NCBI GenBank assembly: GCA_025449115.1
Contig: JAHLKC010000064.1
Coordinates: 62,001-126,000, forward strand
DNA: 64,000 bases
Direction: 5' to 3'
DNA from: Chytridium lagenaria
Taxonomy: Eukaryota > Chytridiomycota > Chytridiomycetes > Chytridiales > Chytridiaceae
The stretch's first letter is position 1. Each line of letters opens with the position of its first letter. The translations under genes and the position numbers were made by a program. Shown in pieces: positions 1 through 64,000 of the stretch. Below the pieces are notes generated by a model, which was not told the DNA's origin, searched no databases, and saw only the letters and a program-made list of their open reading frames with translations.

Positions 1-278
1 ATGTACTCTACATACGTGTTTGAACTTTGAAATTTGAATGTAGAAATATATGTAAAATGTCCAAGCATTTTTGTTTAGTGATATTTCCTTGTGTCACTAT
101 CATCAAAAAATAATATCATCAATTCATCATCCTGTGACCCTTTAAAACCCAGGAACTGTTCAAAGCAACGTCTCGGCTGAGACTTTCATACGCTCCGTCT
201 CAAGGTTAAGAGGACGTCCTTTTAGAATTATATCGTCATCCATCCATCATACAAGCGACATAGCAATTCAAAGAAATA
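1..278. promoter_or_regulatory. promoter region of the WSC gene
   Basis: This AT-rich stretch precedes the WSC-protein ATG at 279. It holds no coding signal that I trust. Confidence 0.4.
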
Positions 279-2550
279 ATGTCATCAACGTCTAATGCTG
301 ATAGCCCATCACCTCCCGTCGTGGTAGTGGATGATCTGTCACTACCATCATCATCATCATCATCATCATCAACATCATCACCACAACAACAACAGCAACA
401 CTATATCCAGAATGTCAAGGTGGTGCCCGAGCTACGCTGTGAGATTATCGGAGAATTCAACCCTCGTCTCCGAGACCTCTCCCTCAAGAACTTGGATCCA
501 ACCATCCCCATCCGTTCCCTGAAATCCATTCTCCTTTCACACCGTCTCTCCCTCTCCCCCGTCGCAACATCCGCCTTGGCCGCCTCATCCGATACTAAAT
601 CCACTGTAGAACACAAAAAGCCAGGTGGATCCACTGGACTCTTGACGCCTTTACAAAATGCGTGGTCCTTGGACAGGCGTAAAGCATCATCGTCATCTCC
701 ACCCGTATCCGCCGAAGTCATTTCGCCGGGTTCAAGAAACCTTGACAATGACGATGACCTTGTTGAATTGTTTCTTGTGAACTGTCCAGAGGCGTCGTCT
801 TCATCTCCCGACCATCTTCCCGTTGACGGAGAATGATGAACGTATCTCCCCTCTTCACATCTTCAACTCGTTTGGGACGACGGAACTCACCCCGGAGCAA
901 GTCTCCACCGTCGTCCCCACAAGTGTTCACGTATCATCCGATCGATACGCCGGCAAGACCTTGGGCGACCTTGTGCCATGGTTACTGTCCTCAAAGAAAA
1001 CCATCGATCCTTCACCCCGTCTCACCCATGACGTGGCATCCCTAAAATCCTCTCACGGAGACAGCGACTACGTCAACGACGACATACTCGACGGAAAATC
1101 CACCGACCTCTTCATCCCCCCAACCGCCACTGCCACAACCTCATCCTCTGTCGCCAGCAGCACCCGAGTTCCCAGGCTTTCCTTCACAGCCCCTACAGAT
1201 TCCCAGCCCTCACTTGACACCTTATCCCCACCAAATGGCACCATTCATCTCCTCGTCACAATCCGCTTCTCTGCGCTCGTGAGTAACACGTCCGTCACGT
1301 CCCCGTCGTCAACGCTGTCACGGTCCATTTCGCCGCATCCGGCCCACGGATCCCTCGATGCCGTGGATCAAACCAACTCTAGCACTCTCCTTGGTAGAAT
1401 GAGGAGACGTTCTCAGCTCATGGACACGGGACCCCTGGCGGCTGTTGAGTCAACATCAGCTCGCGGAAAGAACGGTTCGCCTTTTGATTGCTGTCACACA
1501 ATTCCTTTTTGGCTTGATTTATTTATTCTCCTTTCTTTGGGCTCAACATTTAAATGTTTTTGTAGGTCCATCCGCAGGTCCTCTTATCACTCCGTCTACG
1601 TCTATGGAGTCTGTGGTAAACTCGACAAAGAGTGCCCCGGCCTCTGTGGTGGCGACACCCGGGGAGTCTACGACTCGCGCGACAAAGGTGGTGTCGTTCC
1701 ATGGCAGTACAGAGCGCATTAAGGGTAAGGAAGTTGTTTCGGATGAACCGGAGGAGGAGGAGGAGTCTGAGGATTCCACGAGTCTAGAAAGTGGGGACAA
1801 GTCAAAAGGTACGACATTTAACAGCATCTTCCCAATATCCGTTCCTGTTGTTTCAACTTGTGTCAAATGTGCCTCTCTTAGTGCCTGATCACTAACCCCA
1901 CTCTCTTCACACCGAAACCAAAAAAAAAAAAAACAACAGAGGACCCCGAACTGCGACGAAAACGCCGCCGCTTCCTCACCATCGCAGCTGGCATCTCCCT
2001 CCTCGTCCTCCTCCTCATCCTTGCTATCGTTCTCGGCATCCGCGCGTCCCGTCCCTCCTCCGCTTCTTCACCCTCCTCAATCTCCACCCCCTCCTCAACT
2101 CCCCAATCGCTTCCCCCACCTTCCATCAACACAACCTGGCTCTATATTGGCTGCTATGCCGACGCTGGTACCCCCTCCTCCACTCTCCCACTCTCCGTAC
2201 CCCCCTCCCTCCAGCCTCTCATCCCAACGCCCCCGCTCCTCCCCCGTCTCTTTGGCAGCCCCAACACCTACTCCTTGAACCGTGGTCTCCAACTCCCTGG
2301 CTCCCGATTCACCCCCAAAACGTGTTTTGATGCGTGTGCATTCCAGGCGGCGCAGGCGTCGTCCATCAAAACGTTTGGGTACGCCGGGGTGCAGTATTTT
2401 GGGGAGTGTTGGTGTGGGGAGACGTTTACGGAGGGGATGGAGACGATGAGGGTTTTGAATGAGACTGAGTGTAATGTTGGGAAGTGTGTGGAGGATGGGA
2501 ATGCTATCTGTGGGACGGCGAATAGGATGAGTATGTTTCAGAGGCAGTGA
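279..2550 (+). CDS. WSC-domain single-pass membrane protein
   Basis: This is a probable cell-surface protein with a carbohydrate-binding WSC domain at its C-terminus. The order is a Ser/Pro/Thr-rich N-terminal half, an acidic stretch (DEPEEEEESED), a basic cluster RRKRRR, one strong transmembrane helix (about 1965-2045), a Ser/Pro linker and the WSC domain (about 2130-2550). The domain shows the expected cysteines: IGCYADAG, CFDAC, ECWCG, ECNVGKC and ICG. There is no N-terminal signal peptide, and the basic cluster precedes the helix, so I infer a type II topology. Exons that keep the frame are 279-about 776, 832-1474, 1566-1808 and 1940-2550. The introns 1475-1565 and 1809-1939 have clear GT-AG ends. 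The first frame change, near 777-831, could be a 55-nt GT-AG intron or a sequencing error. The N-terminal Ser run comes from a TCA microsatellite. Confidence 0.8.
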
Positions 2551-3093
2551 AAGGTGGCTACTGGTGTTTTTATGAATGCTAGACTTCACGTGTACTTTTC
2601 ACAGGGTTTCTTTACCTTTACCTTTCTAAATAATTTCATACCTTTAATGGCCCTCTTTTTTAACCCGTGTTAGTATCTCCGGTCTCAGTTTCATCCCATA
2701 TATTACTTTCTTTTCTGTCGTCAACGCTTCTCTTCGTTTTTTCGGTTGAGCGTTTGGATGTGACCCTTCTTTCTTCTCTTTCTCGTTTTCCAAAAATATA
2801 TTACTATTTTACCTTATAGTTAACAATATGATATGCCACTTTGAGTGATACTGTCCATTATCAGATATATCATTCAACAATTGAAAAGAAACCTATCATC
2901 CACCTCCTCGTCCTTCAAACATATACAAAAGCCTTCATTACCCCCAAAAAATCACATCACCTCATTCCCTCCATTCCAACTGCTCCCTAGATCTCTTCCC
3001 CTTTCCCAAACAACAATATACACAAACCTCTACCTACCCTTACTTCCCCCACCCCCCTTAACTCCCTCCCCCCGCTCCTCACCGCCCGTCCAA
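2551..3093. other. convergent intergenic region
   Basis: This stretch lies between the 3' ends of the WSC gene and the TYR1 gene. It is T-rich on the left and C-rich on the right. I see no coding signal, RNA gene or repeat; it probably holds two 3' untranslated regions. Confidence 0.5.
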
Positions 3094-5017
3094 TCATCCC
3101 ATTCCCCACTCCCACCAACCGTTTCCACACCTTCCCTTCTCCCTCGTCCCACCATCGCGTCCCTTAAAAAACCCCTGCACCTTTTCAAAACGATCCCTGT
3201 ACGCCTCGAAATTCCCTTGCTCTATGCATTCACACCATCCCGCGACGGACGTGACGAATTGCATGTCGACGGCACGCGTGGTGAGGGAGGTGAGGGAGGC
3301 GTGGATGGCAGAGGTTAGGAGGTGAGGGGTGAGAAAGAGGTGTTCGGTGATGCCGCTACAAAAATAGGTTTAAGGATCCGCAAGCCGCATAAATAGAACG
3401 TGGAAAACGGGGATTGAAAGCGTGAACGAGGAAAATGGAAATCAAAGTAAAAATGAGGGGAATACTACTTACATCCATAATCCAAACACTGGCGTATTAC
3501 ACACCAAATGATCATAAGGATTCATCCCCATCTTTCCAGCAATCCACAATGGCCAATAAGGACAAATGCGAATTCTCACCAACGCCTTCCTCCCCACCGC
3601 CACCCATACTTTTCGCAAAATCATCAATCAACTCCTTAGACAACAACGTGGCAGTGCTTTCGCTCCGTTCCAATCCAAACACATGATGACCGGCCTAATG
3701 ATAAATTTAATAGACCGGAGGGACGGGGTTGTTTACCTCCATGACACGACGCGTGAATTCTTCGTGACGGTGTTGAATCATGAGGGCAAAGAGCTCAGAG
3801 ACGGAACGAGAGTATTGGCGGATTTGGATGCGGGCGCTGGGGTTGAGGATGGCGAGGCCTTTTTAGATAGGCGTTAGAAGAGAATGAGGGAGGAGGGGGG
3901 ATTTACCTGCGTATACGTGCCATTTGTTGCTAAAGATACGGAGGGTGAGATGGATTTTAACGCTGTCAATGCCGTTGACTTGGTTTTCCCACTTTGATGG
4001 CATACCACACGAAACAATTAGTCCTGTCGATACGAAATGAAGAAAAAGGGTAATAAGATAATGTAAACTCACAGGATAGTTTCCGCTACTCGCCCAAGCA
4101 TGTCCCATACTAAATCACGCATCAAAACACATTCTCATTTCAACACATGGAATTTGAAAAACCAACCTTAAAAAGGCTGCATGGGTGACTGCTTGAGTGT
4201 CTGCTGTGATATCATCATGCTCCTTCTGAGTCAAATACACCATCTGACTCCCAAGACTCCTCAACACCTCCCTAACCCTCTCAAACCGTTCTTCATCAGC
4301 ACGATGTCGAATGACAACCTAACCCAACAACATATTAGAATCACCCCCTAAAGAAAAAGAAAAAAGAATAGACGAGGGAGGGATTTCCTCACCATCGCTT
4401 GCGTCGTTGGATCCACATTCGGTCCATGCATGGAATGCGCCGTCACAATCCCTACATCATCCGGTAGATACCTCTCAAAAGCTTTAATCTCGGGTTCCTT
4501 CACAGACGTCTGTCCACCCACAACCGCCCCTACTTTTGTCGCTAACACATCATCAACATCACCAAAAAGTATATTCCCGGTTACCTGGTCCATACATCCC
4601 CACAACTTTATCTAAGCTACTCGCTTCAACCGAGTAGATGACATAATCGCATCTTCGAGAAACATGAAAGCCGTCAACGTGGACAGTGACATTCGGTGAT
4701 GCTGGAAAAAAGCATTAGAAGGGGTGTTTTTACGAGGAAGTAAAAACTTACCACCGAAATCGGATTTCAGCGTCTCGTAGTTTTGGGGGAGGTCGCAGAC
4801 GTGAACGCTGTCGGTTGGTTTAGTTATAGAGAGTTTTGGGAGCTTACGAGTATCCTGCTGCGGAGATGCGACGGGCGTAGAGACGGCCCATGTCACCCAT
4901 ACCGATGATACCGACGTGGTAGGACGCCTTGGAGATGGATACGGTTGCATTGGATGTTGGTGTAAGGGATGGCATCGGCGGTGATGAGGAGGAGGGTTTG
5001 AAGGCAGACGCCGCCAT
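3094..5017 (-). CDS. TYR1: prephenate dehydrogenase (NADP+)
   Basis: The product oxidatively decarboxylates prephenate to 4-hydroxyphenylpyruvate in tyrosine biosynthesis, in the cytosol. The protein starts MAASAFKPSSS and reaches a Rossmann fold with GIIGMGDMGRLYARRIS. It continues with CDLPQNYETLKSDFG, then VGAVVGGQTSVKEPEIKAFE, LPDDVGIVTAHSMHGP and SVKIHLTLRIFSNKWHVYAG, all of which follow fungal Tyr1. The C-terminal GNFEAYRDRFEKVQGFF matches the end of the yeast enzyme, and the stop is at 3094-3096. At least five introns are needed; exon 1 is 4848-5017 and ends at a GTAAGC donor. The start is the first ATG in frame with the Rossmann fold. The gene is on the same strand as the PROPPIN, DUF829 and PIMT genes, with ordinary gaps. 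Confidence 0.9.
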
Positions 5018-5571
5018 CAGTGTGTTTGATTATTGGAATGAATGGAGAGATTAGATAAAATCGAGATGGTGACAAGTCCGATTGTTGGAGGTCGAGTCAT
5101 GAGTTGTCATTTGGGCTGACATCACCAAGAAGACCAATGGACCTGCGTGCCAGCGAAGGATGCCCGCGACGCGCAAATTACTCAAAACGACGCGATCCAA
5201 CACGTACAAAAACTCCACACTCTTCGCTATTCACACAAACACCCCAACAGGAGACCAGCATGCAGCAACACTTTATATCAACAATTTAAAATATATAAAA
5301 AAAGGCATGCTCACGGATATTATGATGAAAACCTGATAATATAGAAGAAAGTAAATCCAATAAACCATTGTGAACCCACAAAGGAAAATAACTAAAAAAC
5401 AAAAACAAAAAATACGGATAAGCATATAGCATTTAGAAAGAAGAAGAAAACGCAAAGCCCGTTTAAGGTACATTAAAAAACGACAACAAGGGGACACAAG
5501 CAAAGGCCTCAGAACGTCTTTTTAAGAGAAAAAAATAAGAAAAAAAAATACATCAAAGGAGAAGGACCATC
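5018..5571. other. intergenic, TYR1 promoter and PROPPIN 3' UTR
   Basis: This is an AT-rich stretch between two minus-strand genes. It should hold the TYR1 promoter on the left and the 3' UTR of the PROPPIN gene on the right (A-rich from about 5280 to 5550). I see no gene in it. Confidence 0.5.
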
Positions 5572-8449
5572 TCAACCATCATCCTCCTCCATCCCAGGCC
5601 CCCAAGCCGCACTAACCACAAACCCCTCGGGCGAAGTCTCAACCCCCTTTCCACCTCTTCTCCCTCCCCCAATCTCCGGATCCGCAACCCCAACTCCATC
5701 AGGTTCAACTCCAACCCCCCTATAAAACCTCACAAACCCTTCCAACACTCCATCTCTCGCCGCAAGGCTCCACTGCCCCCCGCAGCGAGATGTCCAGGCG
5801 CACCAGGTGGAGCGTCAAAGCAAAACTTGTAGAAAGATCCATCGGCACAGAGACATATGATGGAATTGGCGTGCGTGACAGGACCTGAGGACCATGTTGT
5901 TGGGCGGGGGGTGCAGAGGTGCCTGGAAGGGTGGATGTGGCGGTACCGGTTTTAAAATCAAAGTAGAGGGCTTTGGTTGGTGGAGGTGGCGGAGGCGCAG
6001 GGGCGAGGTTTCCCGGTCCCGCTCTAACGGCATCCACTGCGCGCCGGGCAGCAGAGGCTGGACCATCGTCGGCGCGATCGGAGGCGGCAAAGGCGCAGAT
6101 GCATTTAGCTTCCACAGGGAGAGAAAACTGAGCGAAGCTCCATTCGGAAGAAAAGTATTTAGAGAGAGGGGAGAAGAAGGAGAGGGTGGAGAGACGGTTG
6201 GTGAGGCCTGATGTGAAGGTGGAGGAGGATGACGAGGTGGTGGAAGGGGAGGAGGCCTGGATGGACGGGGAGGCGCCTCTTGGAAGGTTGGAGGAAGATC
6301 TCGTTGACGAAGAGGTTGGGATGGGGGATGCAGATTGAGCGTATGGTGACAATGGAGGTACATTTCCGGGTCGCATTGAAGGAGAAGCGGCGGCAGGTCT
6401 ACCGGATGCGTACGGAGGAGACCCAGTCATGGACGGTGAAGTAGGGATCGAGTTTCCACCCAACCCATCAATAACCATACCACCAGGCGTGGATCCACCC
6501 AAAGGATACGCCATTTGTGCAGCAACCATAGAAGCACCCACAGCAGGATCCGTGTTCTGCATAGGTTGATGCGCGGGACTCGAATGTTGAGCTCCTGTGA
6601 CGTTGAATACATGAATAGTGCCTTTATCACTCGACACGCAGAGTCGTGTTCCTTCCAAATTAAACGCGATGCAGAAAATCTCGGCACGATCCAACCCTCT
6701 ACGAAGCTCATTGATGAGCCTTCCGGATCGTGTTTCAAACACTCGAATCAGAGTTCCAGTTTCAGAGGCGGTGGCAATGAGATGACCCGAATGAGAGACA
6801 GTGAAACAGGAAAGACCGGAAGTATGTGCGGCAATGATCGAGATAGGGGGATTGGGAAGAGGAGACGGTGGGGCAATGACGAGCGGTGAATTACGTGTAT
6901 TGGAAGGATGGGGAGGTGATGAAGATGAGGATGTCGCTTTGGAAGGTGTCGTTGTTGATGGATTACGGGAAGCGGCGCCTGGAATCGGGTCGGCAATGGG
7001 ACCTAACTGAAGCTCGCATATTTGAACTTGACCCACCATTCGACCCAGGAAGGCGAGGACGGCGGTATTGGGACGTCCACCAACGCCGGCGAGAGGGGAA
7101 GGAGATAGAGATACGAGACCGCGGTCGTTACGCATGGTTTCAAAAGTATGTAGACGACGTGGGCGAGGTGAAAATGTATAGACCACCACCCGATTCCAAA
7201 AAACGATAATCATTCTGCAAATAAAAAAGTCAGGCATCTAAAAAAACAAACACGTAAACAAAAAAACAAAAAAAAAACAGACCACATATCCCTTACCTAT
7301 CCATCCTAAGCTTCACCGCCTTTACCTCGCTCTTAAATTGAAGCTGCATGATAACCCTCCCTTAGCATCATCCCATATCACAACCCTATTCGCCGGAAAC
7401 TTTGGATTCCTTCCCCACCCACAAGCGCCACATAATTACTCCGATACAGCATCTCCACAATCGCAATACCCCCCGGTCGATCCAATTCAGGACGAGGCGG
7501 CAACGACGCCCCCGTCATCATATCATCCGACCCCGTTGAAGTCGGCGACAAAGGCCTCGATGCACGACGTCCAGACGGCGATGACCCGAATGACGGGAGG
7601 GGAGGTGACGATGAAAGACCGCCTGCGTAGGGTGATGTCGGGTCATCGTCGGCTTCCATCTCAAACCCGAAATCATCACTGTCGTCCTCCACTTCGACTA
7701 TGAGGGGAGGGGAAGCGGAAGGTGATTTCTCAAACACAAGGTCACCAACGGGGGTCTCTTCATCGTCAACTTGAACATTATAGTCATGGTCGAACCCATC
7801 GTCATCTTTCAAGGATCCTCCACCCCTGGACGGAGCAAATTCATCCTCACTTTCAATATCACGAAGGTCATCAAACGAAGTCGACGACAGAGCTTTCGGC
7901 CCGTCATCACTGAAAACTTGACGTTCCCGCTTGAAGGCGGTGACGCCGCAACCGCTTTCCCCGCTCTTCTCCTCCTCCGCTTCCACTCCTCATCATCTTG
8001 AGAGGGAACTGCTCTCGGCGACGTCGAAGCCGGCGCTCTCGGAGGTTTCGACCTATCCCCCCACTCTTTGGTACATTCAAAGCAGGTACCCTTCGTTGCC
8101 CCTCTCGTTTCACCCTCCCCGCCTCCATCAGCGGCGACGAAGAAGCAGGAGACGACGACGCCGTGCTCGAAAACGTTGGATTGGCGGACAAGAAGGCCAC
8201 ATGCTCTCTCCTAGCTCGTTCATGTAGCGGGTCAGTGTTGTAGACGCGGAAACCGGCAACGGTTCCAACGCCAAAGCATGAAGCGTCTTGGTTGAAACCA
8301 ACGTAGAGGAGACCTTGGGCGGCGTTGTAGACTTCTGCGGCGGTGGAGGTGGATGTGGATGTGACGGCGGCGGTTGCGGCGGAGGTGGAGGTGGAGGCTT
8401 TGAGAGCGGATGAGGTTTGGTGATGGAGTGGCCGATGCGTCAGGTTCAT
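5572..8449 (-). CDS. PROPPIN WD40 protein, Hsv2/WIPI3-4 type
   Basis: This is a phosphoinositide-binding beta-propeller of the Atg18/WIPI family, which acts on autophagic and endosomal membranes. The first blade reads LLYVGFNQDASCFGVGT and FRVYNTDPLHERARR, closer to Hsv2/WDR45B than to Atg18. It is followed by a long acidic insertion, then GGIAIVEMLYRSNYVALVGG, PKFPANRVVIWDDAKGR and LQFKSEVKAV. The signature blade has SETGTLIRVFETRSG and LINELRRG; the RRG motif binds PI3P/PI(3,5)P2 in the family. A long Ser/Pro loop precedes EWSFAQFSLPVE and the last blade, NSIICLCADGSFYKF. A 62-nt intron (5885-5946, GTACCG to CTCAG) joins FDFKTG to PVTHANS. Single missing bases at 7359-7361, 7413-7416, near 8068 and near 5770 break the frame. 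With the last one allowed for, the protein ends GPGMEEDDG at 5572. Confidence 0.85.
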
Positions 8450-8744
8450 TTCATGTGACGTTGAGGGGTATAATAATGTGGAAGAGAGATGGATTTGGGT
8501 TGAGTTTGGACAAGTTCACAAACGGGAAATCGGAACAACAATATTAGGAGCGGACGATGGGTACGCGATGCAGCCATTTTCATTCTTAGCCTGCTTGCCA
8601 TTGAAGCCACGGGCAAAGGAGGATGAGCCAAATGAACAGCATGTTTTCAGTATATTTATATCGCAGCTAAGAGAACGACGGGTGAACGTCACGTCAACGA
8701 AACATCAATTTATCACGTTTAACAGAATCCAGATTCCACCTCCA

Positions 8745-9816
8745 TCAAACAGAGACCCCATCTTCAGTCTGATCCAACACCTTCTCCACCTCGTCCCAAT
8801 ACACCTTTCTATCCTCCACCTTTGCAATCAACTTGACATGCTCCGCGTCCTCAAACCGTTTCGCAACGACCACCACCCCATCCCCTCGTCCCATCTCCTG
8901 ATACTCCTCCACATGATTCCATTTTACAAGTTCATCTTTACGACTATACAAAAACAACCTGGGTCCTTCCAACCCTCCCATTTTCGTGACCGCGTTCCTC
9001 GCAGCCTTCTCAATGGCGGTTTCCTTGATCCCACGAAACGTGTAATAGATCTTGATTAAGGTGAAGACGGCGCGGAGGAAGAAACGGAAGAGGAGACGGG
9101 TGAGACCTTTTGTGTTGTGGGTGAAGGCGGTGAGGGCAGAGTCGATGGAACTGCGACCTGGGGTGGAGTCGAGGATGATGGCGCTGGTTTGGAGGGGCTT
9201 CTTAAGGGAGGTGAGGAGGGTGGTGAGTTTGTGGAGGTTGATCGTTCCTTTGGTTATTTCAAATGTTAGATATTTTCAAACGTATGAGATATAGAACATA
9301 ATAGGGCTGTTGAATATGGTTGGATTCTTTAATGTGCCAAAAAAAAGGAAACATTAGAGGAACTATAAAATGAAAAAGGAATGCTTTGCCGAAAGGCTCA
9401 AGTTAAGACCATCCACCCCTAACAAACTCACCTCCATTCGAAAACGCATGCACGACGGCCTTATTCCTCCCCCCCTTCAACACCCCCAACTCCTCCAAAA
9501 CCGGTACACCCTTCTTAAACGCCCCAGGTCCCGAAAAAAAGAACGCTTGATAACACAACAGTCAGCTTCTCCCTCATCACCACCAAAAATCAACACTTAC
9601 AATTCCCTGACTCAAGCGTGACGACGACGGTATGTCCTTGATCTCGATAATACTGCGCATACTTGTTCACATACTGCATCCGTCCATTCATCCAACCGAA
9701 TAGGATGATGGTGCGGGATGTCCGAGGGGGGTGACGGGGGCTGTGGGGCCTCCGATGAAGAAAGGACCGATTTGGCGATAGCCGTGGAGGGCGGCGACGG
9801 CGGATGCGGTTGACAT
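8745..9816 (-). CDS. DUF829 / TMEM53-like alpha-beta hydrolase-fold protein
   Basis: The protein looks like the eukaryotic DUF829 (TMEM53/PaxU-like) family, whose biochemical role is not settled. The strand of the hydrolase-like core reads TIILFGWMNGRMQYVNKYAQ, then YYRDQGHTVVVTLESG. The end reads LFLYSRKDELVKWNHVEEY and VKLIAKVEDRKVYWDEV, the usual SxxDxxV/H arrangement near the C-terminus of this family. The start MSTASAVAALHGYRQIG at 9816 is joined to the core only if one base is missing from the G6 run at 9726-9731; no GT-AG intron in that interval restores the frame. Two or three introns lie between the N-terminal and C-terminal exons. The assignment to the family is from remembered motifs; the function is unknown. 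Confidence 0.7.
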
Positions 9817-10192
9817 TGGATGTTGATGCGATGGAAGCTGTTGGGAGATTTAAAAGGAATCAGGTGAGACGGGAGATCTGTTTTACCGATAGAGTCGATC
9901 GGACTTGTCTTATGTCAGCAAAGGACATTGTTCAAGACACGTCGTGGCATGCATCGTAAACAAACCACCCCCCTCCTCACCACATCACCAGAAATGCGGG
10001 TCCCTCCCTCCCCTCTAAACCTCCACACAAAACATCACATTCAAACACCATCAGCAAAAAAAAAACGCAACATGTATTCCTCCCTCACCACATCAAATAA
10101 CGCGTCCCACCACACAAAAACATTACATTCAAACAACCATCATCAGCAAAAAACGCAACATCTCTTCCCTCCAAAAGAAAGGCAAACATCTA
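9817..10192. other. intergenic with imperfect direct repeats
   Basis: This stretch lies between the DUF829 start and the PIMT stop, both on the minus strand. It carries the approximately 60-bp imperfect direct repeat listed separately and no coding signal that I trust. Confidence 0.5.
10024..10171. repeat. imperfect tandem direct repeat, about 87-bp spacing
   Basis: Positions 10024-10082 and 10111-10171 share an ordered series of blocks: CACACAAAA, ACAT[CT]ACATTCAAACA, CATCAGCAAAA and ACGCAACAT. They differ mainly in A-run length and one short insertion. A weaker similarity (CCTC.CTCACCACATCA) extends the unit to the left at 9971 and 10081. It sits in the probable 3' flank of the PIMT gene. 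Confidence 0.75.
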
Positions 10193-11237
10193 TCAAACCC
10201 CAACCTGCTTCTCCAAAGACGTCAACGGCACATACATCACCCCACACTTGACTCTCATCGTCACCTCCCCCTCCACATCTTTATCAACAACCAAAAGCTC
10301 CTGCGTGTCCGTCCCCACCGGAATAACGAGTCGTCCTTAAAAAAAAAAAAACGTCAACCCCCCCCCAAAAAAAATAACAGATGGTTGTAAATACCTCCTG
10401 GTTTAAGTTGCTCAATCAGCGCCGTAGGGATCTCTGGCGCCGCAGCCCCAACATGGATGCTACAATAAAGGCTCATCAGCTAGTCTTCAAAACAAACGGG
10501 TTGAAGATGAAAAAGCAACCAAAGGCGGAGGTACTTCTTCCCATCCTAGAAACAAAACTAGTGACCCATCATGCAATAGGTGAATAAGTCTGAGGAGATA
10601 AAAGACCATCATAAAGGCATGCCCGAGAGGTATCATAAAGCAAGAGAGGTACCATAAAAACAAAAAAAACAAACGTATTATACCAATCAAACGGCGCCTC
10701 CTCCGAAAACCCCAACCTCCCATCCCCCCTAAAAAACCTAACCCCACCCACCCTCTCCCTCCCCACATTCCGTTCCGCAAACTCCACAAGCTCCTCAACA
10801 TGTTCAACCCCAACCACCCCCCCTCCATCAACCATATGCGCCATCACAGCCGCCAAATACCCACTCCCACTCCCAACATCAAGCACTTTAGCACCCTACC
10901 AAAAAAAAAAGTCAGAGGTATACATTGACGGAAAGGTAAAACGTACAGGTTTCAACCAAGGTTCCAGAATTTCTAAACACATGGCATGCATATGTGGAGC
11001 GCTGATGGTGGCTCCATACCCTACGTTCCCGTCAATCAACAGTGTTCACAAAGAAATGCGTTCACCTATGGATACCGGATGATCTCTATACGGTTTCGCG
11101 CATTCCGGCGGAACGTAATTCGCACGATCAACTTTCAACATGGCGTTAAACACTGAATCTGTTTGAATGAGGTGATTGCCTCGAAGCGCTTGGAGGAGGG
11201 TGACGTTGGAGGTCCCATGAGACCGCCAAGCGCACAT
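10193..11237 (-). CDS. protein-L-isoaspartate O-methyltransferase
   Basis: This enzyme repairs damaged proteins by methylating L-isoaspartyl residues with S-adenosylmethionine, in the cytosol. The start is [19 protein letters not shown], followed by [18 protein letters not shown] and [10 protein letters not shown] second exon gives [19 protein letters not shown], the substrate-loop motif of the family. The SAM-binding motif I is [23 protein letters not shown], with [17 protein letters not shown] after it. The C-terminal exons give [19 protein letters not shown] and [20 protein letters not shown], again standard for PIMT. The stop is at 10193-10195. There are about five introns, some A-rich. 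The length and order of motifs fit the usual roughly 230-residue enzyme. I see nothing odd except the repeats downstream. Confidence 0.9.
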
Positions 11238-11954
11238 TATTGTTGGGTGGCGAAGGATATTGACAATTGGGGTTTTTTCGTGGAATAGAGGGTTTCAACC
11301 TTTTTTTTGGGAAGGGGAGAGAGTCTCTGGTACGCTCCACCATCACGAAACCGTCATCACCAAACCGACAGGAAACACATCATGCAACGATTTCATATAT
11401 ATAAAAATAGAAATAATAGATACCTTCAACCTCCCACCACAAAAATCCAACGCATCCTTTCCATATCCTCAACAAACCCAAAAACCACATCAGCATCAGC
11501 ATCACCATCTTCACCCAAAACCCACCCCCCCCAAAAAAAAAAAAAACAAAACGATTAATCAGCATCAGACACTCCAAAAAAAAAGGCAATACGCAAAGAA
11601 TCACGTTTCAAATAAAAAGAAACAACAAAAATAGCAAAGATCACCAAAGACGGTGGACGGAGAAGCAGAATAGCAATAAAGAAAACACGAGAGAAGAAAA
11701 AGAAAAAGCAAGAGCGAGTCCAAGTTCTTTGTCACTAAAATAAACGACACAGCTATTCCTTTTTCCATAAACACAAAAACACAAAATAAAATAAAGCAAG
11801 AAGCAACACAACTTTGGAATCCAAAGAAAAGGTAATCATTCTCTATACAATAATAAAAAGGAGTTAGTGTACGTGTTACTACTAAATTCTTGAACCGCAC
11901 TAAACTCACCTCCCACAATGTCGCCAAAAAAAAAAAAAAACCAACACACTCTCT
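11238..11954. other. A-rich intergenic region
   Basis: This is the promoter side of the PIMT gene and the 3' side of the next minus-strand gene. It is rich in A runs on the + strand, including runs near 11530 and 11930. I see no gene or structured RNA. Confidence 0.5.
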
Positions 11955-13592
11955 TCAAACAGCAACCAACCCTGGGAGATGAATCTTCTCCTCCTCCCCA
12001 CTCATTCTACCTACCCCCTCCTCCCCTCCCTGAATCTCAATCTTCCTCCCCAAATTCTCCTCCTCACTCTCCACCACAACCTCCACCTCCGCAACCCCCC
12101 TCCCCAACGCTTCCCCAACAACCCCACCAACCGCCCGTCTCACCCTCTCCCTAAACCCCCTCGGCGCAACCCGATACGCCACCACCAACGGCCAAACCAC
12201 AGCCAAAGCCAAAACAGCCGCAGGCGCACACGCCAAAACCGCCATCCCTCCAACCGCCTTCCGCAACGTCGGCGGCATCGCATTCAAGATCCGTTGCGCA
12301 GGTGTCACCACAGCGTGGTGCACAAGTTGCACCGCTGGGCGTGTGAAACGCGCAGCGGCCAGCGTGAGACGCCAGGCGGTGGATGGAGGTGGGGATGCCG
12401 TCGTGACGGTTGTTAAAGAGGGGGTGACGTGGTAATGGGTAAGAATTCGGAGGCGACTTCAACAAAGGTGGTGGCGACAACGGCGATATCGTATGTTGCA
12501 GAGACGGCGGCAAACTGGGTGGCTTGCTGGATATCAATAAGGTCGTCATGTTCGTCATGGACGCGTTCCTCCTCGGGTTGATCGGTTGAGGTGGTTTCTT
12601 CCTCTTCCGCCTCTGTGGACGTCACGGTGGATGGTGGTTCATCCTTGACGAGGCTCTCGACGGATTCAATGGAAGAGGGGATGGATTCCATGGAGAGCAT
12701 GCTCGACGAAGGCATGGGAATCTTTTCCTCAGAAGGATGAGGTTCTAGTTCTCTGGCGGTGGACGTGGTTGGCGCTTCCACGTCTTGAGCGAGAGCGGCG
12801 ACAGAACCGTGGGAGAATGACAACATCTCCCAATTCAGCATACTTTGAATCTTGACGCGATTCATGGGCTGCTAGAGTGAATTCCTTGTCCGATTTTTCA
12901 GCGGCGGGAGCGGCGAAAGCGGTGGTTGTGGTAGCAGTGGTAGGAGTTGCCACAGGCACCTCCTCCTCATCATGCTTGGTGACTTCCTTCTTGCTCAATT
13001 TTCTAAACAAGCTGCCCAAAGCACCAACCGACTTTGAAGGCTCCTTCTTTTCCTGGGCGGAGCGACCACCGTTAAAGGTGGACGAAGCTTGACGGAGACG
13101 GTCTTCGGCTGACACTGGAGTTGTGGATGCCGCAGAAGCAAGCACCGAGATGGGGGAAGCGATGGGTGTTTCTGATGAAGAAGAGATGGGAGTTTGAGGG
13201 GAAGCAACCGTGCTAGTTCCGCTTGCACTCACAGAGGAGATTAGAGGTGCAACAGAGGATTTTGGTTGGACATTGACTTGAAGCTTGCCTTGCGTGGCAG
13301 TCACGGAAGAGGAAGGGAGGGATAAAGGGGGCGGAGCTTGGACGGATGAGGCGGGGGTTGGAAAGAGAGGAGGTGATGACGGAGCTTTGACGGTGGCAGA
13401 CGATGAGGAAGGGGAGCTGGTCGCGTTGGAGGTGGGCGTTGTGCGTCCACTGCCAGCGCTCTCAGCGGTGGAAGATGAGGAGCGGAGGTCGGAATGAGAA
13501 CTGGCACCGTTGCGGTTGTTTCTCTTTTTGCTCTCTGACTTGTTCTTGTTTTTCTTTTTCTGAGGGGCCATGGCTCTAAGGAATCTACCCAA
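11955..13592 (-). CDS. unrecognised Ser/Thr-rich protein with one TM segment
   Basis: I do not recognise this protein. It starts MGRFLRAMAPQKKKNKNKS, a very basic N-terminus, followed by about 200 residues rich in Ser, Thr, Pro and Ala. A short ordered patch reads GALGSLFRKLSKKE. The middle is acidic (TEAEEEETTSTDQPEEE) and leads to ATYDIAVVATTFVEVASEFL, a likely amphipathic helix. The C-terminal third has AVQLVHHAVVTPAQRILNAM and one hydrophobic segment, GGMAVLACAPAAVLALAVVW, followed by basic residues. Two frame changes must be bridged. One, near 12780-12900, could be an intron with the acceptor TTCACTCTAG. The other, near 12430, is restored by one extra C in a C5 run. A membrane-tethered disordered protein is all I can infer. 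Confidence 0.5.
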
Positions 13593-14304
13593 AGTAGACA
13601 GGGATGCGGTGGTTGTGGTGTAAGAGGTGATGGTTGTTGATGGAGGGTTGAAGCGTCAGGAGTGAGTGATGGGATGATGTGGATGAGGGAATGAGGATGA
13701 GGATGAAGAGGTAATAAGTGATGATGATGATGATGATGTGGTTCTTGGATTCAAGTATGTATAAATATATAATTAATAGTTATAATACTTTGTCGGGAAT
13801 TGGTGTAAATAATTTGGTGGTGAATGTGATGGTTGATGAACTATATAAATAAATACTTGTTTGTGAATTAAAAAATAAATAAATAATATAAAAAATAAAA
13901 ATGAAAATTAAATTTTTTAAAAAAAAAACAAACTTTTTTGATATTAAACTTTTTTGAATTAATTTTTTTATGTAACAAAATTTTAATATTATTATTTTTA
14001 TTATAATTAATATTTATTTATTTATTACTTCTCACACCCACATCATCCATCCATCCATCAGTGACGTATGTAAATAATAAATAGAATGATAATAAGGGTT
14101 GTCTAATAATATTTATTAATACCTATTATATCTGACAATTCCATACAAATTAAACAGTTCCTCATGAAATAATAATAATATACTCTACTATATATATTAC
14201 TATGACACAGACACAAATAAATATAAAAATAAAATACATTAATAAATGAATGAATGAATGAATACACAGAATAAATACGGTCTCTTTATTATTATTTATT
14301 ATCA
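13593..14304. other. AT-rich intergenic region with simple repeats
   Basis: This stretch is strongly AT-rich and contains simple repeats: GAT units near 13716-13738, CCAT units near 14048-14060 and AATG units near 14246-14262. It covers the promoter of the minus-strand gene on its left and the 3' flank of CFAP57 on its right. I see no gene in it. Confidence 0.6.
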
Positions 14305-17300
14305 CTACTTGGCTGTAGCTCCGATAATAGTGGCTGATTTGAAAAAGGGTACAGATGGGATACCAGGAGCACCTCTCAACTCTGGTAACAAAATACCCTT
14401 GTGGAGCTGCCCTGGATTCATGGGTTTACTGTTAATGACTTGGATAATGGCCGTCGACGATGTACTTTGCGCACTCTTGATCTTGTAAATCAAGTCAATA
14501 CATAATAATACAGAGTTAATATAGTAAAGACCTTGCTCATCTTCCCCTTTGTCGCCTTTCTCAATGCATTAATCTCTCTGTGTAAAAAGAAAAAGGATAC
14601 CATCAGCCAAAAAGACTCCTCACTGTAAACCAGAAAAAAAGTAAATAATGACAATACTCACCCTATCAACAATTGATTCTCCATCATACTATGTACATTA
14701 TCAGCCCTGTAAGCAATCATATTGGTCTCGGCAGCCCCCCGCAATTCCGTAATCTGCTCCTTCAACATCTCATGTTGTCTCATATATTCCCTCTTCACAT
14801 CCCCATCAATCCCCGAATGCGTCAAATCCGTGATCCCCGTGCAATACTTTTTATGCAGATTCTCAACGCATTTCTAAAATCCATAAACAATAATCAACTG
14901 CATTAATTATAAAGCACTACGAAATGACCCGAAAATATCCATACCTTCATGACAGCGGGTTCCTGGATATACTGAATCGCATCTTGCAACTCGTTACGAA
15001 AGACTTTAAGGTAATGTGTGATATCATGAAGTTTTCGATGCTCTTTAGCGTAATCCGTCTTGGTCGCATCCAATTTATGCGTCAAATCCGAAATCTCTTC
15101 TTCAAGTAGCACTTTTTGTTTGTTAAGAATCTCAAGTTCAAAGTTGATATCCTAACAAATTCAAAGTCAACACCTCTCAGGCGTGAAAAACAAAGGGGAA
15201 GGGGGATGCAACAAAAAATTCAACGGGTTAAAAAATAGTGTTACCCGAATCTGCCCCGTCATTTCCTGAATGTTATTCTCACGAGGCTCCACTTGCTCCT
15301 TCAACTCCTTGATTCTGAAATCCAACACAAACTTGAACTTTTCCAACTCTTGATTCTTTTTCTTCAAATCATACACTCTCCGTTCCTTATCCTGAATCAA
15401 CTCATCTCGTTCCGCCATCTACGCCAAAAAAAATATAATAATAATTAACAATGTAAACTAACAAAAATCAACATTTTCAAAAAAAAAAAACAACCACATA
15501 CATCCTTTTTAAACGTCGCAATTTCCTTCTCAAGCATCCCAATCACCCCCTTCAATTTCTTTTCATCCTCCTTCATCCTCTGAATCTCATTCTTATTATC
15601 CTCAATATCCTTATTCAACGTATTAAACTTCTTCCTCATGATCCCATTCTCCCCTTCAATCGCGCTCCCTCCTCTCGTTCCGCTCTCAACTTTTTCTCAT
15701 ACCGAGCAGACAGAATCTGAATCTCCGAATCAATATCCTCAGCATTCTGTCGACCCATCTCCTCAAACTCTGATAACTGCTGATGCGTTTCATCATGAAG
15801 CTACACATACATCATTAAAACAACATCACCAGCTAAAGATGACCCCTTCTTTACCAAACAATCAACACTTACCCGTGCGATTTCCGCGCTCTTCATGTTC
15901 AACCTCGCCTCCGCCTCTGCTTGTGCATCAGAGAGTGCGCGTTGCGTTGACGCCTCAAATTCCTTCATTTGTTTTTGCCACTGTTCTTGAAGTTGACCAG
16001 CGTTGGCTTGAAGGTCCTGGAATTTCTCGTACTCTTCCATGAGTTGTTGGTTGTATTTGGTTTCAATCTCCTGTATAACGTGGCGGGGTTAGTGGATGTG
16101 GGGGAAACTTTCATGGCGATATAAGATGAGACGGAGGTTGTGCGGAAATGGAAAGACGGGATGTTTTTGTAAAACGTCAACGGAAAGAAATGAGCCCGTA
16201 TTTCACGCTAAAAGTATAATCCGGAAATCCGAAAGAATCATCACCCCGAAATCCCTCCTTAAGTCACCACCTCGAAGTCCCACATCAAAATCATGACCCC
16301 GAAATCCCATCCAACACAAAAAAAAACAAAAAAAAAACAAACAAAAAAACAATCAATCAATCAAAAAACAAAACACATACATGTAACTCATGCATATGCC
16401 GTCCCTTCACCCCCTGCAACTCCTCCTCATGTTTAACCTCCTCCTTATCCTTCTCCGTCCTCAACACCGAAGTCGAAATCTTAAGCGCCTCAATCTCCTG
16501 CGAATACTTTTCCGTAATCTCCTTCAACTTTTCATTGAAATTCATATCTTTCAACCGAAGCTGATACTCATGCTCAAGTTTCAATTCCTCCAACGACCGG
16601 AGAAGTTCAGACATGAGTATAGTTTTCTCTTCAAGATCGGATTTGGTGATAAGGATCTTTGAAACATTCAGCCCAAAGAAAAACCACATGGTTGTTACCT
16701 CATCGGCAAACATCAACCCTCGATCTCGTTTGATGGCGCGGTCGTCTTTATCGGAGATACGGTAGACGTACATGCATCCGTCTTCGGCGACGCTGAAGAG
16801 GAATTGATCGTCGTAGCTGATACGGAGTTTGGAGACAGCGGCAGAGTGGGCTTGGTGTTCTTGAAAGTCTTCCGGGTCGCCCGTTAAAGGGAACTTCATG
16901 GAGCGGATTTGACCGGTTGCGGTGCCTATGTGATTATTTTTTGGAGGTACGCGATTAGAAAGAAAGGAGTTTGAGACATGGGTTAGAAAGAAAGGGGGTA
17001 GGGAAAGCGAGGTTAGGGTAGAAAGAGAGGGGTTAAGTATGGACAAGTGAGGGGTTAGAAAGGGAGGAAGGAAAGATTGAAAGTGAGGAGGGATAGAGAA
17101 GGGATGGGAGTACCTGTGAACATCATTTTGCCGTTATGTGATATGATGATTTGGGTGAGAACAACGTTGGTTTCAACTGAGCAGGTAACGGTGGATTCAT
17201 TGATTTCCTATGACGCATCAAAATCCCATTCTCACCAGAATAAATAAAAACATAAAATATAAAAATGATAAAAAACTTCAACTAGCCCCCCCAAAAAAAA

Positions 17301-19974
17301 AAAACAACAACAAGCTCAAACAACCAATGAAACCCCTAAAGTTTTTCCTCACCTTCAAAACCTTATCCGACCCAACCGCATACACACTCTTCCCATTAAC
17401 GCTACACACTGCACTCGTATACCCACAACTCTTTAAAATATGTTCACTCTCCCTCTTCAGATCCTTCACAAGCCACGTGTAAACCGCACCATCGCTCCCA
17501 GCTGAGACGAGAACATTGTCATCAGGCGTCCAGTGGAGAGATCGGACTTTGCCATTGTGGCCTTTGAGGTTGCCTATGTTGTCAAAGGTCCAGGTGGAGT
17601 AGAGTTGGATCATGTTGCCGTGGACGGCGGCAAAGATGTGGCCGCCGTGGGAGAAACGACACTGGGGAGGAGTTAGGGGGGAAGGTTTGTGAGGCGGAAA
17701 GAGGTCGGTATGGAAGAGGGTTATGTGGAGGGTGATGTAAAAGAGGGCGACATTAATTTTTTTTTCGAAAGACGTGATTGAAGTATGTGTAAAGTTGTGG
17801 GTCAACGATATAGTGACGGTAGTTTTTCAAAAGGCGGGTTTGGGGCATGTACAAAATTGTAGTGAAGGAGTGATAAAGATAAGTGAACATATCCGCTTAC
17901 CTCTCGACACCCTCTAATACTAAACTCCTTAAACAATCTAAAATCATCCATAAGCACATTCAACAGCCTCAATTTATCGCTAAACCCCACAAGCAAGTAC
18001 AATCCTGAAGGGTGAAGCGACACCGAGTAAGCTTCTTCAGGAAAATACTTGCAGAGCTCGCATACGCCGGTCATGTAGTTCCATATACGGATCGATCGGT
18101 CGGACCCACAGGTCACCATGATGGTTTGCGACAGCAGAGATCGAGACCGGTGATGGAACCGTGGTGGTAGGGTTGGAAGAGTTGGTCAAATTTCACGTCT
18201 TCGCCCTGGAAGATGATGCTTTGTTAGGATGTAGTATATAAAAACGTATAGAATGGAACATGGAAAGGCAATATACAAAAACAAAAGGCGTAAAAAAAAT
18301 AAAGAGAAGACATTGACATTGGAGTTGAGACAAAGTTGTGGAAAGAAAGTCAAGTGTATACAAGAGTTTAAAAATACTTTAAAACACCGCAAAGACAAAA
18401 AAGGATGAATTTAATAAGGAAATGATTTAAACAAGATTTACCATACCTTTATAAAATCTGACCACGTCAACGGTATCTTCAACATGCTATTCGTCTCCAA
18501 CAACGCAATCAACCCCCTCCGACCCACTCACCGCCATACTCCTCACAACCATCCCCTCCTCCGGCAACGGCAATCTCCACATCATCTTATACCCCTCTCT
18601 ATCCACCCCCTTCTCAAAAACCTCCACCGCGCCCCCAACACCCGCCACAAGGAACCCACGACCAATACTCACGATGACATGAACCGAGGGAGGTGCAGAT
18701 GGAAGCGTTGGAGCTGCGTGTTGGATGTGGTGGGAGAGTGTGGTGGGAGGGGGAGCGGGGACACCGAAATTGAGCTCAACGAGGAATTCGTTGTTGGAGA
18801 TGATGAGGATTTTGGCGTCAGAGGTGCCGACCGCTATGCGTTCGTTTTGGAGCCAGGCGTGACAGCGGAGTTCCTGTTACGACCATGACGTTAACAAAGA
18901 AAATGATTTTAACAAAAACACCATTGTCGCAGAATAACAGGAAGAAAGAACTCCATTAGATCATAAGAGGATCCCCATATATCATTAAATCAAACTAGTT
19001 CACAAACCGCAGGAGTTAAGAAAAACAAACAAAAACCAACCTTGAATGCCGGCATCCTCGGTTGACTCATCTGAAACGCCCCCTCGCTATAATGAAAAAT
19101 CTTCAAGAACCTTTCACTCAACACCCCAATCTGACATCCATCCGTTGGGCAAATACTAATCTGAATAATCGAACCTCCAGCAGTCACAGGCGGTTTTGAA
19201 AAAGTCCCACCAGTATAAGGACCACCCGAGATGCTTGCTGTTCGCGCGGTCCGGTCAGGAAACCGCATTTGAGGGTCTTCCAGTGCTTTTGCGGGTTGAG
19301 GGAGAACGCATATGGTGGCGATGAGTTTTCCCTTTTCCCAGGCGTAGTAATGAAGAATCCATTCAGGACCACCGAGTTGGGCGGCGAGGTAGCGGGTGTC
19401 GGAGGAGAATGCCATGGAAATGAATTCCTGATAGGGGTGTTATTTTTTTGAAGGGGATGTAATGGGGGTTTTACCCTTGCTGTGCCTTGGGAATCGCTAG
19501 TGGCGTGGAGAGTGCGACGTTTGCGGAAACTATGGAGATCGTAGATGTTGATGGCGGGTTTTAGGGCACGTTCGGATACGGCAAAGACGTGACGGTCCGG
19601 GGAAATCATGACTGCTGCGATTCCTTCGGCTTTTTCGGTGGCAGGAAAGAATTTTTGGGATTTGGAGTCCATGTCGGCCACTATTGAATGTAGATGTATG
19701 TGTGGTATGTCAATTTATCAACGCGTTCGAGGTAGGAATGTGGGAAGTTAAAGTTAAGGTCATGTAACTATGACTTCTAATTTAAGCTACTTTACCTACG
19801 ACATTGCACCCCGCAAAGTAGAGCACTGTGTTCTCGTCAACGTAAAACACATTCTCTTTTGATTGCGACGGGCTGATACCAAATACATGGCTATTGGGAA
19901 TCAATTGTCAGTCATCATCATTGAGTTTGTCAAGTTCAAACAACACACCTGTGAGCGACCGAGGCAATCGACAT
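14305..19974 (-). CDS. CFAP57: cilia- and flagella-associated protein 57
   Basis: CFAP57 is an axonemal protein linked to inner-arm dynein regulation in motile cilia. The N-terminus, [15 protein letters not shown] and [17 protein letters not shown], follows the animal protein. The WD40 part includes [71 protein letters not shown] and [20 protein letters not shown]. The coiled-coil half includes [58 protein letters not shown] and [14 protein letters not shown], nearly identical in pattern to human CFAP57. Over ten introns are present. One base is missing from the C4 run at 15651-15654: restoring it turns a stop into [12 protein letters not shown], as in animals. This gene is the best evidence that the organism swims. 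The start is the ATG of a short first exon (19974) spliced at AG/GTGTGT. Confidence 0.92.
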
Positions 19975-20338
19975 GATGGGTGAGTGGTGCTATCAGCGGA
20001 ACAGGGAGTGGCGGTAGTCGTTTTTGTTCCCAATGAATATGATTGATTGCTTTTCTACGAAGTAGGTGTGCTTGATTAGAGGTCCTCCCCTTGTCTGAGG
20101 ATGACTGTAGTAATGCCAAAGTCCGACAGAGAATGAATGATCAACACTCCTCCTCCTTTAAGCAGCCGGTTGCGTATCAGATATTCAAAAAACTCAGCGC
20201 AATCATGCGTCGTCCTTAACGAATGCGTGTATCGCCTGCAATGCAATAGCCTCGCTGTCAACAAAGAATCGTTCTTTCGCTCGACAAACAACAAAAAAAC
20301 AAATCAGTTTGTAAGTGAGGAAAATTTTCACCCAGGAC
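19975..20338. promoter_or_regulatory. divergent promoter region between CFAP57 and F-box gene
   Basis: The two flanking genes start outward from this 364-bp gap. It contains no credible coding sequence. A GTAAGTGAGG just before the + strand ATG could be a donor of a 5' UTR intron, but no matching acceptor is obvious. Confidence 0.45.
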
Positions 20339-22055
20339 ATGGAAGAGAATGGCCATGATGCGCAAGGACTACCGGACAACACATATGAAGGGAACACCGC
20401 TCAGCAAACGTCATCTGCGGCAGCTTTTGAAGCATCTCTGCTAGCATATCAGTATATGCTGAATGGAGGTGCACCTGATGATTTGGATGATGACGACGAG
20501 GACGAGGATTCCGAGTTCGACAGCGAGGACAACTCGGATCATTCATCTTCAGCACCCTCACATCCGGGCCGCTTTCTAAGACCAAGCGTTCCAAAGCAGC
20601 TACACCGGAAATCAACTGAAGCTTCCATCCATAACCCAGGGAGCTACGTTCTCTCCATGTCATGTATTGCGCTAAGGCAATCCCAGAACGCCCTTCTGCA
20701 ACTACGAAAGCTCTTGTCCTCGCAAAATGCACCCGGAACATCCAGTCTGGATATGAACCGCTTTAACACACCGGAGTTGGCGCGATATATTGACGATTCG
20801 ATGAGGTTGACGGACCTTGTGTTGGATTTGTCGAAGCCTGTAAATTGCCAAAGTGGTATCGACACGGCGACACGACCGGTTCCAAGAGCGCATCGATCCG
20901 TTTTACCGTTTTCACCGGATATCATGTGGCTCGTTATGTCGTATCTCAACAATCCGAATGATCTTGTACAAATGGTGGAGGCGGGAAGGTTATTGGAGGA
21001 CCTGCTCGAGAGAAACTGTGGGGTTTTGTGGTAGGACGTCGCTTCAATTCTTGCTTACCTGATTATTTTATAGAGAATAACTCGTACCAACAAACTGGAA
21101 TTCTCTCTACGGCTCATGAAGCTTCTTACCCTCATCATTTCATCATCTAGTCTTGGCCCGCTCATCAAAGAATTAGAACTCGACACCTCCGATAAACCCA
21201 CACTTACAGCCTCAAACACACCAACATTACATAATCCCTTCAACTGGGGCAACTTTGACGCAAATATTGCCAAAGAACTAATTCAACGCCTTCCATCTCT
21301 TCAAAGCCTTTACCTACACTCAAAAGTCGACTATTACCATATCCCTATCCTTTCACTCCCTTCCGACACTCTCCTTCATCTCGACCTCTCAGATGACGGT
21401 ATCAACACCCAAATAGCCCTCCAATCTCTCCCCGCTTCCCACACCTCCGCGAACTCTTTCTCAGAGACTGCAGCGACATGAACACGAAGGGTTCGTTGTC
21501 CTCATAGATGGGTGCCCAAATCTTCGTATCGTTGGATTGAACGGTTGCGAGAAATTGACGGACGCGTCAATAGACCATCTCGCGAAAATTTGTGGGGCAA
21601 ATTTGGAAGCCGTCGCGTTTGGATTTCGACAGAAGCTGTCTGATGCGTCTGTGCACAGCCTCGTCAAATACTGCCCGTCTTTACGCGCTTTATACTTGGA
21701 CGGACATGACTCTATCACCGAGACGCCGATTTTAGAGTTGGTTGAATCTCGGGGTGGGCAAATTACAACTCTTGCTATTAGTTTTTGTGACATTACCAAC
21801 CGTCTACTGGAAGCCGTGGCCTTGCAATGCAAAAACGCTAAAGCCTTGTCATTTAATGGGTGTGGACATCTTGTGAATGATGAGGCTATTGAAGTCTTGA
21901 TGCACAGCTGCACCAAGCTGAAGGTTTTGGAACTTGACTCAAATAAGGGGGTTTCGAGAAAACTTCAGAAAGTTGTGCAGAAACGCTTTGGGAATGACGT
22001 GCCATCGATTGCGAAGGAGTTTTCATATTACTATCGAAGGGCTTTTTTTGAGTAG
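20339..22055 (+). CDS. F-box and leucine-rich-repeat protein
   Basis: This is a probable SCF ubiquitin-ligase substrate receptor. The protein starts MEENGHDAQG, has a very acidic stretch (LDDDDEDEDSEFDSED), then an F-box-like segment LPFSPDIMWLVMSYLNNPND with LVQMVEAGRLLEDLLERN. An LRR array follows: LQSLYLHSKVD, FPHLRELFLRDCSDMNTKGF, LRIVGLNGCEKLTDASIDHL, LRALYLDGHDSITETPILEL, ITTLAISFCDITNRLLEAVA, AKALSFNGCGHLVNDEAIEV and LKVLELDSNKGVSRKL. These are cysteine-containing (AMN1/FBXL-type) repeats. A short intron of about 50 nt (21023-21073) joins the F-box to the LRRs. One C is missing from the C4 run at 21430-21433; with it the frame reads straight through SLPRFPHLRELFLRDC. The substrate cannot be told. 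Confidence 0.8.
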
Positions 22056-22200
22056 GGGCTTGTGTGGAAAGTACTCATGATACCCGTTAGTATGTCCGTT
22101 TGTTTTTATTCTTTGCTGACGCCAGGGTTTTTGTTAATGAGTTGGGGTGTGATTTTAGGGATACCCTTTATTTTTGTAATGGTGTTGGGTTTTTAAAAAA

Positions 22201-22271
22201 TTGTGGAAGAGCCTTTTTTTATTGATGCTCGTTTGAATTGTGGAAAGACCTTTTTTTATTGACGCTCGTGT
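22201..22271. repeat. 34-bp direct duplication over the phosphatase stop codon
   Basis: Positions 22201-22234 and 22238-22271 are near-identical (TTGTGGAA.., then a T7 run, ATTGA[TC]GCTCGT). The right copy contains the last codons and the TAA stop (minus strand, 22256-22258) of the phosphatase gene; the left copy is its echo in the 3' flank. Confidence 0.8.
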
Positions 22272-23275
22272 GTCAATAAAAAGTCTTTTAAGGCAGTTCG
22301 CTTCTCTAAGGGGAAGCCGAGATGCGTCCAGTAAGCGTCGACGCTGCCAAACTTCTCGCGGATAAAAGATAGTGTTTTGACCATAACTTCTGGTGGGACG
22401 TCGGCGAATTGGGGAGACAAACCGAGTTTCGCAGCTTCCACGACTATCTTTGCGTGGCTGGTTCGTAGAAGATGACCAGATAATGCGTAATCGGAGACAA
22501 TAATATTCTCTGAACGTCTAAGCAAGCAAGTAACAGTGCTATAAAGAAATGTTAAACGGTTATTTGAAATGCGGAACCATTTACTCACCTACTGTAAGTC
22601 CGGTCCTATCTTTTCCTGCGGTGCAATGAATTAAAAGAGGGTAAGATTTTGGTTGAGATAAAACAGTAAAAACTTGTTTCATTTCCCGTTGCGAATGCAT
22701 GATCAAGGTTTTATACAACCCGAAAAGTCCCTCTTGCTCAAGGAAAGAATTCTTGAGGAGGTACTTTTGAGCTTGTGCTCGGTAACCCGTAAGGACGAGA
22801 AAAATACCCCAAAGACGAACAAAGAAAGGAAGGGTCCCCCAAACCACATTTTTCAGCGGTTTTAGAAGATCCACTTTGTGCATGATCCCTTTTGACATTC
22901 GGTCATCGCCTCTTCCTGTATAATAATCGATAAGTTGCGTGGTTGGTTCGGAAGTCTTGGAATCGATGACGGGTTTCTTGTGAAGTTCTTGAGAGGATCG
23001 TAAATCGAGTATGGAGGAGATACCTAGATCGTTGACTATGCGTTGAGTGTCGGAACGGGATGCTTCGTAAGGGTTTGCCGATCGGAATATCATGCCATGA
23101 CGGACGTATCTGCATGGCAAAATCATGTACGGTGTAAGAAAAAGAGAGTGAAGAAACACATCCTGTGACGTTTGCTCGTCCTTACCTGCCGTCTTTAGAT
23201 TTTTTCCCAGCGCCCGCATCTCTAAAGTTGAGGACGTTTCTCGAGTGTGATGACACCCACTATTTCGTCTGTCAT
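22256..23275 (-). CDS. tyrosine phosphatase, Y_phosphatase3 family
   Basis: This is a dual-specificity-like phosphatase of the family that includes bacterial and fungal protein-tyrosine/lipid phosphatases. The N-terminal motif VLNFRDAGAGKKSKDGRYVR is followed by HGMIFRSANPYEA, then ISSILDLRSSQELHKKP. The catalytic P-loop is LLIHCTAGKDRTGLTV, with the nucleophilic Cys, the CxxGKDRTG lysine and the Arg. The C-terminal exons give VPPEVMVKTLSFIREKFGS and VDAYWTHLGF. Three introns are seen. The likely start MTDEIVGVITLE at 23275 is out of frame with VLNFRD by one or two bases near 23237. If that start is right, only 30 bp separate it from the start of the divergent Lam-type gene. Whether it acts on protein or phosphoinositide is not shown by the sequence. 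Confidence 0.8.
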
Positions 23276-23305
23276 GCGATTTTAACTTTAGTTAAAAAAA
23301 TTCAA
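23276..23305. promoter_or_regulatory. 30-bp head-to-head gap with a TTAAC palindrome
   Basis: The gap between the two divergent start codons contains TTAACTTTAGTTAA (23282-23295), an inverted repeat of TTAAC around TTTA, followed by an A run. A promoter this short implies that transcription of each gene starts inside its neighbour, or that one ATG is misassigned. Confidence 0.4.
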
Positions 23306-26300
23306 ATGGAGGACATGGAGGCTGTGGTGGATACAGATCAAGCGGATCAAGGCCACGGAGCAATAGAAGACCCCAAACATGCGGATTTAGGTGGTTCTCC
23401 GCACATGATTTGGCAGTCAGAGTCCGTCCACAAGAGATTTGAGCACAACCATGAATCTGGGGCGACATGGAGCCGTTCACCCTCCCCATCAAAAGGTCTC
23501 GCCATTCATGTAGAAAGTTCGCCACGTTCCGGGGGGCTGTTTTCTAACCGAAACTATGAAGGGAATCTTACACCTGAACCATCACTCACAGATCCCCTTC
23601 AAAGTTCGGTTCTGTATGATGATGAAGCGGAGTTACATAACCGTATCATCCCAGCTGCCGCCTCCCTGCTGACAACGCCGTCTCGGAAACGAGATGAAGA
23701 AGTGAAAGCAGCTTCTTCAGATGCCTCACCTCTGTCACCGCCAGCCTTGACGAACGTCGATTCATTGACATCTTCACCGTCTTCGCCGTCGCAAGCTTTC
23801 ATAACGCCTGCCGCTGGAACACCAAGCCACCCCTCTTTTATTGACGCAACCGACGCAGGTTCATCTCAGGCTACTGAGCATCACGAGTCTCTGCAGCCAG
23901 TTGTTGAAGTGGAAGAGCAGAGGCCACAAAGTTCTGAGCCGGCTTCCCCACCCCACCCGTCAAAAGATGACATTGAAATAACGAAGCCATCAGTGCCTGA
24001 ACCGAAATCTGCATTATCGGGGAGTGGGATTATGTCGAGTACTCTCAACTCCTTAAGTCAAGTGGAGCGGTCAGTGAGGCGTGTTATATCACTTTCCGGG
24101 CTATCAAAACCTCCTGCAACGCCAAAGGCGCCAGCGGAGTCAAGCGAACCCGTCAAACATACGCTTGAAGACGCGAAAGTGGCGAGGGAGCGCCGTCAAA
24201 GCGTTCCGGTTACCAGCAAATCTAGTGCTGACATTGAGGAAGATCCATCTTTAACATCCATCTCCTTACCAACCCTGATCAAGACCCTTCTTACGCAACT
24301 TCAATTACAAAGCCAGATCCACCCCTCCTTAACCGTCGTCCATCTAAACCTTTCATCGCGCCTCCTGGGTCTGCTAAATATCGGTATAGTCTTGCAGGGA
24401 CAGCTTCGTCGTCGAATTCAGAGTTTGACAGCGGGGATGGTGGGATGACCAGGGCGAATGAGGTTGCTGCTATCTTATCGGGAGCTACAGCTGTGATTTC
24501 AAGTATTTCAGCTGAAGAGGCGCCGGCGAGTCGGAGGAAAAATCAGGATTGGCATGATTTATTTCCGTCCGTGCCTAAGGATGAGACTCTTATTGATGGT
24601 GAGTTTTCTAATTTTTAATTCCTTTCAGTGTATACCACTTCTGCTAAGCAATGATTTAGAATTTAATTGTGCTTGGCAAAAGGAGGTTTTGATGCAGGGG
24701 AGGCTGTATCTTTCAAATCGACGGATATGCTTCAATTCCAATATTTTGGATGGACACAATCTTTAAATCTTGATTTTGATGATATCCATACCATCAACAA
24801 AAAGAGCGTGGGTGGGATTATACCAAATTCGATTGAAGTTGTTATGGTATCCGGATCGAATGTACGTTAATATTCTTGTTTTTATTCTTTATTGACTTTT
24901 TCCAAAATTTCTAGTATTTTTTGCAAGTTTTATGCAACGAGATGCTGCATATGAAAGTATTACAAAAGCGTGGGGAGGCCCTAGTCGAAGCATTCGCCTA
25001 AGAACATTTCGAAAAGTTAATGAAGATGAGGCATCCCAATCCCAAATGGATTCAACCTTCTCCCTTGATGAGGAGAGCCTTCCCGAGTCTTCATTGCCTG
25101 CATTACCAAAGGATGGGCTCTCTAAAATGTTGCCCGACCCTACTGCTCCCCAAATAGAAGATCATGATGCTTCGCTTCAACCGTCATTTGAGCCGATGGA
25201 GGTTGAATCTGGGCTCCCTACATCTCCACGCATCGTCAAGACAGTGAGCGTGGGGTCCGCTACAGAGTTGGAGGTGTTGCAACCAAAGTCATATACAAAC
25301 CGGTTTGCAAATGCACTGATCAATGAGATGGATAAGCTTGTGGATGAGAATGAACCTGAAGCGGACAGGAAACCGGCGTTGTCTGTTCAATTACCAAATG
25401 CTCACAAGAGCGCTCCGCCGACAGTGTCAAAGGCTACAATGAAGACATTAAACCCGACGACGGAACACCAAGTTCAAAGGACTTTTTCTCAAAAACATCT
25501 AACATTTCCCCAAATTCTCAAGCTGTGATGATGAGTTTTCCTGTTGAACGGCGACTTTCTGGGGTGTCTGTGTCGAAGGGGCTCGCCGATCTCGCAGAGT
25601 CTATTCCAGGAAGCCCAGCAATATCTGAGGACGGAAGTCAAGGTGGATCTTCCGGCCCTGGATCAGCTACTCATGGGTTTCCTCATCCCGGCTTAGGGTC
25701 ATCTACGTCTCCATCATCAATCGTCGGTGTACGAAATCAACATATCGTATTTCAGCGCCACCCCGTCAATGCCTCTCAAATGAAGTTTGATGCCGCTCAT
25801 CGCCCGAAATCTCCCACCATTAGTCCCGACAAAGTCATGCTGCATGATCATCCTCCTCGACCTGTTTCAGGATTTGGACGGGCTTATGCGAGTAATTCGT
25901 CACTTTCCGCTCCGTTATCGGAGGATTCGTTGGCTTTCAGCAGATTCAAGCCCTATGATTGATCTTACTCCTCACATGGATAATGCTTTATCTCGGAAAG
26001 CGGCTACACTTGTGACTACAGTTAAACAGTTGAGCCACACGAACCCGAACCTTGTGGAAAATCTTTCGGAAGCAATGGAGACCGTGTCGCTAAAGTCTGC
26101 TCCAGCTGAGGTCAGGAGACATAAGAAGAAGAAGTTAGTGACGAGGACAAAGCCTGCACCCACTGTTATTATTCCGAACACGCCATCAACCTGTCCTTGT
26201 GAAGAAGTTCACCAGAAAATGACCTCAGTGTTTACGGGAACTTTTAAAGCATCGGTGGACCGTCTTTGGGATTTGTTATACGTCACTCCGATGACGCCAG

Positions 26301-27650
26301 ACTCTTTCTTCCACAATTTCATCACCAAACGGCGGAAATGTCAAAATTTGGTGTTGACGGATTGGCTTCCTGGCACAAAATCTACTGAGTCTCCAAAAAC
26401 TGATTCATCAGCTGATGCTATCGTTGGATCGTTGTGCAGCGCTGGCCACCCGTCTCCGCCCTCCCTTACTCCGCCAGTCAAATACAAAAATCTAGGAATG
26501 GCGGTGGTCGGAAGTCATCGGCACATGGAGTATGTGATCCCGTTGAATAATCCGCTTGGTCCTAAATCGACAAGGTGCCAGGCGAGGGAGTTTATTGAGC
26601 ATGTGGAAGAGGTGCTAGAGGGGGGGTCTGTTGGGTATGTGTGCGTCAAACAGACGAGTGTAACGCCGGATGTGCCGGCGGGGAATACCTTCTTGACGCA
26701 TTTGAAGATATGCCTTACAAGGGTGTCAGCGACGGAAACGCGATTGAAGGCGTCATGCGATGTGGAGTTTACTAAGAGTTCATGGATTCAATGTAAGTTG
26801 GACATACATATTCCACTTTTTTCCTGCAGTCTTTGTTTTCACAGCCTGCTCCCTGTTTTCTGTTTATATCAAAGACTAAGATCTTTTTTACTAAAATATG
26901 TTTTGTTAAGCTGTTTTGAAATCCGCTGTTCCTGATGGTATGCGCACATACTACCGTGAACTGGAACCCTTTCTCTCTGATTATCTGTTTTCAAATCCTC
27001 CATCAATACCCACAGTTCAAGTAATGGAGGAAATCGAGGTTACAGACGATGAAGAACAAGAACGGAACCAGAAGAGCGAAGCTTCAATTAAAGAATACAA
27101 GGCGGATAGCAGAGCGCCGAGCCTCGAACATCCCCTACAAAAGGAGGTTGAAGAAATACGGAAATTAGAAAATGAGGAGAAAAGGAGACGTTCACCGCAG
27201 AGGGGAGTGTCTCCGGTACCTCCTGGCATTGCATCAGGTCTGCTGGCTACCGCAGACACTGCGAGCGTTTCTTTAACATCGACAAAGGGTGCTGATGGTC
27301 TCGATCATGTTGCAGCAGCTTTGGATAATCACGTGGTCTCTCTCTCGGCAGGGTTTACTATATTCTATGCCATTGTCTCTAGGTTGGGGTCGCCGGTGAC
27401 TCGATCTGAAAAGTTCAAAGCGAGTTTCGCAGTGGTGCTGGATGGGTTATTTCAATCACCTCGGTTCCTCGGTTCTGCTATGTTGCTTTTTGTGCTTGGC
27501 ACAATTTGTGTCATGTTCACAATGTCGCAGATCCTTTCGTCATTCACCGATAGGCGATTGCATTGGGATCAAGCGATAATATCTCAAATCGTGGAGGAGA
27601 CTGTGCGCAAAACTCTTCATATACTTGAGGGTCGCAGTCAAGAGGAATGA
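23306..27650 (+). CDS. GRAM-VASt sterol transfer protein (Lam/Ysp2/GRAMD1 type)
   Basis: This is an ER-anchored protein that moves sterol between ER and plasma membrane at contact sites. The first 400 residues are Ser/Pro-rich. The GRAM domain begins ETLIDEFNCAWQKEVLMQGR, LYLSNRRICFNSNIFGW and continues with IHTINKKSVGGIIPNSIEVV and FFASFMQRDAAYESI. After another disordered part comes the VASt domain: TSVFTGTFKASVDRLWDLLY, SFFHNFITKRRKCQNLVLTD, GSHRHMEYVIPLNNPLGP, GYVCVKQTSVTPDVPAGN and ASCDVEFTKSSWIQ. One TM helix (GSAMLLFVLGTICVMFTMSQ) is near the C-terminus, as expected. Introns: 24599-24659, one ending at 24915, 25892-25940 and 26793-26910. Missing bases at 24744-24747 and 25483-25487, and one between 24253 and 24420, break the frame. 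The GRAM case (NIFGW) is unambiguous. Confidence 0.88.
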
Positions 27651-27889
27651 TTGTGGATGGCTAGGCTCTTTCTCCAAATTGGAAAGGTCTACAGAATTCT
27701 TAGCGCAGAGGATTCCTGTTGATGTTTATTTTTATTGTTGCGTATCCAGGTACATTTTTGCACACACATTCGAAAAATACATATGATGCATATATAGCGA
27801 TATAAAAATGACTCGGTAGGGTGGTATAAAGAGTACGTATGAGTACGGCAGTTTGATGTGAGTAAGTGTTTTAAAGATTTTTTTGGAAA

Positions 27890-29011
27890 TCATCGGCACA
27901 TTTTCTCGTACACGTCCACCTTCTCGGCGTCTTTTTCAGGACGCGGCAAGTTGGCCCAAAGAAGCTCTTTAGTTCCTTGGGCATTAAGGCGTGTTGAGTA
28001 TTTCACTTGATCAATATGAAACATCCTGCAAATGTCAGACAAATAGTCGTTGATCAGAATTACCAAAAATGCCCATTGTTGCAAGCTTCCATGCATGGCT
28101 CGCAAGGTTGCGTCACATGGTAACCAATAACGTTCCCACTAAGAAAGTTAGATTTCGCATCAATTGCGACGTACCATCCCAGGCAGGCAACATCTCTGAT
28201 TCTGCAAAAGCAATTTCTAGTCTTTTTGGTAAGCAAGAGAAAAATGAAAGAATCCATTAGATTTGCAAGTGGCTTTCTGGCAAACCTGGTAGTCCTCATG
28301 AACCAGCTGTACACCTTGAGGGGGGATATCCGTTGAAAACAGCTCAATCTTGGTGTCGGCTAAAAGAATCGCTTTCATCCCTCTATTGCAAGCAATTTGG
28401 TCGCAGTGAACACAGGAGAGTAGGCAAACAGTTTTACTTCTAAATTGCTGACGCATCCCTGTAAAGTCCTCCATGGGTTGTACGTGCCTGGAAGACCGTG
28501 CAGACATTGGTCGCGCAGAGACTTGACTGGATTGAGCGGTTGCTGGCACGGGAGCATCGCTGGCCATCTGCTGCACTGGTTGATATCCCTGCTGGTTGAC
28601 GTGTTCAACGTAGGGTTGGGTGTGGCGGATGTAAATGGGTGAGAGTGAAGATCGTATGGTGGCGGTATTGGACGATTGGTAACGGTACGCAGGCCCATCT
28701 ACGGACTGAGGCCTGCTATGTGTAAAAGCTTGCTCGCGTGTCTGGTTTACACTATGAGTGTACGATGGCGCATCCTGATAGAGGCCAAGGGATTGATATT
28801 GGAGGTAGTGATTTGCTTGCAGAGCGCCCCCTTGGGATGATGTGTAGTAGATCGTTCCTTCCTGCGCTCGAGGAGCGACGCGGTGATACTGCTGCATGTA
28901 CACAGGTGCCTGAACTCCATTTGATCTTGACATCTTTGCTTGAGCAAGGCGTTGGCTTCGACGTAGGAAAGAGTTGGTGGGCGTAATGTGAGTAGGAGGA
29001 TGCAACACCAA
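27890..29011 (-). CDS. FAM72: FAM72 family protein with long N-terminal extension
   Basis: The C-terminal half matches animal FAM72, a small cysteine-rich protein tied to proliferation and, in mammals, to UNG2 control. Clear matches are TVCLLSCVHCDQIACNRGMK, AILLADTKIELFSTDIPP, DVACLGCGNVIGYHV, CEPCMEACNNGHFWMFH and LLWANLPRPE. The CxxC pairs suggest a zinc-binding fold. The first 150 residues are Gln/Ser/Tyr-rich and have no counterpart in animal FAM72. The start may be 29011 or the in-frame Met at 28933 (MSRSNGVQAPVY). Conservation predicts that KATC-K joins IRDVAC, yet the donor side of that join (near 28270) shows no GT; the acceptor TTTTGCAG is normal. The next intron, within CLGC/GNV, is regular GT-AG. 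It is head to head with EME1. Confidence 0.85.
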
Positions 29012-29202
29012 GGATAGTTCACGGTGAGTTTCTGGTCTTCCCCGATGGTCGGAAAGTTATTTTTATCAATAAACCCAGCTGCTCTCGTGAAGAATGCAGA
29101 CTGAATGCAGACTGAATCAGACCTGATTCAGGTGTTTTCGTTCCCTTCATTACATATCAAATATGGCTTGCCAATCACGAAGAAGTTTGTCCAGTTTCTG
29201 TG
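29012..29202. promoter_or_regulatory. shared FAM72-EME1 promoter with a palindrome
   Basis: This 191-bp gap separates two divergent genes. It holds the inverted repeat CTGAATCAG-AC-CTGATTCAG at 29112-29131 and, just before it, a tandem ATGCAGACTGA (29095-29115). The palindrome is a candidate site for a dimeric regulator; this is inference. Confidence 0.45.
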
Positions 29203-31837
29203 ATGACTGAACAAGTCTACCAACGATGGGTTTCGGACGTCTATGCGCTCTTCCCCGCGCACCGCAGAGACGACATTCTAACGGACTTGCGGCATACGAA
29301 AGATGTCGAAGCAACCATTAACCGCATTTTGGACAGCACGTTTTTGTCCGGAACTGACCGAGATCCAAGCCTGGACTTAATTCTCATCGATGATGATGAT
29401 GGTGCTGAGCCTTCCTTCCATCTGTCTGCAGCACCAAGCTCGAGGTCTCCTCAAAAACTCCTGGGGTCTTCGCTATCACCTCCACCTAGATACATTCACT
29501 CGAGGACCAGCAGCAATGGGTTCGTATTCTATGTCTGCTTGCAGCTCTGACAGTCACAAGCTTCTCCGAACAAGACTATTCGCAGCCTCACAATTACAGC
29601 TCACAATCATCTCATACTACCGAATTATCCAAAATGGTTCAATCGGTGAACCTCTCACTACTTTCTTCACCCCCCAACCATGCTACCCGCAATGAACGGA
29701 GGGATTCATTGGAGATTATCGACCTATCAAAAACTCCCGCTGCAACATTCAAGCAAGCGCCAAAACCTCAAGGCAGATCATACGCTTACTCCTTTGATGA
29801 TGACGATGATGATTTGCTGCCAACGGAGCAAGCTCTCTTTGCAGAGCCGTGTTTCCTGCCACCTGTACGAGAATCGTCGACATTAACATATCGAGAGCGC
29901 GACACTCTTCAAGAACTCAATACTTTATCTAATCATTTTTCCCACCACTCGACAACGTTAGCTCTTTCGGATTCGCATATCTTGAATGATAGTAATGATG
30001 AAGAACCCAACCGGAAGAAAAGAAAGAGAAAATCACCAGAGGAATCTGCCGCTGAACGTCTAAGAAAGGAGCAGGAAGCTATGCGGAAACGTTCAGAAAA
30101 GGCAGGATTTGAAATTTCTTGCTTGACTAATTATGTAAAGGACGAAAAGGCACGACAAAAAGAGCTGGAGAAGGAAGAGAAAAGACTTTTGAAAGAGAAA
30201 GAAATGGAAGAGAAAAGGCTAGCCAAGGAGAAGGCAGTAGAGGATAAGCGAAGAGAAATTGAGGAATTACGGGTAAGGCGGTTGTTCTGGAATTGTTTGT
30301 TATTACTATGTCTAGTTGTTGCAAACACAAAACATATTTTAATAATGCATAGTCTCAAACGCAATCCGTCAAAAACGCCAACAAACTTCGCGACAAGCGT
30401 TCTTCAATTCAAGAAATGATAGTTGAGGTGGATCCTGCGTTTGTCACAGAAAAATACGGAGCTGCAATCATACACAGCATGCAAGAAGCTGGTGGCATCG
30501 TTCGGATTAAACCACAGCCTCTTGCCAGAAGTCTGATATGGAAAAGAAAGGTTTCTCGTGAATGGGATAATGAAACAGGACGCTGGAAGCCCTGTGATGA
30601 AAAAATTGCAACTGAACCTTTTGTTGTCGTCCGGATAGATGCTGCTACTCTGTCTAGCATTTTACTCGGTTCTCCCGCGGAAGATGTACTACCAAGAGGA
30701 GGATATGGTGAGGATATTGCGACTGTTGATGTGGGCACACTGTCTCCATCGCACATCGAAACCCCACTGAAAGGGTGTTTCACGCAAATGCCAACATCAG
30801 GACCTACGGCAGGCGCAAAGTCCTTGCTTGATCTCATTGGGCAAAAATATCCCAAGTGTACTCCGATACTCCTCGTTGAGGGTACACGTGCTTTGATCAA
30901 GGAGCGGACCCGTCTCCTTGACGCACAACTACGTGAGGAGATGAAAAAAGGCGAAGCATCTAATGCAAGAAAACCTCGTCAAAATCGCCCTGGAGGTTCT
31001 GCGGCAGTACATGCATCTAAGGAGCAATTTGAAGCGGCATATATGTGGTTTCAATTTCAGGGATATTGCTTTGTTCATACGACCGAATCGCAAGATGAGT
31101 TGACGAAAATATTGATAAGCTTTGCCCACACCATATCAATGCTTCCGGAGAGACTGTGAGACAAATTTACTGTTTTCAATCGATACATGATTCTCTTCCT
31201 ATCTTTATTAACGATTGTATAACATTTGACAGACGTCGCAACGAACAGTCATTCCAGTTAAACTTTGGGGATTACGTAAAATCCGGAAAAGACACTCAAG
31301 ACACTTGGCGCAGGATATTGATGGAAGTTAAACCTTGCTCTGAAAATGCGGCCACCGCCATTACCGAGATGTATCCGTCATTTAGATCACTATACGACAA
31401 GTATTGCAGCCTCACCTCTGAAAACGCTAGAGAATTGCTATTGGAAAACATTGTGGTAATTATAATGTCTCCTTTTTCCTTGTTGCACGTCTTTCGTTCA
31501 ACATCTGTAGGCCAATGTAACTTAAATATAAAATCAGGTTCCTCGTTTAGGTGGAGCTCCGCGCCGTGTAGGGCCTTCACTTTCAAGAAAGATTTACTTA
31601 ACTCTCATGAGCAAAGATGAGAATATTGTCGTATCGGAGCTCGGAACGACAACGTCAAAGACAGCCGTTAAGCAAGCCAACCAGCCTACGTCATTACCCC
31701 AATCTCAGCCAACTATCACAGAAATGCTTGCCAGGCGCTCTTCTAGCCAAGGCGTCCGATCGTCCTCGCCAGCTGCAAGAGGATTTTACGCTCCTCGAAC
31801 AGAGTTGAGTGGTGGGTTTTTCGTCTCTGACGATTAA
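29203..31837 (+). CDS. EME1: EME1-like subunit of the Mus81 endonuclease, with CUE-like N-terminus
   Basis: EME1 is the non-catalytic partner of Mus81 in the structure-specific nuclease that cuts branched recombination and replication intermediates. The ERCC4-like domain starts QEMIVEVDPAFVTEKYG, AAIIHSMQEAGGIVRIKPQ and LARSLIWKRKVSREWD, and contains TPILLVEGTRALIKERTR. The helix-hairpin-helix end gives LLLENIVVPRLGGAPRRVGP and LSRKIYLTLMSKDE, where RRVGP is typical of EME1. A coiled, Lys/Glu-rich region precedes the nuclease fold. The first 45 residues look like a CUE domain (ALFPAHRRDDILTDLRHTKD, VEATINRIL), which would bind ubiquitin. Introns 30273-30353, 31156-31232 and 31456-31537 are clear. 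The frame around 29510-29570 is not resolved. The start is the ATG at 29203. Confidence 0.85.
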
Positions 31838-32185
31838 AAAATATGTATCAATAAAATGTACAATGGTACCTATATAGTTCACTGTTTTGTCCTTTGGGCA
31901 AGGTCGTGTGCTGTGTTGGTCTGTGTAACCTTGATAAGTCCAAGGATACAGACATCAGTCTACCAAGTGCTGTCATCTGCGATCATTCGCCTTTGAGTAC
32001 GCTTTTGAGTACGCTTGAAGGTCTGGTCGTAATCAGATTTGTGCAATTTACTCTGTCTGCGTTGAATTTGGCAGATTGTGGAGGGCCTTGGTGGTAGCCG
32101 CTACATGTGCATTGTTGGCCATTATATTTTAACTCATGTGGTCTGTGTAGATACTTTCAAGTGAGTCAGTGATTTTGCAGCCGAT
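31838..32185. other. intergenic, promoter of the OSH gene
   Basis: This stretch lies between the EME1 stop and the first ATG of the oxysterol-binding protein gene. It includes a short duplication (TTTGAGTACGCTTTTGAGTACGC near 31991) and a TTTTGCAG just before the ATG, which could be the acceptor of a 5' UTR intron. I see no gene. Confidence 0.4.
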
Positions 32186-35100
32186 ATGCAGAGCCATATT
32201 CATCACAAGCAACACGTTTCTATCTCGTCCATCAACTCCGATGGATCTGCTCGCTCAAGGACTGTTTCCTCACCGCCAACCTCACCCATTCCGCACCATC
32301 GTGCATCAATGACGAACTTACAGCAAAACTTTCTTGGGCAACAACGGACGTCTGGTTGGCTTGTGGAGCATCATTATACTTAATGTTAACACGCATTTTT
32401 TTTTTTGTGTCAACGTAGGTGCTGGCGGTTCTGGGACTCATTTCCATCGCTTGTCACCTTCAGCTTCATCTGACCAGCTTCGGAGAGCTTCAAATACTGT
32501 CGCAGGTCCATCGTTATCTCAAACCTCTAACACTGGTCTTTCAACACCTGGAGGGAACAATATAACGGATTCAGTTCTGTCCTTCCAAATATTGAATATC
32601 ATTCAGTCAAATGATCTTTCCGTAATTCTGCCAGCGTTACAGGATTATATCGTTTCATGTCAGACTACTCCAAGCTTTGGATCTCCCCTTCATTTGGCCA
32701 TACCGATTTGCTCAAAGCATGTCGTTGAGCAAATAATCAATACTTTTCTGCTATCCGGAAGTCCGGCGAGGGTAAAAGAGCCTTTCTGGGTCAACGATCT
32801 ATCATCACCTGATGGCGATACTCCTCTTCATATTGCCGCCAGGATGAAGAATTTTGAAGTCTTGGACATTCTCTTTCGGGTTGAAGGCATAGATGACTCC
32901 ATACGAAATTCCGCGGGTAAAATTCCTGAGGAAGTGGTCAAGAGAACCGACGTTGCTGCTGAGAAAGTTATCGAGTTGTTTAGGCGTAAGTATTTGCATT
33001 TGCATAAACTTTGCTAAATTCTCATAGGCTCACGATTGGAGTTTATCCATCGCACTAATGAAAAACTTCGAGCATGTGTTGCGGGTCGAACAACCTATGC
33101 CTTGTATGATTTTCTATCACGAGATCGGAGAGTTCAGGGTTATTATAACGCCCGTCTAATTGACATCAACTCACCGCTGGATTCTTTATCCGATGCGACG
33201 CTACTTCATTACGCCGCGAAGGAAGATAGCGCTGAGTTAGTTGAATGGTGCCTGAGAAAGGGTGCGGATCCAGAAATTAAAGACAGGAAGGGTCGAAAGC
33301 CCATTGACGTAAGTCCTTTTCATTTATCTACTAAATTATTTTCTGATAAATAAAAAATGAGTTACTAAGCTTCTTTTGACAGCTTTTGCCAAAGAAAGAT
33401 AGCCGAGCTCGAGATAGATTGAAAAATGGTTTGTAATGTTTCTAAGGTTCTGCTAAATGCCTGTAATTAGCTGTGCCGCAACCCTTACTTGTCCAATCTA
33501 CTTCTTCCAACACGTCTGGTGCGGATTCAAGAATATCCGTTCAACCTCCTGCTGTGAGAGGGGTTCTTAAAAAATGGGTAAACTTTTCTTCCGGCTGGAA
33601 ATCGCGCTACTTTGCTCTTGAAAAGGGGACATTTAGCTATTACAAATCGGAGGCCGATTATCCGGAATCCTGCAGGGGCTCCATTGCCTCGCGCATCGCA
33701 GTTGTTGAGTTTCCGGAGGCGAAAGATAAGTCTAGATTTGACGTCGTCGGAAAGGGAAGTGTTCGCTTTTCTTTGCAAGCACGAAGTCCTGCGGACGCAA
33801 AGAGATGGGTGTGGGCCCTAATGGAGGTGATTACCATTAGATACTCGCGGTACTTATTGAAATAGAGCAAACGATGGGCCACTGACAACGAAGCTGAAGT
33901 CACAAGATTGTATGGCACCTCTGCGGGTATCGAGCCATCGGACATAGTAGACGAGATTAGTGATGATGATAAGGATGCCGAAAATACGGCGTATGACTAT
34001 CAAGTCTCTGGCGAGATTCCGCCTCCTCCTCAAAGGTATGATTATAGCTTGCCCCAGGGAGGCAGCTCTGCGAGCCCACAGCGCCTGAGCTCAGCTTCAA
34101 ACCACCCAAATCATCGATTAAGCATTGCTGCGGATCTCGGAGCGGTTTTAAACGGAAGAACTAGCTCATCTTCAAGAAATGACACTCGAGGCGATTATTT
34201 TCCAACAACAAGCACAGACGACCTTGCCACCCTTGCTCATTTATTACAAGTTCAGATGGATGTGCAAAATAGGGTGGTGGAAGCTGTAATTGAGAGCATT
34301 TTGCAAGGGCAGAGCGTCGCACCATCACGACTCTCTAGCTCGTCCTTCAGTGGAGCGGATAGGTCCTCAACTTCGACGCCATCTCTCTCTGGAGCTAGTG
34401 CGCAAGCAGGATTTCTGAGAGAAGTGGATATTTCAAACTTACCCTCCCTCATGAAGTCATCCATGAGACAGGTTGGCGACACGGTTGGTCGAGTGCTGAC
34501 GGTCGCAGAGGCAAAAGAACGAAAATGGAGGAGGCGTGAGCAGAAGTACTTGGATCGGATCAAGAGACTGGAAGCAATAATTCAATCTAGTCTGAGTAGT
34601 GATAGTACTGTTGAAGGCAGAGTTGCCAACTCAGGGGCTGCTCTAATTCCATCACCTTTGACTGCTACTCAAGCCGATAGTGGAGATGATGCGTTTTATT
34701 CACCAATTCCGCCAGAAACCTTGAGGAAAGCACCAGCTGCTCCGTATGTTTACGACGCAAACGATATTTCACCACAGATGAATATTCCTGGGTCGCTCAC
34801 TGGAGCCGGGGCCTTAAAGAGTTACGAAGAAGACAGCGAGGATTCAGATATACTGATGGACATGCAAGATGCCGAAGAAGATTTTGACGATGAAGTATTC
34901 TATGACGCTGCCGACGGATTACCTAGGACTTTCACTGCATCTAGTAGGCTTACAGTGAGAACGTACAGGTCTCCTCAAATTAAGCCCTCATCAAGTCTCC
35001 CGCTGTCAGGCTCATCAACTGGTGTAATGGGGTTCACCAGCGAAGCCTCAGCTGCTGTTCCTATGGAACAGATTTCGAAATTGCCGCTTAGTTTGGTACA

Positions 35101-37114
35101 GGAAACCTCATCTTCATCAGTCTTGCCCTCATCCAACGCCACAGCTTCAAAGTACACCAAAATTGCAGGTGAAGATGAAGCAATGACCGAACCGACAGCG
35201 CCAGTGCGAACACAGTCGTTGCTTCCGCAAAAAAAGGATCCCTTTGGGAGCGTCTCCATCGTCGCTTCATCGTCTTCGATCCTTCCAGACCTGTCCACAC
35301 TCCTAAATTCTCACAGAGGTCACCTTACTGAGTCTTCCACACGATCGCAGCTTCCCTTGGATCCGTACAAGCCCAAGCCGGCCTTCCAAGCATGGTCCTT
35401 TATAAAGTCTGCTATTGGGAAGGACCTCAGTAAAGTCACCCTTCCGGTGTTTTTTAATGAGCCGCTTTCGCTTCTCCAACGACTATCAGAGGATATTGAG
35501 TTTGCGGAGCTTCTCGCGCTTGCATCGCATATTGGAAGGCCTCGGGACCCTGACAGGAAGGGCTCCAATCCGAGTGCTGCTTGTGCAAAGGAACTTGGCG
35601 TGTCACTTCAGTTACTCGAATCCTTGAGGGGAGAGGAAGCTCAGATGGGTAGACTGCTTTACGTTGCTGCATATGCAATGTCAAATTATTCTTCAACAGT
35701 TGGAAGAACGACAAAGCCTTTCAATCCTTTGCTGGTAAATAGTGTAATCCATTATGTCAAGTATTAAGGCATTACTTTGTTGTAGGGAGAAACATTTGAG
35801 TACGTCAACGACGAAAAGGAATACAGATACATTTCCGAGCAAGTTTGTCATCATCCCGTAAGTTCTTTATCCCTTTTATGTTACCTTTTAGGCTCTGGTA
35901 TTGATTTGTTGAACTCTCTTTGTTTGCAGCCTATTAGTGCATGCTATGTGGATTCGCCCGACTGGGCGTTCTGGACGGAGGTGAGATATATTTTTTTTCT
36001 CATTGTTTTTTAATAAATACACACATCTTTAACCTGTTATTTCCGTATCATAATGTAACATAGGTCAATTTAAAGAGTAAATTCTGTAAGTTGTTATTGG
36101 CGCTCTATTAATCTCATCGCCTTTCTATATTATGATAAGGGGGCTCATCGTTGGAGCTCCATCCACTTGGTAACTGTCACGCTCGGTTACCTCTTCCTGT
36201 CGATGTTCGTGGCGAATCGGGTGCAACCGAACATTATGCTTGGAAGAAGGTGACAACAACAGTGAACAACCTGATCGTCGGAAAACTTTCCATTACGCAC
36301 CTTGGAGACATGGTTATTCGTAACTTGCGGACAGGCGATGAATGCATTCTCACCTTCCGTCCAAAGCAAAGTGGTGGCAACGGATCTTGGTTTGGCTGGG
36401 GAGGCAGCGAAGGATCAGGTCCTACTCCTGCTCCTACCAATGATTTATTTGTAAACGTGGGTGAAATTGTTGGCGTCTACAAAGACCGACGCGGAAATGT
36501 CCGTTGGAATCTTGTTGGATCTTGGGGTGATAAACTTACCGCGACGAGAGTCGGCCCTCCTCCTGGACCCTCCCACCAATGCCTACCGTCAACGCTTACA
36601 CTGTGGGCCCGTCGAGCTGCTCATCCACTTTCACAACATCTGTTTAATCAAACGCCGTTCGCCATGAAGCTTAACGAATTGACCGAAGAGCTGAAATCGT
36701 TTCTTCCACCCACTGATTCAAGGCTTAGATTGGACCAGCGTGCTATGGAGGAGGGAAAATGGGATGACGCGAATAAGAGCAAAGAGCAGCTTGAGATTGT
36801 ACAGAGGGTGCGGAGGAGAGCGATTGTCTCAGAGTATGAGGCGACGGGGCGACCCAGTGGTCCGCTTGATCCCCCGGATGTTGCACCTCATTTGAGGAAT
36901 AACGGTGGTGGAGGTCTTGATGGTGGGGTTGGGGGTACGCCCATTCAGATTGGGTGAGGCATGGTGGAACCCGCGGTGGTTTGTCCGAACTATTGATCCG
37001 GAAACGGGGGAGCCGCATTGGGCTTTTACGCATGAGTATTGGCAATGGAGGGAGAAGGGCGTGTGGCCGGAATGGGTGTTGCCAGTTTTGAAGCTGTCAA
37101 AGTTGCTTGAATAG
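32186..37114 (+). CDS. oxysterol-binding protein, ankyrin-PH-ORD (Osh1/Osh2 type)
   Basis: This lipid-exchange protein should act at ER contact sites. Ankyrin repeats come first (PSFGSPLHLAIPICSKHVVE, DGDTPLHIAARMKNFEVLDI, ATLLHYAAKEDSAELVEWCL, GADPEIKDRKGRKPID). The PH domain follows (RGVLKKWVNFSSGWKSRYFA, GSIASRIAVVEFPE, ARSPADAKRWVWALMEV). An acidic linker carries an FFAT-like motif, DDEVFYDAADG (about 34885-34917), which would bind VAP. The ORD has LPVFFNEPLSLLQRLSEDIE, then the family signature EQVCHHPPISACY, and FWGSSLELHPLG. The C-terminal part includes FAMKLNELTEEL, LRLDQRAMEEGKWDDANKSK and EAWWNPRWFVR, ending at 37114. About nine introns are seen, several with clean GTAAGT donors. 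A frame change near 36930-36955, in G-rich sequence, must be bridged to reach the conserved end. Confidence 0.9.
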
Positions 37115-37348
37115 CCTCTTTTCTTTTGTTTGTATTTGTCAAAAATTCTATGATTTGTTCTTTTTTGGTTGTTGTTGTTTTTTTGTTTTGGGGTGCTATT
37201 TTGGCTTAATATTTGATGTTTGTTCTTTGTATTTTTTTGGAAGTCACATTTCAATGACTGTTGCGATGCCTTCTTTCTCGTCGTCTTCGACACTTGCAAA
37301 GTAAAGGTGTGCCATATCTTCTGTTACGACTTGTTTTTAACCTTGGTA

Positions 37349-37380
37349 CAGTGTTTCTCACGATAAATCGACCACTTTTT
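37349..37380 (+). repeat. left terminal inverted repeat
   Basis: This is the left 32-bp end of the TIR element. It is preceded by TA at 37347-37348 and pairs with 38199-38230 at 31 of 32 positions. Confidence 0.85.
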
Positions 37381-38198
37381 TTTAAGACGAAGGGTAGAAA
37401 ATGGAGGGCAGGTTACTAATAAATAATGATCAGAAGGGAAAAATATGTTGAACCCGCATAGTGCGGTATTTTTAGCTCGACTTTTTGTTTTGCCAAAATC
37501 GAGTTGATGTTACACAGCATGCCAAATTTGGTTTTATGGTAATACAACTGCCAAATTAAGAAATTAGAGTGGTGCAAAGCCAAAATATTTTGCCAAAATT
37601 CAGATTTTTCTCAAAAAGGAAATTTTATTGCAGTACAAAGCTCGGATAATATGATTCTCCGAGGTAGTTCACCGACACATCCAATGGATGTAAAGGCATT
37701 GTCTCTGGCATTGATGGCTATGAAGTTTTTCTTTTCTTTGAATGGAGTATTTTTGCTGGAAATTTGTAAATTTTGCCCATAGACAAATTTTTTTGTCCGA
37801 ACATTTTGCAAATTGAAATTTTTTAAAGATGTTGCAATCCTGATTCCTTCAAGAGGGATGATCAAACACCACACAAGGCCATCACCATGGCGTTCGCCTT
37901 GCCTTTACGCGTCGAATGATACCAAACACGACACCTCTAGCATCATTTTTAATAATATTGCCAATTTGACAATCCATGTGTAACCCTATTGAAAATTTTT
38001 CTAATTGACAATTCTAATTTTTTGCCAAAATCTTGGGCCTGACAATTCCTAAGTGGGCAACAAGAGGTTGGATTTTTTTTTTCTCTTTTTGGTTGTATAG
38101 ATGGAAGGCAACGCTTTCATTTCAGCTTGGTTTCAACTTTCTACCACCGTTCTACATTTTGTAGTAGGCTTTGGGATATTTTATAATTGTGTGACATG

Positions 38199-38230
38199 AA
38201 AAAGTGGTTGATTTATCGTGAGAAACACTG
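38199..38230 (-). repeat. right terminal inverted repeat
   Basis: This is the right 32-bp end of the TIR element. It is followed by TA at 38231-38232; the single mismatch with the left end is at 38209 (A/G difference). Confidence 0.85.
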
Positions 38231-38596
38231 TATTGGAATTGCGTGTGGTGCAAAATTTCCTAATCAGTCTTTCACAGGTCACCGTTGAAAGAAAAAGTAC
38301 TATGTATGTATGACTTAAGGCTAAACACACAAGAAGAAAATTCGGCGAGAGACTGAAGAATATATAACCGAAGAAAGAAGCAAAAAACCAAGTGTGTAAA
38401 TTAAAGACCATATAAAAAAAACAAAGCGAAAGACTATCTAGCTACAATGCCTGAGTGTATAGAGATCTTACTCTTTTCCCGATGCGTGTCATATAGATTG
38501 GGATGAAAAGAGAGCGAAGGAACATCAACAAGAAAAGGGGAATAGAGAAAGAAAGAAAAACGAGTGAAGGTGAATTAAGAAGACAAAAGACGAGAA
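38231..38596. other. intergenic A-rich stretch
   Basis: This region lies between the TIR element and the 3' end of the single-pass membrane protein gene. It is A-rich on the + strand, and I see no gene or structured RNA. Confidence 0.5.
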
Positions 38597-39771
38597 TCAC
38601 AGCCTTTGGGGTTTCTGCATTTCTTCAACAATAACAGTGGCTTGGTGCTGTGGCGAAATCGGCAACTCGTGGGCAGCCGGCGGTTGCTCCACAGCATATC
38701 TACCATCACGAGATAAGTTTCCACGGATCATGTGATGGTACCTGAAAGCAGGTATTCATGTAAGCCGACATATTCAAAAATTGATGAAGTAAATACTTAC
38801 ATTAACGATTGATGGTACTGTTGCTCGTAATACTGCATCCAAGCCAGATTCCAATCGGGATGCACCCCGACTTGCCCGTGCTCAGAATGTGGGAACTGAT
38901 AAATTGGACTGATGGGCATCACGCCCATAGTCGAAGTCAAGTGAGGCGACGTTGCAGGTGTTATGTACGCGTCTGACGGGATCACGTGTGGAGAAGTATG
39001 GTTCGAAGTAGTCATAGAGTAGCTGCTGACGGGGCTTGTGGTTGTACTAAAAGACGGCATAGGCAGGACAGCAGCGACACCTGCTTGCATGTCCTTTTCC
39101 AGAGTTCCCGACTTTACCATATGCGTGCTGTGAAGCGATCTTGTAATGGAACCACTTCGAGAACGCGCTGATCGGTTTCCGGTTGCCATGAATGTTGGGA
39201 TATCGGCATCCATGGCTTCAATCTCCGAGGTGGTATTAAGCGTGGAATGATTTGATGTCGTGGTGGAAGAAAGAGTTCCAAGGCAAGGGCGACGGTCAAA
39301 CCATTCGGGTTTTGCAGCAATCTCCTCCCTCTCACGTTTAGCTCTCACCATGCCTACAATAAAGAAAAAGGATGTGTTAAAAAAGAAAGGGTATTAGGCA
39401 GCTTAAAACGTACGGAATGCGCAGAGAAGGGCGAGGAAGACAAATACAATTCCAGCAGAGATGCCCAGACAGATAATAGCCAGCTGATCCAGACTCTGGG
39501 GTGGTTTTGGTTCTTCAAGATCCGGGAACGGAACCGTCGTTGTGTTGCTAGCGCTACTACCAATGGCAGATGAAGGTGAGGGCGATGGAACTAATGGTGT
39601 CGGGTTGAGTAGCGTGGAAGTTGGAATGGCGATTGGTGACGGTGATGGTAAAAATCTGATAGTAGCCGATGTCGTGGTTGCGGGTTCAGGATCAGGCTCC
39701 CTCGGTCTTCCTCCAGGAGAAGCAGAAACCGACAGACATGCCGCTGCAAGCACAATAAACCAGCGAGCCAT
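38597..39771 (-). CDS. single-pass membrane protein with signal peptide
   Basis: I do not recognise the family. The protein starts MARWFIVLAAACLSVSASPG, a good signal peptide. About 70 extracellular residues rich in Pro, Ser and Thr follow, with one NTT glycosylation sequon. The transmembrane segment is LAIICLGISAGIVFVFLALL, followed by the cytoplasmic stop KREREE after an intron (around 39353-39413). The cytoplasmic tail of about 200 residues is rich in Ser, Thr, His and Pro (HSTLNTTSEIEAMDADIP, SYSMTTSNHTSPHVIPSD) and contains several Tyr (NLAWMQYYEQQYHQSLM). It ends VEEMQKPQRL at 38597. An upstream in-frame Met exists at 39792, but the signal peptide favours 39771. The architecture resembles fungal sensor or stalk proteins; the function is unknown. 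Confidence 0.65.
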
Positions 39772-41490
39772 CAGGTCTAGCGTGGAAGTCAAAGAAGGTG
39801 GTGACTACGATGACTGATTATTTACTTTAAAAAAACAAAGTCTGAACTTCTTGACTTCACGATCTTGCGTAGAAAAGCACTTTCTCGGAGATCGCTCCTT
39901 CGTAAACCACTTTGAGAAGACACCGGAGAGACCCTGGCCCCCCTTGACTTCAATCCCCGTGGGTGCAAAGATGACAATCAAAATTCTGGACTCCGACTGT
40001 TTGCAACCCTCTCTCGTGAAGGCCTGATGGGACTCTAAAGGATGTCTTGAGAGAAACTATGAATAGTTAGCCATGTCGCCAGTGCTCGAATCGCAAAAGC
40101 AGGGCTCATCGTCCGAAAGAAGGGCTTTTCTTCCTTTTCAACATCCTTTATCCACTAAGACCCTTTGTCCGATGTCCGAAAGCCCTTTAAGCGTTTTTGC
40201 TTGTCTCCAAATCATGACCCACTTCAGCTGTAAACAGAAAAATTCATTGTGGCAAGACTCGTATCCTATGCAGCCTCCCGCTTCATTGCTTGTAAAAAGT
40301 TAGAAATGAAAAAATAACAAAAGTTATGTGTAAAATGGACTAAAAGTCAAAGAAACGGGTTTTACGCCCACGTAAAGAAGAAACTCGTTGTTTTAGCAAT
40401 AGCATCGTCATTATCAATGATTATGTTGTTGTTCTTACTAGACTTTATTCTAAAACAACCATAAAACATATATAGTGCATGTATTCTCCAGTATAGTGCC
40501 ACGTACTGCGCAACTCAACCTCCATCCTCGTATGTTACTTTATCTAGACACAATTCACTCTTTTCATAGTATACATGGTCCAGCCATTGAGATTTTACTA
40601 AAGCACAAGGTTATGTACGAAATAGGAAAGTTTTTTTACCGAAATATGACGAAAACCGATTACACCGCTGAGAACGATTTTAAAAGAATTTGTAGGAACT
40701 TCGCTCTGCTATCGTGCGCAAAGTTCAAAAGTAGCGTCGATGTCAAAACTAAATTGAGAGCTTTTGCGGTCCATAATTAAGGAAATTCAGTTTTTAACGC
40801 CAAATGCACATCATCAAACAAAGAGATCACCAATGCGTCTTCTGACTTCATTCCTTTCAGTCTGTTATCGTGATGGGGATCGCCTCTTTAATTGGCCTTT
40901 AAAAGACCTACCTACTGACAGCCCTTTTAGAGGCATCTCTTCGCAGACTCGAAAAGAAGGAACTCGCGGTCGGATGAAGAAAGTAATTGGCTGTTAGGAC
41001 CAGCGTAAAGAATGCCCGAGTTTCTGCAAAAAAAGATGCCAAAGTCATGGTGTTGTCAAGAGCTGTAAGCCGTGGATTTGATAATCCGCCTGCAAGTATT
41101 GTTGCCCTACGGAGATAACAACTTGATAGCAACAACATCGTAGATATCCTTTAGGCACATGACCTACGAGCTCCGTGTGATTGTAGCAGAGGCACTGAAC
41201 GTTGTCCCTAAACTATTCGCGATCATTCTGTCGCAAGAAAACCTCCATCAAGTGCCTCTCCGTTCATAGAGGACTCCATAATCTTACATCAAATGACTTT
41301 GAGACATGCCGGTCAGGACCATTCAAATACAGAATAGCAACTACCTAAAGAGGACTCAGCCAAATCATGCCAGCTGAGCCTTACAAAACCAAATTAACGG
41401 TTGTTATTCCCATTGATGGCGTATATGTGTGAAGCTATGCTTTTCCAGACGCACTTGAAAAATTTTACTAGTGTGTGTTAACAATTCGAG
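39772..41490. other. long intergenic region without a recognised gene
   Basis: About 1.7 kb separate the membrane protein start from the start of the C2H2/coiled-coil gene, so both promoters lie here. The longest open frame (40475-40780, + strand) has an unremarkable composition, no recognisable motif and no support from neighbouring exons. I call no gene, tRNA or repeat. Confidence 0.45.
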
Positions 41491-44400
41491 ATGCCTGCAT
41501 CAGACGATGACGACGACCTTCTCATATTGGTCACTGCGGATTCCATTTACAACCTCCCTGTTAGGGCCTCCCCGTATGGATACTTTTAAAATTGTTCTGT
41601 TTGTTTCCATCTGCGTGCTCCTATAGCTCACCTTTATCTGACGTGACCAAACTTTCAACAACAAAGAATGAAGAACCCAGCCTCGACAGCTTATCAAGCT
41701 CCCTCGCCGTCACGGAAGTTTGAGAATATACCCTCAGCACGCCATACTTCAGCTTTATCCGCATCATCGGATTCTAGGAGCAGTTTAGATGGCCATATCA
41801 AATCCCACGGAGGATCGCAACCTCAGCCATCAACATCATCTTCAGGGAAACTACCATCCAATTCAAGGTGTCCAAGCCAATATGCTAATGTGGAGCCGAA
41901 GCCAAGCTTCTCCTCGAAACAATCACGGCCTTCTTCGAGCTCTAGTTTCTTCTTTGAAGCCTGGCAACAACCATGACTCTTCAGCTTCTCAACCTCAGAC
42001 TGTACGGAAAAGTGAATCACGGCGCGTATCAAAGTCATTACAGCCGCTTGACCACGTCTCGGATCGAGTGGTTGAGAATCTGTCGGCACTCTCATGCGAA
42101 AGCCACCTTAGGGAAGAGCGCGTCTTTTGCTCCTTGACAAAGGCAAAAATCAAAGAACATCTTCATCTAAAGTCCAACCTCCCTTATCCATGGCATCTCA
42201 ACCACATGAACTGAAGCCTCCGCTGTATTTGGCATCTCAACCGAAGAAAGTTCAACTATCTATGTCGTCGGCCATCGCACCCACCTAAAGTTCAAACCCA
42301 GTGAATTCGGCATCACAACCACCTAAGATTCAACCGCCTTCATCTGCGGCTTTGTTGCCGCGGGAACGCGCCTCAAAAAATGCTTTTGAGGATCGAAGGC
42401 TTTCTCAGACCGGCACGATCAAAGGTCAAGATAATCACGCGATGAATGATATCGGGCCACCCCGTTTCAGCGAAATCATGCAGTGCATTCGATGGACAGT
42501 CATTGGGCGCCGAAGATTACAGTCAAAAGCCTTCATGGGCTTTACAACAAGCGGCAGCCAAAATTCTGTCTTTATCGCCACTCCCGCAGAGATTTTCGCA
42601 ATCAAACTTCAGCCAAGAACTTGCCACCAGTTCAACACTCCAACAGAAGTGCGTCGTCATCGTCAGATAGCGTCATGCCACCTGCTACACCTGCTCCATC
42701 GATTCCACCTACAAAAAGACCCGCGTCATCAGTTTCAGACAATAACGTAATAATTGTGAGTCCAGCCTCACATACACAAAATGCTCCATCGTCCACAGTC
42801 AATATTTTACCGCCACCTCCGCCCTTCAGAATGCTTCATCAGCAATATCATTTAAGATCAGCCCATTAGCTCTACAATCTGCTTCATCTGGAACAACGTC
42901 CTCGTCAGTTCTCGGTCAAACTGCGTCGGAGGAGAAGAGCGGTGTCTCCACAAACAAAGCTGTTGAAATTTCTGTCAAGCCGACTTTAAGTCAAGGTCGA
43001 CAACTGTCGCCAGAGGATATAGAATTTGCTCCAAAACCTATTCCTAACCTTTCCCGAGACCCTTTAAAGCCTTGGGGAAGTGAGGGAGTGAAAGAAACAG
43101 CCCAGCCTTCTGAGCCAGTTTTTCTTCCACGCCGGAGGATTCGGATTGGTTATGGGAGGTTGAGTCAGACTTTGAGTTGGATGATGACTATACGCCTATA
43201 TCGAAACGGCGCCTAAAGAAGAAGAAGAAGAAGAATGACCAATCTTTAAAGAAACCCAGCTCCTCACAATCTAAATCAGGAAGGTGCGTTGTTAAGCCTT
43301 CAGCTCTCTTCTTAATCGTATTTCTAAACTTAACTATCTTAGTCTTTCTGAGAAAAAATCAAATTAAATATGGTCCTAGACCGGTACAATTTGTTTGCGC
43401 CGTATGCGGAAAAGGTTATAAAGTGAAATGGGCCTACGACCAGCATATAAGCAAATCTCTTCATGGTGGGGACGAGCAGCTTGCGCTGCCAATAGCAAAG
43501 GACGCGCACAAGCAACTCTACCAACAGGACTAGAGGCGCCAAGCCTACCTAAATCTTTCGAGAGTAATGCTGCGAATGGTGGCGATGAAGGGGGATCTTT
43601 GGAAGATGGAAATTCTTCGTGTTCGCCGAATTCGAATTGGTTTGGACTTTCTCCAGAGAGCTCACCCTCTAGGCGTAGCCAATCACCTACTGAAAAGGAT
43701 GGCGCTCATGAAAGCTTGCCTGAGCCTAATCTGTCATCAAATGGTGTGAACGGCAAAGACAAGGGCAGTGTTGTGACTCCGCAGAAAAGTGCATCGTCAG
43801 CCACACCTATGGAAATTCGGAGAATTATGATGAGGTTGAACATAGACCTGGGCCGCAAAATTCGGTAAGCGTTTATCTACTACTATTTATATGCTACATC
43901 CGTTATAATAAGTAACCGGATGTGTCTACTTTATTTTATGTTTGTTGATGATTTCTTATTGACAATAGGATGTCCAAGAGAAACGCATTGAGAGTACTGA
44001 TATAGTTGATCTTACAAAAAAGCTTTCAGCAATGGAAGCAGTCCTTAATTTGATTGTGGACACTCAGTTGAATCAAGCTCATAGTAGAACGTCACCTGGC
44101 CTGGATCTCATTTCTTCTAAACTCGACCAGCTCTTCTCCAAGCTCGACAATATCTCTTCCAAAAATGAGCAGCTCTCCTCGAGGATTGACACGCTGTATC
44201 AACGTTTGGGGAATGCGGAAGCTTCACTTGCAAAGAATATACCTCCTCCACCTGCTGAAACAGACCAATGCTTACAGAAATACTGACATTTATTAACCGC
44301 CTCGAGATCAAGCTGGGTAGTATGGTGCCCCATGTACTTCCACCTGCAGAAAGTCAACCAACCCTTACAGAAGTACTGAGTTCTGTCAACCACCTTGAGA

Positions 44401-45180
44401 CCAAGCTGGGTAGTCTGGTGTCCAACGCTGCAAAGACAGTAGAAACTCTTGAGGAACGTCTTGGGCTGCTGGAAGAACCTGAGGAGAATGTGCCCATTCT
44501 AACACAGGTGTTTGAATGGGCTGAAGCAACTTCAAGGGTCTTTTGAGCATATGTCATCAAAACGCCAAGAGAATGTATGACGCGCACGAAGATCGGATTG
44601 ACGTGTTGGAGGAGCATGTCAATGCTCCTCTTGCAGATTCGAAAAATGATGCTCTTGTGGGTGACTTTGATCTGCTCAGTTGTGTTTGATGAGAAAGAAG
44701 ACGGTGGAGGATCTTTACCTGTAAAGAGGAAGCGGCAGAGTTCAGGCTCACCACCACCCCGAGAACGAGCCGTCCGCTGAGCTTCACGATCTTTTTGATA
44801 AACAAGGAGGTCTTTGAAGATCTAGACCGTGGGCTTCTCTCTTTTGAGGACTCGTTTAATGAGATTGGTGCTTTCGATTGGAGAGCTGAAATTGGGATTA
44901 GATTTTTTAAATCTCTCTCAAGCAGAGAGCCAGGTTGGGGACGCGATAGGTGAAAGCAGTGGGGACTTCGCAGCAATTTCTAAACTCAGCGGCGACCGTT
45001 GCCACTGAAGATAGTAGTCCTGCACCTATGCCACATCCACCAAATCAGATGAAGATGAGTCAGAAAAGGCAGGTTTCAAGTTTGGCAATGGACGGTGAGC
45101 CCGTGAAAAAAGAAGACAAAAACCATGGTGGGAAGGGTGATGTCCCTTTTCCAGTGGTGACTTATCCTTTGTACATTTGA
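41491..45180 (+). CDS. disordered C2H2 zinc-finger and coiled-coil protein
   Basis: I do not recognise this protein. It starts MPASDDDDDLLILVTADSIY, and a first intron (GTATGG to CCTATAG, about 41573-41625) joins it to SPLSDVTKLSTTKNEEP. A long Ser/Pro/Gln-rich part repeats ASQP[PK]K[VI]Q phrases. Next come an acidic stretch, a KKKKKK cluster and, after an intron ending near 43342, one C2H2 finger (FVCAVCGKGYKVKWAYDQH, then ISKSLH). After an intron at about 43866-43970 comes a coiled coil (LDQLFSKLDNISSKNEQLSS) and two copies of a 31-residue unit (LTE[IV]L, then LE.KLGS) at 44248-44420. The frame changes at least eight times in 3.7 kb. Many are single-base and fit the homopolymer problem seen elsewhere, but decay cannot be excluded. 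A nuclear DNA- or RNA-binding role is a guess from the finger. Confidence 0.5.
44248..44420 (+). repeat. 93-nt in-frame duplication in a coiled coil
   Basis: The copies 44248-44327 and 44340-44420 share CCACCTGC.GAAA, CTTACAGAA.TACTGA and CAAGCTGGGTAGT.TGGTG. The 93-nt spacing equals 31 residues. It is an internal duplication of the C2H2/coiled-coil gene. Confidence 0.8.
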
Positions 45181-45402
45181 TTGTAAATATGGGGGAGGGT
45201 AAAATTAATATATCTGGTTCTAGAATGCTTTTATTTTAAAGTCAATTTCAGACGCGTACTGAATATCTTAAAAGTGAAAAGAAATTGAGACAATCGTCTC
45301 AATGAGGATGCCTTTGAAAAATTCAAGCGAGACGAAAGCCTGAATGTGTCCAAAAGGGGGAACTGAAAAAAGAAAAGTCGGGATGAATGCACCATCATAC
45401 TT

Positions 45403-46661
45403 CTATCGGTTCGCGAACGCAGTAATGTTCTTGCCGGTCTTTGAAATAGCATCTCTAGCAGAGTTGCCTGCCCCGGTCGCAACCTCAGCAACGCGTCTCC
45501 TGCCCTCCGCGAAGTTGGACTCAATAGGCTCAGCAGCTTCTGTGGCGGCGGTCGAAACGGATTGGTGCGCAGAATCAGCAGCTTGAGCAAGACGCGATGG
45601 CGCAGCCTTGGCGGTTTCCTCTATATCCTGACGGGCATCAACGAACCGATCGCCATAAGCGTCGGCAGTCTCAATAAACTTTGTTGGTGGCATCCTTCAA
45701 AGGGGCATTGGCGCGGCGGCAGCGGCGGCTCCGGCAGCTCCAACAGCTCCCGCAGCAGCAGCCGCCTTAGCGGAGGCTGCCGGGGGGCGGTAGTAGTAGC
45801 CATTTCTGTCAACGGTGATGGAAGGACGGGAGGGGGCGGTCGGGGTGGGGACTGGTGATGAAGTCGTCGTTGACTTCAAGCCTGTTGTTCCTCTGCCTTG
45901 CTTTCTCATTGTCTCTGGCAGCGGCGGCATCATCCTTGCGCTTCTCGCGACGGACACAAGACGCACCGAGCGCCATGATCACAAGAGCAAGGAAGGTGAG
46001 AATAGTGTAAAAGATTGTCATCCAGAAACCCCACCCGAAGCTGTAGCTGATGGTTGAAGAGCTCCGGTCGCCGAGAGGGTCTGTAGCGGCGAGGTCCCTG
46101 AGGTTGTTAAGGTTGTACCGGATAATGGCAAGGATTGTGATGAGGGCGAGGTTAAAAAAGAATGTAAACATTGTTCCGATAGCGGCGGCCACATAAAAGC
46201 GGAGAGACCAAGCAGAAAGGGCGTATAGGAGAATGAGCAAGCCTAATGGTAAAAGTCGGTTAGATAATTTAAACTTTTAATGAGGATGTAAATAAATACG
46301 TCAACTACTTACTAATTAAACCTAGAATGCCTTCGACAAGGAAAACGGCACGGGTAGCCCTCAAACGGGAGCAAAGCCTGGACTCATCGTCGCCGTACTC
46401 TTGCCTGATCAAGAAAGCAAGACCTGGGCCTTCACCAAACGACTCTTTGTCACAAGGAATGGGAAGAGGGTTGCATTTGCCATCCGAGCAGAGAGTCCAA
46501 GGGCCCACCCAGTTGTCAGGCCGAGGGGTCGCATTCGGTGGAGTAGATTGCGAGACAGTGTAGAGAGACGCAGTGGACTGAGTAATAACAGACAGGACCA
46601 CGGACACAAAGAGAACCGCAGCCGCAGAGACTGTGATGATACGGATTAATGGGTTAACCAT
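45403..46661 (-). CDS. four-transmembrane protein (Sur7/claudin-like topology)
   Basis: The protein has an uncleaved N-terminal helix (MVNPLIRIITVSAAAVLFVS), a luminal loop with Cys residues (GPWTLCSDGKCNPLPIPCDK), and three further helices (LLILLYALSAWSL, MFTFFFNLALITILAIIR and FWMTIFYTILTFLALVIMAL). A charged cytoplasmic tail follows (RREKRKDDAAAARDNEKARQ). The first loop between TM1 and TM2 and the overall plan recall fungal Sur7/PalI and claudin-like proteins, but I do not see a family signature. One intron near 46240-46312 splits TM2. The tail then reads NDDFITSP and, after a frame change, SITVDRNGYYYRPPAA, an Ala-rich stretch, and FIETADAYGDRFVDARQDIE. The Ala-rich end is compositionally distinct and could be a separate small gene, but its helix pattern and position favour one protein. 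Confidence 0.55.
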
Positions 46662-47144
46662 CTTTAAACGTAGCCAGAAGGCAGACTTGGATGTAGTATG
46701 GAGAAATGCAAGCGTGGGGAAAGAGACAAGGGGAAGCGATAGAGCTCTATCTGATGGGGGGTGATCGTACAGTAAAAAACCCGGCGGCCTTCCCTCTTTT
46801 TAAATGATTCAAAAAAAAAAAGTATAACGATCAGGAGCACCGAAACCGTCAGAGGAAGGGTAGCAAGGGGTAGCTCCTATAATCGAGATGTTTCAAGTCT
46901 ACTCTTGCTGATAAGCTGAACGATCGTTGGGTGGTGGCAAACTTGGTGGCAAAAAAACTTTTTGCTTTCCCGCTGAAACTCAAGGGACAATGTGGGACAG
47001 TTTGTCCGAACCACATTTCTTGCTGAGACAAAAGGTCTTGGACAACTTTAGCACTAAAGACGGAGCATCTCAGTTTCAAGAAGCAAAGCTACGACAGGGG
47101 GTGCCGAGTGTATCGAGTTTCGTTAGTAGTTTGCTGCAAGAGTA
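46662..47144. promoter_or_regulatory. divergent promoter region, four-TM gene and Borealin
   Basis: This gap of about 480 bp separates two outward-facing genes. It has an A run near 46810 and no credible coding sequence. Both promoters must lie here. Confidence 0.4.
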
Positions 47145-48141
47145 ATGTTGCCACACCCTGAGCATGCGGCCGCTGCTCTACAGAACTTTGATCTTGAAGG
47201 TGAGAGGGAGTGGAGTGGAGTGGAGTGGAGTGTGGACGGATGGAATGTTTCATAGTGGAGGAATAGCTTTTAGTTTTTAGTTTAGTTAAGGCTTGGGACT
47301 GTCTGCACTCAAACCCCTGCGTCTGTTTCAGTGATCTTGTATCGTCCTTTTTTTAAGATTCTTTCTGTTAAGTTGGTGCTAATGTGTTGGTAAACAATGC
47401 AGTCGAGAAGGCGCGGAAAAGGTTAAAGACGAGGACAGAGGATGATTGCATGTCATTTGAACTCAGAAGTGAGACCTTCATCTCCATGCTCCCTGAGGGA
47501 GTTCGGAACCTTACAGTCAAAGAATTCTTGAGCCGATATCAAGGACGAGTGGATTTATTTCAAAAGGCATCAATGGAGAACACATTTTCAGGACTACGGT
47601 TTGTTGTCTGCGTCCTTTACAGCGCGTACTGACTCTTTGTGACTTCCGTGTGCGTGTTCAGGAATGAAACCAATGCTTTCGCAACTGCTCAGGTTTGTTA
47701 ATATTCACTACATTGCAGTTGGGTTCTGATACGCGATGTTAAAACACAGGCCGGATTTTTCCTCCAGAATGCCTAACCCCATGGGAAACCCGCCAGCATT
47801 TATTTCACGTCTCCCAGAAACCCCATTGTGCCAACCTCAACGCTTCCAAGCACCAACTGGACAATACAGCGTCCTGGCACCAAGACGATTCACCTTCATG
47901 GACAACGGATTTGTGGAGGGAGACTTTCCAAATCCACTCTCAAATTTAGGAACTTCCGGCATAACTATACCCTGGACGAAGGAACCACCATCATCGAAGT
48001 ACCGCTCACATCAAATCCTTCCACGACAAATTTCAAAGCACTTGGAAAAATAGGAAGGATGAACTCGCCAAAAAGTTGAAGGAAGCGAAAGAACAGTTGG
48101 ATAAGATGATCCTTCAATTGGATGCTGACGAAGATGATTGA
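47145..48141 (+). CDS. Borealin (Nbl1-type) chromosomal passenger complex subunit
   Basis: Borealin binds INCENP and Survivin and places Aurora B kinase on centromeres. The protein starts MLPHPEHAAAALQNFDLE. A 203-nt intron (47200-47402) interrupts a Val codon, after which it reads VEKARKRLKTRTEDD. The Nbl1/Borealin N-terminal helix ends SMLPEGVRNLTVKEFLSRYQ, the family core. A Pro-rich linker follows. The C-terminal part resembles the Borealin dimerisation region and reads GTTIIEVP, then FHDKFQSTWKNRKDELAKKL and KEAKEQLDKMILQLDADEDD, ending at 48141. One added base in each of two C runs (47970-47972 and 48002-48003) is needed to read it through. Two short introns lie between 47600 and 47750. 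A GGAGT microsatellite sits in the first intron. Confidence 0.75.
47207..47231 (+). repeat. GGAGT microsatellite, five units
   Basis: Five perfect GGAGT units lie in the first intron of the Borealin gene, just after its GTGAGAGG donor. Confidence 0.9.
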
Positions 48142-48359
48142 GCAAGTGTTTTGGGGGAATACATGTATAAATTTAACGAGGGTTCATCAAGCAAATGGGG
48201 GGATAAAGGAGCAACGAAGTTATGGGCTCGTCACCGCCGGGATCCCACGCGCGGCTTGGAGATTCTAAATCATGTCAATAATAATTCATTGCATATATAT
48301 TTTCGTTCAGCCATAGGAATATTTAAGGAGCGAAAAGAAATTATGTAATTTTTAGATAG

Positions 48360-49382
48360 CTACCTTCTGTTGGCCCGTCTTCCTGGCTCATCCTCAAACA
48401 TACCATGGAACTGATCGCGACGCGGATCGAAAGAGTCATAGTCACCCCTCGTAGGTCCTTTCGCCTTCTCCTCCTTTCTGATCTGCTCAACGGTCTTCTC
48501 AAGTTCCTCCTTCTCTTTTGCGAACTGAACTGCATCCTCTTTGATAAACTTGAGCCGAATATCAATAGTTTTCAATAGACTTTCGGTGATTTTCGACCTT
48601 TGAATAGCATGTTTAAATATGTACAATATCTGCAGTGTATGGACAAAGGTTCATACGTAGTTCAAACATACCAGTTCTGCAACGTTTCCAAGACGAGGAT
48701 AGCCTGTCCAGGCTTGAGATCCCGTCCCATAGCATACTCAATCTCGACGCATCCTCGCTTTTGGTCCAACTTTCCTTTAATGATATCTTGGTAAATTGCA
48801 TCAATTATCAAGTCCTCCAACTCTCGGACATTTGCCATATCGAGGTACTGCAACAGCTTTTCATATGAAAGAATCTAAAAAAAGAGCGCTTAGACCATCA
48901 AAGCAAAATCTGGGAATTCATTTGAAATACGAGAGGACTTACACGCTCGGAACCCGCAAGAGTCACAATTGACAGCTGTTTCAATTTCTTTAATTGCTGA
49001 AGGGTGAGGTGAGGAATGACATGCGCATTGGCTACATTCATTAGAAAGCAAGAAATAGGGGTAGCGTTAGCGCATCATGAATTCAAAGATTCTCCACCTT
49101 TGTAATCCTCGTAGGTCCCATATGCGAAAAGACTCAGAAGGTCGTAATGAGCTTTGTATTGAGGGTTCTGCGAGAGCTGAATGCGGTCAAGTCAGCTTTG
49201 CATACCCTTCGCGAAAGGATTGGAATGTAACCACTAAATACCTCCTTCACATTTGAAGTCTCGAGAAGCTCAGAAAATACAAAGACTCCAGGGGCGTTAA
49301 GCGCATCTTGGATGAGTTGTGAACAGGCACTGCCCTTTGCGCTCTTAGCGAGGAGGAGGTAAGTTTGGAGGGTTTGAGACAT
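48360..49382 (-). CDS. COP9 signalosome subunit 7
   Basis: CSN7 is a PCI-domain scaffold of the COP9 signalosome, which removes NEDD8 from cullin-RING ligases. The start is MSQTLQTYLLLAKSAKGSAC, then SQLIQDALNAPGVFVFSELL. The PCI part reads HVIPHLTLQQLKKLKQLSIV, LAGSERILSYEKLLQYLD, NVRELEDLIIDAIYQDIIKG and KLDQKRGCVEIEYAMGRDLK. The C-terminal helix is ITESLLKTIDIRLKFIKED, followed by a charged tail ending EPGRRANRR. This order and the ELEDLIIDAIY motif are typical of CSN7. Five introns, some under 70 nt, are present. Its start codon lies only 41 bp from the ATG assigned to the divergent + strand gene. Together with the F-box gene in this window it belongs to the cullin-ligase system, but the two are 27 kb apart. 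Confidence 0.88.
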
Positions 49383-49423
49383 GACGGTTGCAGCAAAAAT
49401 TCTCAAGGGTTGACCTGATTTCA

Positions 49424-50155
49424 ATGAACTGGACTGGAGGTGAACGGAGCTTGGCCAAGAAGAAGGGCCACAGCACCCATATTATGGGGGGGACAGCCAA
49501 CATTAAAGACATAAGAGATACGCTGAAAGTGCGGGAGTGGCAGGCGTTACAGGAAGCGAGTACATTGGGGAGCATGGCGGGGAATGGTGTCAGCTTGGAC
49601 GTTGCAAAGTTGTTATTTCACATTCATCGACTCAAGGCACTGGATATTAGTCGGCGAAACGCGCAGAAAGCCCACGAGGAATATAGCGATGAAGAGCATG
49701 ACTACGAAGAGGAGGAGGAAATTGATAAAGAACCTGGCTTAATCATTTACGAAAAGGAAGCTGCACCTGTGTCGACAGAACGTCAAAGCTTTCGGAGAAG
49801 CAGCGCGCCTCCCAGCCTCGCAGTTCCTGCGCCTATTTATATTTCGCGAACGTGTACCTCACCCACTCATTCTGTAGAAAGGAGTTATTGGAACAATACA
49901 GGTGGTCAGAGTCCTGCATCAAATCGGAATACATTGTCGACGTTACATCCTCCAACCATCACGACAGGCTCGCATTCAGGCTCGCATTCGGCTGAAGGAC
50001 TCTCAGATTCTATTGGAACCGCAAGCACTGCGGAAGCGAACGAACTCAAGGCGGATACTCTTGATCCTCGTGATGCTTCCATTTTACGCCTCTTGACTTC
50101 TTTTAAAAACGATGCACAGGACCAAGAATGGAGGAAACTGTTTGAGGGATGTTAA
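49424..50155 (+). CDS. unrecognised acidic, disordered protein
   Basis: I do not recognise this 243-residue protein, which appears intronless. It starts MNWTGGERSLAKKKGHSTHI, and the first 80 residues look folded: DIRDTLKVREWQALQEASTL, then SLDVAKLLFHIHRLKALDIS. A Glu-rich patch (SDEEHDYEEEEEIDKEPG) follows, and then a Ser/Thr-rich stretch to ILRLLTSFKNDAQDQEWRKL at the end, a likely helix. The ATG at 49424 is the first in the long frame; an earlier ATG at 49381 opens only a ten-codon frame that overlaps the CSN7 start codon on the other strand. It is convergent with the FKBP12 gene. No function can be given. Confidence 0.6.
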   Translation: MNWTGGERSLAKKKGHSTHIMGGTANIKDIRDTLKVREWQALQEASTLGSMAGNGVSLDVAKLLFHIHRLKALDISRRNAQKAHEEYSDEEHDYEEEEEIDKEPGLIIYEKEAAPVSTERQSFRRSSAPPSLAVPAPIYISRTCTSPTHSVERSYWNNTGGQSPASNRNTLSTLHPPTITTGSHSGSHSAEGLSDSIGTASTAEANELKADTLDPRDASILRLLTSFKNDAQDQEWRKLFEGC

Positions 50156-50651
50156 TGGCATCATGTGTTTGACGTTTTCTTCGAAGCCTCGAATTGAAAA
50201 TGGTGTAGCTCTCACATTTATGTATTTTAAATGAACATCGAATCAAACAAAGTTATATCGGCAAGCTTCTCAGCATGCAGTAACATTGGTGTTTCACTGC
50301 GAGAAAGAGATGCTCGACATTCTTTTATTGCAAATCATTACAACCCAGTCACTGGAGAGCGACTAAGTGGCTGGGTGAAAAGAATTTGCGTTCATAGATC
50401 CCTCAGTTGGTTTGAAGGTTAAACCTTACACCATAACGTTTCAAACAGAATTCAACAGAACAGGTGATAGTGGCCGTTTGTTATTGGATAAAAGGCTTAC
50501 TGCTGGATGTCTGCTCCAAAGATTATGAGAAGGATGGATATTTGGATGTAAAGTGTTTGGGAGAAAAAGTGAAAATATCGACTGCAAAAATGTATCCATT
50601 TTTATAGGTGACTTTTGTATTTAAAAGACAAGTAACAAAATTTATGCATCT
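50156..50651. other. convergent intergenic region
   Basis: This stretch of about 500 bp lies between the 3' ends of the unknown + gene and FKBP12. I see no gene; short open frames here have no recognisable features. Confidence 0.5.
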
Positions 50652-51690
50652 TTAGTTGATGGCAAGGAGCTCAACCTCGAAAGTAAGGTCAGCACGAGGA
50701 GGATCTTTCGTTCGAAAAAAAAAAGGTAAATGATTCGTTAGGCTGCTTGCCCAGTAACAAAAAACTAAAAGCAAAACGGTGTGTTAACATACCACAGGGC
50801 TGTAGCCACGCTCGCCGTACTTAAAAGGAGAAAGGAAAATGCAATTAGTATCAGCTTATCGTGAAGAAGGTTATCGATCGTACCGCGTAGTCGTAAGTAA
50901 TTTTCAAAAGAGCCTATCCAGAGAAGGGTTCATTAGTTCACTGCGCCAAACCTTCTATACAAAGCCTACCTTCTCGCCGAGGGAGAGCTGGGGAACACCC
51001 TCGTCCCATCCTAATCACGCAAAAAGTTTTAAAAACAAGAGGATGGATACTACGGATTCCTATCATGACCAGACGAAAGAAAGAAACGAACCCTTGATGA
51101 CCTGACCAACACCAATCTTGGTGACGAAAGGGGAACCGCGGTCGATGGAAGAGTCGAACTTCTTTCCGTTGCTGGTGAGCTGTTTTTGAGTATTGCGAGG
51201 AATATCCACATGTCAACCTATCATCCTCAATGGCAATGCAGGTATAACTTACAGTTCCGGTGTCTAATGTTGCGGAAATGATACGTAAATGCATCAGCTC
51301 TTAACTCAATGCATGCATGATAGCACATAGGAGACTTCAACTGAACTCTACTTACAATGAATCTTTACGGTGTCGCCCTGTTTATAAAAACAAAATGTGA
51401 GCCATCAGTGACACTCTTCGCGACGCAAACGCCTCTCAATGCTTACCTTCTTGGGGAAGTTGACGCCGTCACCGGCCTTGAGAGTTTCCTTGACGACACC
51501 CTGAATAACCAAGCATTTACATCAGAAATATCCCCAAAAACACAAGCTCAAAGAGATGAAATGAGTGCGAATTCATTCCAAAGGATGCGCTCCCATCCTA
51601 CTTCCTAGCCATCCTTCCATCCAACGCCGTACTTCATCAAGCACGCGATGGCCATCAGGCTCACCCGCAGCCACCTATGGTACCCACCAT
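50652..51690 (-). CDS. FKBP12-type peptidyl-prolyl isomerase
   Basis: This is the small cytosolic rotamase that binds FK506 and rapamycin. Joined exons read [92 protein letters not shown] and, at the end, [16 protein letters not shown]. The ligand-pocket residues are all there: Tyr in HYTG, Asp in KFDSS, Val-Ile and Trp in VIKGWDEG, and Tyr in YAYG. The gene is split into at least seven exons for a protein of about 108 residues. The first exon appears to be only the ATG (51688-51690, donor GTGGGT). One exon is 11 nt (51253-51263, ACACCGGAACT). One base is missing near 50701 (GG run), since the conserved VIPP needs it. Confidence 0.9.
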
Positions 51691-52164
51691 TTTACTTTCT
51701 GTTGAGGTGAAAAAGCGATGAAGTTGTAAAATTAGAATGTAACACGGGTCTTCGAAATAAATTTCCTCAAAATAATAAATAAATAAATACCGCGTCCATC
51801 ACAAAAGGTCGACCATCCACCCGTAAATCACCTTTTACTCATAATTCCGAATGCCAATTGCTCTGTGGAAAGGCTTGTAAGACTCCCTCTACTTCTCAGT
51901 TCATCTTTAAACAGCCGTTTAATACGACTTAGATCTCACGGCCCTTCAACGCTGCCACGGCTTCACTCACAGCCACGGCCGCGCCACACCGCCCTGTTAA
52001 GGCAAACGTAGTGGATCTTGAGGCTCCGTCTTTCAAATCAGCCCCTCATATTCAGCTCGATCAGAACTTTCTTTTGGGCTGTCCACTTCCAATGATCTCT
52101 CCAGTGCGGCCTATTCAATAAGTGAAGTCAAATCCATCCATAACACAAACAAGTGTCCACCAAC
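51691..52164. promoter_or_regulatory. divergent promoter region, FKBP12 and repeat-protein gene
   Basis: This 474-bp gap lies between two outward-facing genes. It contains an AATAAATAAATAAATA stretch near 51773 and no coding signal that I trust. Confidence 0.4.
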
Positions 52165-54853
52165 ATGTCAGGCACATTTGGTGGTCTACACGACCTTCTC
52201 AAGCAAATAACTACATTTCTATCAACTTCCCTTCTGTCGCTATGGAACACCTTCCTCGCACCTCTTGGCATGGCCCTTATACACCTTTTTATCGGGATCA
52301 TGAAAGGTGTTTGGCACGGACCCTTTTTTCGGCACCTCCGTCCACATACCCGATGGCGTTCTCGGCGTCCCCGTGGCAAAAAAATTACAACTCTTACCCA
52401 TTTTCAAAATCCTGGAAACCTCCGCAGCTTTTGTCCGCGTCGTGGGTACTCTTTTCGGGCTGGGGTTGGGTTCAGGATGTATACGCAAATGTTGCTTTTT
52501 GTAATGAGAGCATCGTGGTTCGGTGCGATTCCGGAATATCTTAACACGCAAGACGGACTGTGGAGCAAACTACCAGATCCAGTTTACAAAACAGTCATGG
52601 CGAGGATCGTAGGGGCGGTGATAGGAATGGTCGTCGGGTTTCGCTTCTTTGCCAACGCGCTGGTGTTGATGGCGAAGGGCTTCTTCTTTGGCTTTGATCC
52701 TATCATGATGCACTGTGCTGATGGGATGCTCTTCAAGTTGAATGGGGGATTTCCAAAGTCGTTTATTGGTAAAGCCTTCGGGCTACTGTTCGGCTTTGGT
52801 ATCGGATTCTACCCATTTATCAACTTTCTCACTGTTGCCCTGAGAGGACTTTGGTTTGGCATATACCCCGAAATTTTCGTAAAAGACCAGCATCTTCTTC
52901 CAATAGGAGCCCAGGCGGCTTACTCTACAGTTGCGGGAAGAATTGTTGGAGGCGTGGCTGGTGGTTTCTTGGGGCTTTTCGGGCTCGTGAACACCATATT
53001 TCTCATTTTATGGGGTTTTTTCTATGGCGCTGTCGGTGACTACCACTTGAAAGGAGGTGTGCTGGGGAAACCCGTATACCCCCTCAAATCGGTTGTCGGT
53101 CGAGCTTTTGGTTGCATTTTTGGGCTCTACTTTGGATTTAGAACATTCCTTGATGTCAGTCTCACCTTCATCTTGCATTTTTGGAAGTATATGTCGATGC
53201 TATGGTAAGCCTGCGCAATATTCACTAGAACGGGGAAAATTCTCATTTTATTTATAGGGAGGCTATCTCCAAAGTTCTTGGGTTCATTTACCGCGTCATT
53301 CTTCGTAACTTGGGGCGCATTTTTAAGTTCATTGGCTACGGAATATGGTACGGGTATGCACCTATGAAATGCCATCTTCAAGACGGTTTGCTTCCGAGCC
53401 TTTCAGAGAAGGACTGTGATATCGCACAGAGCAACGTTGACAAAACGTGTATGTCTATTGGCGCTTTTTTAGGGATGGGTGTAGGTCTTCGGGCCAAGTG
53501 CAACTTCATTACGATGATCCCAAGGGCTTCATGGCATGGACCACTTTCTCCAGACCTCATCATTGACGATGGGTTCCCTTGCCTCACTTTTCCAAAAAAG
53601 CCTCTGAAAACGGTCGTTGGAAAAGTTTTTGGTGTGGTCTTTGGACTTGGATTAGGGTTCCGGTCTTACACCAAGGTCCTTGGAATACTCATGAGAGGAG
53701 GATGGTACGGCGCCTTCCCACGAAACTGACCATGAAAGACGGATTCTTTTGGAGCCTCCTGAACCTGTATATAAGACCGCATGCGGATTGACAGCTGGGT
53801 GGCTTTGCGGTCTTGCTGTTGGTTGCAGATCATGCGTATCCTGCCTTACGGTACTCCCAAAGGGTATGTGGCTTGGTGTTGCACCCGACTTCTTCACGTT
53901 TAAGGACGCATGGCTCAAGATGACAGAATCTTCAGAATGGGAATCGCCTTTTGGAGGGCGACAGGACTTTGTGGGTTAATCGTTGGATTTCAGTTTTTCG
54001 TGAATGCAATCGTATTGATTTTACAATCCATGTGGATTGGGTGTGTTCACAAAGACTTTTTCTTTAAAGATGGTGTTCTGGGTCCACCTCGAAAAGTTAT
54101 GACTGGGCCTACTGGGGTAGGGCTTGGCGCTATTCTTGGCTTCGGGATAGGGTGGAGAAGCCTTGTTGATTTCTTCCTCATGGGTCTCCGTAGTTCTTGG
54201 TACGGTCGGCGTGGTCGACTATATAAAGTGTTTCCACCAAACGCCAAACTCCGCAGGAACTTAAATGGCAGCCTTAGTGTTATTGCACTCATTGAACCAA
54301 CAGCTGAGAGATAGAAGCAGCACGTCCTATTGTTTTTGAAGCCACTCCACTTCCTCCCATAAACGGCGAAGGTCGACATACAAGAAAGAGCTCGGAGCTT
54401 GCCGACGGGTTGATCCATCCTTCTTCAGGATCACCTGGATTGATTGTGGCGACGGATGACCCGGATCAAATTCGCAATGCGCGAAAAAAACTCCGAGGCG
54501 TCGCGGCCTCTTCATCTGGAGCAAAGAAGATTCATCCTCAAGGCACTTCCAGCCCCGAAACCCATGAAGGAGGTCGCAAAAAAGTCATTCCAAGTTGGAA
54601 ATAGCATTGCAGAAGAGAGCTTTAATGAAGCAACAAAATTGCCGGGGGCGCTCGTTCTTGTCGAAGGAAAAGACCAAGAATTGACAGGAAACTCAAGTTT
54701 GCCTATGGCTTTAGCCCCTTCCACTCCGCAAGCCGTTACATCGACATGACGGAAACCCTTCCTTCCTATGGTGTCAGTATGGCCCCGTCGTCCAAACCCA
54801 TGAGCGCAGCCACCATTGTGCCTCCAGACGAAACTAATATCCCCAATGCGTGA
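52165..54853 (+). CDS. tandem-repeat membrane protein, glycine-zipper and W-[FYH]-G units
   Basis: I do not recognise this family. The protein starts MSGTFGGLHDLLKQITTFLS, and a hydrophobic lead (MALIHLFIGIMKGVWHGP) introduces about ten tandem units of roughly 55 residues. A unit runs: a G...G...G zipper; G[FWLC][RQ] with a hydrophobic stretch; W[FYHL]G or a close variant; 6-10 residues, often ending DG; Pro-rich, often PVYKTV or PLKSVV. Unit starts (the GFR-like point) are near 52470, 52636, 52804, 52981, 53134, 53483, 53656, 53822, 53985 and 54150. Examples are LGLGFRSYTKVLGILMRGG and LIVGFQFFVNAIVLILQSM. One intron (53205-53257) lies in the divergent fifth unit. Single missing bases at 52471, 53717-53719 and 53747-53750 and near 53910 break the frame, and each is fixed so that repeat spacing is kept. 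A polytopic or re-entrant membrane protein is inferred. Confidence 0.75.
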
Positions 54854-54862
54854 TAACGTCAC

Positions 54863-56391
54863 AAGCAGAAAAAATGATGCAAATGCATGCCACTCAATTG
54901 CACCGGAGAATACTCCACGAAGTATACTGGGGTCAAAGTTCTTAAAGAGTGGTGGTCAAGCCTAACGAGCTCCCTGATCCCGTGGGAGGACGCCCTGAGG
55001 ACGAGTGGCTTACGCAGGGGCAACCACTCTGGCCGGAAATATCGCAGGTCCTTTGTTCTTGGAACTCTCTTTGGCCTTGGTGCAGGTCTTGCAGCTTGGT
55101 ATGCTATATTCCGTCAAACTCCTGGACAGTCCGTCCCGACCCTGTACACTACAGCATATTTTGGTGGTACAGCTCGCAATGGTATGCTACTTTTCTAATT
55201 GGAAAGCGGTACAGTTCTGGGCATCCTTCTCGCAGTCCTCGGTATTCGGAACGCGTTTAATCCTCTCTTCTACTCCCGCACCGTCCTCCGGGTTTCATAA
55301 CCAAAGTTTGGCAGCCTGCCTTACTTCCCACCTTGAGCTCATCGCTGTTCTCGCTTCACTCTCTATCTACCTCCGATAATGTGTGTTGGCGCCACCATTC
55401 GTCGACTCATTCGCTCCGTTTGGTATCTTATCCGCGCAATCGCCTGTGGAACTACGGGGGTGCGAATTCCTGCAAAGGAGCACGGCCGCCACCAACCCCT
55501 CCGTATTACTGGCGGGAAGATCACGAAAAAGCTTGTTCCGTGTCATCATTTTTGCAGCAATTGTGTCATTTATGACCATCTTTGCGCTCCCGGTGATGGT
55601 TGATCGTGGAGGTCTTCATTTGGCTTCAGGGTCAGTTACGGTGATAATTTCCATTAGCGTTGCGATCCCTATCCTTGACATTATGTTAAAATGGATGGCG
55701 CCTTCCTACCGCACGCGTCCCATAGATGATAGATCCGCGCAAAGGCTTGAAGCCGCCGGATTAACGAGGAAAGAAGCTGTGGAGCTGAACGGTCTTATGG
55801 TGTCAAGAATCGGGGCAGCGAAGATGGGAGGAAATACGACAGATCCGGCGGGACCGTTACGTATTTGGATAAGAATCATTGGGTTGTGGGCGGAAGACGA
55901 GGTTCGGTTGAAAAAAAATCCACAACGTGCTGATGGGTTGGAATCACATGCCGAATTCGGAAGCTGTACGTCGTCGAAGTCCTGGTGAGGAGAATGGGGC
56001 TCTGGGAAGCAGTGAACTTGTGATGATTCGCGGCCTGGACGCCGAGAGTCAGAGAAAGGTGGCGGAGGCAAGAACGAGACGCTCAAGCAGCGTTCCAAAA
56101 AATGGGCTTCCAAATCCATCAGCGGAAATGCATCGTGGTAGTTGGAGCAGAAGGGTCAGTGAAGTATTGATGCCGGGTCTCGCAACGTATCGCCGAAATT
56201 CGGAGATAGGGAATCAGTTGGGGTACTTTACCGATAAGCTTTCCGGGCGGCCTTTGGGAGAGCTTTTTGAGGTGGAAAATAGGTATTATAGGCTTGTATT
56301 GGAAGCCAACGATAAGCTTTGGATTTGGACATGGAATGGTGATTTCTCAAACTACGATAGCGGATCCGCATCATTGAATATATTTGTTTAA
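54863..56391 (+). CDS. probable C-terminal part of the repeat membrane protein
   Basis: No clear start codon or promoter separates this part from the repeat array, and the best reading is that the same gene continues. Frame pieces are VVVKPNELPDPVGGRPEDEW, then LGTLFGLGAGLAAWYAIF (again a glycine zipper), GTVLGILLAVLGIRNAFNPL, LFRVIIFAAIVSFMTIFALP and VTVIISISVAIPILDIML, i.e. about four further membrane segments. A cytoplasmic end follows: RSAQRLEAAGLTRKEAVELN, a basic Ser-rich stretch, and FEVENRYYRLVLEANDKLWI, ending SASLNIFV at 56391. At least six frame changes must be bridged, so the exact protein is uncertain. It could instead be a separate gene starting near 54863; the in-frame TGA-TAA pair at 54852-54857 would be the stop of the first. 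Confidence 0.5.
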
Positions 56392-57031
56392 TTCATATGA
56401 TTGAGTTAGTTTAATTTTTACATGCATAAATGCTTTATGATTTGTTCTACATATACCAACACCACTGATTCGCAGGTAAAAGCTAGTGAATTTGTCAGAG
56501 GAGTCTTTTCTTTTAGTTCATCAAATAAAAAGCAAACAAAACTACATCGTAACGTTTGATATTTAAAAGGTTTATTAAGATCTTATTCCTAATCCCCAGC
56601 GACTCGAAAGATACGGTAAACAAGAGAGAAAATCGCCGATCGGCGTGGAGAAGAACAAGCAACCATAGTAAAACACGATAAACCAACCATACAAGGAGTA
56701 TGAGAAAAAAATATGAACATTGATGCAAAACAAACTTTTTTCGTAAGGTGCCTTTCGAGAATGTAGAAAGTACAAAACGAAGAATAAAGATTTAGAACTC
56801 TAAGCGTTGTTTGTGGCCTGACAGTAAAGCCAAAACTATATAAATTAATTAGAGATAAATAAGGGCCAGAGGATTGATTAGAGGATAATAAAGGCGAATA
56901 CTAAGTTGTGGACAACATATGTCGCCTCCAATCCTTCATGATTAATTTGAGAAGAATATCAGGCAATCCGAAGCGAGAAGAGGGAGGAACGGAACGATTG
57001 CGCTAGCTATTTTAGAAGTTGACCCGCTTAA
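56392..57031. other. convergent intergenic region
   Basis: This stretch separates the 3' end of the repeat-protein gene from the 3' end of the NIPA gene. It is AT-rich and shows no gene, repeat or structured RNA that I can support. Confidence 0.5.
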
Positions 57032-59447
57032 TCATCTTTTCTGTCCCGCTTTCCTACCAAGCCCTTTAATGAACCGACAGATTCTCTGACACCACCGATA
57101 TCATCGTCATCATCAATTCCAGGCAATTTTGGGAAAGCACCCCCATAGGGGTCGGGAATGGCGCGGACGGAACGCCAAGATCAAACGCACTACCCAAGTC
57201 AAACGGCGAGGCATCATCTGCAGAAGAGGCTCCATGATGGCCTTCATCACCTTCATGAATAGTCTGAGAAGGCGCGTCCTGTGGCGATGTAGACCCTGTG
57301 CCGGGTGCTGAAGGTGGTGGCGGAGGAAGAAGAGGAGGGATCACATATGAGGCAGTATGGGATGGGACCTCGTATGAGAAGATGGAGGAGGAGGCGGGAG
57401 CAGTACTGGAAAACTAGGGTCTCCTGAAGAACGAGAAGAGCCGGTGTTCGCAGATGCTGTCATGACGACACGTTGGAATGATGAAGACGTTGACGTCTTT
57501 ATCCCATTGGAAGCAGCTCTGACGTGCTGCTGTGGTGCGGACGATGGTGGTGGGTACTCTGTTGACGTGGATCGCGGTGGTAAATGCGAAGGCGCTTCAT
57601 CAGAGGGAAGAGCACTCCACTGTCCTGCAGGTTTTGACGAGACGGTGGAAGGTGATTTCCGGAGCGGCACTGCTGATGCCGTGTTAGGTGATGATGGCTT
57701 TATCCATGATGCAGCGAGAGATGCCGCAGCGCGTGCTGCATTTGTGATAGATTGTTTTGGAGGCCGTCCTCCAACTATCGCTGTTGCATCAACCTGATGA
57801 TTTTGATGCAAATCAACGATAGTAGTGGGAGAGTCAATTTGGCTTGTGGCGATGACCTTGAAGTTGGTTTTTGTTTCAAGCTTCTTCAGTTTGGTTGCGG
57901 GCTTTGAAATTTCATCGTCCAGATCACTCAACTCTTCGTCATCATTGTCGCCAGGGAAAGGATCTTCGCTATCGTTGTCAGCGTCACCCTCAGTCCTCTT
58001 CTCGCGACCGCTTCCCTTACATGTGGCGCAAGCACGTGTGCGTTTGTGATATTTGCGTTTTTTTTCTTTGAGTTCCTGGGCTTTAGCGCTTTTCGTCTGA
58101 TACTGAAAGAGCACGACGACACCACCCACAATGACAAGGAACCCAAATATGAGGGAAAGGCCAGAAGTGATAGAAGGCACAGAGAAGCCACGGAACAATA
58201 TTGCAGAGCTGATGAGAGTCATGGTGGTGAAGAAGACGTAGTAAACCGGCGTTACGATAGCGGTAGAGAAGAGGTTGAGGGCTTTGTTAAGAAAGTGGAT
58301 TTGCGCAACGACGGTGAAGATGATAAATGCAAACAGAAGGTACATTTGCCAGTATAGAAATTGGTTATCGTCACGCCAATGGCGACTGGAGTAGACGACG
58401 CAAGATCCAAATCCTTTTTAGAATACGTCAGGATACAACAGATCCAAAAAAAACAGATTTAAGGAAATTAATGATGAAATACGGAGAGATTTTGCGCCGG
58501 ATCATACCTTGAATACTTAGAACTAGGAAAGATCCGACAGTAGAGCAAATGGAGATATATACCAACGGGTTCTTATCACCATACTGGGGAGACACATTAT
58601 AGATGAGGTAAAGAAAACAGCTCCGCAAACAAAGGTATAGATCAAAAATCCTAGAAAGAACATTGAATTAGCGAAAAGGAGTAAATGCGTCTTGTAAAAT
58701 ACAGTACCTGGCGTGAGAACATAACTCATAAAATCTGGTATAGTCTCAGTGACATTACTTTCCGGAGCATGAATGACTATAAGTGTGGCGCCTAAAAGGC
58801 ACTGCGCGCATCCTACTTTCCCTGAAAAATTCAGGCGTTCCTTCAAAAAGATGGACGAAAGGATGGCGCTAAGCGATATGAATGTCAGAAAGTGTACTTG
58901 AGTTAAAAAGAGAGAAAGGTATGCAACTGCTGAAGATCCTTATCGTTGATTACCTTATGACAACACTCAGCGCTCCTAAAGGCGTTACGAGAATCGCGGG
59001 GACGAACGCGTACGCCCCAAAATTTGCCACTTCACCCAATGCCACTAAAGAAAATGATGATATGAGTTATGAGTTGGAAGAAGGTCGTGGTCGAAGAAGA
59101 AAAAATCAGTTTTGACACTGAAAAAGCGCTTAGCATGCGTCTTTAGCTGGCTATTTGAATACGAATGCACGCGGAAAGACAGAGAAGATGTGTAGCGAGG
59201 CAAAGTGTAAGCACTCACTCAAGATCATACCAGTCCACCAAAGTGGACTGCTGAGATACGAATGTCCCGCTCCAATCTCCCCATGCTTAGCTTGCGAGTC
59301 TAGCAGGCCCCTCTTCTTAAAAATAAAGGACGACCCAATAAAGAATCCTGAAGCGAGAGCAAGAAAGATTCCAACGGGCTTGTACCAATGCGGGTCGTCA
59401 GGGGTATCGAGCAATTCCGTCGCAGACGGGATGTAAGACTCGTTCAT
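57032..59447 (-). CDS. NIPA-family magnesium transporter
   Basis: This is a polytopic transporter of the NIPA (Mg_trans_NIPA) family. The first exon gives [18 protein letters not shown], then [40 protein letters not shown] and [13 protein letters not shown], a clear NIPA start. Further exons give [108 protein letters not shown] and [18 protein letters not shown] long cytoplasmic tail follows with a CATCKGSG motif, acidic and Ser-rich stretches, unusual compared with the short tails of animal NIPAs. The tail needs one extra base near 57359-57366 and another near 57160; then it ends [20 protein letters not shown] to GQKR at 57032. Five or six introns are present. Confidence 0.88.
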
Positions 59448-60323
59448 TTTAAACTGGTGCGTGTAGTCAGGTGTGAGGGGGATATCTCCCAATGGCAATA
59501 TGGGCCGGTTGTATCGTTGGTGCAAAATATATATGTGGCTAGTGATGGCGACGAAGGAATGTATCTGAGATGGAGGATGGATTTGACGATGCCGTACACG
59601 CTCAGGGAGAGAGACTATGAAGAGAAGGCGACAGACAAAGGCCAGGGTTTGTAAATCCCCTTGTTTGCCTAATGCAATTGAAAAAAGAGGCGTGATCGGC
59701 ACCGGAACGCTTATTCAAAGTTTACTTTTCGATGCGCCTCCATGAATCAAAGCTTTGGTTTTTTCAATAAACTTGTCGTCGCGTGTAAGAAGCTTTCGTT
59801 CACGTCCATAATTCAAAAAGGTTTAATTCAGTACCACAAAGATAAACTCTATCCTTGTTTTTATAAAATACTTCAAAGAATAGAGCAAAAGGATAAAGTA
59901 TCTTTATGTGTCTGTCGTTGTTTGCTGACAAAGTAAGCGACCAAACGGGAAGCTGGTGAAGATTTTCCCAAGGCCAAAGAGTAAAACAAAAAAACTAAGG
60001 AAAACACAATAAAACGCACAAAAAAAAAAAATCGGCGGCGACCACAGAGAACTAGTTTGCTGGGGAAGGCAAAACGATGGGAAGAGAACAAGTGACAAAA
60101 AAAACACACACACACAAGAAAGTAGAATATAAGGAGGTGAGAAGGGAGGGCTGAAGATAATATTGCAGAGGGTAGGCAGACGTAAGGTCTCGGGACACCA
60201 TATGGGTCGATGTAGTAAGCGGTAACGTGTTCGGAATGGATGACAGTGAGTCGGGATAGGAATACAACAAGCAACGGTATTCAGGCATGAGCAATGGAGA
60301 AAAGAAGGAGATTCGTGCAGAAT
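59448..60323. other. intergenic, NIPA promoter and CDC42 3' UTR
   Basis: These 876 bp lie between two minus-strand genes. The right part, with A-rich runs near 60010-60120, should be the CDC42 3' UTR; the left part should hold the NIPA promoter. I see no gene. Confidence 0.5.
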
Positions 60324-62288
<1,965 letters not shown>

Positions 62289-63675
62289 TCAGTCGTATCG
62301 ACCTCCGCCAACTTCACGCGCCGCATACTCTTTCCTTTCAGACTCTCGAGGAAGTCTTGAATAACAAGAAAGATGAAAAGATGCGTTAGATGATGGATAT
62401 AAGCATGAATGTTGATGTTAGGATACCTCGAATCCATGCCACCGCTTCCAACCTTCTTCTCCTTTCCAATGTCCCAGTCAATCTTCAGGCGTCGTCCCTC
62501 AACTTGCTTCCCGCCGCTGATTTCTTCGAAAAGTCCTCTACAAGATAAACATAGCTTTAGTAAATCAGGCTTTCATTAATAAAGGTCGGGGAGGGAAAGC
62601 CAACCTACCAGCATCACGTCTGTCCTGGAATTTGAGGAAGCAAAAACTATGGCAAAAATCTTAGCACTAAAGAAAGGGGGGAAAAAAAACACAACAATAA
62701 CAAAAACAAAAATAAAAACACCATGGTTTAAACAACGCACCCCTTGTTACTTTGCGTGAACCTGTCCATCGGAATCGTGCAATCCGCAACAGGCCCATAC
62801 TTCTTCGCGAGGTCAGTCACGTCCCGTTCTTGAAAGTGGTAAGGAAGGTTGCCAAGGAAGATCTGGGTGGTAGTTCGACGTTCCTCGTCCGATCCACTTC
62901 AGAAGACAAGAATTCGGGGGTTCAGCCAAAGAAACAAATTCTACGCAGCACGAGCAAGGATACGGCATTCCATAGCGAAGATGACGTCTCTCGCCGTAAA
63001 AGATCCATCCAACATCCAATCTCCACATCCACATCCACTCCGCATTCCACAATAAATCATCCTCTCTCTTCAAAGCATCTCTTCCGACTCTTCCATATAT
63101 TCACTAGAAAAAGTCCACAATCTCCAACTTTAAAGAGCAAAACCACTCCAGAAATGACGGATTCCACACCAAACTCCAATCGAAGGTTTAGACAGCGCAG
63201 GATCATAGAACTTACCGCTCCACAGGTCTCGGAGGCCTCTTCTCCCTGTATTCACTCCCCTTCTTCCATAATCTTCTCTTCCTCTCTCCCCACCGTATCG
63301 CTCCCACCATATCCCCTATCCCTCTCTCCTCCACCATACCCCCTATCCTCTCTCCTCCACCATAACCCCTATCCCTATCCCCACCATATCCCCTCTCCCT
63401 ATCCCCACCATAACCCCTCTCCTTTCCCCTCCCCTCCGATAATAATCATCATCCGCACTCTCCACCCTCCTCCTGCTGGGTGGCGACAAAGACCTCTCAT
63501 CCCTCACAGACACAGCATGTGCCGACCCCCTCTTCCTCGGCTCCTCGTCGCGCACAGGACGAGCATACCGGCTCTTCTCAGCATCCCTGTACCGACGGTC
63601 ATCATACGCATCTTGTCTGTAAGCCGTCGTGTCACTCTCTGCAGCGGGGGGGAGGGATCCACGATGGTCTGGCAT
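62289..63675 (-). CDS. RRM RNA-binding protein with RGYGG repeats
   Basis: This is a probable pre-mRNA or mRNA-binding protein of the nucleus. The start MPDHRGSLPPAAESDTTAYR is followed by an Arg/Asp/Tyr-rich region (DDRRYRDAEKSRYARP), then a run of RGYGG[DG][ER]R[DE] units encoded by a 24-nt repeat (about 63290-63430). After introns, an RRM begins TTTQIFLGNLPYHFQERDV (RNP2), continues TDLAKKYGPVADCTIPMD and includes CFCFLKFQDRRDA (RNP1). The remaining exons give LFEEISGGKQVEGRRLKIDW, DIGKEKKVGSGG and the end EYAAREVGGGRYD at 62289. The RRM is thus C-terminal to the low-complexity region. The repeat tract is frame-broken in places, again in G runs. An SR-like or RGG-box regulator is inferred; the target is unknown. 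Confidence 0.8.
63285..63435 (-). repeat. 24-nt tandem repeat coding for RGYGG units
   Basis: On the minus strand the unit is close to AGGGGWTATGGTGGGGATAG and appears about six times in a row in the RRM gene. Read in frame it gives RGYGGDR[DE] units, the composition of RGG-box proteins. Confidence 0.7.
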
Positions 63676-64000
63676 AACGTTTTGTTGAGAAGGTGCTCAA
63701 AGTCTCTTTGTATTGCGTTCGTCGGCGTCCGTCCTCCTGTTTAGCTGTTTAGGTAGACGTTGTTGTTCCGCTCCTTTGCTTTTGGGGTCAAATTTTAAAT
63801 TTTTTTTGGTTTGCGGAATACGAAATCCAAACCCAGCAGCACCATCACCAGACACAACGCGTAAATTCACGTCCAGCGTCGATGCTTGACACCCCCTCAG
63901 TCTCTTACATCCACATATGCATATGTACACGCCCATAAAATTACATACAGTCATGTTTTTTTCTAAATAAAATATATGTACATACACCTAAAAGTATTCA
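63676..64000. other. right edge, upstream of the RRM gene
   Basis: This is the promoter side of the RRM gene. I see no supported gene before the window ends. Confidence 0.4.

Follow-up and report, generated by a model that had tools for sequence, protein, structure and literature searches.

Reticulon-type hairpin proteins, which shape membranes, have hydrophobic segments which at about 34 residues exceed the usual single membrane span but fall short of two, a property shared by the repeat unit described here. The reticulon homology domain is represented by a model in Pfam, and so are the MscS-like channels, whose glycine-rich pore helix presumably resembles the unit as well. Polytopic proteins with glycine-rich helices bearing polar residues are common among transporters, the classical folds of which contain fixed two- or threefold repeats. 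The glycine-zipper spacing of the unit is also found in the Gly-zipper_Omp family (PF13488), of which neither the W-[FYH]-G motif nor the Asp-Gly loop is known to be a part.

The window analyzed here, that is, a stretch of 64 kb out of the 41.9-Mb, 356-contig genome of Chytridium lagenaria, contains what is almost certainly a conserved coding gene of a new family. Its product would best be explained as a multi-pass membrane protein with relatives in Chytridiomycota and Blastocladiomycota. Eight pieces of the window reading, searched against Pfam at E 10, matched nothing except the glycine zipper of PF13488, over 11 residues only (7.4 bits, below the cut-off of 25; E 5.5). Neither the reticulon profile nor the MscS channel family was among these matches, nor among the Pfam matches of five relatives searched at E 1, which retrieved unrelated families only from Pfam and NCBIfam (best E 0.16 and 0.59). 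PDB sequence searches with the window and the relatives gave no match. The first-pass annotation knew of no family with this pattern, in line with these searches, all of which were empty of relevant families. The titles and abstract openings among the literature matches listed contain nothing on the repeat protein. With its ten tandem copies, its glycine zipper, and the missing profile match, the array is unlike the reticulon-type proteins.

Relatives and Distribution

With the joined reading of the gene as query, six proteins reach E 0.001 among 8000 scored candidates, and all of them are named hypothetical or uncharacterized protein only. They are P0001 (HDU97_006923 of Phlyctochytrium planicorne, 62% identity, 1223 aa, "hypothetical protein"), P0002 (HDU76_004756 of Blyttiomyces sp. 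JEL0837, 45% identity, "hypothetical protein", marked partial), P0003 (HDV05_003937 of Chytridiales sp. JEL 0842, 38% identity, "hypothetical protein"), and P0004-P0006, proteins of Allomyces macrogynus and A. arbusculus with 23-26% identity and lengths of 1613-1621 aa. According to a taxonomy look-up, P0001-P0003 belong to Chytridiomycota and the Allomyces proteins to Blastocladiomycota. The first-pass annotation had named orthologs in further zoosporic fungi, sharing the unit, as support for its reading, and the three chytrid and three Allomyces proteins among the 8000 scored candidates are of this kind. A search with an open piece of 253 aa had found none among 3018 candidates, of which only proteins of 0.55-1.75 times the query length were eligible; this limit was overcome by the longer joined-reading query. 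With an alignment of the relatives as query, only P0002 and P0003 were retrieved from among 8000 candidates; P0001 and the Allomyces proteins did not come up. None of 85 pattern matches in viral contigs and none of 235 in prokaryote genome contigs were confirmed as relatives.

Gene Layout and Repeat Unit

The repeat gene is read from an ATG at 52165 on the + strand and is estimated at about 1300 codons, with at least one intron and, as assembled, many frame changes. From 5' to 3' it encodes ten tandem units, each about 56 residues long, and a half unit. A variable linker then leads to the C-terminal membrane domain, and a tail closes the protein. The array, as delimited by profile search (10 full units and 1 half unit), spans 52276-54206; unit coordinates are mapped back from pieces of the joined reading.

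52165-56391 (3' end approximate), + strand: whole gene; its P. planicorne orthologue is HDU97_006923 (P0001)
52276-52465, + strand: unit 1, N-terminal, divergent, frame change inside (i-E 9e-10)
52468-52635, + strand: unit 2 (i-E 8.6e-20)
52636-52803, + strand: unit 3 (i-E 8.3e-17)
52804-52983, + strand: unit 4, GFYP replacing GFR; profile match stops at 52962 (i-E 4.2e-16)
52984-53127, + strand: unit 5 (i-E 1.3e-15)
53205-53257, + strand: GT-AG intron of 53 nt, read from the sequence and P0001
53301-53483, + strand: unit 6 (i-E 7.7e-15)
53484-53654, + strand: unit 7 (i-E 9.5e-18)
53655-53820, + strand: unit 8, frame changes inside (i-E 3.8e-18)
53821-53984, + strand: unit 9, frame change inside (i-E 1.6e-13)
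53985-54149, + strand: unit 10 (i-E 3.7e-17)
54150-54206, + strand: half unit closing the array, GWRSLVDFFLMGLRSSWYG (i-E 2.9e-4)
54314-55020, + strand: variable linker, poorly conserved, from comparison with chytrid relatives
55022-55720, + strand: C-terminal membrane domain, contains GIRNAFNPLFYSR, many frame changes, from alignment to relatives
55842-55913, + strand: juxtamembrane stretch DPAGPLRIWIRIIGLWAEDEVRLK, conserved; also discernible in P0001, P0003, and the Allomyces proteins
55912-56391, + strand: C-terminal tail, then stop; 51% identity to the end of P0001, matched over 55912-56343

The spliced junction of the intron reads W-E-A-I-S, compared with W-D-A-I-S in P0001. The linker is Ser/Thr/Pro-rich in the chytrid relatives, and the C-terminal membrane domain, in which a GP-R motif is conserved, has about four hydrophobic stretches as counted by eye. 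The alignment of P0001 to the window covers 52582-56364, and both P0001 and P0003 carry array, linker, and C-terminal domain, so that the downstream part to 56391 belongs to the same protein as the array, which had been surmised from the window sequence; array and downstream part as two genes are rejected, the relatives having both on one protein. In the own-genome searches all matches (4/4 in one search, 6/6 in another) fall within the repeat gene, of which the genome, to the extent of these searches, has one copy.

The successive units start 164-183 nt apart in eight out of ten intervals, close to the spacing of 153-177 nt originally claimed for most of the array. The remaining intervals are those from unit 1 to unit 2 (about 192 nt), where a frame change sits between the units, and from unit 5 to unit 6 (about 317 nt), which holds the 53-nt intron and a divergent helix. 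The unit consensus was drawn from 77 units of seven proteins. Its core is G-[LF]-R-x3-N-x-[LV]-x4-[KR]-[GAS]-x-W-[YF]-G-x2-P, followed by a loop with D-G and often P, and then by [ST]-x2-G-R-x-[FL]-G-x3-G-x3, which leads into the G of the next unit. The leading G is conserved in 100% of the units, the R two positions on in 75%, the N in 40%, the W in 81%, the G at W+2 in 100%, the P in 79%, and the D in 72%, followed by G in 66%. The three glycines of the GxxxGxxxG zipper are conserved at 88, 96, and 100%, and the G-R ahead of it at 48 and 56%. Against this consensus the first-pass description, with its zipper, GFR-like point, W[FYHL]G, DG, and Pro, proves accurate, and its count of about ten tandem copies of a Gly-zipper/W-[FYH]-G unit corresponds to the ten full units and the half unit found, the window array carrying G[FL]R-x3-N, W[FY]G-x2-P, DG, and GxxxGxxxG in tandem, with the C-terminal membrane domain and its GP-R motif on the same protein.

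A unit profile made from Allomyces sequences only (13 units of P0004) gives ten domains of the window reading more than 10 bits, with 45.1 bits as the highest score. No domain at all was found in any of 500 full shuffles, and one domain-bearing sequence (13.5 bits) occurred among 500 shuffles within 10-residue blocks, which roughly preserve the hydrophobicity pattern. An array arising by chance or from low complexity is rejected by this test, which is not wholly blind, because the limits of the 13 units came from a profile for which four window units had been the initial seed.

Several other genes are recognizable in the window. A NIPA-type magnesium transporter gene (PF05653; 57344-59400, - strand) lies downstream of the repeat gene and convergent with it; its five matched pieces have no stop inside. 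An oxysterol-binding protein gene (PF01237; 33866-36954, + strand) is represented by four matched pieces, one of which (C64:97609-97866) holds two stops, perhaps from intron read-through. Together with a protein containing the VASt domain (PF16016, lipid-transfer type; 25784-26932, + strand), it makes two genes of the lipid-transfer type. A radial-spoke family match fits a flagellated fungus. Rfam scans at gathering thresholds and ARAGORN scans of the 64-kb window were empty.

Age and Selection of the Array

P0001-P0003 share with the window protein the unit, the unit order (with ten units in P0002 and P0003), and the position of the linker, and the C-terminal domain is present on P0001 and P0003 as in the window protein. 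P0002, being partial, stops upstream of this domain and of DPAGPLRIWIRIIGLWAEDEVRLK, the comparison of which is made with the other relatives, and P0001 as annotated is without the first units. By alignment score, the top match of window units 1-10 in P0002 and of units 1-11 in P0003 (the half unit counting as unit 11) is the unit of the same number. The half unit is unmatched in P0002, the half unit of which fell under the cut-off. In P0001, whose annotated N-terminus is cut, window units 3-11 find their own-numbered counterparts, and units 1 and 2 are without a full one. The ten window units are about 21-54% identical to one another; identity between orthologous units is 52-70% for P0001 (units 3-10), 35-51% for P0002, and 27-49% for P0003, and since the orthologue identities overlap the between-unit range, the order in P0002 and P0003 rests on score, not on identity. 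As the units are collinear in three chytrids, their number and order were fixed before these chytrids split. A fresh slippage array is rejected, the units scoring better against their orthologues than against their neighbours. The array is old and selected unit by unit within the chytrids; the collinear units and a normal level of substitution at conserved columns bear out what had first been read from the divergence of the units.

The Allomyces proteins carry the same unit and a similar C-terminal domain with the GP-R motif. Window unit 1 has unit 1 as its top match in P0002, P0003, and P0004 alike; in P0004, only window units 1 and 2 match in order, while among the other nine, seven match units 14-16, one matches unit 3, and the half unit matches unit 2. 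P0004 has 17 full or partial unit matches, compared with ten units and a half unit in the window, and P0004-P0006 contain a Pro-rich insert in the middle of the array. Because of this insert and the higher number of units than in the chytrids, the array has grown or shrunk between the two phyla.

Frame Changes in the Assembled Copy

P0001-P0003 are given as intact proteins, unlike the window copy, in which the reading frame is interrupted by frame shifts within 52165-54314 and by many more up to 56391. About 22 frame changes are indicated by frame-aware alignment, an upper estimate, because the alignment forces changes in the badly conserved linker; owing to the alignment penalties, the real 53-nt intron was also scored as a frame change and is here counted as an intron. 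The window copy could be a recent pseudogene that no longer makes a whole protein, the family being real elsewhere. Such decay would be suggested by the 20 frame changes relative to P0001 over 52582-56364, even with 9 of them in the linker, and by the two or three upstream ones in 52165-52465 relative to P0003. In five chaperonin loci of the same assembly, inspection by eye showed just two clear frame changes where no intron would fit, and no stop falls within the five matched pieces of the nearby NIPA transporter gene; the repeat gene is more densely broken than the few other genes examined. The homopolymer gaps proposed in the first-pass annotation suit several of the frame changes, and the array is indeed rich in runs of at least four equal bases (20.9 per kb, compared with 10.0-16.2 in three other stretches of the window); the changes are, however, more numerous than that proposal implied, and most of them lie in the downstream half, which at 13.0 runs per kb is not richer in base runs than the other stretches.

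Decay of the copy is nevertheless unlikely. Where the three other chytrids all agree, the window copy deviates in 21/180 columns (11.7%), which is inside the range obtained when the same test is applied to the intact relatives (14/173, 26/185, and 44/203), and only a single in-frame stop is found outside the intron, located in the poorly alignable linker. Since the chaperonin loci carry frame changes, indel errors of the assembly also affect genes whose function is indispensable. The frame changes of two of these loci, L010 and L011, lie within conserved chaperonin motifs. With the conserved columns kept normally and a single stop in the linker, local assembly error appears likelier than decay, although the density of the frame changes stays unaccounted for. 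The family is real whether or not the window copy has decayed, because the relatives are given as intact proteins.

Structure of the Unit and of the Array

An AlphaFold2 model of a 1039-aa relative (six rows) has a mean pLDDT of 34.4 and a pTM of 0.23, and a model of a three-helix window piece, made with 22 unit-shifted pieces, a mean pLDDT of 50.7 and a pTM of 0.30. At this low confidence, one uninterrupted helix of about 32 residues is predicted for most units of the relative, with a one-residue break at the turn point in one unit, and for all three units of the window piece. Foldseek with the three-helix model found no match at E 0.001 and three at E 10, the best at E 4.1.

At such pLDDT values, the models speak neither for nor against the repeated fold that the first-pass annotation had named as support, or the polytopic or pore-like assembly it had surmised from the glycine zippers. 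The columns of the unit are more informative. The small-residue face consists of G-x3-G-x3-G in the first half of the unit and of the G/A/S and the G flanking the W in the second; its phases in columns 67-75 and 2-19 are 26 degrees apart. When the second-half columns were shuffled 20,000 times, equal strength together with equal alignment came out in 0.7% of the shuffles, and equal strength without regard to phase in 4.7%. A polar face (R, N, S/T, K/R) is found 118 degrees from the small-residue face, its magnitude being equalled in 0.5% of shuffles. The hydrophobic stretch has charges at fixed places, with K/R at a mid-stretch position in 81% of the units. The continuity of the column phases across the halves fits a single long helix for each unit, packed on one face and polar on another. 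The motifs first recognized in the unit stand, and for its shape the column phases and the low-confidence models favour one long helix plus loop over an obvious two-helix hairpin.

In the proposed explanation, each unit would form one helix of about 32 residues and a loop of about 22 residues bearing the Pro and the Asp-Gly. The small-residue faces (G-x3-G-x3-G ... G-x3-G) would pack the helices side by side into a rigid membrane-embedded array. On the other side of each helix, a stripe of basic and polar residues (R, N, S/T, K/R) would look into a shared hydrophilic groove or lumen, so that the array would offer an anionic or polar partner a scaffold or a conduit. Membrane embedding of the array is very probable, and one helix per unit reasonably so; that the polar stripes line a groove or pore can be put forward only tentatively. 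For the reading as a whole, a glycine-packed helix array with a polar groove, a probability of roughly 0.4 is assigned, and a helical membrane scaffold or pore is to be regarded as the best guess, not as a result.

The low confidence of the models (pLDDT 34.4 and 50.7) and the missing Foldseek match at E 0.001 count against this reading. With one helix per unit, the equal-looking loops would alternate sides unless they ran back across, which would be odd for repeats, and the lone mid-helix arginine is costly without a partner. It is here that a membrane-shaping hairpin array comes in as the main rival to the groove, a doubtful one in its own right. Each 34-residue stretch would then be a short helical hairpin that turns at G-[FL]-R and dips into one leaflet, leaving the Asp-Gly loops on one side, and a row of ten such hairpins would curve an internal membrane or provide it with a scaffold, for which the reticulon-type hairpins provide the analogue. 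Loops of equal make-up suit one side, the K/R cuts the hydrophobic stretch mid-way, and either half falls rather short of a full membrane span. At 100 degrees, the halves have the stronger hydrophobic moment (0.86 and 1.02, compared with 0.70 for the whole stretch); at 105 degrees the whole stretch reaches 0.88. At the turn point, all four chytrid sequences keep a Pro in unit 4, just after the GxY point, and an extra Gly in unit 5; the Pro would also be explicable by a hairpin turn. The small-residue face, however, stays in phase across the supposed turn, where the weak models are unbroken save for the one-residue break, and no reticulon profile appears among the Pfam matches. That the protein is simply a member of a known transporter or channel superfamily, too diverged for profiles to recognize, is highly improbable, even though polytopic proteins of this make-up are common among transporters and a multidrug efflux pump stands at rank 2 of the Foldseek matches (E 7.0). 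The five relatives are without any relevant Pfam or NCBIfam match, PDB sequence searches retrieved nothing, and the unit numbers, ten in the chytrids and 17 (full or partial) in P0004, are unlike the fixed repeats of classical transporter folds.

Comparison with Known Systems

The repeat family is absent from the catalogues searched and present in two zoosporic phyla, Chytridiomycota and Blastocladiomycota. A gene of this kind could have a membrane role in the zoospore or the sporangium. Structurally, the unit is of interest as a simple natural design for the packing of many long membrane helices. A further step, decidedly improbable at present, would be to see in the protein a membrane conduit of a new class, built from repeats and belonging to flagellated fungi, with ten long helices in the chytrids and about sixteen in Allomyces; the glycine faces would hold the helices together, and the groove or pore would be lined by a ladder of Arg-Asn-Thr-Lys stripes. 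In bridge-like lipid carriers, length is set by the number of units; the same would apply to such a conduit, albeit built of membrane helices.
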